From: Amphirosellinia nigrospora
Lineage: Eukaryota; Ascomycota; Sordariomycetes; Xylariales; Xylariaceae
Assembly: GCA_004123355.1 (NCBI GenBank)
Contig: SCHM01000003.1
Span: 5,909,058-5,973,057, forward strand
Reading direction: 5' to 3'
Length of the DNA: 64,000 bases
Positions 1 to 64,000 of this stretch are shown here, one piece after another; within the stretch, counting starts at the first letter, position 1, and each line of letters opens with the position of its first letter. A model generated the notes under the pieces. That model ran no database searches, was not told where the DNA came from, and saw nothing but the letters and a program-made list of their open reading frames with translations. Made by a program: the position numbers and the translations under genes.

Positions 1-1157
1 CCCATCCCCGGTCCTGTGCAATGCGGGCCGCCCCGAACTTGACCTCGACAGCGACATGATATCACTGCACTGCAATGCACGACAAACCTTACCTATCCCG
101 TCATCCTGCTAACCCGTCGTCCCTATCTAGGTACCTATGGTGTTGTCTACAAGGCGCGAGATCTTCAACACAATGGTCGCATAGTTGCGCTGAAGAAGAT
201 TCGACTCGAGGCCGAAGATGAGGGTACGAGCACTGCCATCCGCGAAATCTCCCTCTTGAAGAAATGCGAGATCCGAACATTGTCCGGCTCCATAACATCG
301 TGCACGCCGACGGCCACAAGCTGTTACCTCGTCATGGAGTTTCTCGCTCGACCTGAAGAAATACATGGAAGCATTGCCAGTCAGTGATGGTGACGAGGCA
401 AGGCATTGCCAGGGGCACCGGTGTCGAACTAGGTCGCCTGGGCTTGGGCGATATGATGGTCAAGAAGTTCATGAGTCAACTTTGCGAAGGCATTCGGTAT
501 GTCATAGCCACGTGTTCTTCACCGCGATTTGAAGCCCCAAAATCTCCTCATTGATAGAGATGGTAACCTCAAGCTGGCGGATTTTGGCCTGGCCCGCGCC
601 TTCGGCGTCCCTCTCCGTACTTACACCATGAGGTCGTGACCCTCTGGCTACCGTGCCCAGAGATTCTACTGGGTGGCCGACAATACTCAACTGGCGGATA
701 TGTGGTCTGCGGTTGCATCTTTGCTGAGATGGCACGCGAAAGCCCCTTTTCCCGTGATTCAGAGATCGATCAGATCTCAGGACGTTCCGGTAAGCCACTC
801 ATCTTCTCCATAACACTCTTAGCTATACTCATATGGTTTGCATCTAGTCTTCTAGGAACCCCCACGGAGGACCACTGGCCAGGTGTTACTTCATACCCGA
901 TTTTAAGGCCTCATTCCCTAAGTGGGCTCGCGATCCATCGCCTTTGTGCTCGAACCTCGACGATCGGGGTCTGGACCTCCTGGAGGCGATGCTTGTCTAT
1001 GACCCAGCTGGTCGCATTTCGGCAAAGCAAGCGTCCCTTCACCCTTACTTTCAAGACTCCAAGGCCTCCGAAGAAGTATGCAACCGGTCTTGCCTAGTCA
1101 GCACGACCGTGTATTACTTACTAGGGTGGCCTTTCGGCGATACTTGGAAGTGGATAA
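1..1157 (+). CDS. cdc2: Cdc2/Cdk1-type cyclin-dependent kinase, 5' partial, frame-disrupted
   Basis: This is the master cell-cycle Ser/Thr kinase, which phosphorylates targets when bound to a cyclin. Bases 1-130 look like the end of an intron (TGCTAAC branch, AG at 129-130). The exon then opens with [11 protein letters not shown], continues with [14 protein letters not shown] and an STAIREI helix that seems one residue shorter than the usual PSTAIRE context, HRDLKPQN (about 520-543), ADFGLAR (about 577-597), [17 protein letters not shown] and [12 protein letters not shown], and ends at LHPYF. An intron at 790-847 has good GT/AG ends. A second likely one at 1076-1124 leads to a short tail and a stop at 1155-1157. 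Between 131 and about 900 the frame changes roughly a dozen times, almost always by one missing base, yet no catalytic residue is substituted. The first exon (about a dozen residues) lies outside the window. Assignment to Cdk1 rather than Pho85/Cdk5 rests on the long insert after [11 protein letters not shown] and the LEAEDEG helix. It could be a duplicate copy or an error-rich assembly of the only copy. Confidence 0.85.
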
Positions 1158-4100
1158 TATTGCTTCCTAATGTCAAGCACTATGCTTGGCTCTCAGGATA
1201 TTACCAGTCCGGCATTCAAAGCCGGACACGAATATTCTTTACGCCATCATCTGTTGCCCAGCATGCCTAGAGTGTGCTTCGCTAGCGACCATGTCTCATG
1301 TAATGCATAAGCTATGAGTACCTCATTCATGGACTGCGTCTAGTGCAGAGGCATTTATAGGGATCTGAGCATTTGAATGGAATCAGTGGAGTATACCGGC
1401 GTTTGAGAGCGCGCGTGCGGCGGAGGCTTTGTGCTCTTTTAGAGATGAGGTCTTACTTTGATGATGACGATGCTCGCACTCCTTTGAGAGTGCGAATCGG
1501 TTTTACGCAGGCCTGTTCTGTTCCCCTTTGCCGGATTGGTTGATTAGTTTATGTTGCGCCTGGAGACGTATCAAGATACCAAGAGAAGCTTTTTCAAGCT
1601 CTTTGCCTTGCAATGCATGTTATTCACCGTAAGCTCTGTTATTACTCCTAGAGCCTATAGTGTTCGTGCGTCTGAGTTGATGATATGGCTGAATTTGACT
1701 AAGCTAACAATAACAACAACCTTCTCTTATCTAGGTGGAAATACAGTGATTGGGACGTTAATGCCTCCTGCAATCTAAATCATATGCTCTTCTCCCATGA
1801 GAAATAGACCGTCCATTTTACATATTCATGCAAACCTCGCCCCTGGATTAGATACACGCCGCGCCACAAACACTCGGCATGCTCTAGCGACGTCGCCGGC
1901 GTCTGAACAAACGCCGATATAAAATGCATGATTCCTTAAATGTCTCTGTAAAGCGGAAGAACCACTAGCCGCGCGGAACCCGTTGCGCCTGCTGTTGCAT
2001 GGGGGTACTACCTGATTAAAATTGTCTAACCTAAGGTAAGCGCCACGGCGCTTGCAGCACGCGGCTATGAGCAATGCAGACGTAGGTGGCCAGGTACACA
2101 TATTGCATGTATGTATATGCGAAGCGTAAAGCAGCATGAGGTATTACCTACCAGAAGACAGGTAATTTGCGGCATGCCAGCGGCAGACTATAAACAAAAG
2201 GCGCGGGCGGTCTCGGGACGTCATCCTATTGGCTACCCGGCCGCAACGGAAATTGGAACCAAAATAATAGGTGCGTTAGGTGGGCGTTGTTGGGGGGCGC
2301 TAGATGCGCCAGTGGGTCTGGAGGTATGTTGAAGATATTGACTAAGCGCGCGTATGTCAAAAGCTTGCATGTGGCCTGGGGATAGATCCAACAAGTATTT
2401 GGCTTTGGTTTGTTTACCCTCGGGAGCAACCGAGGGCCGAGCTGCAAGGTTACGTGTGGTATCGCTTACACGTGGAGAGTGTAAAAAGATGGAGGCGGGA
2501 ACTTGAAATGCAAGCCCCGGCGCTTCGAGAAATTATGAGGCTGCATCGTGCGGCATAAACACCTGAAACGAACGAATCTGTTGCCGTCGGAATCCGTAGG
2601 TGTGTTTTCCTAACTGCTCCAAGCTTAGCATAGAAAAGACAAAATTTAAGCATAATCTGAATCTTTTGCTGCGGCTCCGGAAATTGGACGGGCCGCTCGC
2701 TTTAGGTTTGTTTTGACTGCCGCTTGCCCAGGTATGCAGCCCGTGGTGCAGTGCAGTGCGGTGGGAGTGCCTCAGCCCTCGGCAAGGCGGCTGTCCGAGT
2801 GTGGAACGTTTACCCAACTGGGGATTCTTGTCGTCATCCCCTGACAGCTGCATTGCCGTGGCATGTGTCAACAAACGCCCACGATAGTTTAACCTTAACT
2901 GCCTTGTGTTGCGGGAAGAAAATGTTTGTTTTGCTTTGCCGCAGTGATACCGAATATGTCTACGCATAATACAACCCAGTGGGAGGCAGCCCAAGGTCGA
3001 TGGATTCCATATTGCAGTACCCCTAATGACATAACACGAGGCTCGTTGGAGATTCTTAAAAACAATCGAGAAAACTCCTCCGAGGAAAAGCTTGTGATAG
3101 TCTAAATGTCCCCAAAATAGCTTCTTCGAGCCGAATGATGTGTGGTGTTTGCATGTGCCCTACACCCATCGGCCTTGCGCGAGACATGCATATTCTATTC
3201 CGCCGGCTGATTGCATAAGTTGCAACGGTAAACCTGCTGACGGGCTTTGGCACTTGCCAATCACACTCCACCCACCCAGCATGTAGTTCAACCCCTTTGG
3301 GGATGTGTGCATGTAATACTTGATGGGTAGCAGGCTGTTGTGCTCGGTTTTTCATCTTTCACCTCTCTTGAGTTGGCTGCATCCGAGGAAAACCCGGAAA
3401 ACTTTGGTGAAGAGACTGAACGACCAATGGGTCCAAGATACAGAAAGTCAGCGCAGTGGTATCCTGATGTCAGAGTCGCAGGAAAAGTGCACAAAGCGGA
3501 TTTTCTCTCCTCTGCACCTAGCCTATCAATGAGCTCTTCATGGTTCCCGATACATGCCGAAGTCTTTATTAAGGCAGGTTGACAAGCCGGCTATACCGCG
3601 AGGCAGAGCATAGGGCGGTATTTACTCCCGTTCTCAGTCGCCGATGGCCTCAGTAAGCCAAGACTTTCACTGGGAGGAAGCCTTAACTGACGGATACGCC
3701 GTCCCCCGGTGGCTAATAGGAGAAAAGCGTGGATGCACGTCTATGTACGGCGTCTGCTTGACCTGACCTTGATCTGGCCCCGTTCAAACCTGTTTAGCCC
3801 CGGCATTGCCTACGGACATTCGGCATGACGTTACCTCTGTTGATAATTTTGGCCACAAGCAGCGGGTCGACGGTGCAAATGCCAAATTCGACGACCCGCG
3901 GGTATGAATCTTCTGGAAGTAAACATCGAATTGGTGTCGTCACTGACCATCGAACTGCGACATACATGAATAGCGAGTTCGTGTCGGCACCTCGGAGGGT
4001 CAGAAAACTCCACTCAGAGCACTCAACGCGGGGTTGTTGCAAGACAGTGTGGTGATATCGAGGCGGCCAAGCCACAATCTATCTAATCTAGTGGCTGAGA

Positions 4101-7100
4101 GTTAACCGCACTGCTAAAGCAACGTTGCGGTTGGGGCTAGTGTCAAGCCACACCTTCTAGAGCCCCACTTATTGGCTTCGTGTATCAGGGCGAGCCCGTC
4201 GATCATTCAGTCTTGTTCAGACGGTCAGAACAATACTGGAGCCAGAACAACAGATGGCAATCCCCAGTTTCTTAATACTGCCTCTGTTATTGGCCTTGTT
4301 GATACCCATGACCAACACGGGATATCTGTTTCGCGGTCATTTGATAGACGGGAGCATTTAGATCATCCCGTATCCCACATCGTGACCCAACCCGATAACC
4401 GGCTGTTTACTTAGATGCGTTGTCAATCGCCGATATGCGGTTTTCACCTACAAAAAGCCAACACAATCCATCGTGCTCCATAATAGCTGCTGTTAAGTGG
4501 TCCAGCCACGTAGAGGAGAGTGAACGGATACCATTCATGCACATCCTCCAGCCACATCAAGACATTGAGGGTTTCCCTCACCAATACCAATAGGTAAGTA
4601 CCTAGGTACTACGTCTATGGTTAATACTATTTCTTCAGCAACACCTGGTGGTGTCTAAGCATGCAAGTTCATTGGACCGCACGGGATACTGGATGAAGTC
4701 TGGGTGCGATTTTGTTTCAGGTCTCGCCGGACCAATGACGGCAATCGCTGTTCATATGGGACGAGCATCCCCGACGCACGCAAGATGCGGGACTCTGTTG
4801 AACGCCACCGCTTCGGGCAAGGTGGTCTCTCTCCTTCCTTGCATCGAGCTTCGGCCTTAGTACGCACAATACGCAGGATGCGAGAACCTCGAAGAGTCAT
4901 ACATATGCGGATTCGGGGGCCAAGACGGCGGTGTAGAACCGTAGGACCTCCTCAACAATATTGAAATCAATAGTGGTCCGCCGATATTTCGCCGGCACCT
5001 ATATTCCACGTGTTAAGTGGCGGCGCAAGGACTTGTTTTTGTTGATAATTCGTCTGAGTGCAGCCTCCCCAACCTCCCTCGCCAAGACAATCAGCCAAGA
5101 GGCCAGCCACAGGGAGTCGCGTAAACAGCTAGGCATCAGGATTATTAACTGCCGTCCACCCCCGCAACTCATTGTTCGCATCATTATTGTCATGCCTAAA
5201 ACGATGGCAGGTGGCTGTGATGTTTAGGGCAAGGACAGCAAAAGAGGTCGATTATATTAGTACATAGCAGTGTACATATACGCAAGCTCCCCCCACAAAT
5301 GATTCCAAGCCATTGTATATGCGTAACTATCGCTCGACGCAAGTCCCACCTGGGCACCAAGTGGCAATAGCCTGCGCTCCAATCGTTCGCTAGCAAAAAA
5401 AGATCTGCTGCTATATAAATTACTGTTGCCAATCCTTATTGGGCACGAGTAAGGTAATGAAGATAGGCAGAACTGAATCATCGGGGAATTTCTGAAACGT
5501 TTACTCTGAGATCTCATCGCTAGATTAGGCAGTATGATGACCGTCGATTTCAATACTCATACGCAGTTGAGGTCCAAGCTACTTCTGGTTGCTGGCCTCT
5601 TGTTAGCCCCTTGAATCTACGCTGCCTGTGAGATCCGAGTCGTGGTCGGAGAGCGGATGAAGGAAACGGTCGTAAACTAAAGCTATCGAGTGGCGGTGCT
5701 GTTCGGGGATGAGAAGATGCCGCGGTTTTGAACAGATTCAGGTGAACAAGGGAACATGACTTTAAGCGAGGTAGGTGGCCTCAACTTTCAGACGAAACAC
5801 GCCGTATAGGAAGAGGTCGTGGTAATAATATCAGTGTATTGTAATTTGTATCTAGATTCAGTTTCTCGGATGAAAAATAACTAAAAAAAGTTATTTCTAC
5901 ATCTCTATTGATGCCCCCATTTCTTCGTATCCTGAGCGTAAGGTGGTGGTTTTTTGTTTCAAGCAGGTCTGCGAGTACGCGCGACTACGACTATGGGAGA
6001 CACCGACACCGAATAGTTGTTTCAATCAAGTTCGATTATCGGACGACAATCCTGGGTAATTCAGGATCGGTGTGAATATGGAATAACACAGACCAGACGG
6101 CGGAGACCCAGACAATGCAACATCATCTACGACCCCGGTAGCTTATACTACATGACTCTTGCATGGAATTCATTAGTGCCTCGTCTTCCTTCTATCTGTA
6201 TCGATTCTGGTTTGAGGATGGATTCAGTAGTATCGATTTCAATATTCATATATTCGGATTATCATATCAAGCCATGCAAGGGCTTAGACGGTGAGCTTGT
6301 CGATGACGATGCTGCCATTAAGGTAGCATTGCGTCTATACTAGTACATGCTACTGTTCCCGTCACGAATCAGCGAGCAATCTATTTTCAACTAGCAACAG
6401 GACCTGCCAGGTGGCCACTGTTGCAATTGCTCCCGTTTTCTAGATTTACATTGTGGATAAATAAATAGACAGAACCGTGCCGGTGGGCAAGCACTTGGTC
6501 GCGATAAATGCGGCCGGTCGTGTGTAATGCAATTCGATCGCTAGATCGAGGCCCGTCGCTGAGTTGTTTTTGCAGTGTTTTGGTGCTGGCAGATGCTGAT
6601 TGGGCAGTTCTCATGTAAGGCCAGCCACCAGATCCAGAGCTCTTAGCTAACTCCAGCATTTATGGAACGTTGAGTATACAGCTGCTATAATAGGTGTCTT
6701 GCAGTGGGCAGCGGCTCGATCAACTGGCACCCATTGGACCCAGCAGTGGGCGGGTAGATGACTTGGGCGACTCGAGTCCAGCAATCTAGCTGCGGATCCA
6801 CTGTAGGTCCCTACCTACAGAGTAAGGTACCGAAGCGCTGTAGCTTGGCTCTAACCCTGACCAGTGGCCTAACCTCGACCCATCGTCGCTTGTTTCATCT
6901 CAAGAAGCCTCTGGACCAATTGCACCAATGACTTGCTGGCGTTTGTCGTTCTTAGAGGAGCGGATGCGCGTGTGTAAAGTAGGCATGGGCCTCGCGAGAG
7001 ACTGTAGCCATTCACATCCACTCATTTCCCAGATACCCTTCTATTTTGGGGGTCGCCGCGATCAATGGTTTGAGCTGCCGCGGTGTGCAAGCGTCGAGTG

Positions 7101-9175
7101 CCATGCTCTCTGGCCCAGTTGTCAACAGCCACAGGGATCAAATGCTTTCGGCGATTCACGCTGGGATAGTCGCCAGAGATTTGCAGGTATAATAGATATA
7201 TAGATTCCAGAGAACGACATAGACTCACCCGCTCCCAGTCCATCTATCCACCATCCTCCCTCGTCGCATCAATCCACCCTAAACCACCTTCCACTTTGGA
7301 ATGAGAACATATCTCTCGTCGAAGGGAAGAGCATAATAGATTTCTGTCTAATTAGCCGTTACGACTTGACCCCGCCGCAAGAATCCACGACTAATACGAG
7401 ATTCACGATACGACACGATTTTCATATCCATTCTGTTTTAGGCTCTGGCTAGTCTAGAATTCGTTCAATATTCCTTCAATACTGCAACAACCCCAATCAA
7501 GCTATTCAGCAATTTAATACTTGCACATTTCTTGTCAAGCTCCCTTCTCGAGGAAGTCGGTCAAATACAATCGTTGTCACGTTCCATTCATCATCGCACC
7601 GCCTTTTCAGGACCTGAGATTCTCCTATATCAGGCCCGGCATCCCAGCAGTTTTTGGGTCACTAATTCAGCAACACAACAAACAACGCAAAACACTTTCC
7701 AGTCACACAGGTCACACAGGTCACACGGCTCGCCTCGGCAACTTGGAACAACGCATATTTCCAGCATCATCTCGCCAGATCCCGTGATTCCCACGCACCC
7801 TCGTGTCATTTGAAACTTACTATAGAGCCATATACTCTCGTTCGGTCCATCCTAACGATACTTTCCTTTTACGGACTTCCTGGCCTTCCTCCGATCCACG
7901 AATCCAGTAAACTTGAGGCTTTCCGCAGGCACGGGAACTTCTTTCGCCCACACACACCACCAGTCCACTAAGCACACGAGGTAACAACTAGAGTGCAAAG
8001 GCTGACCCAGCTGACTGACGGATACATATCGCACAATACAACGTATAATATTTGGCATTGTTTCCGGCTTTATTGACCACGTCAGCGCCACAAGCATCCT
8101 CATTACGGCCCGGCCCTTATTTGACTAATCCTCATTGAGTCTATATCGTCAAAAACAAGCATCCGCTTTTTTGCCGACCAAGCCACCTTTCGCGTGCTGA
8201 GTGTGAGAAGCAAGAAGCGAATAAAAAGCATCCACCAAGACCTCGGCTCTGTGCTTTTGGCCATTTCAATAGGCAACCGAATTTATCGCGACTATTGTTC
8301 CGTCACGACCCACGAAAAATCTCTATTCGTCTCCACGGAGAGAGCGAAAGACATACCTGCATCGTCATCATTTTGTTACGGAAGAGCATACAACTCCGAC
8401 TCTCCGGGTTGCACTTCACGGACACTGCATTCTTTTTTTTTGCCTTCCCGTGACAGGTGTTTAAGCACAAACAAGTACGGCAGCCAAGCCCGAAACCCTG
8501 CATTCCTGCATTCTCTTGGAGGGTACTGAGGTACATGCAAACGCTACCACACCCACACTAGTTGCTGGCTGACCGTCATTTTAGACCGCCATTAGCCACC
8601 TCAGGATAAGACACCTAGCAGATCCCAGAAGATCCTAGCCCCCTGACAAAGCCCACCATCCACCATCCACTGTCAATTCCAGCCCAGCCCAGGCACTTCG
8701 TGTCAGCCGTCGGACCCAGCGCCCGCGTCGATCGCGAACCCCCTAGTCCCCTAGTCTAGTCTCCACCAGACCAGCCCACCAGCCCTCTCTCGAGATCCAC
8801 ACCCGCCCCCGGCCCAGCTGCCCAAAGCAAACACGCCCAAGGAGCTGGCTCAGCCTCTACTACATCACGTCAGTACTTACGCACCCCGTCTGGGCCCTGT
8901 TTAGTATACATATTGCCGGTACTCCCTTGTACTGCGCCTGCCGTGTCACTATTTGATTCTCATATCAGATAGTTTGCCTCGTGATACACCTGTTTGCTTA
9001 TTATTGCTTGCATGCCATATCATTTATACACTCTTTCGATACTGCCTTAGACACCCTGAGTGTTTAATATATACCGGCTCTCCTTCCCACCACCACTACC
9101 GACCAACATCTACCCCACACTCACTCGGGGATATTATTCATCTACACACATCCACTCACTTATACATATTTCAAC
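1158..9175. other. Gene-free interval with cyclin promoter and leader at its right end
   Basis: I see no convincing gene on either strand. The open frames here lack recognisable motifs, splice context or signal peptides. The stretch contains scattered short TAGGTACCTA-type simple sequence (4594-4612, 6809-6829) and a 9-bp tandem repeat at 7702-7727. From about 8100 it becomes pyrimidine-rich (many CCAC, CTC and TTC runs), which is typical of the long leader and promoter of a regulated fungal gene. A 12-codon upstream frame beginning at ATG 9012 would lie in the leader of the cyclin mRNA if transcription starts upstream of it. Confidence 0.5.
7702..7727. repeat. 9-bp tandem repeat (GTCACACAG, about 2.9 copies)
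   Basis: The unit GTCACACAG is repeated almost three times without interruption in the gene-free interval upstream of the cyclin gene. No function is evident. Confidence 0.7.
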
Positions 9176-10327
9176 ATGTCTTCGGGCTCGATATTAGCCA
9201 TGGATGAGCTCAATGCCGCCGCTCTTGAGCAGTTCGTTCACTCGCCAGTTAGCCACGCCATGATATATCACCTCGCAGATGCTGCTTCAAAGGTTATCCA
9301 GTGCGACCCAAACATGATGCCGCCGCCGCCTCAATATGAATCTCGGTATCCTACCCCACCGAGGACGCCCTCGCCAAAGGCCGTCCGATGTGACGACAGT
9401 GGTCTACCGACGTTGGAAGAGTTCATTACACAATTGGTTGTGTCGTCAAATGTGCAGGTCCCTACTCTGATGTCGACTCTAGTCTACCTGACTAGACTAA
9501 AGTCCCGGCTCCAGCCCATGGCCAAGGGTCTACGATGCACTACCCACCGCATCTTTCTCGCCGCACTAATTCTTTCTGCCAAGTATCTGAATGATAGTTC
9601 CCCCAAGAACAAGCACTGGGCGAATTACAGCAACATTCATTGCGATGGCTATAGCTTTGGGTTTAGCCGGACAGAAGTGAACTTGATGGAGAAACAATTA
9701 CTATTCCTTTTGGATTGGGACCTTAGAATCACGGAGGAGGATCTCTACCGTGAACTTGATCTGTTCCTAGCTCCGATCCGCGACGACATCGAGGCCAAGT
9801 ATGTCCGACGCATGGAGCGCAAGAAGCAAAGGCAAGCAGAAGCAGCAGCCAGAGCTTGGGCAGAAGCTCAGATCCCCACGCCTCCCGCATCTCGTGGAAG
9901 CTCACGATCCCGGTCACCCAATGAGTCAACTATCCGCTTGGTGCACGAGTCCGTGTCAGAATCCACCCCACCTCCTGAGTTGGCCTACAGCTATAGCTCC
10001 TCTGGTAGCAGCTCGGGTAGCTCCTACGCCTCTTCTCTGTCTTCTCGCCAGCACTCGCGGTCCTCGACGCCTCTTTCGGACCCCGAGGTGGAACCTTGCG
10101 TTGCTTACATGGACGGTTCTTTATATGAGTCACCTATCGAGATTGTTCTTGACATGCCTCAGCCAGCCATGATTCCAGCGCACAAGAACGCCTACCGCAG
10201 CAAACAACTACTGCCCTACGAGATCAGCGCCGATGAACTTCGCGAGCTGCAGGACGGCAGTGCGAATGCAAAGCGGGCCCGAACCGGTCGTGGAATGTGG
10301 CAACGCATGTTTGGTGCCCAGGCATAA
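9176..10327 (+). CDS. Pho85-type (PCL/PclA-like) cyclin
   Basis: This is a single-exon gene for a 383-residue cyclin. The cyclin box covers about residues 78-198: LEEFITQLVVSSNVQVPTL, then a central helix RIFLAALILSAKYLND and the LLDWDLRI turn, all typical of the Pcl1/Pcl2/PclA family. These proteins bind Pho85-type CDKs and act in G1 and sporulation control. The N-terminal TPPRTPSPK cluster (about residues 60-68) and the Ser-rich C-terminal half are plausible phosphorylation and turnover regions. They contain no clear extra domain, and a basic KRAR patch lies near the end. Two starts are possible. The first ATG is at 9176, but the ATG at 9200 begins MDELNAAALEQF, which resembles the usual family start, so the true N-terminus may be eight residues shorter. 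The frame is intact, unlike many neighbours. Confidence 0.9.
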   Translation: MSSGSILAMDELNAAALEQFVHSPVSHAMIYHLADAASKVIQCDPNMMPPPPQYESRYPTPPRTPSPKAVRCDDSGLPTLEEFITQLVVSSNVQVPTLMSTLVYLTRLKSRLQPMAKGLRCTTHRIFLAALILSAKYLNDSSPKNKHWANYSNIHCDGYSFGFSRTEVNLMEKQLLFLLDWDLRITEEDLYRELDLFLAPIRDDIEAKYVRRMERKKQRQAEAAARAWAEAQIPTPPASRGSSRSRSPNESTIRLVHESVSESTPPPELAYSYSSSGSSSGSSYASSLSSRQHSRSSTPLSDPEVEPCVAYMDGSLYESPIEIVLDMPQPAMIPAHKNAYRSKQLLPYEISADELRELQDGSANAKRARTGRGMWQRMFGAQA

Positions 10328-13300
10328 ATCTATCGTTTCTTTTTTTTTCTTTGTCTCTCGGAGCATTGGGCCGGATAAACATGAGGCGAGATGAGCTTTC
10401 AGCATTCTTCAGCGGCATACATCGGCGTCTTTTATCGGCATTGCTCAGCTTCATTAGCGCGGAGTTTGGTTTACGGTGCCGGGCAAACAGATCAAGGCAA
10501 GGAAGTCTTTACGATCTAAAAGTATGTTTTTAAAGATTGTGGGAGTGGGAGATCACTTTGCTTTTCATGCAAGGGCAATGAGGATCCGGGGGGTAGATCC
10601 CCCCTTTTACCTTTCTCGCCTTCGGTTGCTATACAAGAGTTATACATCATGATATCTGAGAGAAGCATTAATGTGGTGTTCGTCAGAGACAGTGGGTGTA
10701 CGGTCGGAACAATTGCATAGCGTGAAATTGGCTCGGTATTAGGAATTGCTATAAGAATAATTCAGGGCGCTTTAGGCGCAACAAGGAAGGATAGGTCGGC
10801 ATGATGAGAGTAATTCGGGATAAGATAGGACAAAGCCTAATGATGCATGCATCAAAATCAAATGAACTGGATTCCCATCTATCTGCAATTCTCTTCTTTC
10901 CACCTCGTGAGTCGTGACATTTAGTTTGTATGCCTGTGAGTTTAGACTATTATCGCCTTGTTTCCTGCCTTTTCGTCTGCCTAGCTGAGAGCCCAACCCA
11001 GTAGTTCACAGGGAGCACTATACGCCAAGACATTTGATATGCACATGGGCTTACGGGCTGACAGACACCCTATTTACCTGCCTATACTCATCGTCCAGGT
11101 GGATGGGCATGAAACGGATCACAACTAAGGGGGTGGGTTTCGTAAGCAGATATGAAATTGTCCTGTCAGATCTGCGCCTACACTACCAGGAATAGTCCCT
11201 CCCAATTTATGTTCGGGCTTGCGCACGTTGAGCCTGCACCCCAGAATCTGGGCAATGTGCGCCCAGTCGTAAGACCTAATTCAATGCCGGTCGTAACTTT
11301 GCCAATCCTTACTCTATTCACGGTCTTCCTGTCGACTATCTACACCATCTAGCCAGGGTACCACGCGACTGAATCAGCCGAGATTGACGTACTTTTTCTT
11401 TTTTTCTGGTTTCATCTTTACGTACGGTTCAGTTCCCCGGCCAGACCCGGCGTCTGCTCTGGCGTGTACTACACTACTACTACTATATTAGGTACAGTAG
11501 TCGACTCATCGCCGGATGAGTTGTTCGACGGTGGTTCTATCGAAATCCCGTGGGGCTGCTGACGCAAATGCTGTTTAATACCGGCGTTCTTCCTCTTACC
11601 AATATATACGCTCCCAATGCGCAAATGGTTGCATCAAGGGAGCCCAACCCGATCCATCGGCTCGGGTCCTATTAACGTGGTATGTGGCGCTGATAGGGAA
11701 GCCTTATCATGATGAAGTGGAAAATCCCACTCATTGATTATATTACTTTTCATTCCTACATTAGTTTAGTCCCACGTAATACACACACACGAATCAAGTC
11801 TTTTTGGAAATTACCCTCGCGCAAGAATGGGGGCCAACGGTATTACAACTGATAGTGATTTGTTTCGCCTGCCGGCGTACAAGTCTGCGCTGGCGTCTTG
11901 CGTCGTACAAAGCTCGGTTTTACGCGGGAAATGAGAGAGTAGAGCAGGCATAAAGACGCCTCCCCGGTCTAAAGGTCTCAGCCGTAGTTCAGCTACGGTA
12001 CCCTATCAACTGCGCTGTTTGCCAAAGAGGAGCCAACATTCATGCCATGATAGAGAGGGCACTAGTTCGCGATCCCACCTCTCGGTGGTCCGATAATTGG
12101 ATTCGAGATCGTTGGTCGATCGTTCAATGCGTGCTGACCGTGTGATTAAAGCACGTCCGTATAGTATAGTACAAGTTTGTTTCTCGAAACGCGTGAAGGA
12201 TCACCTCATGTTTCGAAACGGGCGATCGTGATAGGCCGGGATGTGGAGGTTGGAAGATGGATCGGCATCTTCCAGAAAGAAAAAAAAACCAAAACAGAAA
12301 CAAATCCCCGCCGGGAGCTAGCGTGTTCCCGCGAGACAAGTGGGAGTCCAGATTGAGTCGAATGGGAGTTATAGGATTATGGAATGATATGTCTTGACTC
12401 GGAGGCTTGAGGCTGGGCTCGGGCGGGTTCTGGGCCGGAGTCGGGCATCGCGCTTGGAAGGGATCATTGTGAGGGATGCACTTATGCTTAGCTACCTAGG
12501 GAATGCGATAGATCCGTTAGTGTTACTAAGTAGGGACGCCAAGGCAGGTACGAGGCTGCTCACTAAGAGGGGATGAACGCCGTTTCAGACGAGCTCTAAG
12601 CCATTGAAATAAGTAGCCCAACTAACTTAGACTATATTGATAAATTGTATGGTGTATATCTAAGCATAAAGCATGGGAAGAGGCTAAGGTGCAGCGGATC
12701 ATCCTGCAAGGAGGACACGCATTACTAACAACGGTAACATGATGTGCTATTAGGACTAATAACTAACCGGATTTGCGTAGGAGTGCGTCGTCTGATATCA
12801 ACTCAATAGTCAACTATTAGTGACTACAACTTGGACAACGTGTGGCGCGGTTTGTGCGACATAGCCATGGAGCTAATATAGCGCGTACCAGGTGCCGGGA
12901 AGAGACAGCATGAATCATGTGATGCATACATACAATTTAATAAGGAAGTAACAATTTGATCCTTTTGTGGATATCTGTTTGTCTTGTCTATCTAGGCGAC
13001 TTAGCTGTGTGATGACTAGAGATGACGAAGAATGAGTTGAGCAAAATACTACATGCCTAATAGAAAGTCTACCTCTCATCATGAGATGGAAGTCAACTTC
13101 ATTCGGCATGTGTCAGCTGGGAACGGGTGACAGGAATTGCCGCTTACGGTGGAAATTACCCGTTCTATTTTCAGCCCTACCCCAGATTAGACCCCTGGGA
13201 CTCGGCCATCACTAGATTCGTCACTAAACGCTCAGCTTCTGAAGCCATGAACCCGGAACCAAACTTCTCTTCACGATACTAATCGTTCCGCACTCGCAGT

Positions 13301-14532
13301 CCCCTATTCTAGTTACGGAAAACGTTATTCAACGCTAGTTGTTTGCTTGTGTAGCTATTTACAGCTTGTATGCTGATCATTTTGGCATGACGTTGTAGTG
13401 CCTAATATTTATTCAATTTCGATGTTGCTTACTACATTATCGGCATTTTATTGATCGTGCTCTCTTAAGTCAATCCATGGGTGAATTCTAAGACCCGAAG
13501 CCTAACAACGGGCCGTCTTCGGGCCATACATGTGATTCTGCCCTCTTCTGACCAACTCATTGCCAATAAATCTGATTCCTTCTTAGCCCCCTACATATAT
13601 CGCCCTTACGGTACACTGAGATATACCCAAGGCATTTCCTTTTCAAGCGTTCTCTCCCGTTCTATTGTTTCCATTTCAGGTGGTATGAACCTATGGTCAT
13701 GGCAACGATATGCCTCATTTAGTATTTAAAGCCGTGGCCCGTCGCAAGGTAGGATTCTCGTCAAGACGAATTACCAAAACATGAATCATCGGTTACGTAT
13801 CTAAGCTGTCAGCAAACCCGGGCTCACAGTAATCTAGTGGGTTGAGGTTTCCGGATCACCCGATCGTCTTCACGACACTTGGCATGCAACCTCTCGTTGT
13901 GGAGATGGGCCTCAAGTTCATGATACGTCTGATTTAGCGTTCGGAGAATTATGCACGGCAATGATCTCGCATGCCACCTTGGGCAGTAAGTAGGTAGAAC
14001 CAGACTAGGCATCTTGTTAAGAGGTCCCAGACTTTCGAAACGGCGTCACCGCTCTCAACCAACAGCTAAAGGTGTTGGCAATCCTTCGGATTACGGATAC
14101 GCTATGACGGACAAGCCGTGTTGCCAGCATGCATAACATTCCATATTTGGGCCATTTGTGTATTGTTTACGAAACATCAACCAAAATAATGCGGTAAAAG
14201 AACAGTCTTTCATTTCCTTCGGGCATCAACAGACAGTTTTGGTGTTTGAAGATGACCTCGCTAGAGGAAGGAAAACGGCGTTGATCTAAGATATTATTCT
14301 ATGTATAGAGGAATGAGTCACCAGGATCCAGACGTCGTGGTGCTGGCGGTGGTATTTCGGCCTCGCCAAATAAACGATTCGAGCACACAGCATGTTTCTG
14401 AGGTCCTGGGCCGCAACAAGGTCGTAGGAGTGATGTGATAGGGGTATTCCTCAGTCAAAAGTCCTAGAACACAGCACAAAGCCAAAAATTTGCTATCTTG
14501 ACTCTAACTAAGCCACCAGGGATCCGTTTTCC
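10328..14532. other. Gene-free interval between cyclin and FAD oxidoreductase genes
   Basis: The first few hundred bases are presumably the 3' UTR of the cyclin gene (T-rich run just after its stop). Beyond that I find no supported gene, RNA gene or transposon feature. There is a short perfect stem CCGTAG/CTACGG near 11981-11997 and a few homopolymer runs. The stretch is AT-moderate and looks like ordinary intergenic DNA. Confidence 0.5.
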
Positions 14533-16346
14533 TTATGGCTGACTTCTACCGGGTGCATTCCCCTTAGCGAGATTGTCCGTGCTTGTGCCTTTCTTTACTT
14601 CCTCCCGCCAAGTTTGCCGCTCGACCGTCGATGTTCCAGGGCCTTTATACACGCTACCATACAATCCAGTGGCCCAGCTACTGCCATCCTTCGCAGATTG
14701 AGATGACAGATCGGATTTCTTGCTCCCCGCAGTGTAATTACGACGGTACCATTTCCCGTACACAAGAAGATAATACAACCGGAAGCAAAGAAAGGAGAAG
14801 CGATCGTTCTCTAAATCCTCGGGGTACTCGGCACCGAGATCGACGGCGGCTGCGATCCCGGACATGATGGCGACCTCGTGCGCGTTGACGAGGGTCCAAG
14901 AGCCCGCAAAGCGCGTGTGATTACGCGCTTGCAGAAACGCCATCCACGGCACCACGAACAAGTAGTGCGTATAACTATGGCAAAGCTGGTGCCACCAATC
15001 CTGGCGAAGTATGCGGTCCTTACGAATCTCGCCGTCGGACCACAGATGCCGGTCACGGTCCTTGTTTAGGTATATAGTTTGGAAGACGTGCTGCTCAAAT
15101 GGCACGTGTTCCGGGAACTGGCTCTGGTAGTTCGTCGTGTCGAAACACATCTCCAGCTTCGACTTGTCTTGCGGGTACATCTTGATGTAGTACATGGGAC
15201 GGAAATTACCCGCGGCGTAGTTGAGTCGCGAGGTCTGGTCAACCCCATTTGTCTTGGCCACTGCTAAATCCTCTCTGTAAAAGTTCTCGTAGTGCTTCTT
15301 CATGTACTCTGCGTCGTTATGCGTGATAGTGATGTCGTCACTGAACTTGGCGGAGCCTAAAACCCGCCTCTCTCGCCACGAAGCGGTCCTTCCCAGCACC
15401 TCCTTTGCCTTGTCTGCGAGACAGCATAGAACAATCTCATCATAAGTCTCTTCACTTGTTGGCGCGTTTAAATCCGCGTCGTTGGGATTGTGACCATCCG
15501 GCACAGGAGTACGCGGCTTGAGCTTGACAACGACGCCGGACTTATCTCGTCGCACAATCTCCGACAACTCAGTCGAGAGGCGGACTGACACGCCCCTGGA
15601 AACGAGGTCCTTCCGCCACGTCTCGTAGAACTCGGATAGATTGGGGAACACGACCATGGGCGGCTGGTTACTGACGACCGTGTTCTTGTCCGGCTTGTAC
15701 CACATGCCATAAGTCGGAGACGTACAAAGCCGCTCGAACATGATAGCAGGGACCTCTGGCGTGGCATTCCCAGTTCCCAGAAAGAGCGCTGTCATGGGGA
15801 GAGCGACGGTATTAGTGAACTCCTCGGAGAACAAAAATAGCTTGAACACTAGACGAAGGGGCAGAAGCGCGAAGAAGACCTCAAACCAGCGTATGAGCTT
15901 GAGCAAGGTCGTCAAACGGGCGACCTCTTTCTGATGCCGCGCCAGAAGTTCCGTGGGGAACATGTTGGTCCAAAACGTGTCGTCCTTCCCGAACGACACT
16001 TGCAGCTTCACGGGGTCGGCGTGGTATCCTTGTCGAGCGAACATGGTCAGCGTGTGATGGAAGATATACGATCCCCCTGAACGCCTTGGTTGCACCATGA
16101 GGCGCCATGTCGTGATTTATCAAGCGGAATCGAGAAGGCTTGACCGCCGCAGTAGTCTACCGCATCGATGAGCGTCACGTCGAATTTCTCTGGGTGCTGT
16201 GATAAGTGGTAAGCCGTTGCCATACCGGCGGCGCCAGCACCAACGACGAGCACGCGCTTGCGCCCATCTGTAACCTTGTTTCCGTTCTGCGGCATTATGT
16301 TCGCGCTCTCGTGTTCGATGTCGCGGGTATAAGTCTCACTAGCCAT
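14533..16346 (-). CDS. FAD-dependent oxidoreductase (amine-oxidase-like), one frame break
   Basis: The predicted product is about 604 residues if one frame break is allowed for. The N-terminus from ATG 16346 contains a Rossmann FAD/NAD-binding fold: KRVLVVGAGAAGMATAYHL with the GxGxxG glycines at about residues 36-41 and an acidic residue (D61) ending the second strand. It runs on through CGGQAFSIPLD and GASWCNQGVQG. The frame then shifts at a run of five C (16073-16077, plus strand), and reading resumes at GSYIFHHTLTMF. From there it is open to the stop at 14533. The remainder (TNTVALPMTALFLGTGNATPE, NYAAGNFRPMYYIKMYP, FAGSWTLVNAHEVAIMSG) resembles uncharacterised fungal flavoproteins of the NAD(P)-binding/amine oxidase superfamily. 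The substrate cannot be inferred. A missing G in the homopolymer is the simplest explanation of the break. It lies about 700 bp from the GT2 gene on the same strand. Confidence 0.82.
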
Positions 16347-17042
16347 TCATTTAGGACCCTCTTAGGAAGATGCAATACAGACCATCACATTCCTCGTGTA
16401 TGAGGGCTAAATCTACATTCCATCTAACTCCTCATGTCCATCATGTATATAGCTAATTTATATCTTTATGCCCGCGCGCATCTCATGGTGTAAGTTGATG
16501 AGTCACGACGTCATCGATTTGAGGCGTATGGGTTCTTTGCGCTAATCGACGAATTTGGCACGACGCCCACTCTACTGCTCGATCTACGTGCTTCCATAAC
16601 AAAGGAACAATCGAGCTAATTATGAAGAAGCTGGGGTGACCTTTGTACAAAATAAACAAATTAAATGAATTATAGAGTGATAAATAATTAAAAGGTTATT
16701 GACATTCATAGAATACCGACGTCGCGTATCTAACTAAGGTACGAATGGCCATTCATTCGTTATGTTAACTACTATATAATGTATCTGATAACGAGAGCTT
16801 TCTGAACAATACCTTGATAGATTTTATTTCTATTTTACTTCTGTTTGTATTATGATAGACACTACTCTTTGTTTTTACTAAAACTACGCCTGTATCTCAT
16901 GGTGTACATGCTACTTGCAAACAAAGAGAGTGATAGGCGGCCTTTGTCAGCTGGAAGTAATAAGTTACTTTTTCTTTTCTTCGTATGAATACCCATTGTA
17001 GGACTAAGTCTTTAGATCAGCTATCTTAGCACTTCGGATGAT
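16347..17042. other. Intergenic, AT-rich
   Basis: This separates two same-strand genes, so it should hold the 5' region of the FAD oxidoreductase gene and the 3' end of the GT2 gene. It is AT-rich with short A/T runs. I see no gene and no clear element. Confidence 0.5.
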
Positions 17043-18362
17043 CTACTCATCCAGATCCAGATGTCTGCGAGGCTTTCCTTCCGTTTCTACATCAACGCCT
17101 CGAGAGGCCCAGCTCTCCGAAGCAAGTGTGGACCAACTATAGAAATCGGAGATAAGCGAGACCTTGTCCGCAATGACGGCAGCCCATAGCTTCCCGCGGC
17201 AGTAAGGGAATTCATTCGCGAACGCCCAGATGCTACTGACTAAGCCGTATAAGTAGTAAAGAGCAATTATCAGGGCTACTAGCGGGCGTTGGCGAAGCGT
17301 TAAGAAGAAGGCGACGTACCAGAGTATGTTTAGAATGGGGTTATACATCCCCTCGACCATTTTGCGGCACATGTAAGGCGTTCTATGCCAAAAGTTTCTC
17401 AACCCAGGATCTCGGAAGATGCAAGTCAGGCGGAAGCGTAAGCCTGTTCTTAGCCATCTCTTCATTTGATCTATGAACCTTCGATCAGTCATGAGGGTTG
17501 TCGAGACTGCGGCCTCGGGCGTAAGTTGCATCCCCAGCCGCCATGGGCGCCTACCTTGACGGTCCTTCCTGAGGTGTTGGAACAATACCCACCTGGTGAT
17601 GAAAGCGTCGTCGCCCGAGTTTTGACGGATGCCCGCGAAAGTCTCGAGCATGAATTCGTTTTGGAAGTCTGGGTCTTGAACTACGGCTCCTCGGAGTAGC
17701 ATAGTTGCGCCTGATACCGTGAAATTCGTAGAGCCATCTGCTATATAGAAAGCTCTGTTGCCGCCACGACGTCTTGAGCGGTTGCGAAGCCCTGCCACCT
17801 CGAAGGGCGTTATGACGGAGGGGTCCTGTCGCTCTTCGGGAAGGTAGGACTCTATTGGGCCTCCGACTAGACCTATGTCAGGTTGCTGAAATGGTGCGAG
17901 TAAGTGTAGAAGCGTGTTTTCTCCCCAGAGGACGTCATCGTCCGCAAATGCGAAAATGCTCCCGCTCGCTCTTCTAATACCCGCGACAAGTTGGTCGCGT
18001 TTGTTCGGACGAGTGATAGACAATACTGTGATGATGTCAGCAATTTGACTCTCTGTGGTCGAGCCCGATTGTTGCATGAATGATTCAAGAAAAGCATTTG
18101 CCTTTTGCCTCTCACTATCTACAGTGACGATGATGATTTCGAGAGGCGCGTTGGTAAGCATTGATAGCAGGGCCCTTGAGAAGGACTCTGGCTCCCAGTT
18201 GATTGTGGGGATAATAATACTTACATCAGAAGTATTAAAGAGACGTGCATTTTCGGATGGGATAGGGAACGGCCTGTATTGTCGAATATACCTTGTAGAA
18301 AGCCGGCGCTCGAAAAACTCCCAGAGAAGGCTCTCTAAAAGAAAGTACTGTGCTAAAGCCAT
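17043..18362 (-). CDS. GT2 family glycosyltransferase (hyaluronan/polysaccharide synthase-like)
   Basis: This is an intact single-exon frame of 439 residues. It has the processive GT2 signature: VSIIIPTIN at about residues 47-55, FADDDVLWG with the DDD triad at 141-143, a second acidic motif SGDDAFITRW (DD at 251-252) and a QxxRW-type motif QMKRW at 299-303. Several hydrophobic segments follow from about residue 343 to 385, consistent with a membrane enzyme that makes or extends a polysaccharide from nucleotide sugars. Fungal relatives are called Cps1-like or hyaluronan-synthase-like GT2 proteins, and some are needed for hyphal growth on surfaces (established for the ZtGT2/FgGT2 type; assignment to that exact group is inference). 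The N-terminus is short, with no long membrane segment before the catalytic domain. A CATAAAAGG element about 150 bp upstream may be a TATA box. Confidence 0.88.
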   Translation of the reverse strand: MALAQYFLLESLLWEFFERRLSTRYIRQYRPFPIPSENARLFNTSDVSIIIPTINWEPESFSRALLSMLTNAPLEIIIVTVDSERQKANAFLESFMQQSGSTTESQIADIITVLSITRPNKRDQLVAGIRRASGSIFAFADDDVLWGENTLLHLLAPFQQPDIGLVGGPIESYLPEERQDPSVITPFEVAGLRNRSRRRGGNRAFYIADGSTNFTVSGATMLLRGAVVQDPDFQNEFMLETFAGIRQNSGDDAFITRWVLFQHLRKDRQGRRPWRLGMQLTPEAAVSTTLMTDRRFIDQMKRWLRTGLRFRLTCIFRDPGLRNFWHRTPYMCRKMVEGMYNPILNILWYVAFFLTLRQRPLVALIIALYYLYGLVSSIWAFANEFPYCRGKLWAAVIADKVSLISDFYSWSTLASESWASRGVDVETEGKPRRHLDLDE

Positions 18363-19386
18363 TGTTGCTTTGTAAGTGGTAATGATAATAAAAGTTGTTA
18401 TGTGCGAAACTTGATGTTTTGGAGTCTTGAAAGATGGTTAATTGATGGTTGAAAGACTCTTTGTAGATGTCGTTGAAGGGTTGAAAGAAAGGGGGATGAA
18501 CGAACGAATAAATCCCCTTTTATGCACATGAGGAAGGGTCAAACAAGGCCTAAGTTCTCAAATAAAGGCGTTGTTCTTGTTATCTCGCAAGATTTTGAGT
18601 ACATGAACACTGAGTTCGCTCTGAACAAAATGACTGGCTTTCCTTCCTCCGCTTTCTCTTTCCCATTCTCTTGTTGTACAATGCCAGCCCGTCTGTTATT
18701 TACGAACAAGATTCAATTTCTGCACTCTATCAACATGTAAGGAGCCTCACTTTAGGGATGAGCTTTAAACATGGAATTATCCTTTCTGTAAAGCTCAACC
18801 GGTAATTTCACTAGAAAATCAAGGTATGCAGGCAAGTCTGAACAGCCCTTAGTAGAAGAATCGGGTTTGGAGGACCTTTTAGTAGTAGAAGGTCCTATTT
18901 GGGAGAGTCCTCATAGAAAGTCATTGCTATATGCTATCTTCATATTTTGAAGGCAGTTTAACCCGTGTGAGTAAATCCCAATTTGATGCTGTAGCATGTT
19001 GTATATATTTTAGTGGTCTTGTAGGTTCAGAGAATGGTTTCTCCTAGACGTAATAGGACCGATGATGACCCCGTTCAGTTAGTAGAGATGGCAACCGATG
19101 GCGACTCTGTTAGAGAACCTGGAAGGTAGCAAAGGTCCATAGAGAGTAAGACCCTCTGAGGTGCGCTGAGCCTCGTGAAACTGTTAGCTGAATACTAATA
19201 AATATGACAAGTATAAAATTAGAGAGAAATATTCGTTCAACGTTGTTTTGTAATATATTATTACCGGCTACAGTTTCTCTCGAAAGTTACGAGGCCTTCG
19301 ATCGATCATAGGTCTTTAAAATCCTTGAATACATGGTTTCCCGGATTCAGCTCATAGTCCTTGCCCTAATTCTTAACATGGCGCCG

Positions 19387-19420
19387 GCTCTCTCTCTCTC
19401 TCTCTCTCCCCCCTCTCTCA
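19387..19420. repeat. (CT)n microsatellite
   Basis: A pyrimidine run of CT dinucleotides is interrupted by a short C run. This is simple sequence with no evident role. Confidence 0.85.
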
Positions 19421-19952
19421 TTTCAAGAGTTAATGGACGCTGCTAGCCATATTCTAAATTCTCGGAGCCAATCTCTCCCTACTTTAGAAGCTTTCAGAGC
19501 ATGCTGTTTCCCTTTTGAGACGGGATGATGTCTCGAAGATTCTGAGACCCTCACAATTCATGCTCTCAACAACAATGGCAGACTTCAAGTGTTGCAGTGT
19601 GTCCTTGGGGGCAACGGTGGCATTAGCTGTTGAATCTGGCTCGTGCAATAGTGCCCTATGAAAACTTTACTGTTATAACATGTGATTAGCGTGTGCAAAG
19701 AGCAAACGGCGACGATGATGCACAGAAAGTGTGAACCGCTCAAATTTAAGCAGTGTACATGGAAGGTCAACAGTCATTGTCATGAAAGTGGGAACAAAAT
19801 TAAAGGTTAGCTTCCAGTCGAGGCCGGAAATCGTTTTTCAGAACCTATAAAGAGCACAAAGTGGTCTCATAACAAACATCATACGATTTCCCCGCCTGCC
19901 GTTGCCGTGAACCAAATTTCCCCAACGCCTAACAGTACGAGTATTTTTGTAG

Positions 19953-19979
19953 CAGGCGTCTTGTAGAGACAGACGCCTG
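19953..19979. repeat. Perfect 9-bp inverted repeat (hairpin)
   Basis: CAGGCGTCT is followed by a 9-base spacer and its exact reverse complement AGACGCCTG, so a perfect stem-loop could form. No T-run follows, so it does not look like a terminator. A binding site or chance are alternatives. Confidence 0.6.
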
Positions 19980-20169
19980 GGCTCGTGTAGTAGAAAAATT
20001 CAAATGAGACAATGCTGTGTGAGCAGATCAACAAGCCGCCCTCTTGCCCTGAGATGAGACCGCCGTGTGTGGTGAAGAATCCTCCTATAGTGCAACCAAT
20101 TTCCTAGAAAGGTGGCCTTGAAAAAAACCCCGAGCACACTAGGGAATGCTCATAATACTAAATGAGCAT

Positions 20170-20757
20170 TTACTTGGCTGCGGCGGCAGTTTTCGGCTTT
20201 GCGGTGGCCTGTATGATTTGTTAGAATTAGGATAGAAGGATCGTCAAGGGACGGAGTGGCTTTATTACCTTTTTTGCCTTGACCTCGACTTTCTTAGCGG
20301 CAGCCTTGACCTATGACGCGTGTTAGCGGGGTCTACAACGATACAGGTGTGATGGCAAAGCTTCAAGGCAGGGATGTGAATATCAAGATGGGAGTATGTG
20401 CTGCGGCTGGGGATAAGGCGACGTCACGATGCGACGCGACACACGAGGGATATGATAGTCGAAACACTGATGTGCTTCTCGCGGACCTTCGAACACCAGC
20501 ATAGAGATGGTCGATCGGTCTAATACGCATGGGGGAGAGAATATCGTGTCTAAACGTACCTTTTCAACAGCGCCATCCTTCTTGGGCGCTCTCTTCTTTG
20601 TGACGCCAGCCGGCTTCACGGGCTTCACGGTAGGCTCGGCATCCGTCTTCTTCGTCTTGGGCTTGGTTGTACGCTTGATGACGGGAGCCGTGTCGACAGT
20701 CTGGAAGACGCGCGGACGCGAGTTGCCGGTGGCCGACCGGGTACCTTCACGAGGCAT
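20170..20757 (-). CDS. Small Lys/Ala-rich basic protein, three exons
   Basis: I reconstruct three exons: 20757-20560, 20310-20269 and 20208-20170. They join in frame to a 92-residue protein starting MPREGTRSATG and ending in a TAAAAK tail. Both introns have GT-AG ends, the first starting GTACGT and the second starting GTAATA. The product is rich in Lys, Ala and Pro, with clusters such as KRTTKPKTKK, TKKRAPKK and KAAAKKVEVKAKK. These resemble the tails of linker histones or other DNA-binding proteins, but no globular winged-helix domain is present. A nuclear or chromatin-associated role is inference only. The strict reading-frame continuity over two introns is good evidence that it is a real gene. 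Confidence 0.75.
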
Positions 20758-23700
20758 CTTGGACGTGATTCGGGAAGATTGGGGGGCAAAAGCTATACCA
20801 AAGGTTAGAATGCGATGTAATCTAGACGATAAGTAGTTGGGTTATGCTGTGCGACGCGCGATGCAGACGCCAAATGGAATGCGACACGAAGCTGCACGCG
20901 ATAGATGGCTTACAGTGAGGTTGCGACGGGGCCGTCTGTATGTCTCCGAAATTGACGTGGACTCGGTGATTTGCGAGGGCGCGAGTCTAGCAAATAGAAT
21001 CTGCATGAGATTTGATGCGAAATGAGCCTAATGAGACGAAGATACTTGCTGGAAGAGGGGAATCAGTTGGGAAGAAGAGTGGGAAGAACACGCGGAGAGA
21101 GGAGAGGAGGTGTTTGTTGTGCTGTGTGATTTTGTCGTGCGCTACACGCTCTCGCTCTCGCTTCCCATCGTACCAGGCCCAGCTCCAGCTCCTGCTCCCG
21201 GTTCGGCCCCCCCTCCCGTTCTACAGTAATGCAATGCCCTATCCTATCTAGATCGAGCTAGCAACAGGCGGCAGGTAACCGCCCATTATCGGTATCGGTC
21301 GCTATAACATGGCCGCAGAGGGCTGTAAGTGGTGGCTGCTTGAATAAGGAAACAGGTAGTCTTGAATAACGCAATCTCACAAGTCCCTCCCGCATGGATT
21401 CCACTACCTTCAATCTGCCGATCAGCACAAATTGCGTGAAATTGAACGAAGCAAATCAAACCAACCCGGGATCGCATATTATCCAGCACCGTATAGGTTT
21501 ACTCTGTCTTGGGTTAGACAAGTGGCCAAGGTGGAAACTCACGAGGTTGGGGAGGGCTCGTCTGCCCATCCGTCCAGATCCGTTCACGCCAGCAGGTGTG
21601 TCGGTGTTGCATCGACCCCTTAAAATTCAACAAAAACAGCACAACAACAGCAACATCTCGGCCGACACCTCGACCAATTCTTGAAATCGCCATTCTTGAT
21701 TGGGGATTATCTCGTTTCTCGTTTATCATGCAATTCTGTTAATCAGCGCATGCTCAAATAAAAAACCCTTTCAATTTAGACTTTGTCCAATGGGTTCAAC
21801 TATCGTAATCCTAGCCATGTGAGGGCACCACGTTCCTCTGTATTAGTGGCACGTATAGTGCTGCCGCGCGCTCGAAAAGTGGTCGGGTACAAGCGAATCA
21901 AGTTGTTAGTACCATCTCGGCGCCTCAACGTGGTCACCTTTGACGTGCATGATCTCCTCTGTTTACGATCGAGGTGAATTTGTATCGCATTGATCACAGC
22001 CACGTTCATGTTCTGGTTCGACAGCGAATGCGTCTAGGTTCCAAGTTGTAGGCATGCATTCAGCTGCCTCACCCCGAACTGGACATGGCTAAAGCGCACC
22101 GCGGAAAGAGTGGCAGACGAAGTTTGCACAAACCAGGTAAAGCGCACACCATTGCTCTTGTCTGGTCAGCATTCGTATATGCTCTTATACTCAGCTGCTC
22201 TTTGACTACACCTTGAGACTGGCTGCCTTACCTGCGACGCGTCGCTTGCATCAGCCTCCCTTGGACTCCCGAATGCCTTCTAACTCAAAAACGACTTACA
22301 GATAGATTGTTTGGCGAACCTCATATGTTCTTCGAAACGGCGTGGTATTGGGGGAATTCGCTGTTGAATGTCCAAGATATGTAAATGCCCATGACTGACA
22401 GCGGAATGAGACGTGGAAAAGGGAACGCTAAATCGAAAGATAGCTGCCTTTATTTCGGCCATATTCTCACACACCTATTCATGTTTTCGCAGTTTCCATT
22501 TGCCCTTAATTAATAGCTATGTGCAGTGCATGACAGCCAATATGATCCGCCTTGCGATTGTAAGACAACCTTCCCTCTTCCCTATACCTCTCTAATTGAT
22601 AGTAGAGCTGGCCCGGTTGCGTTTCAAAATAGCTGTCTTGGATGGAGGAGCAAGATCTCGGCTGATCGCATCAGGCGCTAACTCACCATACACCATTTGG
22701 GCACTGATCAGCAAACCCCGAAGCGTCGGTCCTTCACGCGAGAGATTACCATAAAGTAGGTACACTACGCTAGAAGCGGACCGGGCCGAAAGACGGCGCC
22801 GCCACTCTGGTTGTTAACAAACTTAAGATACATAACGCCGCAGTTTAAAGCCAGTTCGAGGAGCTCATTACTTGAGAAGGATTATTTATACCTTTTTATA
22901 CCACCTGCACAACTCACGGTTACTTGAGATCGATTTCGCAAATACACTCACCTTCAAGAAAAGAATAGCTGATAATTCACTCATGAGAAATCATAGGGAT
23001 GAATCTAGTAGCGACATCATTCTTTGGTCATGAGCATAGACGGAGAATAGCATGCTTATATACGGAGTACTGTAAGAAGCTATTAATGTTTCTCATCTCT
23101 ACCGGTGCCCATTAAAGACGTCCGTATCACCCACGCTATTTCTTATGAGTAGCCGCGCTCCTGACAGTGCGACAGTGGAAGAGCTTGGATTTGAGCTGAT
23201 ACTTCACACTTGGATGCCTGCCTCTCTCGGCGCAGATACTTGGATCATGTGAATCTGATGAATGAGTAAGACATCGTTACACTGCCCCGCCTCGGTCACT
23301 ATCGGCGGCGAACATTAATTATTCGGGGATAAGCAAGGCTCCGACTAGCTCCGATCATAATCACATAAGGTTGTGAAGTGAATAATGTTGTATCGAGAAC
23401 AAGGGCGAGCGGAATACGCGAGTTCGGGTTCATGCTTGATTGAGGCTGGCACCCTTAGATATCTATGGAATAGAGTATCTTTATCATGGGTCAATATCAC
23501 GATAGATTTAAACTATGAAAGGCATGATTGAAACTGCCTATAACTTGTTACCCGCTGCACATTTGTTTAAGCCACGCTCAACGGCATGGTCTTTTAGAAA
23601 GGAGAAGGTGGTGAGAAAGGTAATACACATGACGTGCGGCCGAGTAACCACAGGCGAGTCGCAAGCAAACCCCGACTAAAAGAAGTCACAGTCTAACTCA

Positions 23701-26403
23701 ACGAATAAATATATCGCAATCACATGTATGTCCAAATAGATCTAACTAGACATCAACTCTATCTAGGTACAATAGTGTATGCCGTGACTACCTAAAACCC
23801 AAGATAAAAGTAATCAACCTCGGGACCTCGGGTTAAGACAGACACACAAGTTTTGGGTTGGGGCGAAAGAAATACATTGTATATACACTACTCATAGCTA
23901 AGCGAGTTCTCACATAAATGTTTGGTAAACCTCATACTGTCGCACGATTGGTAGAAGGTCAAATTAGATAAAAGTGAACGACCTTACGTACACTTACCAA
24001 TGTCAAGATGTGATACAGGTACACGTCCAGCGGCACGTGGCCTAAGCTTATGAGACCCTGGACCTGCCTGAAAAGGTAATAAGATTGTCGATCTGCAGCC
24101 TCTTGCTCCTATAATTTTCTTATTTCTCAACACCATCCGATTCGGGCGCATTCTACCCTCGCTCGTTTGCTATAGGCAATTTCATGGTTTCAACTGCTAT
24201 TCCCGAGTTTGGATGGTGATACAACCCCGGCATTCACACGATCCCACCGCATAGTTCCATCTATATCTGTATGATGCCAATAATAAGGGGGAGGGTCGAG
24301 AGCACCTGGCTCTAGAACGCGATATGCCGCCGATCCCTAAATGCTCCCCAGAGCCTCAAATAAGCTTCACCCTTTAGAGCGTCTCAAAGAATTCTGGCGA
24401 GATTAGCTATGATTGGTCCAATCAAAACCGCAGTGAACTAGCATTGCAGGATATCGCTCTCCATTCGCCGTCGTTGCATCTATTGCCTTCACCATCTGAG
24501 ACATCGACACCCAACGATCGAGGCGAGGCGAAGGCTCATTTTAATGTGCTATGCTACCTCGCGGCTTATCAACGTTCTAGAGCGTGGGGCTTTATATCCT
24601 TCCCATCGCTCATCCGGCACACTACCGAGCTCCTCCCGGCTCTCTGGTCATTATCAGATCTATCTTCGGCCCGACTTCCTTTTATAGAGCTAGAGCGCTA
24701 TGGCAGTGGAAATGATTATACTCGCCCCGGAATGTTTCGACTGGGATTTCTTCTAGTATCTAACACCATGAGATCTATTGTATGTGCTGGCAGATGAACC
24801 TGGAGGTCGCAATGGCGAGGGGCTATCTACCCGCTGGGCTGTCAAGCACGCTCTAATGCTACGTCGTGCTATCACGGACCCATAAGAGCACAAGTTAACT
24901 TGCGGTGGTATTTATCTGCTTGCGAGGTTAGTGCTATCATCTTAGCCGGAGGAAAATGCTTCTCACGATAGCTCTATCGCGATCTATGGAGGATAGCAAC
25001 CACTGAGTTCCTCTGAGCCTTGGCTTGCAGTGGGCGTCATCACACCAGATTCGTAACGTTGCAAACATGCTCGCGATATTTGATGCAACCAGGCGTTGAC
25101 CACGATGCGGAAAGGAGCGCTTCCCGAGCGACTCTCTTGTGTAAATACTTAGACTATCTAGGCACAGGCGTTACTCGAAAGCATAGGCGTGACCTTCCTT
25201 TAGCGCAACTATTTCATCTTGCCCAGCCCGTAGCTTATTGGCTGAACCGGGAGATAGCCCTAATGAGGAAATCTTATCAAACCGGGTATGGTGTGGGCTT
25301 CAAACGGCCACTGAACCTGTCACTTCGGACGCGGGGATTGGAGAAGATCCGGCATCTTCCTTGGCGTGGAGCAATGTGAAGGAGTTAACTAGCCTTTTGT
25401 ACCTACACTAATGCAAAATCCGGTTCGACGTTAATCATCTGATCTTTAAAGCCGTTAAGGCAGTTACTTCTCTAATAGATGAATTTTGGACAATGCCATC
25501 TTTTATGATTAATGATTAATGATTCAGGTCACAACTAAATACAGCAGCGAGCAAGCCTGAAATGAGAATGCCGAAGATCGGCGGAACTGGGAAAATTTAA
25601 AGGTTATCTTGATTTCGCAGATGATAATGCAAGGTGACAGTTGGCGCGGGACCCTAAACTATCAAATGATGGTGTGGTGTGAGGATCGGAGATGAGGGTT
25701 TGATGCAACCTTGCCGTAAGCCACTGGCTCCCTACTATGCGTAGGGCGTCTTCGCGTGAGCAAAGCATGCGACATAGCTCTGTTGGAAGGCCTGAGCTCT
25801 GATTGGTGGTTCTCGTGAACTTCCCCTGAGTAAAAGCTGGGCTGTCCCATCTGCCGAGGCGTCCATGTCTACGCATGCAAGACACATTGATAATGCACAC
25901 CTTCCATCTGCGGACTAGAAGGAGCACGAGCGCCAGTGATTCCTCACGAGTCTGTCACGACCGCGCTTGGTTGAAGATGAAGTTCATTTACCACCGGAGC
26001 GCCAGGTAACCAATACCGATAGAGAGCTCAGATCCGCCAGATTAGAGGGTGGGCGCACCCTATTCACAAAGCGATGCGCTTCGCTTGTACGGATGCTGGC
26101 ATGGATGCTGGCAACGTTGCCACCTTGGATCCAGACAGCCGGTGGAACTATTGAGTCTGGTTTGGTGTTGCCATCACGGATACTCAGATCAACACTCCTA
26201 TTGCCCGGCTGAACATGCTTGTCCGACTACCTCCTCAACACACGTGAATAGCCGCTGCCACTCTCAGGGAGGTAAGATAGGAGTCACATATCTGTATATA
26301 TATCTCTATAAGTTTGCTGATCCTTTTCCTTTCTGACAAGATCAAGCCGCCTTCATCAACGCTTCATCTCCAGATCACCTCGTCCTTCGAGAGCAAAGCC
26401 AAA
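20758..26403. other. Long gene-free interval, AT-moderate
   Basis: No gene can be supported. The first 500 bases presumably include the promoter of the basic-protein gene and carry several GCGACG-like words. Open frames at about 24444-24797 and 25020-25379 on the plus strand are longer than most here but show no motif, signal peptide or splice structure. They might be remnants of something now unrecognisable. The final 110 bases before the chitinase contain a TATATATAT stretch. There is no simple-sequence block of note. Confidence 0.45.
26294..26303 (+). promoter_or_regulatory. Probable TATA element of the chitinase gene
   Basis: A GTATATATAT stretch lies about 105 bp upstream of the chitinase ATG, a usual distance for a fungal TATA box. 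It is a sequence match only. Confidence 0.4.
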
Positions 26404-27861
<1,458 letters not shown>

Positions 27862-28805
27862 GTTTCTGTCGCCGGTTTTCGACCAAATTAGGCTCTGTCT
27901 GACTGACTAACGGTGGTCACTTGGACCGGGAACGGGAGCTCCGGCCTCAGGACTTCTTTTGATACGCGGTTTATCAGCACACGCATGGCGAGGAGTTGGG
28001 CTCTGCGGTAGGCTGGTTGCATCAGTGAGGCGTACAGGTATGGATGGGACATTTTGGGAAAACTTTACGCTCGCTTCTTTTTAAGGATGCCTTGTTTACT
28101 CTCGCTTTCATCCCCAAGGGTTGCTTGGTGCGATATACTTCATGTATATATTTTACTCTTCTTCTTCTCGTATATATTGCCTACGGGCCGAGTTACTTAC
28201 TTACGAATGGTACATATCGTTGCATTGCTTCGAAGCTGAAGCTCAATCACATATGGGGATTGCTTGAAAGTTGTAAACGTCCTTTTCAACTTCGGGGTGA
28301 AACCAGTAAGCGAAGTGAGAAGATGACATCCTCTGCTCTGTTCTTCTCAGGTGCGGCCTAATCGGCGCTCAAGATTGATCTATCAACGTTCCACCACAAT
28401 TTCATTTCATACCCTCACCCACCTTGTTTCTTTCGTAACTTATACATACCAAGATGACAACAGTAACGGTGCAAAATTGGTCGCCGTAGTGCAACGGGTC
28501 ATCTGAAGATAGGAATTAGGATGAATACTCCAAGCACGCTTCACGCCATCGCCCTTGACGAATATAGATGAAAGCTAAGAAGAGGCGATGAATAATAGTA
28601 AACGAGGTCAAGTTAGAACTCAGTTGGAAACTTATCACCCGAAACATGCACGATGAGAGCTATCCCGTACTCTACAATCCTTTGACGATGGCATTAGAAG
28701 AGTAACGAAGTGAAGTCAACCATTTAATTCTCAGCGTCTATTGTTATATGATCCTATATCCGTCGACTCTACAAGGGGAAATCTGACGTTCCTAGTATAT
28801 ACACC
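27862..28805. other. Intergenic region between convergent genes
   Basis: This is the shared 3' flank of the chitinase (plus) and the aspartic protease (minus). It is T-rich in places (28130-28180). No gene or repeat was found. Confidence 0.5.
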
Positions 28806-30316
28806 TTAAACGTGCTGCGCGAAACCCAGCGAGTTGTTGCCTCCGTTGAACACAACGAAGTTGCTCTTGAAAAAGATATCTCCGTAAACTTGTAAGCCAC
28901 CCGACTGGCCAGCCTGAAGACCACCGAAGCATGCTGTGAGGTGTTGGGTCAGCTTCTGTTCTTTGCCAGAGGTTTATTGAAGGGTAAGGAAACGGAGGTG
29001 AGAATGATGAGTAGAGTTAACTTACTTTGGCCAGCTTGGTCCACTGGTGCGAAGCTGAGGTCGGCGCCCTTCACGGTAGCCATGGCCGTGCCGACGGCAA
29101 GTTGAAGATCGGGCAGCTTAGCATTGCACGGAATGGTGAATCCACCTTGTTGCTGGTCATTCTGCGCGCCCTGGACCTGGGCATAGTAGGCTGTAGCGAC
29201 GGCGGGGTCGGCAAGCAGGAGGGTGGTGCCGGTGTCGGCGATAGCCTGGTTACCAGCAACAGAGGTCTGGGCCTTTCCGCCATCGACCGCAAAGCTGTCG
29301 CTGGTAAACTGCCAGAATCCTTGGGAGTTGTCGACGTCGACGAAAGTCATGTCGCCGGTGAATTTAGATGTGTCGATACGACCGAATTCGTAGGCACCGT
29401 TGGCGCCAGCTCGAAGGTCTGCTGTGAAAAGGGGTTCGGCCAACGATGCCATCACATTGTCGAAGAACGTCTTTTGCGGCTGTGGCTGCACGGTGTTGAT
29501 CGAGCTGAAGGCAAGTCCCAGTAGTCCATCGGTGGAGGTATCGTCGACGAAAGATTGGGTTACTGCAGTTGCCAGCTCAACGGCCTGGGCCTTTACTTCG
29601 GCACCTCCGATGTTGACAACATCCGTGCCAACAACGCCCTCAGCACCTGAGCCGTCACCGTACTGAATCTGAAACTGGGCGTTCTGTACAAGCTTGAATG
29701 TGGCAGAGCTCGAGGGGTCGTACAGCGAGTGACCCGTTGTAGCCGCACCGCTCAGCTGCGTGTTGAAGACCCAGAGATCGGATGAGCCAGTATCGAAATC
29801 GAGATTCACGACTTGTCCGCCAATGTTGACCGGGGATAAGTATTCGACATCGTTAGCTTCAGGTACGTTCTCCACGATACCTGTACCGTTCGTGTTTGCG
29901 GCGGCAGCCTGTTGGGGAGCCAAGTCGCCAGCAGCAGCGCCAGCCCCGGCCCCGGCCCCAGCGTTTCCTTGACCTTGGCCCTTGCGGCCACGACCTTTAC
30001 CCTTGCGGCCGGTAGCGGCGGCAGTGAAACCGCCGGCGTTTGCCCCATTGCCCATTCCCTTCTGTCTCCTGGGCTCCCTCTTGGAGATGAGCTCTTCCTG
30101 CTGCTCGACAGCGTTGAGAAGCGAAGCCGGCACAGGCATACGATATTTCCGAAGTGTTTTCAGAAGAGAACGAGGCCCGTTTCTGGGGACGGGGTTAGGG
30201 TTCCGCACTCGATCGACTTTGTAGACGCCGCGCTTTTGGATCATGTTGGTTGGCGAGGCGGCTGCCAGGGCCATGAGCCCGTATACGACGAGCAATATGC
30301 TAGTTAGGGAATGCAT
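28806..30316 (-). CDS. Secreted pepsin-like aspartic protease (A1), two exons
   Basis: Exons 30316-29026 and 28933-28806 join in frame to 472 residues. The intron starts GTAAGT and ends CACAG. The signal peptide is MHSLTSILLVVYGLMALAAA. A long pro-region follows, with possible Kex2 sites (KR at 28-29 and 79-80), and an unusual low-complexity segment at about residues 104-140 that is first basic (GRKGKGRGRKGQGQG) and then Ala/Gly-rich. The mature A1 fold begins near VEYLSPVNIGGQ. The two active-site motifs are DFDTGSSDLW (D175) and ADTGTTLLL (D361), and the flap tyrosine sits in QIQYGDGSGAEG. The last exon carries the conserved end: GDIFFKSNFVVFNGG and LGFAQHV. It cleaves proteins at acidic pH outside the cell, probably for nutrition or attack. 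An in-frame upstream ATG exists, but the chosen start gives the clean signal peptide. Confidence 0.92.
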
Positions 30317-32756
30317 GATGGCTGAGAATGTAGAAGTTTTGAAAAGTGACCACACCAGGCAGTAAAGAAACGAAAAGTATATCAAGGAACCCAAGTTAGT
30401 TTGTTGTTCCCTGGTATAAGGTATCCAAACAATTTACAAGAAACGAAGTTGTGGTGATGAAGGCAAGGGAGAGGGTGAAGGGAGTAAAAAATCGGCCAGC
30501 CTAGTAGTACGAAGGGAAAGAAACAAAAGAATGGTTGCCAAGATGAAGATTGAGAGAAATGATAAGTTGAGAAGTCTGGAATAATATACCAAAGCCAGCT
30601 AACCAGGGAGCTGGGGTCGGAGGCCACTTCTTTCGAGCAAGTCACAGCCTTTCCCGACTTAGCCATGCTCCGTTCCCCTGTCGCATCATTTCTTTGACCG
30701 TGTGATGATCCACGAAATCCTCAAACATGAGTATAAAGAAGGATGGAGAGTGGTACACTACACAACCCGGGATTGTGGCTGTCGATCCACTCTCTCAATA
30801 AAGGACCGTCAAATAACATCAAGCATTTGTTAAGCTTTTTCCAAGCCTAGCCAAGCAAAGATCAAAGGGGAATCCGGGTGATCGAAGCGGCCGGGGTGGT
30901 GAGGAATATGCGAAAACAACCAGGCGTCTCAAGTATGGTTGAAACGCGCTGTGATGTTACAGAATTACAGAAATTTGGGGTAGCTTCGTCATCACTCCTT
31001 GACCACGTTATATAGGGACTTCATAATGGCGCATATGTATTGGGTTCGAGATTCAGACCCAGAGCTTCTCGTGTGATAGTGTATACTCAACATAACCGCG
31101 AGTGTATTGATTGAATGTGAGTGTGGTTTACAACCAAATTTCCAGATAAAACGGTAGGTATCTTGATAGGGTGAACGTACGATGTCAGCTTTAGTGTAAT
31201 TCGCTCTCGAAGGAAGTAAGCTAACCACAAGGACCCTGCAGCGGGGGGGCTTTTAGGGTGCCAACCCCTGCGCCTCCAATGGATCGAGCCGCCGAAGCCA
31301 AGACAGAACAGCCGTTGGCAAGGGTTTGAAACCCGTTTCAACCCCTAACTGCGTAATCCTCCCTTGGTTGTCGTCTAAACGATTACCGCGTTAATTACAA
31401 TAGGCGGAAAAAGAAAGGAGATACGCGCATCACACCAGTGTGATGAGGTTTGGCAAATGGTTCGCTAGAATCATAAAGTACTCTCTTGCCTATCCGGTTT
31501 ACTATGTGACAGGCAACATCGATACTTGTTTGATAATGGAATGAATATATGATCGACTCCCGAGGATGCTGCCGATCATTCGGATCATTAGAATTAATTC
31601 ATATTAATTGAGTATTCATTCACATCAGGTCATAAGTTCATGAAAACTGTTGCTCCCTCGCAAAGCTATGAAGCTTGGCGGGAGAAGTCACCGTGTTTTC
31701 AACATTATGCGATTCTAATCCAAGTAATATATAATAGCATACCTAAGCCAAGGTTTAACCCGTAGCGATGACCTGGATGATAGGGGCTGATCGTTATCGT
31801 ATGTCGAGGTAAAAATCACGGGCGTTATTAACTAGGTTCAGGTAATATATACTGCAGCGTGAAGCTTATATGTCAAAGCTCGAAACGAAACTACTTCAAA
31901 CAACCAGGTAGTCTTTCCTCGTAGAGCAAGCTAATTGGCACACGATTATGGCCTGCTATTTCGGTGAAATTTGGTTTTGAGGCTACCCCCTCGACAATAT
32001 TGCTCATTCATACTGCGCAACAAGCAAGTCTCCAAATCCTCTTTAACCCCTATCTCTTGGTTACATTTCCTTTAGGCGAGGCTTGTATCCGTTGTTTAAC
32101 ATTCGTCTTACTTCTATCTCTGACATCATGTCTTACTTTCCAATCCTCAAAGGATGCCCGTAAGCCACAGCCGCGGCATCGATTGCCGTTACAGGGTCCC
32201 ATCAGCTGGATTTTGCCAGCCGTCCCGCGCCACAAGATCGACTTCAAACAACTTCGGAAACAAGATTGTTTTCCACTTGCCTAAGTAGTCCAGACTCCGG
32301 AGCTATCGGCGAATCTCTTCCTATTCGATAATCTCCTAATTTATACAGCAGTTGCTGATATGCCTAATTGCACCAGAATTTGCTTAAAATATTTCCGCCC
32401 AGGTCGTTGTTAGCAGCAAGAGTTTTGGGCTCCAGTTCGATTAATTAGAATGTAACACCGCATATGAGACTAAGCCTTTACCTCTACTTGTACACTGGTG
32501 CATACCTAGGTAGTTACGGAATTTCTACCAGTCTGCCGCCCATTCATTTGATAAAGATGGAAATGTGGAAGTTATCATAGGAGGAACCCATATAGTCAGA
32601 AGCCAATTCATGATCTACATAATTGAACTGGTAAAACCATCCCACTGATTGGCTGGGGGTAGGATTGCTGGTAGTAGTTGATTACTAATGATAATTATAT
32701 AATACCCAATTCGCAACCTAATTAGAAATGTCCATGATTCACTTACACCCACCCCT
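30317..32756. other. Gene-free interval
   Basis: The left part is the promoter region of the aspartic protease gene. The rest shows no supported gene. A GGGTTCGAG word near 31038 superficially resembles a tRNA B box but has no matching A box or cloverleaf. Confidence 0.5.
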
Positions 32757-33630
32757 TTATAGCACAGCTATCAGCATAATGAATGCAATGGCTAAACCAT
32801 ATGGGCCCTGAAGAACATTCCCGCCTGCAACTACGGCTGCAACCACTGCTGCCGGCTGCGCCGGTGCCATAAAGGGGACAGCAGCAATGTCCAGAGAGCC
32901 CGTGTGAGTTGGAAGGCTCGGACATTCGGCGCCACCTCCTGGGCCACATCCCGAACCGTGTGCATGGGCCGTTGCGCCCGCGAATGGTGCGTTACCAGCA
33001 GGATATGTCACGGTGGCAGTTATAGCCTCCGGTCCGCATACGCCCGAGTTGCATGTCTCAACGCCTGTGACGAACCCATATGGTAATTGAGTGGGCTTTG
33101 CGAAGGTTGGAAGGGATGATAGACCGACATATGTTTCCGTGATAACATAATTCTGTCTTTTCATGCCCACGGCTCCTGCTGTTTGGAATGCCGGGTATGC
33201 CGTTGTAAAGGAGCTTAGTATTGCTATGTAAGATATCAAGAGTCAGAAACTACGGTGTGCACCCCCAAAAAACTGACTCTGAAATAAGGTATTTGGGAGC
33301 CATGCATAAAAAATGACACAGAGGCACAGAACTGTTGCCAATCGAATAATAAAAGATTTGTGAATACTAACTACAGCCTGGACAATCACCAGATGCACAA
33401 TGGGGCATCGAATAGGATAGTGTTATCGGGGCGGAATGCTCATTCTTGGCCATTGGAGCTATGTTGACAATTGGTCCAGTTGGCCGAATGGCATCGTGGT
33501 CGGACGGTGAGTCGGTCTCGGTAACGCATTCTGTTACAGCAAAAGTGGAATAGGCAAGTTGCTGGGCTGAGGCGACGCTGATGCCTACGCCGCTGGAAAT
33601 TTGCAGCACGACAAAAAGTAAGTATCGCAT
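32757..33630 (-). CDS. Small secreted, probably GPI-anchored Cys-containing protein, two exons
   Basis: I do not recognise the family. Exons 33630-33372 and 33223-32757 join in frame to 241 residues; the intron begins GTTAGT and ends ACATAG. The start at 33630 gives a signal peptide (MRYLLFVVLQISSGVGISVASA); an ATG 36 bases earlier is in frame but adds a basic stretch. The body has spaced cysteines in VTECVTET, MPHCASGDCPGC, VETCNSGVCGPE, GSGCGPGGGAECPSLP. The C-terminus is hydrophobic (LAIAFIMLIAVL), preceded by small residues (VVAGGNVLQG), which fits a GPI-anchor signal. It lies head to head with the mucin-like gene, 437 bp apart. A cell-wall or surface role is inferred. There is no frame break. 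Confidence 0.7.
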
Positions 33631-34067
33631 CGAGAATAATTGCCCTTGAAAAGATCGACGCCTCAAGACATAACGTAGAAGTTAAAAAGGGATGGGCTGC
33701 GATATTCCGGGCGCGCCAGTCGCGTATATATAACTAATTCTTGTTGATGCCAACATGTTTACAACAACATCACCGAGAATGAAGGTCGCGTTACGATGTT
33801 GAAGAATCCTTAATCGTAAATAGTTATGGCGCGATGAGACACTTGGATTGTACTCAGGAATGGCTGAATTTGTGATTGTCTCAGGAGTCATAAGCCGCCC
33901 GGCATACCTGACGTTAATTATCTGCATTTCAATTGAGATTTCGAATACAACAAAGCCGACAATAAATATTATTTATAAGAGTAGGCCATCAGAACTATTC
34001 TGCTAGGTTGATCTACACCCAAAAACAAAACTCCAATGCTATGCCATGACTGGATTCCCCTAATTTA
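33631..34067. promoter_or_regulatory. Divergent intergenic region between two cell-surface genes
   Basis: This 437-bp gap contains the 5' flanks of both the GPI-type protein (minus) and the mucin-like protein (plus), so shared regulation is possible. It is AT-rich with several AATTAT/TTATTT words. I cannot name a specific binding site. Confidence 0.45.
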
Positions 34068-37000
34068 ATGCATCTTTCACTGACGATCCCGTATTCCGCC
34101 TTATTGGCTTGCCTAGTCCATGCAGGCCATGGACTAGACACCAGCAAAAACTGGTCATCAAATTCGAACGAGCGTCGTGACCTTGGCCAGCAACCCCGAT
34201 CCATATGTCGCACCTACATGACAACTGTGTTGGTAACTCTTTCATCAGACGCCACCACTAGATCCAAGGGTGATGGACCACGTACAGATTCACTGAACGA
34301 TGCAAACGGTGCGCTAGACTTTTGCTTCTTTTGCAATATCTGCACCGTAGCTAATCTAAGCGGTAGTAGAACACCATGAAGACCCTGTTTATCTAACTGT
34401 CGCGCACTCAAAATCTCAACTTGGGGATCCCTATACCAAGCTTGCGGATGCCGATACACAAACACAAGGACATGACCAGAGGGTCAACGTTGGGCCGTCC
34501 GCCCATGGGTTGGCACCTGGGCGGCCAATTATGTCTTATTCTAGCACAAAACCTGGCGATAGAACATCCTCTCATAGTCCAACGAGAACTATACAGAACC
34601 AACCACCGGCTGACACTAAAGCGGCGAGTGTCGTGCCTGGGCAGATAAATTCTCCTGTAAGTATTTTGTCGTCTCTCTGGCTCTAAGCTTCAGCCGCGCA
34701 GTGCACTTAACACTTTATCAGGCGTTGCCGAGAATATTCGGTATTGCAAGATATAGCAACCAGGACACAACGACTTCAGAGCTACGCGAAGGATTTGTGG
34801 GAGACCCGTCATACGGAACCACGACCGAATGCTCAGAGGCCCAAATATTCGTCCTAGGTAACTGCAGGTTACAGAGTGCTGGCAAGACTCTATCTGCAAA
34901 CTTTGGAGTGAGATACTTAGACTTAGCCAGTCATCCCGAGGGTTCCATCACGTCTTGCTTCGAAGATGTAGATGGGTTTCTAGAATGGCGAAATCCTGTG
35001 TTCTATGGAGGTGCAGCTAAATTCTGTCAAGCCGCCAATGGTCACATATACGCAACATTCACTAAATCAGGAGGCCCAGCTGACTGCACTCCAGTATATC
35101 TACCTATCTACGCCGGTAAGTCATAGAACTCAATCTCTTAACTATGTTACTAACATGACATCTCCTCAGCTGAGAAGTGCCATAATGGCTCCATGATAGA
35201 TGATGCCATGATGGGCAGCACGCGGGCGGGCACAGCTGACTCGACTGCGTCGATTGAGGATCCCGGTGCCTCTAGCCTTGCTGCGTCCAGCCAGAATATT
35301 CCTGTAAAAACATCAAAAATGCAAGGTAGTGGCACAACAATGATAGCAAGCTCTTCTCGACCGACCGAGACCATCTGTCAGCAAGACACCCAAACCAGGC
35401 TCTCGCCGTTTTTCGATAGATCCAGACAACTTCGCGGCCAACGGCTCTGCACGCTCAACAAGCATTTCAGACCGTCCCGTAGGCTACACGAAATTCAGAT
35501 CACCCACAGAAACAAGCCCATCATCTATGGAAACCGCAACGTCTAGCTTGATGCTAAATACCACTGCTTCATCCTTACCAACTACAAGTTCGATCGGTGG
35601 TAGTGACTATAATCCAGGAATCATTAACGCCACGGTGTCCAACTCTAGCTCATTAGTTATGAACGTTACGTGGACACAACCTAGTGAAGCTGATCCGACA
35701 ACCTCTACAAGCCCGATGGCAAGCACCATGGAGCCATCGATGGGGTTAAACAGCACACTCCCTACTTCCACCGGCGCGGTCAATTCTACCTCTGTTGGGG
35801 AGACAATGAATAGGATGAGATTATCCACGGGCATAACATCACAGAGCACCCCGTTTAATGATAACGCTACGATTACCGCTGCACCAACTCCGACCTCAAC
35901 CGGTCTTCCTCCAGGGATAAATTTACATAACCCTAAAAATCCAGAAGACCCCGATGATCCTAACGGCTCAAGTGACCCAAGTAACTCTAGCGATCTGAAT
36001 GATCCCAATGGCCTTGATGGATCTTCAACCAGTAGTTTCACTACCATGCCCAACATTACATCGAGCTCTAACATAACTTACACCAGCACTACGACAAGCT
36101 TTTCTGAAGGTTCAATGGCAAGCCTTACTATGAACTCGACTAGGACTTCTACCGAAAGCCCTGCCATGAGTTCTATTGCAAACTCTACTACAAATTCTAC
36201 AACAAGCTCTACTGAAAGCTCTACCGAAAGCTCTCCTACGATCCCTATTGGAAGATTTAATACGGACTCTACTACAAACTCCACTGAAAGCTTTGCTACG
36301 AGTTCCACTGCAGGCTCTACTACAAACTCTACTATTACCTCTGCTGGCAGCTCTGCTACTGCCTCTATTGCGAGACTTACTATGAACTCTACCGCAAGCT
36401 CCGCTGAAAGCTTGGCTACGAGTTCGGCTGCAGGCTCTATCACGAACTCTACCATCACCTCTACTGGAAGCTCTACTGCAGCAGACCCGTCTATAACAGC
36501 ATCTAACAATATCACTAGTATTCAGATAACTTCCAATAGCACACGATCAATCGAAGATCCTCAAACAACAAGCGAGTCATCTCCAGATACGACCATGAGC
36601 AATCCCATCGTCACGCCAGGCACGATGTCTAACACTTCAAACCACTCTTCACCGGCATCCTTTTCACTTACCCCCTCATCTGCTCCATCATCGAGCCCGA
36701 CTATTCCTAAGATTTCTTATCTAGGTCCTGGCACGTTTCCCACGCCGCCTCTCAGACTATCGTCGGCGGTTACGCCTTCGCCGTTGAGTCTAGGTCCTGG
36801 TTCCTTTCCCACTCCGCCCCAGAGGTCATCGCCAGTCGTTACGCCTTCACCCTTGAGTATACTACCGACCAACACGTCCGCTCTAGTTATCGATTCAATT
36901 TCTTCTGCCTTTTCATCGTTGCTTACTCCGTTGCCTCCGATACTAGATGTCGCTAAACTAGCTACTTCAGTAAGGCCGCTAGCGACAGGACCGCGAGACA

Positions 37001-38311
37001 CGCCATTACCAAAGTCAGATCCTCCCGTCGTCTTCATGAATTATGTTAGTACCGGCTCTCATACCCACTGTCGTGAATTCATTTGATTATTAACGCGACC
37101 AATAACAAGCCTACAAAACCAAGACCGACACCGAGCACAAGACCGTCGGACACACCTCGACCAACGTTGGATACTCTGGTTCACTCCATGAGTTATGTTA
37201 GTATTAGCTCTCACAATACCTCTTGTGAATCAACTACATTACTAATGGCACTGACTTTAAGCATACTCTGTCGACTGTGACGACAAGACCTTCAGAGACA
37301 TCTCTATCGGCATCGACATCTCTACTGGTGTCAACACCTCTACCATCGACACCTCTACCGGTGTCAACACCTCTGTCAGCATCAGATGTTTCAGTCGCTT
37401 TTGTATCAGAGACACCTCTACCAGTACCAGAAGCCCCAGTCGTCTTTATGGCATATGTTCGTACTAGTTCTTACAAGACCTTTCGTAAATTGAATAAATT
37501 ACTAATGCTACCTACCGTAAGCCCACGAAGCCGGCTGTAGCGACAAGATCTTTGGAGACCACACTACCTGTGTCGACACCTCTACCATCGACACCTCTAC
37601 TGGTATCAACACCTCTACCGGTGTCGACACCTCTACCATCAACATCTCTACCGGTATCGACACCTCTACCGGTATCGACACCTCTGCCATCGACACCTCT
37701 ACCAGTATCAACACCTCTGCCATCGACACCTCTACCGGTATTGACACCTCTACCATCAACACCTCTACTGGTATCAACATCTATACCGGCATCAACACCC
37801 TTGCCAGTATCAAGTGATCCAGTCGCCGTTGTGTCAGAGACACCTTTACCAGTACCAGAAGCTCCAATGATCTTTATGGCCTATGTCAGTATCAGTCCTC
37901 AAGACCTCTCATAAATCAGCCAAGTTTATTAACATGACCCGCCATAAGCCAACGAAGCCAGTCGTAACAACAAAACGGCCTTCGGAGACGCCCTTACCAG
38001 CGTCAACACCTCTACCAGTATCAACGCCCCTACCAGTGCCAGATGCTCCAGTCGTCTTCGCGTCCTATGTTAGTACCATCTCTCCCTAGACCCTCTCCTG
38101 AATCAACCAAGTTAACATGACCCACAACAAGCCCACGAGGCCACAACGTCCACGACACAGAGGGGCCCGCCTCCCCCTTACTAGTTCCTCTCGTGGTCAT
38201 CCGGGGTCATCCGGGGTCCGTGATTCTAAGGGACAGACACCGCTCGAGCTGCACGTCATCCATTACTCCGCACGAGCTGGCCAAACGGACGAGGCGCAAC
38301 TGACACGATAG
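34068..38311 (+). CDS. Mucin-like cell-surface protein with DUF7908-like domain and tandem exon modules
   Basis: ATG 34068 opens a signal peptide (MHLSLTIPYSALLACLVHA). The splice from this exon to the next, open from about 34370 (EDPVYLTVAHSK), is uncertain; a GCTAATC branch and TAG acceptors lie at 34349-34369. Later introns are clearer: 34657-34721 and 35116-35169. Exon 34722-35115 encodes a cysteine-rich domain (TECSEAQIFVLGNC, FYGGAAKFC, GPADCTPVYLPIY) that resembles fungal DUF7908. A large Ser/Thr-rich exon ending at 37044 follows, full of NST sites and internal repeats. Near 35304-35400 its frame changes by one; a 43-bp intron (35304-35346) or an indel could explain this. Then come exons 37110-37196, 37262-37456, 37522-37884, 37949-38068 and 38132-38311, all phase 0, separated by similar 63-65-bp introns. 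They repeat PTKP...STPLP...TPLPVPEAPVVFMAY. The protein probably sits in or on the cell wall, heavily O-glycosylated. There is no GPI signal at the predicted C-terminus, which is Arg-rich and unlike the rest. Confidence 0.75.
36120..36480 (+). repeat. Ser/Thr-rich coding repeats (NST units)
   Basis: The large mucin exon contains degenerate copies of a unit of roughly 35 residues, with the pattern NST..S.ES.ATSS.AGS.TNSTIT..GSS.A. Two copies are adjacent near 36270-36485. Each has N-glycosylation sequons and many Ser/Thr. Confidence 0.7.
36721..36864 (+). repeat. Duplicated Pro-rich coding repeat (GPG.FPTPP)
   Basis: Two adjacent copies of about 24 residues follow the pattern LGPG(T/S)FPTPP....S.VVTPSPLS. 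They lie within the mucin-like gene, just before its modular exons. Confidence 0.8.
37045..38131 (+). repeat. Tandem exon-intron modules
   Basis: Introns 37045-37109, 37197-37261, 37457-37521, 37885-37948 and 38069-38131 have lengths 65, 65, 65, 64 and 63 bp. Most begin GTTAGTA or close variants. Most carry a TTAYTAAY-like branch site in the last third, and all end in AAG. The flanking exons begin with PTKP-like codons and end in a tyrosine codon after VVFMA. Exon lengths 87, 195, 363 and 120 are all multiples of three. Exon 37522-37884 contains a further tandem array of STPLP units of 15-30 bp. Confidence 0.85.
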
Positions 38312-38389
38312 GTCGTACGTTTCCTGACAATAACCTGTACAGTGCGACCCGAGTTAGTAAACCAACCTCTTCACCGGAAATGCAAAGTG

Positions 38390-38770
38390 TAGTGTTATGA
38401 TCTAGGTCTTGGCGAGGCGGTATCCCGCGTTTCTACTGTACCGCCGGGGAAGGGAGCGCGGGCGACGGTCGACAAGCGCGGCTAAGACTGGCGATGGCGA
38501 TAAGGGAGGCGGTAAGCCGATTCTTGGGAGAGGGGAAACGCACCTTGACCGACACGCAAAACGACCGGGCTTACGGCCGGTCAGCACTGTATTGGAAGGA
38601 GACGCGTTTGTGGGCGGGGGCTTTTGTGAGCGTGTACACGTTGCTCGGCTTCATACGCCCGCGATTGCTTTTCGACCAGGCTTGGGACGGCTAAGGGCGG
38701 TTTCGAAAAGCCGCTCCGCTCCGTCCGTTCCTGCTCAGCTCAAGTCCGACGAAAGACTCTATACCTAACC
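38390..38770. other. GC-rich island of unknown origin
   Basis: The stretch from TGTTATGATC (about 38394) to about 38700 is much richer in G and C than its surroundings. It is followed by a markedly AT-rich 150 bp and a short open frame (38924-39130). The TG start and abrupt composition change would fit a fragment of an LTR-type or other inserted element, but I cannot find a matching end or a second copy. Two overlapping open frames here show no known motif. Confidence 0.25.
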
Positions 38771-40950
38771 TAACCTGCCCTTGGATTACCCCGGACTTTA
38801 AATCGCCTTTTCATTGACAACATCCTATTACACATCAATTCTCCACTGTATCTATTGATCTTTCATTATTACATCTTAATTATTTCGTTATAGTGTTATT
38901 ATAAAGTTTTTGACTAAAGTTTCTTGACTTCTCCGGTGCCCTGTTCTGTTACCTTGTGTCTGCGAAAGAGCCAATTAGAGATAGAATCATCGGGCGTATC
39001 CAACTCAGATCTATTAGAAGCGGGACATCTCATATCGCCCCCGCAAAGAGCCAGCGAACCTGTTCTCGATATGCACTCAAGTGAGGACGATCCACCTATC
39101 ATCGTCACAGTGCGAATAGGGTGTGATTAAACATTAGTGAAGAAGCCACTTCTAAGATGCACAGTACGTATCTAATGGCCACTTAGGCGCAAGACGCAGG
39201 TCCCCTTTCCCCTATCATCTGCCTCATTGGTAATAGGTATCCGATACCTCGACAACAACCGCCATTTCCCCGCAAACACCCACGCCCCTCATTCTTGCTT
39301 GTCTTCTACAGTATGTATGCTATGTTAGGTCCCAGAGAATTCACGGATGCCAAGCAGACCTACTGTAGCTTATGTGAGTTCACAGTCCCCGTTCCGAATG
39401 CTGAATGGTTCATCTCTCTTTTGTTGTTGTCCGCACTCTAAAATCTCATGCATTCCCTTTTAACCTTAGTTACTTACTGTAAATATCTATCTAACCTATA
39501 TATGTACACTAGACTGAAGTTTCCCCGCCCCAGACTCCGGGTACACCAGATTGGTAGCTAGTTACCCGCAGCTATCTTGGTTCTAGCGAGGCTTTACACT
39601 AGTCACCTCGAACTAGCCAACTGGTTGATTCGTCACATCCCACTTAACCTTCCCCGGAAGACGCTAGAACCCTAGATGCCTACCTAATGGGTATCAGCTT
39701 TCGCGTACTTACGCCTTTCCACACGTGAGTCTGTGAGTATTACTTACCTGCGTCAGACAAGCTACACACCACACACGAGAACTGTGTAGCATCGGATCGG
39801 TGTCTCGTGGTTAGGTTCCATTGCTAGCTAGGGCACGGGTATCTCAATCTTAGCGTGAGCCATGTTAAGACGAGGCGAGCAGAGTGAGTGCAGTGCCTTA
39901 GCCAGCCTCCCTCGTTTACCCCAGAACCCACAACGGGGCGCCGGATCTGGCAGCAAGCAATATGCTTACCGCGTTTGGGCCAGCTGGTCCCCACGTTGAT
40001 TGGCGTGTCACCTTGCATCCGGTTAGTCCAATGATGTTGATATGTTGTACGACCTCACTCCCTGTCTCCCCTCCCTTACAGAGGTCAGGTCAGCTCGGAT
40101 CCTGGTAGTTGGGCCGAAGTGGCAGTGTCAGCTACACCAGCACGAGGGAATGATTCTATCTTTGGGCTTGGATGCTGTGCACAGCATGAAATCATCCAAC
40201 GATGCTGTTGTGAGATGAGCAATTAATTAAGTGTCTGTGCCCGACCGGCAAGGATTATGCTGTCGGCCTCTCTCTCTCTCTACTCTAGAAGTTTCCCCGT
40301 CAGACCGGTGCCCGCCGAGGATAACCTGTTTGCTTGCTTACTTGCGTGACATATGATCATGCTCACTAAAAGAATCACTCAGAAGACGACAGAGAGGTAA
40401 GAATACCGAAATATTGATAATCTATGAAATTTTGTAGCTTTCTATGTGTGCTTGTGCTCCTTTTTTGGTTTCCCCATGTAACCTTCCCCTCCCTTAAGAT
40501 ATCGTGGTGGCCATTTTGCCCTGCCCGACCGATGCCCGACCGAAAAATTGGTCCCTTGATGGAGGCTGATGCCCAAAGAAAGACACCCGTTGCCGGGTTT
40601 GGTTTGTCCTTTTGCCTTGGTTCTAATGCCTCTTTTTTCTACACGGTAACATAAGATACAATATGTGATAGGACAATAAAAGAAAATGATAATAGTAGAT
40701 AGGGCCGACAGGCAGGCAGGCAGGCTGGCTGGCACGCTGATATCAACTTGTCGCGTCGATGGCTTGGCTCAATCTCTCCTCCTCCTTAATTTCAAGCTCA
40801 TGCCAAGAGCTTCGCGATGTGGTCGAACAGGTGGTATCGTATGCAAAGAATCAAAGTATGCCCCGCCAAGATATCGCTCGTGGGTTCGGATTAATAGAAC
40901 AATGAAAAGAATAAACAAATGAAAAGGTGTGACCTGTGCTCCCATCGTCG

Positions 40951-40974
40951 CAACGCAACGCAACGCAACGCAAT
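40951..40974. repeat. (CAACG)n microsatellite
   Basis: About five perfect tandem copies of a pentanucleotide lie about 150 bp downstream of the coiled-coil gene's stop. The location suggests it is in or near the 3' UTR. Confidence 0.85.
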
Positions 40975-41127
40975 ATAGCACAAGGTAAATACATGATCGT
41001 CCATGATCGTCGTAGGCATCGTCGTAGTCATCATCATCATCAAAACACCTAAATCGTACTCCTTCTCATACAACAACAACAACAGTAATTAGTGATTTAT
41101 CCGCTGAACCCCCAGCATCCGTAATAG

Positions 41128-43932
41128 TCACTCGCCCTTGGCCTTCTCCTTCGCCAGGGCGTCGCGCGTCGTAATGTAGACGTGGCCTCCCTTCTCGGAC
41201 GGGTTCCGGACAAAGAGGAGTCCGTTCGAGGGCGAGCGCCCATGTCTCTTGGACGGCGGCGCGCGGGAGTTGCTGCGGCTGGGCGGCCGGTTCTGCCGGG
41301 TGTCGGCTGCGTTCTGCATGTCGCGGATCTGCCCGCTCAGTCTCTCAATCTGATCTCTCAGGCCTGGAATTAGGCTCGCTTCGCCTTGCGCGATAGCGAT
41401 TTGCCCCTCAAGGTCAGATTTAGCCTGTGAGAGCTCTGTGTTGGCTTGTTCGAGTGTGGGGACCTGGTCAGCCTTGCCCTGAAGGGTGTTGGCGCGCGCC
41501 TCTAGGTCAGCGTTGGCTTGTGCTAGGGTAGTCGCCCGGTCGGCCTCGGCCTGGAGGTTGGATAATTGTGCCTCCAAGTCGGCTTTCTCCCCCTTCAACC
41601 TCACTAGTGCGGGCGAGCCGTCCTCAAGCTCTTTCACCTGCGCCTCCATTTGCGCCTTCTCGCCTTGTAGGGAGTCGCGAGCCGCTTGTGTTATGTCGAG
41701 GTTTGCCTGTAAAGTCTTGATCTTGTCGTCAAGCGCAGCGTGCTCGCCTTGGAGCTTTTCTATCTCTGCTGCCTTTTCGGTTTGAAGCCGATCGAGGTCT
41801 GCGGCTTTCTGCGTGAGGTCGCCGTTTTGAGTCTTAAGTTGCTCGTGGTCGGATACGAGGGTCGAGTGCGTGGCTTGTAGGCCTGTGAGCTCTCCTTGTA
41901 CAGTGACCAGGTTGGCCTCGACCTCAATCAGCTTCCTCTCAACTTCAAGGCGCTGTGTTGCAAGCGCAATATTGGCATTCTTAGCACCGGCCAACTCTGT
42001 TATGAGACCGTCGACAGTAGATTGCTTGTTGTCAAGCTCGGCCTGCCATGCGGCTCCTCTCTTCTCCATTTCGTCCTTTGTCTCGGCAATCTCCTTGCCG
42101 AGTTCCTCCTTAGCTGCTGCAAGTTGATTCTCAAGATCGATATTGGCCGCTTCGCTGGCTTCGATTTTTTGCAGCAGCTCTTCTCTTTCTGCCTTGTGGG
42201 CCTCAAGTTGAGTTTCTAGGATCGCCTTAGTATCTTCAAGCTGCTTCCCCAACTCGTTCTTCGTATCCTTGAGTTCCTTTTCTAAGGCATCCTTAGTAGC
42301 TTGTAGTTGATTTCCTAGGTCGTTTGTCGTAGTCTCGAGCTGTTTCTCTAGCTCTTCCTTTTCAGCAATTAGCTGCTTTTGTATTTCGTCCTTCTCGGCT
42401 AGGAGCTGCTTCTCTAGGTTATCCCTTTCCGCCGATAGTCGCTTCACTATTTCGGCTTTATCAAGTGATAAACTCTTCTGTAAATCGCCTTTGGTCGCCC
42501 TTTCTGAAGCGAGCGCATCCTCCAAGTCCTTCGTGACTACCTCGAAGTCGGCAATTTGTGCCCTGAGAACTACGACGCTCTGTTCCAAATTGGTGATCTT
42601 GCCCTGAAGTCCCCAGTTCCCTACTTTGGCTTGGTCAAGGGAAACTTGGAGCTTCTTCTGTTGCTCTTCAGCTGCATTCCTTTCGTCCTGGGCAGGCTGC
42701 TTCATCTCCCTCAGCACCTTGAGCTGCACTTGGTATTGCTTGGATAAGGCTTGTAGGTCGTCGCGCTCTACGGTGAGGCTCTTGAGTTTTTCGTCGCTAA
42801 TAGTGACCTTTTGCTCCAATGTATTTGTTGCAAGCTCGAATTTCGCGATATGCTGTCGGAGGACTTCGTCTTGCTCTTGTTGTTTCTGTTCTCGATCAGA
42901 CATGTCCTTCTCGAGGTTGGCAAGCTTGTTCTCGGCATCGCTGTGGGCTTGCTTGAGACAGTCGCGCTCCTTCTCTACTTCCATGAGCACCGACTTCTGC
43001 CATTCGAAGTTGCTACGGAACTCATCGAACAACTTCCGCTGCTCCTCTAGATCTCGAAGGATGAGCTCCTTGGTGTTGCGTTCCTGGTTCAATGCTCGCA
43101 CAACTTGTCTGTTCTCGAACACCTTCTCGGAAAGCTCGTCTGATGCGTCATCAAGTCTTCGGACAAGTTGTTTCCGTGCGAGTTGAAGATCTTCCGCGTC
43201 GCTCTCCAGCTGTTCAAGCTTGTGGACTAGTTCCCGGCCGGGGATTCTGGCTAGCTGCATGGATTGAGCTTCTGAGGGTGCTGTCTTGTTAGGCATGATC
43301 TGGATGTGTATGGTCTTTTTCCTTCTGCTAGACTGCGATGGGCCTTGGTCACCTCGGAACCCGACACTTCCGACGCTGTAGATGTACGCGTCCGCGGCCG
43401 TGATCTCACCCGACTCACGGTGGTCGGCAGCGACACTGGTCGAACATGTCTCCTAATGTGCACTGATTGTCTACTTCGCTTGACATCTGAGTAGTCTGAC
43501 GATGCCACACTGGTGGCTTGTGTGTTGACAGATAGTTCAGAGGAGGTTGAATTGACGTCTGTCTCGCCGTCGTATCCATTGCCATAGTTGCTATCGGAGG
43601 CGTAGTATGTCGGTGAACGCACAGGCGAATGCAGTGGTGCTTGATGTGTTTCTACGGTTCTTGGTACTCTGTAGAATCTTGCAGCAAGGCGCTCCTCTTG
43701 CTGACGATTGGGAGAGTTCTTGAGAATGCCTTTAGGAGGTTTCGGCTGCTGTGATGATGAGTTGTTGTTGTGTGTTGTATGTGTATGTGGTGTCTGTATC
43801 TGAGGCTGCTCCTGCTGGTCTCGACCTCGACCGTTGTCTGGATGGGACTTCAAGGTAGGGTGTGGGAAAGCCACCGGGCATTGAGGGTGCCATCTCCCTC
43901 GGCCACATTGAGAGTTCAATGCTGTTGTCCAT
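41128..43932 (-). CDS. Long coiled-coil protein with hendecad repeats, two exons
   Basis: Exon 2 (43332-41128, 735 codons) is joined by an 86-bp GTGAGT...GCAG intron (43418-43333) to an N-terminal exon ending at 43419; both sides are phase 0. The N-terminal region is low complexity: PKPPKGILKNSP, Ser/Thr stretches and basic HIRRHVRP. The start is unsettled. ATG 43932 (MDNSIELSMWPREM, good Kozak) needs one base less near 43860, in a CCC run. ATG 43919 is in frame without change but looks less natural. Exon 2 is almost all coiled coil (Glu/Lys/Gln/Leu rich), with eight or so tandem 11-residue repeats at 42432-42169. The end is basic and then conserved-looking (KRHGRSPSNGLLFVRNP...GGHVYITTRDALAKEK). 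It could be a scaffold or septal/cytoskeletal protein, but I cannot name the family. Confidence 0.78.
42169..42432 (-). repeat. 33-bp coding repeats (hendecad coiled coil)
   Basis: Successive 11-residue units read like AERDNLEKQLL, AEKDEIQKQLI, AEKEELEKQLE, then ATKDALEKELK, DTKNELGKQLE and DTKAILETQLE. Hydrophobic residues recur at the same unit positions, as in right-handed or straight coiled coils. Confidence 0.8.
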
Positions 43933-46900
43933 TGTGAATGATAAGGTGATGGTGATGATGTTGATGATGTCGATGTATTATATCGGTGTTGATTATTTGT
44001 CGTATTCTGGCTCGACTTGGCTGATGTTGTTGATGATTAGTGAAGATGGTGAAGGGCGGCCAATGTGGACTGATAGTTCTACTTGGTGTGAATAATAGGA
44101 GAAGAAGTAAGTGTCTGCCTTTGGCATTTCGATGATATTTTCTTCAAGGGCGAGACAGTGTGAGGCGTGTGAGTAGACGTCGTTGTTTAAGCAGGCTTAG
44201 ATGCAGGCGGACGAAAGAGGCTGATGCGCTACGTCAAGAAGGAGGCCGGAACACAACGAACAGAAATACAGATGTACGAGGTACATGTTGCATGAGGAAA
44301 CGGGCCAATGATACCTAGAGAACATGTGCTTTGTTGGGTGTGACTATGCCTGAGTTGGCAAGGATCTCACGAGAGAGCCTTTGACGGATTGCTGTGCCTG
44401 AGTCACTGTGAGGCGCCCAATCAACCAGTTGAACGTTTTCAAACGCCCCAAATCGAAGACCCTTTTTTTTCTGTGGTTTTTTGTTCCCTCCCTTTTTCTC
44501 TTTGGTCATTCGCCGTCTGGACGCAAGACAGGGACTCCTCGCCCACGTTGGGCGTTGGGCATGAATGCATCCCCCCAGCGACCCAATTGACCCAATTGGC
44601 CGCTATAAGGCCCCAATTGCCACCTGCTGCCAAATCATAGCGACAGGCACATTTTTCCAGGCCGCTTCCAATTCCAACACAGGCAACACAGGGCATTAAA
44701 AACTGTCGTTGGGCAATCGGATGACGTCGCGCCGTCGCATCCACCTATGGGACCCTATGGGAAGACCTATGGGTGTGCTCCCCCAACAAGCACCTCAGCC
44801 AGAACCAGCGGGAACCACCAGACAAGCCAAACAGGCCATGCATGCCCTGCGTGTGATATTGACCTTGGATGACTGGCCCCCTATTCGCGTAGCAAAACTC
44901 GTGCTGCTCTAGATCCCACACGTTAACCGGGCAGGACGCTGACCTCAGACAAATCATGGCAACCCAATTCAGTACACGACGGTGTGTCGCCATGTGCCAA
45001 GACCCGTGGCGGTGCGACTTATACAATTTGTCCAGAGCCTATTAATTTCGCCGCCTGCTTGCAGAATGCAAAATGTAGAATGCGCACAAACATCATGAAA
45101 ATGAAAAATGAGCCACATGATAATTGAGCTCCATTGGCTGTGAGAGACGGCAGGTCGCAGATTATCAGAACTTTACAGTGGAATGCGCTCAGACGGCTAC
45201 TGACACCGCCAACTTCCCACCACCTTCTACTCAGGATAAGTACTCTGGGTGTCTATTCAAGATGTCTACAGGTAGATAGTAATTGACTATCAGAAATGGT
45301 TATACTCCCTGACTGGGGTACGTAGAGCTCGCTCTCCACCCACCAAGAAACCTAATTCAATTCTATCCCGACGCCCTCGTTGAAGAATCCCCGGCCTCGA
45401 CTACGCCACCATCACGGAAGGCTACGAATGAGCTTATTAGTCTAATGCATCGATTGACGGCGGCGAGAGCCGATCATACAATGAAATAGGAATAACTGAC
45501 TCGCAAGGCGTTGTGTCTATAACATTATATACTCAATCACATCCGCGAATGGAGTTGTTGGCGAGTTATTGGTTACTCTCGACGTCGGATTTGACCAATG
45601 AAGGCACCCTTGAAAAGTTGTTGTCTGGTTGTCTTGTTCCACTAACTTCTAGGCCACATAAAGTCCGACCCCATTGCTCCTTTACCCTTCCGAGCCTTCT
45701 GATCCACCTTTGCATCAATGGTACATATGCAGCTGATGTGTGTGTACCCCTGAAAATGGCTTCGTGGACTGCTGAGAGCGCGTTGACGAAGCCTGGTGAC
45801 CACCTGACCCTGACTACTTGAACCAATTGGTTAAAGGTCGTTCCAACCTCCTGTGATAGACCTCGTAAGCGTTTGGGAACTTCTTCTCATTAGTCCGATG
45901 TTCAGAATGTTCTGCATTGTCTGTGTGTATTCCTGCATAATGTTGCGAGCAAGCTTCGCCGAGTTATGGTTTCCGAGATTTTTTTATATCTAGCCCAACA
46001 ACTTGGTTGTCTGGTTAATCCCACCAAACTTGTTGAATGGCAACAGAATGAGGAACATAATATCTTTTCTGTCGGTGAGCTTCACAATATGAGAATGCCA
46101 AGCTGTCTGTTCAATAAACCCGCGAGGACATCCAGCATAACAACATGCTAGCCATGTTTGCCTACCTTAGGTATGCAGTGCACATACCCGGATTTAATCA
46201 CGCGAGTTAGATATCATACACTTTGCTATGTAAACAACCAACCATAATTGACATGGTGTTAATTTAGTGATTAGTGAGCTGACATGGCTCAACAACTAAC
46301 ACAAACGCACTTCTCGGATATGTGGGCGGTATGTCATGCAATAATCTTAGCTCAAACATAGGTTGATTTCATATAGAAAAAATAGAAACAAATAGAGCCT
46401 GGCTATTGGCAAGTGCTGCATATGAAGCTGATGTTTGTTCTAAACTCAGATATTACTACCTCGAAACCATCACTCCCGAACTTTAACTACACACCTTTGC
46501 TATGCTCCAGGCAACCATCCGAGAAAACACCCCCTGGACTACTAGGCATACGGCTTATCGATACACACATGCCTCTGTTTTGATTTTTGAGATTGCGAAA
46601 AATGACACACGGTTCAGTGTTTATTCTCTCGTAGATGCAGCAAGTTTACCTATATATTCCACGAAACTTGATATATAGCCAAGGAACTAATTTTCAAATA
46701 AAGCATAAACCGGCTTGTATGACTTGTGCGCCTGTGCTTGTTTGATGAAATTATGGCAGAGGAACTGGGTGTAGTTAGCCAGATATACTCATACGGCCCG
46801 GTCTCTGAATCATAGACCCGCACGCGCTTGCTTGCATTTGTCTCTTGCCGCTATTAGAGTTCCCATCTCAAAATAACACGTTGCCAGTTCATTGCAATGA

Positions 46901-47509
46901 CTTCCATCGAGAAAATTCTGCAAACAACAATCAAGGTGTAAGCGTATTTTTCCGACGTACTGCACTCGAGTGCCCTTTATTCTCCAAGGCTTGTACGGGA
47001 TGCGTGTTGTTTTATTCTCGACGGTCTAGAACTAGAACACGAGGCTGTGCGTGACCGACTTAATTTACAAGTTCGCCACATGAGCCCCTGTTTTCGGTAC
47101 CGGGGCTGGTTAAAGGTTGAAGAAGATACGGATACAGTGCTGTCTCCCGTCTAGATTAGTTGGTTGGTTGATGATGGAGCTCGTATTGATTACCTGTCCT
47201 TGCTGAGTTGGAACTTGTTTGATATGGATACTTCGCTGCAGGGATCCCGTCATCTCAAAGTTTGTGAATCATGTGATTTACCTTTTCCATTGATAGTCCT
47301 TACTTGAGCTAAGATAGCTACTGCAGTCTGATAATACTGTCTTTTACGGCGGAGTGTGGCTTAATACTGAGTTAGGTGTTTTGCACAGGAAGAACTAAGT
47401 CTTTGAAGCTAGAAACCATTGTTTTAATCTTGTTTTTTCTTTCTATTCTCAACCTATCTTAAGGTGAGCATACGCATCCATCACTCTTTCCCATTACATC
47501 CCACACCGT
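43933..47509. other. Gene-free interval
   Basis: The left part is the promoter of the coiled-coil gene. Small tandem words occur at 44571-44602 (CCCAATTG, three times) and 44748-44775 (CCTATGGG, three times). No gene, RNA or transposon feature could be supported. Confidence 0.5.
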
Positions 47510-48387
47510 TCATGGCCCTGCCCTGAATAACTGCGGAAATGTTTGCCTCAGCTCATCCAAATGTTTAATTTGGTGTTTGGAGGCTTTTCTACAGGAATGG
47601 GAACCCCTTCCTCGACCAAATGTACGCTATTCCATCCCAGCTTTTCGGCCATGCTGCAGTTGTTGTAGTTGTCATCTAGTAATAATGTTAACAGAGAGGC
47701 CGTTTAGAGTAGCGCTCTCGAGCACGCTTACCAACGAAATAACAGTCGTCCATATTGTGAGCACCTGCCTCCATCATGGCCTTGGCAAACATTTCCTCCT
47801 GCGGCTTGCTCACAAACGGGAGCGTGGTGTAATCACAGAAGGTGATACCATCAAACATGTGGTCGATCTTTAGTAATTTCACCACTCGCCGGGCGTGGTT
47901 GACGTATGCATTGGTGAATAGCCATAGTTTCACTTTGCTTCGGTCTATGTCTTGGAGCAGATGAATGAGGTCGATTCGCGCATGAATAAGCTCATCCAGA
48001 GGCAGAGCATCATCGACTTCAGAGTTGAAGTGCAGAGGGTCAACCTCATGATGCCGCATCAGACCACCGATAGCCAGGCCATAATTCTGATAGTATTGCC
48101 TGTGGAGTGCGATCGCCTCTTCAGGTGAGAGGCTGAGGTTCCTTTCGAAGTAGGCGTGGATCAAGTCGGCCATGCGTTGGTGAACTTTGGCACCTGGGCT
48201 GTTTGTTAGCTCAAAGATATCGCCTCTCAAGTGAATCCATGAGAACTAACTTGCGGGATAAAGACAATTATCGATATCGCTACAATTTTCGTTAGGATTG
48301 GCAATGAGCTGGGGCACTGAGTTTCAACAGGGCGCCTCACAAGAAAAAAACCTTCTTCGGCTCAGCAGGATACTCTTCGGGCGCCAT
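47510..48387 (-). CDS. HAD hydrolase, pyrimidine 5'-nucleotidase (SDT1/PHM8-like), four exons
   Basis: Exons 48387-48341, 48279-48251, 48193-47732 and 47675 onward give about 234 residues. All four HAD motifs are visible: FFDIDNCLYP (nucleophile D17, general acid D19), LWLFTNAYVN (motif II Thr), VSKPQEEMF (motif III Lys) and YFVDDNYNN (motif IV). The helical cap lies between residues 25 and about 110. The family dephosphorylates pyrimidine nucleotides or lysophosphatidate. In the last exon, as written, the frame runs into a stop at 47548 after KPPNTK. One missing base near 47567 would restore the usual ending (QIKHLDELRQTFPQLF) with a stop at 47510. Intron 3 uses the CCCAG acceptor, which gives LYPASAKVH as in relatives. 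Three 10-bp repeats lie just upstream of the ATG. Confidence 0.88.
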
Positions 48388-49938
48388 GGCTTATATTCGA
48401 CAAGAGACTGGAGTAAAAAGGAACAATGAGGAACAATGAGGAACAATACGCTCTGCGCTTCAGAGCCTGGGGAAGACGCAGGTATGCCGAAAACAACGGG
48501 ATAACTTTTACAATCACTTATCAAGAGCTCACACGGAACCTAGCGAGGTATTTATTATTTTCACGCCTGAAAGGATAATCCAAGAACACTCCCCCTCAGC
48601 AGCCGACCTTCGTCCTCATTCTACGACACATTGCTCTAAAAAGCCACCGGTGTGACGAAATAACGCTTGCTATCCTCAAGCATATAGCGAATAGCATCAA
48701 CACGAGGATAGGACAAGCGGCGAGCTTCACCAGTTTGGCGGGGGCTTCGTAACCGTGTGGCGCTTTCGTCTCATGTTGCTCATTTACCTTCCTTGCATAT
48801 GGCAAGACGGCCGAGGCAATAGTCTATGCGGTGCACGCTAAGAATATGCAGGGCGCCAAATTCTCTCTGCTTGTCTCAGCTCGACTCTTGTAACAATTCA
48901 CGGCTTTTCTTGCAGATCAGAGTCGGCTTTTGTAAATGACGTGTAACTAGTCAAGTCACTAGACGTCTCCTTACATGGCTAGGAGTGCAAGCGATTGGAC
49001 CCGGGCCGAGCCGCATTACGAAGAGTGGATAGTTAGATGCAGCTAAAGTGCCAAGCAGGAAAACAAATATCTCCTCGACTTAGTATATTATGGCCAGCGT
49101 AGGAGGATAGGCAGCCACAGAACAATAGTATCTCCAAATTGTGATTCAGAATTGGCTATGATGCAAGCTATAGGCTTAGGTTATCGTATGATGGTACGTA
49201 TGTGGTTGAATTAAGTGATGATGCTTATACAATACAAGCGCCCACCTCGTACCGGGGTGTGATAGGTACTATGAAGCAAGGTACACAAGATCTGCTGCAT
49301 GGTTCTTGTAGATCAGCGTGCGAGGGTCCACATGTAACCAATTCACCGACTTCATACCTAGTAGCACGCACACTTAAATTTTATAGTAACTACTATAGGA
49401 GCAAGAACTGGTATATGGAATCACTTACAATTGATTTAATAATGTGGAATAAACGAGTCAATAGACCAACATACTAAGCCTATTCAGATCAAGAACCCAA
49501 CTACTGCAACTATTAGTTCATCTAGTTTTCGGCATCCACCTGTTGGTAAACGGCGTAGTCAAAAGTTACGTAGCAGATGCCCCGTATGAGAGGGACGCGA
49601 GGGGAAGGTATTCTTAATACCTATCCACCATGATGTTCAACCATTGGCCAATGCAAATCGTACATCCGTCAAATTAGTTTGCAGATGACGCAGATTCAGC
49701 CCGCCCCGTCTATGTTGTGCTCTGATCAACTTGACTAGGTCCTTGAATCCCTGTCTATTGCTCGCCTATATCGCGGCACACAATATATCACGGGGGTGTG
49801 GTCTTGGGGGCGAAATTCGAATAGCCATATAAAATCTTCGGGTAACGTCGAAAGACATGGAGAGATGATTCTGAAATCCGTTCACTCTCGAATCTCCTTT
49901 ACATTGTTTTATCACAGCTATACTTTGGGTTGTTCTCA
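48388..49938. other. Divergent intergenic region between HAD and P450 genes
   Basis: It carries the promoters of the HAD enzyme (minus) and the P450 (plus). A decamer repeat lies at 48420-48448. No other gene is seen. Confidence 0.5.
48420..48448. repeat. 10-bp tandem repeat (GAACAATGAG)
   Basis: The unit occurs about three times, 33 bases upstream of the HAD gene's ATG, so it is probably in the 5' leader. Confidence 0.8.
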
Positions 49939-51947
49939 ATGGCTGTGCTCAGTTCCTTAGCTGCCCTCTCCTCTGACCATGGGCTGGTCCCGGTGCTTGT
50001 TGCTACAGCCCTCGTGGCTGGTACCGCACTCCTCCGGTTCATCATATCCTACACACGAGCTCGCCACCAGTTTCCCGGCCCGCCGGTGAAGAACTTTTTA
50101 ATAGGTAACCTTGACCAGACGATGGCTGATGATGTACACGAGAAGGTAGTCCTCTATGACTCCAAGAATTTCAGTACGTGTAGCTAAATGATTACATAGT
50201 GGATAAACTGGAATCGAGAATATGGTCAGATCTTTCAAACTGTAAGTACTCCCTGGTCCACCTGTCCTGCAATGCATACTAACTCCCATGAAGTGGAATG
50301 GTCTCTTATCTCGTGTGATCTATATTGGTGACCCACGGATCATTGCTGAGATTGCCACCACGAACTGGCCCAAATGCGCAGCACAGTACGATGGCTTCAA
50401 ACCCCTCGATGGCGATGCCCTGTTTGTGCAAACAAACCAAGACAGATGGCGTATGCAGAGCAAGCGCCTGGCGCCAGCCTTTCAGCCCAGTGTTATTCAA
50501 TCACAATACCTTGCCTTGCAAGGCACATCGGAGTAAGTTGAACACCAGTAACCGTTCGCCTAAGATATCTTTGGCTCACCATCATGTGCCTCAGAACTAC
50601 GTCCGGCAGCTTGATAATGCCGTGCAAACTAAAAGCGTCATCGACCTCTCATCGTTAAACATCCTGCTGTCGCTTGATTTCATAGGTGACATTGCATTCG
50701 GTACAAGTTTTAATGCGATTAACCAAGGGCCAGATTGCCGGATTGCGCAGCTGCTCGAGATGATCCTTCCTGAGCTCATGAAGTGCGGACTCTTCCCTCT
50801 CAGGGGAAAGGTTCCAATTTTTAAGACGACGAGAATTATGAATCGGGCGATTGCCGAGCTACGGAATATGGCAAAAGATGCCGTTAAGGATGCTCGTCGA
50901 AAGGACTTGGGTGAAGATGAATCGAAAACCAAGCCAGACAAGAAGATTTTCGAGATTTTGGCTTTGTGAGTAACTCTAAACTTGGAAGCTAAGACTGTCT
51001 GTTAACATGCAATAAAAGACAGCGGGAGGCAGATGGAAACTATACATTCAATTCTCAGGAGCTCTGTGACAACTACGGTACGCCAGCATTGTATCAATAG
51101 GTCCTTGACTTCGAAGCTTTCAAACTGACAAAGCCTTGTCCACTAGTTGCATTCTTGGTAGCCGGAGGAGACCCCACTGCGCATACAATGTCCTTTTTGG
51201 TCTGGCAGGTTGTGAGTTAATATCCCTGCCGAGACATGGAAGGATGTAGCGCCGCCAAGAACTAACATGTTGTTTCGTGCAGCTCCGCAACCCAACCATT
51301 TTTGCGCAATTGCGAGCTGAAATCGACGCCTCAATTCCCTACGACGCCGAAGTCGCAACTCTAGAACACGTGAAACTCCCCTACCTAAACATGGTGCTCA
51401 AGGAGACGCTCCGGTTCAGCTCGCCAGGATTTGGGACCTTCCGAACCTGCGCCAAGGACACCACGGTAGCGGGAGTGACGCTCCCGGCAAACACAACCCT
51501 CGCGCTGTGGAATCCCGCTGGTGAGTAATCAGCCCGCATACGCTCATGTGCATTTCCTCCGTGGCGCCTCGCATGAATGAGCTGACTTTCGACTGTCGCA
51601 GTCCACCGGGACCCTAGATTATGGGAGGACCCTGACAAATTCGATCCTGAGCGATGGCGTTCAGGACAACCCAAGTTGCGAGGATCGTACTTCCCGTTCT
51701 CATATGGCCCACGAAGCTGCACTGGTGCGTCCCCCTTTAACACCCTCTTCGTAGACGGATCACTAATCCATCCTGGCACTATTTAGGACAAGGTCTTGCC
51801 ATGCTTGAAATGACGCTCACTCTAGCCACGCTATTCAGACGCTATGACATAACTCCCGAGCCCGGCTTCGAGCTAGAGTACCTCCCCAGTTTTACCCTCA
51901 AGCCCAAGAATGGGTTTCCCATTCGCGTAACTCGTCGGGAGCGCTAA
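49939..51947 (+). CDS. Cytochrome P450 monooxygenase, nine exons
   Basis: Exons are 49939-50145, 50200-50241, 50294-50532, 50595-50965, 51019-51077, 51147-51211, 51283-51520, 51602-51724 and 51787-51947, giving about 502 residues. An N-terminal membrane anchor ([17 protein letters not shown]) precedes the proline hinge HQFPGPP. Helix C shows [12 protein letters not shown]. The I-helix reads [13 protein letters not shown] instead of the usual AGxDTT. Helix K has KETLR, then FDPERW, and the heme loop [14 protein letters not shown] with its Cys ligand. It is a class II ER enzyme that oxidises an unknown small molecule with electrons from CPR. At the exon 3/4 junction the phases do not match by one base, consistent with a missing base near 50520-50532. 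A MATE transporter lies just downstream on the opposite strand. Confidence 0.9.
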
Positions 51948-53204
51948 TTGTGCTTTGGACCCGGAGCATTCTGCATCGCCACATCTGGCTATTAATCACA
52001 TCGTTGAGTGCTGTAATACTCGCGGTTGACTCAACGCCATAAAACACGTTGAACAGCCTACGTAGGAGGTAGTAAACGGGCAAGGTGGAACTGAGACGGG
52101 ATGGGATGGTGGGCCAATCGGAATGAAAAGCAAGGTGAACATAAATGGCAGGGATTGCACGGCCGGTCACCCTGGTCCGGCATCTAGCCGCCACCGATGT
52201 CGCACATGGCGCAATGAGGAATTCTCTTGTTTACCATAAAAAGATGGAGATGGTCCAATAAGACATTTAGCGGCGATCAGAATGATCTAGATTTAGCTAT
52301 ATACATACTGTACACCAAGAAACGTGTGTTATTCAATGCTTAGCATTGGCTGCGAACCTTATTCCGAGACTAGGGTTCCTTACTCTCTGTTACATGTGCA
52401 ACATCTAGATGTTCAGATTAGCGAAAATCGTGGGGTTGCCATGCCACCATGCGCAACCAATAAGTACGTCGTAGTCGCCTCAATCCACCCCAGTTTATTT
52501 GATTATTCTGGATTGTTTTTGAACAACTCAGTAACAAGGACCAGGGCTACATGAGATCCAAACAAAGTTTGATCAATAGCACAAGCGGTCAACGTAAATA
52601 GTTGATATGTCTTCTTTGCTTTTTCGTTCCAGGATATCTAGTTGCGTGGGCCATGTAAAAAATTGGCGCAGCAATCCCAGTTCAGCATCAGGAAAATGCC
52701 GCGTTCCGCATCCGTAATGCTGATAATCTATCAACGGGTTCGGCCAAACATGGTTTAGTTCTCGGATAGTGCACACATATAAGTCAAGGATTACGTTAGG
52801 ATAGCCATTGCATGACAACGTGGGGATACAAGCATTGATTACCCCTGTAGATTGGCAATAATCTAGAGATCAGATATGGATTCTTTCTGCTCAGACATGC
52901 CTAGTCAAGTTTAGAAGACAGAAACCGACAACCGGGTCAAAACTCCAATTGGCATTCAAGGTTTGCCCTGCGATGAAAAGTAAGTAGCAATTTCACCACT
53001 CTAAGCACAGTAAATAGCCATCAATTACATTTTATCATTATATACAAATCTCATAACCCAGAGCCTAGTCCATGTTCTATTCTCGTTACACTCGCACTAG
53101 AGTCATTGTCAAATTTCGCCTCCGTAAATGACCGCTGCATCCCATAGTTTCAACTTTTAAGCAAATGCCGCATGGTCTGAACCTCCTTACCCAACATTAA
53201 CGAT
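51948..53204. other. Intergenic region between convergent P450 and MATE genes
   Basis: This is the shared 3' flank of two convergent genes. No gene, RNA or repeat was recognised. Confidence 0.5.
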
Positions 53205-54685
53205 TTACAACTGTCTTCGTACACGGTCCACACATTTGTCCCATGGCAGCATCTTAATATAGCAGCACTCGATGATGGCGACAATGACCATGCCGCTCGC
53301 CACACCTGTCCAGGCCCCTGGAAGCTCTAGTCTTGGAGGTCCGAGCTCCAACCACAAGGCCAACGGCACAGCAGCGGTATAATTCACCACAATCACTATA
53401 CAAGCGGCGACGGACTGACGCCCGAGCCCACGAAGTATTCCATTCGTGAAGCAAATGAAGGCATCTATTATCTGGAACAGACTAACAACCACCATGGTGG
53501 ACGCGGCAAGGGCGTATACCTGCCCAGTAATATCTTCAAGGAAGAAGCCAAGTATGTAGCGTTGTAGTGAATAAAGAAGTATGCAGTCTATGCAACCGAC
53601 TGTGGTAAACACAATGCTATATAGGGTCGCCGCGCGGCGAGCCGTGCTCACTAGGCCAGCGCCGATCAAGTGCCCGATGCGGGTGCTTATGCCGACGCTC
53701 ATGGAAAAGGGATGTGCCATGTGACCATGGAGATGGTGTCAACACGGATTGCGCGGCGAGATGTTTCGTGCTCAGATGCGATGTGCTAAATGCCACGATC
53801 TGGAAACAGCCCCATTCCGCCAAATTCACGATGGAACCAGCAAATGAAAGCCTGACCATTGGTTTCCAATTGGTCCAGGCGGCTTTCGAAAACCCGCCCC
53901 AGCATTGATGCGACCATCGCCCAGTAGGTAGCACGATGTATAGTAGCAGCAAGATAGGACGGAGAGTGTTGGTGAAGGCGATGCCCAGGGCAGCACCAAC
54001 GAGTCCCATCTCTAGCTGGAAGGCGAAGAACCAGCTAGCTAAGGCGTTGATAGGGTGCAGATCAAGAGGATGACCATGGCCACTTTGAAGTTTCCCTGCG
54101 CTTGGAGGAATCGTTTTAGGGCCTCGAATGATGCGTATCCGGGTATCCCAAGGATGCTGAAGCGTAGGAATGTTCCGGACATCACGGCTAGATGCTCCTG
54201 CTTGACGAATAGCATGAGTATTCTGGGTGACGCTGCCCAGATAGCGCTGATAGGAATAGAGACGATAGCCATCAAAATCAGCATACGTTGCACATGGAGG
54301 CCAACGCCCGCCGGGTTGTTGGAGCCATATGCCTGAGAGCACAACGTATCCAGGGCCGTAGCCATACCCTCGTAGATTGCGAAACCAGCAATGTTCATCG
54401 TCGTTATACCCACGCTAGCCGCTGCTAGGTCATCGGCGCTGAGATGTCCCGCGATGAAGGTGACGATGACAGACCATGTGTACTGGAGAAGGTAGGTGGC
54501 GACGAGGGGAATCGAGTATTGTAAGAGAAGCTTGAGTTCTGATGTCCAGTTATAGTGAACATGCAAGTCGTCGTTTGGGTGACCGCGGCATGTTTCGATG
54601 ATTCGGCGAGGAGCGGCGTTGACTCTGAGGGTGCTTGATGCTTCCCTTCCTCTCGTGCCCCGGGAGATGCCTCATGGCGATGCAT
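53205..54685 (-). CDS. MATE family multidrug/metabolite efflux transporter, several frame breaks
   Basis: Allowing for four one-base breaks, the product has 494 residues. The N-terminal tail contains SESTPLLAESSKHAA, typical of eukaryotic MATE proteins. About a dozen hydrophobic helices follow: LLLQYSIPLVATYLLQY, VIVTFIAGHL, then the second MatE half with VRLSFAGSIVNLAEWGCFQ, SMSVGISTRIGHLIGAG, LGRQSVAACIVIVVNYTAAVPL and IECCYIKMLPWDKCV. These transporters expel cationic or organic compounds in exchange for H+ or Na+. Breaks sit near 54574, 54067, 53741 and 53706. Each is explained by one missing base, at least two of them in short homopolymers, and the conserved sequence continues directly in the next frame. 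The convergent P450 may make what this exports (inference). Confidence 0.85.
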
Positions 54686-57600
54686 GTTGTGGGATAGGCT
54701 CTCTCTCTAACCTTAGTGATGGTGGCAGCTGGTAGTGACAATAGACTCCTGAGGGGTTATGGTTTAGTCTTCACGGCTCATATAGTACAGAGAGTTTCGA
54801 GCAAGACGACTGTGAGCAAAGCAGTGGCGAGAGACCTTGGATTCTGATGGCGTGGGTGCCGCCTCTTTTAGATGGAATGCCCGTAGGTACGTAACTCATC
54901 TCGCCACGGGCTAGATGGTAAACTAGCATTGCCCACACTCTGTTGATACCCTCGAACGTGTCTCAGACATGCCACTTGTGTCAGCCCATGTACACGAACG
55001 GTGCAGCAACACAATACTGTTCCCATATCGTCGTTCACTTGTTTACCCCACACGCTATATCTATTTAACATGCGGATAACCGCCCCGGGATTTGGCACCA
55101 CTACTATGTGATAGTCAGAATTCCTCATCGTGGGCTCGATGGTCCCTTCGTGCCGTGATTGGCGGCGGCAGTCGTCTGCGGGCCATGTCGATCCTCGATA
55201 GTCCGTCGTCTGTCCTCGGTTTCCAATGTGATACTGTAGACCCATTCAGCTGGTATTAGTAGTGCCGCGATAATTCTGGTACACTTACCACATAGCCCAG
55301 TCTAGCTCATGGTCTCACACTGGCGGTGGGGTGCCAGTCATGCACAAGACACACACAACAAGGATACCACGAGATCAGCTTTGCATGAGCCATGGGCCGC
55401 GACATTCTTGGACACGCAATTGGTAATCAACAACCATGGCAACGAGTTGACTGCACTACCATCATACAGTGCGTTGTGAATCTGGACCGATCACTGCTTC
55501 ATGCTACAGTCCATCGGTCGCACGCAGTCTCTCCTACTTCGCCATATCGCTCCAATTCCGGGGTGCGATGTGACCACTCTGACCGATTTTATCCATTCTT
55601 CGCTACAAGGCGTACACATGTGTAAACCGTACAGCTTCACAAACATGTTCATTGGAAATAAGCTTTCTTGGATGAAAAAAATACTCAAGGCTTGGCAAAT
55701 TAATTGAATGGTGGCGTATCATTCGTATCCAGTTATGGCTAGCTGTACTAGCACGAGCCACCGTAATTCGGGCGGTGATTCATCATCGTGAATTTATACC
55801 TATAATGCACGATGAGAATGAGATAAGGCGAATTCGCACTATCGGTTTTCAGCTCACTACATCTTGCTCGGCTCGCAAGATAGGGTGCTAATCACTTTAA
55901 GAGCAGCGGGGCCTTTATGTAAGGATCAGGCCTGTGTAAGTAAAGATCCATGGATCTTCCCATGTTGGCGCACTAGGTCTAAGTCGCCGAATAGGGTCTT
56001 GCAGGGATTACTATTGGACGGCAGCGATTGCTAACCTCATTGGCTCATATCGAGACACTTTCGTCAAAAGTCTTAACACAGATATGAAATATGAGACGAG
56101 CTTGCAGACTCTAATAAGGCATAGTGAAGCGATGAGGTCCGAAAAAGAACCGTTCGCTAATCGAGACTAGTTGCGAACAAGTATTGGTGCACACTCTCAT
56201 TGATTCGATAGTTCGTCCGGGTACGATAGCCTAATTGCTCATTGGAAAGACTTCGCGAGACCCCCATTAGGAAATAGGCGTAGGCCTGGAATAATTCAAT
56301 AGGGTATCACCTGAACTGAATTCTACGGTCGTTCGGAGCGCTTTGCCGCAGGATTGGAATGACGACAGCCGTCTTACCCCGCGGGAGAGGCGTTAAAGCA
56401 AATTTTGGAAAAGCAAAGTAGGAATCTGAGCCTGAGCGTGGGCGACCTGAGTAAGCTATATTCTGACATACATGCGTACCCAACTAATTAAGTTGGTCTG
56501 ATAAACTAGGTCTTTAGGCAGTGGTCGCTGCTCTAGGTATACCGTACCAGTTCGTACGATCTTACAAAGCCTCGCATCTTGGTGACACGCCAAAGCTGTC
56601 GTTTGCCGAACGACCTTTCCAACGTGCCAGCTTGTGGCCGCATTCATCATGATCGGCGCGATCAACGTGCCCGCAACACGTAGGTGGTTGCTGCTCATCC
56701 GGTTTATCAGATCGGGTAGCAGAATCTGAGTGTTCAACCGGAGGCCATTGCCATTCTAAAAGGGGGCGCTTAGCTAGCCACTGATGTCGTATTACTCATT
56801 CAGCTATAGGCATCCTCCATATTGTGACAAAAGGCTAATGCAGATGATCGAGCTCTAGGAAGAAGGCTTGGCTTTTGGAAATGGTGGCTGAATCATCAGC
56901 ATTCGATATAGACTGGACCAGTCGGTTCAGCCGGAGCCGTGTTTAATTACATAATTGAAGGGTCTTAGTTGCCTTCTTGAAGAACGTCAAAGCTTCATAC
57001 GTCAAATCCCCCAAGTAAGTGGAGCTGGCCATGCCTTGGGCCTACAAGTGTATGTATGTTGTAGTCTCATACCCAATCAACTACTAGTTTGGTTGCCCAG
57101 CGTTCCTATTTGGACTGATTTGGAAATAATTTGAAAGACCTCAAAGAGCAAGAACCCACGAATATCCACCGTGAAAGGCTTAGCTACATCACATGATATC
57201 TTGGAGCTAGACACACTTCTAGGCAAGACCTTAAGGACGGATCAGTATTGGTCGAAGGTTAGACGCCCTACAATCTATCAGATCTAGGCTCTGGGGGTTG
57301 CATATCTAGCGTAGTCGAACGTATGATAATTACAGATGTAGAGAACCGTGTATCTTGGAGGACCACTCCTCGAAAGTCGCGAAACTGTTCGTCGCCCAAT
57401 TATCTCCAAAACCAAAGCCTTCATGATGTCACACATCTACTTGTATTCACATAGGAAGGAGCTCAACACCCAAGCCTAAGTTTAAGACCGAAAACTTCCG
57501 ATATGGGGGGAGCGACCTATTGGTCACATCGCATATGCCCACGAAGCATAGATCCTGTTGAAATTTTCATTTTGCTGTGCTTACCTGCATGATGCACCTG

Positions 57601-58761
57601 TCGGAGTTAGTCCCACATCATTCTTCAACAAAACTCGGAAGAATCCCCCCAGACTGTATGCGGTGTAACTCGTTTCAGCCATTTCGTGGTATTACGACCA
57701 GTTGCTGACCAACCTTTTATGGCTGGCATATAGGTTAGATAGTATGTGAGAGAATTTCCTCACCATAAGCAATAACTACGGCCCATTTACTCTTTTTACA
57801 TCCTCTAAGCTCTCGACTATAATTGCATGTTATGGTGGCTCATTGTTAGGTGGTTGGGTTTTATAGCGATAAGGGTCATCGATAAGTAGAAGAGTAGGGG
57901 TAATGACTCGATATTATTACGTTAGAAGGACTAAGACCTTTATATATTCTAATTCTATGTGGGAAGCCTATTCTACGATGTTATCTAGTCCCCTGTGATC
58001 CCAGCACCTGGCACTTGTGCCTTTCGGCTCTTTGTCATCTCGCCTCTTCCCTTCCCGCCTCCAAGGTTCGGCGACAAAAAGTTCCAGTGTCGCCGGCACT
58101 TTTCCCCATTACTTTTCCCCCTCCATCATCTCAGATGTTTACAAATATCCCACTGTAAAGGACCTGACCGGGCCCACTTCATGGACTGGCACAGATCCCA
58201 TCCTCTCAGACTAGTCCAATGGTAAGGCAACCAGAAATAGGATCCATAACTACCTCATACTTGATCACTCTAATGGACATCACGTAGTGTTTCACTTGAT
58301 ATTGTCACGATGAATAGCCGCAGGTATTAGCATTTATAACGTAGGATTAAAGAGAGTACTGGGATATTCTCTCTGTAATAGAAAATAAACTTCCTCTTAT
58401 TAGCCCCTGATATTTATGAAATAAACCCGTGCAGATGGAACAACGAGTGAGCGGTCCTATTGACAGGCTTATCAGATTGAACCACCTCTGAACTGCTTAT
58501 TGCTTATATTATCAACTCTCACCGATTTTCTATCTCTGTAACACGACCCTGTAACTTGACTACCAGTGAAACTCTATCTCGCATGAGCTGTGACTCCTTG
58601 TACCATGGAGAAATGTCTCAGGCCGTTGCATGAATTCAAGTACACACCAATCTTGATACTTCCAATAGAAGTCGTTACAACTAACCACCGAGTTGCCATT
58701 CTCAATGATACGTCTTTGGAGACACTGTAGATATGGAGCTGAGCGAAACCCCTTCGTCGAT
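54686..58761. other. Long gene-free interval, AT-rich
   Basis: The first bases are the promoter of the MATE gene (CTCTCTCTA near 54700). The rest of this 4-kb stretch holds no supported gene, RNA gene or repeat block. No remnant of a mobile element could be recognised. Confidence 0.5.
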
Positions 58762-61085
58762 TCAATTCATATCAATGGGGATTTTTTTAGTGCTCTGCTC
58801 TTTTCCATCTGAAAGGACGGTAACATCGAATGAGGCCCCAGAGACTATCACCTTATATTGGAGATTCCACTCACGATAAGAGGTACCGTCATTGTTGAAT
58901 ACTCTTTCGTATCGCTCCTTGGGTTGAGGGGTTGGTAGGAGACTTCCGCAACTTTGAAAATATCACCATCGATTCTCGGAGACGGATTCAAATCACCAGA
59001 GGCATAAATTTCATCAATGAAAAATCCCCGTCCTTGTTCGTTGATGTTCCACTGCCTCGTATAATTCTCATACATTCGGACTTCTTCAATGATATGTCTT
59101 CTCCCTATAGAAGCATGTTCAGTACGTATTCGCCTTTCGCGGGAAGTTCAAACCTACCCGCTTAACAATCCACTTAATTTGTTTGGCAGCTTTCAATCTT
59201 TTCGTCAAAACGTCCCATCTTAGGTCTCGTGGGTCGTGAACTCCCAGTTTGAAGTCAGTGCAGTACAACCACCCATAGCTATATCGGGCGATTCGAGACT
59301 GCACCAGTGGCAATTTATCGCCAGTAGCTGAGCTTGACCCTGCACCAAAAAGAGTTGCACCACGACAGATTGCAGTCCATCTGAGAATTGATATCAATTG
59401 ATAGGAACAGCGTCAAATACTATTTGAATAATATTACTTACGGTCTATCCCCACGGGCTTGAAGCACCGCAATTCGTTTATCGAGGATTCCCTTTAGATA
59501 TTTCAGGATATAGGGGGATCGCCCAAACCCGCCTACAAGAATCACAAGCTGATAGCACCTCATTAGCGCACGAATACAAAAATATAATGGGAAGTTCATA
59601 GGCACGAGATATCAACACACCTTAGGTAGTCTTGACGTTTTGGCTTTGACGGCACTGATCTGTTTCTTCACCAATCCACCAGTTTGCGAAACGATCTTGT
59701 CAAAAACGGTTGAAGCTCCTCACTTTGGCGAATGTTTTATTAGTTATTCATTATTCGAGATCTTTTGGGTGTTGATTACTCACGAAGAGAACTCCAATGG
59801 GGCACACTGCGCACGGCTGGGAAATTCGACTGTGTAGTAGTCCAGCTCCCCATTGAAGGATCTTTTGATTCCATGTTCCCACTGATAGTAATATTCAGTC
59901 GTTGAGTTCGACAAGCGAATTCGGTAGAACCAACGTTGATATTGGGGTTGATGTGGTGGTATATGTGAATTTTGGGGCGTACCTCGTTGTTCATCATTCT
60001 TCTAATATCCGACCCATTCATCTTATTCCAAGACTTTTCTCCAACAGCCTGTTTCAAGAGTGCCTCAAATTCTTTATCAAGGAAGGTGCCGCCACATAAA
60101 GCACCTTTCCCAAATCATATAGTATCAGCTTTATGAACAACTTGAGTGGATAATATATTTTACCTTCACCCTCAACGCACTCAGATACCGAAAATGGTTC
60201 CAAATTGTTTATCTTGTAACTGATTATGTCTCTGGCGAGCGACCGGAGTTAGTGCATGAGCCATTTAAGAACCGTGGACTTCTTACACAGTTCCGCCGCC
60301 CGCGTCGACAACAACAAATGAATCGCCAACTTGTAGGTCGCAGCGGTTTTCGAGCTCAGGTATAGTGGCGATAGCCGCAGCTTCGGGTTCCGAAATAAAG
60401 GAAAGAGTCGTCTTTCCGGCCACACTACTTAAGTATGCCTGCGACTCCTGCAGCCTCCCGCATACAATCCCTGGCATAGTCAGGCCAGATAGCAGGAACG
60501 GTAAGAACGACGTGGAATGGCATTCCTCGATTACAACATGTCCCTTCGCATTGTAGACCTGCTCCAAGACATGATCCCACAACACGTTCAGATACTCACC
60601 GATTAGTTGGACAGCCGTTTTGCCTAGCCTGTGGAGTGACTGGCGAGCATCATGAAGGTGCGATGAGTCCTGGAGGTGTTTCTGTAAATCTGGCACATTG
60701 AGTAGAAGCAGCTTGAACCATTCAATAGTTTCAACACCAGCGGGAATTCTGAAACCCCAAAAGAGCTCATTATTTTCATCAAAGTACATCTTGGAAGGAA
60801 CCTTTTGGCTATCTGAGTTGTTTCGGCGATTGTCTGTAGAGGTTTGCCACAAGGAAACGACTTCGGCTGGCCGGGCGGGGTGCCAGCCTTGCAGATTAGC
60901 CAAGAAACACCCGAAAACCTAGATTTGTGGTTAATAAGATCCTGCAAAGGCCATATATGCTGCCATTTTGGGCAGTGCAGCGATGATGCTAAGAAGAACT
61001 AACGAAGCATCAAGAATAGGAGGACTTACGTTGTACCAAAATCAATCCCGACCACCAGGGTGGTCACGTCTTTGGGAGACGACAT
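58762..61085 (-). CDS. Hsp70-like ATPase (HSP12A type), nine exons, several frame breaks
   Basis: Exons: 61085-61030, 60918-60287, 60231-60164, 60104-59983, 59881-59784, 59723-59621, 59548-59442, 59380-59158 and 59104-58762, giving about 585 residues. The actin/Hsp70 ATPase signatures are present in order: phosphate 1 VVGIDFGTTFSGVSW at the N-terminus, phosphate 2 VVVDAGGGTVD, the adenosine loop LVGGFGRSPYILKYL, and an ending YREWNLQYKVIVSG. There is no canonical Hsp70 substrate domain and no EEVD tail. This matches the fungal HSP12A-like branch, whose role is unknown. Frame breaks of one base occur near 60896, 59708, 59081 and 58894. At least two are short C runs that appear one base short. 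Introns are mostly textbook GT-AG (GTAAGT, GTAAGA, GTGAGT). The gene runs divergently from the 61976 gene. Confidence 0.82.
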
Positions 61086-61975
61086 TGCAGTGAGCACTTT
61101 CGGTTCTTAAGGGCGGGCTTCCAAGTAAAAAAGTGATCAGATCGATGTTAACTAGCACTGGCGATGCTTGATTTGAAGCATCAATGGTAAGTGAAGGGGT
61201 GGAAGGTGGGAAGTGGAAGATCCTAGAAATAGTGATGTTCTCAAGGAAGGCGAGTGTACAAGTGCATAGGTGAGTACCAATGTAGCAGGTTTAAAGTCCA
61301 AGAGATTACCTACCTACCTAGACCTACCTACCTCCTACCTACCCAACCTCCTACCTACCTACCTCCCACCTACCCAACCTCCTACCTACCTACCTCCCAC
61401 CTACCTACCTCTCCTACCTACCTACCTACTACCTACCTACCTACTACCTACCTAACTACAGGTCCCGACAGCACATGTAGGTACATACCTAGGTAGGTTC
61501 AAAGACAAGGAAGGCGTAATAAAGAATGGGGTAATATATACAGATACATATATGCATACTATATAAAGCAGGAAGGTACAGGTTTAGTTGCTAATAAACG
61601 TACCTGCCGCAAGTGCAATAGAGAGCACAATCTAGGTACTTAGCATACCTAGGCAGTAGAGACAATATTAAACAATTCCTTTGCTTGTAGTTCATGGCAC
61701 TTCTTTGCCAATATATCACTTTAACTGCCGTTGTTGAATCTGGCAAGGTCTTTCCTTCTCTTAAACTACATCCCTCATAAGTTTAATCCTTTGTTTGGCG
61801 GCAGGAAAGATCCAAGCTGAAAATCGGTGTCTAAGTAAGTTCAAGCTCAGTAATCACATGTGATTGTGGGTATTCCCCTTCTTTCAACTAAACAATCACC
61901 ATTGGGAGCCCAACTTATTGGACCCGACCCAGAAGAAACTGTGATAAAGTTGACTGTACAGGACAGATAAGCACA
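61086..61975. promoter_or_regulatory. Divergent intergenic region with CTAC repeats
   Basis: This 890-bp gap between two divergent genes contains the (CTAC)-type array, scattered TAGGTA and ACCTAGG words, and a TATA-like stretch (61533-61565). Confidence 0.45.
61307..61456. repeat. (CTAC)n/(ACCT)n microsatellite with longer period
   Basis: An imperfect tetranucleotide array of about 150 bp. Superimposed on it is a repeat of about 38-41 bp in the form CTACCTACCTCC.ACCTACCCAACCT, seen at least twice. Confidence 0.9.
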
Positions 61976-63315
61976 ATGTCAGGTCATTCCCATCAGGCAG
62001 GGGGCTCCCCAACGGGGAACAATTCGTCAACAAGTTCCTTCCGTCAGGATCGACCGAGGGCCATCAGCCCTGTCCAGACTCATCAGCAGCCTAATTCTAA
62101 TATTAGAGAGCAGCCTGGGGCTAGTCAGCCTACAGAACAACAGCCTCTAACTCATCTCCAATATTTGGAGATGCAACTCAGAGCACAATATCAACGGGTT
62201 CTCGACATTGTGCGGCAATGGATTTATGCTCCGCAAGCGCCCAACGCCCCTCTAAATATGAACCTCGAGAGCATCGACTGGAACAATCATCAAATTGTGC
62301 CCAGGGACTTCGTGGAACAAGCTCGTCAGAATGAAGCGAAGCTTCGCGACCTTAGAGAGGCCTTAAATGAGAAGATGGAAGAATGTGACAAGATCAGAGA
62401 GCACTGGCAAGCCGCAATCGGAGAATTGAGTGATCTCAAGTCATCGAAGCAGATATTCATGGTTGATGATACCCGAGATGGTATCAAAATGGACTCAACT
62501 CCAATACATTGTCAAGAATCTCGCTAGGACGTATTTGCATAACTACATCTCCCGAAGCAACTGACTCTGGAGCAAGGCGAGTTGCTTAAATTAACCAATC
62601 CATTGTACCAAGAATTTCTCAACTCCAAAGGTCAATTTCATCTGCTTTTTCAGTCCCTGGTGTGGCAGTGTATTGCAGCTTGGATTCTTCTGAGCCCAAG
62701 CATCGTATGGGGGAAGAACTTTCGGCGGCTTTGACACAGTAATTCAAGCTGGCAAAAGTAAGTCCCGCATCCTAACTATGTTTGTACCTTTCTGATTAAA
62801 CATCATCACAGAGTCTGAGGAATACCATAGCTGGCGCGCACAGACCGGAGAAGTTATACAGGGTGCAAGAGGCGTAGATAAAACCAAATGTCAGCTCCAG
62901 AACGACATCTACTCGATCATCGTGCAATTCATCCCGAAGACGACATTGTCCAACAAGAAACAAGTGGAACATATTCAGCGCTCCGTTGAACGAATCGTCG
63001 ACAGAGCTATCGAAATTGCCGTGATCTTCAACCAATCACGATGTTTACCGCCTCAGACTGGTAAAACATGGAGAGCGCTTCAGTCCTAGAACTATGGAGT
63101 ATGACGAAGAAGAGTGCGATGAGCGTCACGTCGACTTGATGATATCTCCTGGACTTCGCAAATATGAAACTCAAAGGCGAAAATATGACCAACGTCTTGT
63201 TCTCGTCAAGAGCCATGTTTGCACCTTGAAGAAGGACATTAGAGAGGAACAGGGCAGCATGGTCCAAGGAGATGGCAATAGCAACAAGGAAATCGAGAGC
63301 CTTATTGAGCTCTAG
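61976..63315 (+). CDS. Uncharacterised fungal protein with coiled-coil middle, frame-broken
   Basis: I do not recognise a named family. ATG 61976 opens a low-complexity Ser/Gln/Pro N-terminus (MSGHSHQAGGSPTGNNSS), then a predicted coiled coil (RDFVEQARQNEAKLRDLREALNEKMEECDKI split over about residues 115-150). After VDDTRDGIK the sequence continues in another frame as LQYIVKNLARTYLHNYI, then LPKQLTLEQGELLKL and FHLLFQSLVWQCIAAWIL, so one-base breaks occur near 62488, 62549 and 62718. An intron at 62759-62810 (GTAAGT...CACAG) precedes SEEYHSWRAQTGEVIQGARG, and a further frame change near 63045 leads to an end rich in charged residues (DQRLVLVKSHV). The C-terminal MISPGLRKYETQRRKYDQRLVLVKSHV pattern resembles fungal proteins seen repeatedly but unnamed. 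A real gene is likely; details of the model are weak. Confidence 0.5.
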
Positions 63316-63824
63316 GATGTTGGTGCACGACGGTTGCGACTGACTATTGAGGAACGTTGTGCGAAGACGGAATAAAAAAATGGAAGAGGAGTATCTCAAT
63401 TTGTGGATTGAGGTATTGTCGCTGTCTGAGGAGAGGCTTTCTCCTAGGCTTTTCGATTTTCTGCATTGCGTTCTATTGCGATAAAATGCTGGTCTAGGTA
63501 TCTGATGCGACGGATTCAACATCCTAGAAAAGTACAATTGATTTCACGGACTTCTTATGTATTGTCATTAATTCCTATCGTACCCTGCCATCAACAGTAC
63601 TTTTCGTATGACGTGGTAGGCTCCAGAATTGAGTGGCAAAATGCGAGATTTGCAAGGCCCTCACGGGCAAGATGTGGGATCGCTACAAGGGGTCATTCAT
63701 GAATCACCGAGCAGTGGTTTACTGGGATATACTTCATCAAAATGTATTATCCTTGCTGAATCATTTCTGAATCATTAAATTATCATTTAACATTATACAT
63801 CGTTCTTCAACATTCTCTTTTCAT
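63316..63824. other. Intergenic region between convergent genes
   Basis: This is the 3' flank of the 61976 gene and of the partial minus-strand gene at the right edge. Nothing else is supported. Confidence 0.45.
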
Positions 63825-64000
63825 TTACGAACCGCCAGCAGGTCCACCAACCCAGCTAGGGTTGAGTCGAAGAACCACCTCGCGCTCCTTGTAGAGACCA
63901 TCGACGAGTTTATTAAACCAAGTAGCCATGCGCAAAGCAGCCTTGGCAACCTGGAGTTCGACAATGGGGTAAGCGCCTTCAGCGTAACCGCTCGTGGCCA
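63825..64000 (-). CDS. 3' end of an unrecognised gene, truncated by the window edge
   Basis: A frame open from the right edge to a TAA at 63825-63827 encodes about 58 residues, including GAYPIVELQVAKAALRMATW, LVDGLYKEREVVLRLNPSW and a VGGPAGGS tail. The high content of C in third positions and the protein-like pattern suggest a real, well-expressed gene. The family cannot be named from this piece. Confidence 0.6.
   Translation of the reverse strand, partial: ATSGYAEGAYPIVELQVAKAALRMATWFNKLVDGLYKEREVVLRLNPSWVGGPAGGS

Follow-up and report, generated by a model that had tools for sequence, protein, structure and literature searches.

The closest described counterpart of the locus considered here is CNN00420, a single-copy gene of Cryptococcus neoformans, in which, according to Sharpton et al. 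2008 (PMC2395259), introns 3, 4 and 5 are identical and supported by ESTs. As that account has it, repeats of approximately 107 nt hold the exon ends together with a full intron, exonic repeats of approximately 39 nt are present too, and the number of intron-containing repeats varies among strains, the proposed mechanism being unequal crossing over, conversion or slippage (PMC2395259). With such a gene described in Cryptococcus, the statement of the first-pass annotation that no named system of this kind is known in fungi falls. In Zymoseptoria tritici, the other types of intron duplication, within-gene tandem duplication included, are reported to make up less than 1% of single intron gains (PMC4457414), so that such cases are uncommon but known.

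The locus lies in a 64,000-nt stretch of contig SCHM01000003.1 of Amphirosellinia nigrospora (the window), and the genome searched comprises 48.1 Mb in 11 contigs. The array of five predicted introns would form the 3' part of a gene with the following predicted layout, all features being on the + strand:

34657..34721, +: 65-nt candidate intron (GTAAGT...CAG) preceding the DUF7908 exon
34722..35115, +: exon with the DUF7908 domain (PF25485), from a profile match
35116..35169, +: candidate intron, 54 nt, GTAAGT...CTAAC...CAG
35347..37044, +: long Ser/Thr/Pro-rich open reading frame, running into the array
37045..37109, +: array intron 1 (predicted), 65 nt; if unspliced, an in-frame stop, the open frame ending at 37086
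37110..37196, +: exon, 87 nt, PTKP...VHSMSY
37197..37261, +: array intron 2 (predicted), 65 nt
37262..37456, +: exon, 195 nt, HTLS...VVFMAY, with a TPLP minisatellite
37457..37521, +: array intron 3 (predicted), 65 nt, donor GTTCGT
37522..37884, +: exon, 363 nt, PTKP...MIFMAY, containing a 15/18-bp minisatellite at 37564-37799
37885..37948, +: array intron 4 (predicted), 64 nt
37949..38068, +: exon, 120 nt, PTKP...VVFASY
38069..38131, +: array intron 5 (predicted), 63 nt, branch region shortened
38132..38311, +: last exon, ending in TAG, starting with PTRP, the remainder apparently non-repeated

Upstream of the array, the same open frame (35347-37044) carries further coding tandem repeats that are free of introns, namely Ser/Thr-rich repeats of 12/60/120 bp at 36179-36474 and LGPG-type repeats of 69 bp at 36720-36858. 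A TACC-type simple repeat array of approximately 150 bp is found at 61307-61459.

The DUF7908 exon is identified by a match at 34722-35115 with an E-value of 6.5e-21 and 75.4 bits, well above the curated cut-off of 27 for the family, and it is the single DUF7908 match returned for the genome. Relatives of this exon were found neither in viral contigs nor in the PDB, and the open-access literature searched returned no paper naming the domain. The array is probably the Pro/Thr/Ser-rich tail of this DUF7908 protein gene, the two parts being joined by an intron that would have to lie between the DUF7908 exon and the long Ser/Thr frame; none of the best 14 of 33 GT-AG options for that intron is convincing, and branch-like matches occur in one of these 14. 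The interval at 35170-35560, across which the DUF7908 and Ser/Thr-rich frames stand with no convincing joining intron, may represent a frame break, a decayed gene, an unusual intron or an assembly error.

The five consecutive introns were confirmed to be similar to each other, at lengths of 65, 65, 65, 64 and 63 nt, and the exon lengths of 87, 195, 363 and 120 nt between them are as first described. All five end in AAG, and the donors, claimed to be GTTAGTA-like, read GTTAGTA in 3/5, GTTCGTA in 1/5 and GTCAGTA in 1/5. The branch-like sequence is TTATTAAC in two introns and TTACTAAT in two others, while in the fifth a four-column gap is followed by GTTAAC only. The description of the exons as running from PTKP to VVFMAY holds as a general pattern and is too strict as an exact one: PTKP follows three of the five introns, with PTRP and HTLS following one each, and the exons preceding introns 1-5 end in VVFMNY, VHSMSY, VVFMAY, MIFMAY and VVFASY, respectively, exact VVFMAY thus occurring in 1/5.

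The mutual likeness of the introns exceeds what their shared splice signals would contribute. Identity is 62-82% in pairwise alignments and 56-75% on the multiple alignment, and when donor, branch and acceptor were held fixed and the interior was shuffled 500 times per pair, the observed score was reached by at most 1/500 shuffles for 9/10 pairs (summed z 12.4), the exception being the pair 1-4, whose score is reached by 47/500. The comparison with other introns of the genome that had been proposed for this array gave the same proportion, as 9/10 array pairs outscore every one of the 105 pairs that 15 other candidate introns form. These 15 are computer-picked candidates, some of them doubtful and two belonging to the array's own gene, and they were obtained by keeping 23 of 40 candidates by score, one of which lies within the array, and by taking the first 15 of these after removing the array and lengths outside 45-90. 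Neither of the upstream candidate introns resembles the array introns above background, with scores against the five of -0.28 to -0.02 for 34657..34721 and of -0.17 to 0.11 for 35116..35169.

Splicing of these five introns is favoured by the logic of the sequence. The spacings of the modules (152, 260, 428 and 184 nt) include no multiple of three (0/4), but once the intron is subtracted, all four of the resulting lengths (87, 195, 363 and 120 nt) are multiples of three, which would happen with a probability of 1/81 if lengths were random and which fits spliced phase-0 introns, as had been claimed for all five. By the same length arithmetic, losing or gaining one exon or a whole unit would keep the frame, as the earlier reading had it. 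Retention of the introns would be disruptive: introns 1, 4 and 5 contain in-frame stops, introns 2 and 3 have none, but their retention shifts the frame, and the lengths of 4/5 introns are not multiples of three. Furthermore, invariant columns make up 11/18 of the donor, branch and acceptor positions versus 12/49 elsewhere (one-sided p 0.007), an excess that is expected if splicing constrains the module copies.

The alternative is that the gene ends at the in-frame TGA (ending 37086) and is followed by a decayed or non-coding repeat array that never undergoes splicing, and several features of the locus are compatible with it. In addition to the unconvincing 5' join, the array donors GTTAGT, GTTCGT and GTCAGT deviate from GTAAGT, the commonest donor in the background set (6/23), and the exon end of module 2 has drifted (VHSMSY). 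Coding constraint is likewise slight, as the variable columns in the exon flanks are distributed over the three codon positions (16 columns each) as 9/9/11 for all five modules and as 9/4/10 when module 2 is left out (position 3 vs 2, p 0.07), so that the exon flanks appear to be at most weakly constrained. However, a never-spliced array would not be expected to combine exon lengths that are multiples of three in 4/4 cases with spacings that are so in 0/4, nor to conserve splice-element columns preferentially, and across the four internal exons the frame stays open for 255 codons. The coding frame is free of stops in 4/4 of these exons, the other two + frames having stops in 4/4 and 1/4; as one alternative frame is almost stop-free, the open frame counts as only moderate evidence. 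Taken together, a decayed, unspliced array is rather unlikely.

That whole exon-intron units were duplicated in tandem, as the first-pass annotation proposed, is supported by homology that reaches from the introns into the exon flanks. Repeats of 191, 127 and 69 nt span the intron borders, and the alignment of the modules has invariant columns on either side of these borders. Among the ten local alignments of module pairs that were run, the pair 1-2 was dropped owing to overlapping windows, and all nine usable pairs exceed the highest score among 100 shuffles, their alignments beginning 45-70 nt upstream of the intron. In 8/9 of them the alignment passes through the whole intron and ends 11-123 nt past it at 63-78% identity, while that of the pair 2-5 stops 20 nt inside the intron. 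A model of the module run against the window scored 93.9-106.6 bits in five matches, the other five in its list being weak (2.9-9.6 bits), and the product of the 363-nt exon, searched against the genome at the protein level, gave four matches at E up to 1, none of them outside the array. The homology of the modules across exon and intron is thus an observed property of the locus, and the most likely reading is that exon-plus-intron modules were duplicated in tandem, with a 15/18-bp coding minisatellite growing between them. The copies that are closest in their exon flanks (modules 3-4, 42/48) are not those that are closest in their introns (4-5, 49/60), a disagreement which suggests that duplication may have been mixed with conversion; exchange between module copies may therefore have occurred, the exon-intron difference for modules 3-4 having a Fisher p of 0.014, uncorrected and for a pair chosen among ten.

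Similar introns within one gene could also arise if a single family of mobile introns, of the introner-like type, had inserted repeatedly, here into a repetitive exon. Fungi do carry introner-like elements, whose identification can be difficult (PMC4457414); according to the summary in PMC8469720, such elements are marked by a stable predicted secondary structure or by inverted repeats. No stable fold of the array introns was found (z 0.48, -1.19, 1.29, 0.06 and 1.90 for introns 1-5), and the array introns thus lack the structural mark of such elements. The structure of an intron can decay with age. The donor GTTAGTA and the branch-like TTATTAAC/TTACTAAT (37045-37109, 37197-37261) are nearly reverse-complementary, giving a consensus stem of seven pairs, among which no compensatory change is present. 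A conserved RNA structure in the array introns is accordingly not supported, given fold z values between -1.19 and 1.90 and the lack of compensatory pairs.

The whole genome was searched at the DNA level with the array, module 3 and each of introns 1, 2, 4 and 5 including short flanks, and no near-identical copy turned up elsewhere; as the module 3 query recovered one of its four sister modules and the intron queries found only themselves, these searches miss most sisters within the array and would be blind to copies elsewhere that had diverged to the same degree. A profile of the array introns found 5/5 of them in the window and gave no match in 30 other stretches (17 pattern loci and 13 sampled ones, 181,861 bases). 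The pattern behind these loci, GTTAGTA followed by TTAYTAAY at the right distance, has 21 matches genome-wide versus 4 for a reversed control; array introns 1 and 2, which alone of the five fit it, account for two of the matches, most of the others look AT-rich by eye, and the profile check of the pattern loci left out the C10 match. One of the 13 sampled 10-kb stretches, L038 (G000:C5:2549889-2559888), has 13% GC, as is expected for a heavily RIP-mutated or centromere-like region; together with the short introns of fungal type, it would point to a filamentous ascomycete. Against repeated insertion of a mobile intron stand, above all, the exon flanks, which are homologous and were co-duplicated with the introns, together with the failure to find near-identical copies elsewhere or profile matches in the 30 other stretches and the lack of a stable fold, and this origin is considered very improbable.

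The model that accounts best for the locus is tandem duplication, and it is held with high confidence that an ancestral exon-intron module was copied in tandem to five, each copy serving as an in-frame linker. The ancestral module would have consisted of an exon end, a spliceosomal intron of approximately 65 nt and the start of the next exon, approximately 120-240 nt in all, and replication slippage or unequal crossing-over would have produced the tandem copies, five altogether. Each exon lies between phase-0 introns and has a length divisible by three, which would explain the survival of the copies: a duplication would have added an in-frame linker segment, with the extra intron being spliced out. 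The 15/18-bp coding minisatellite (TPLPVS/TPLPS) would have expanded independently by slippage inside some of the exons, chiefly at 37564-37799. The product is likely a flexible stalk, perhaps O-glycosylated and tolerant of changes in length. We infer both this mechanism of duplication and the role as a stalk. The four internal exons encode 255 residues with 24% P, 16% T and 16% S, a composition that suggests a disordered stalk.

The proposal that the gene encodes a surface protein found no support, since the parts examined contain no hydrophobic signal or membrane stretch. Measured as windowed means on a gene model that is uncertain at its 5' end, hydrophobicity peaks at 1.27 over 19 residues in the predicted spliced frame of 880 residues and does not exceed 0.55 over 15 residues within the first 60 residues from Met 34531 (a guessed start). 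The last exon (38132..38311) lacks a hydrophobic end, its best 15-residue mean being 0.05.

Since all modules are in-frame and phase 0, the array might also act as an active device for length variation, in which differences in module copy number or exon skipping, among isolates or among transcripts, tune the reach of the protein, and the intron-containing repeats of CNN00420 are indeed described as polymorphic in number (PMC2395259). The copies at the present locus are, however, diverged, and introns that are 62-82% alike do not suggest a recent expansion, nor is homogenisation seen, which makes such a device unlikely. A more elaborate version, in which the end of the DUF7908 gene would be a length rheostat on two levels, with modules changing by unequal exchange or exon skipping, the minisatellite changing within exons and the introns limiting exchange between modules, is a speculative idea to which little probability is given. 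The array is real and above chance, and it most likely represents an older case of a process already known.

As far as the published accounts of the comparable systems go, the array shares with CNN00420 its setting in a fungal gene, several mutually similar introns, a repeat unit made of exon ends plus a complete intron and separate short exonic repeats. The two are taken to be different genes by their content, and while introns 3, 4 and 5 of CNN00420 are identical, those of the array have diverged to 62-82% identity and are known here from the sequence of one genome. Small, regular and related introns between repeated coding units are likewise described for spider silk genes, namely Argiope MaSp2 and flagelliform spidroins (PMC9779670); the MaSp2 introns are, however, homogenised, with an average likeness of 97.6% within the gene, whereas the array has diverged and includes only five. 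Families of related introns are also represented by the fungal introner-like elements (PMC4457414) and the sister stwintrons of Hypoxylaceae (PMC8469720), which, as described in these sources, occur in many copies and in unrelated genes, unlike the array introns, whose known members lie in one gene and whose exon flanks were co-duplicated. The array therefore looks like an ordinary within-gene tandem duplication of the kind already described in another fungus. It is a further fungal case in which several introns can be traced to the tandem duplication of an exon-intron module, and, its copies being more diverged than those of the Cryptococcus case as described, it is relevant to the length of time for which introns of this origin are retained.
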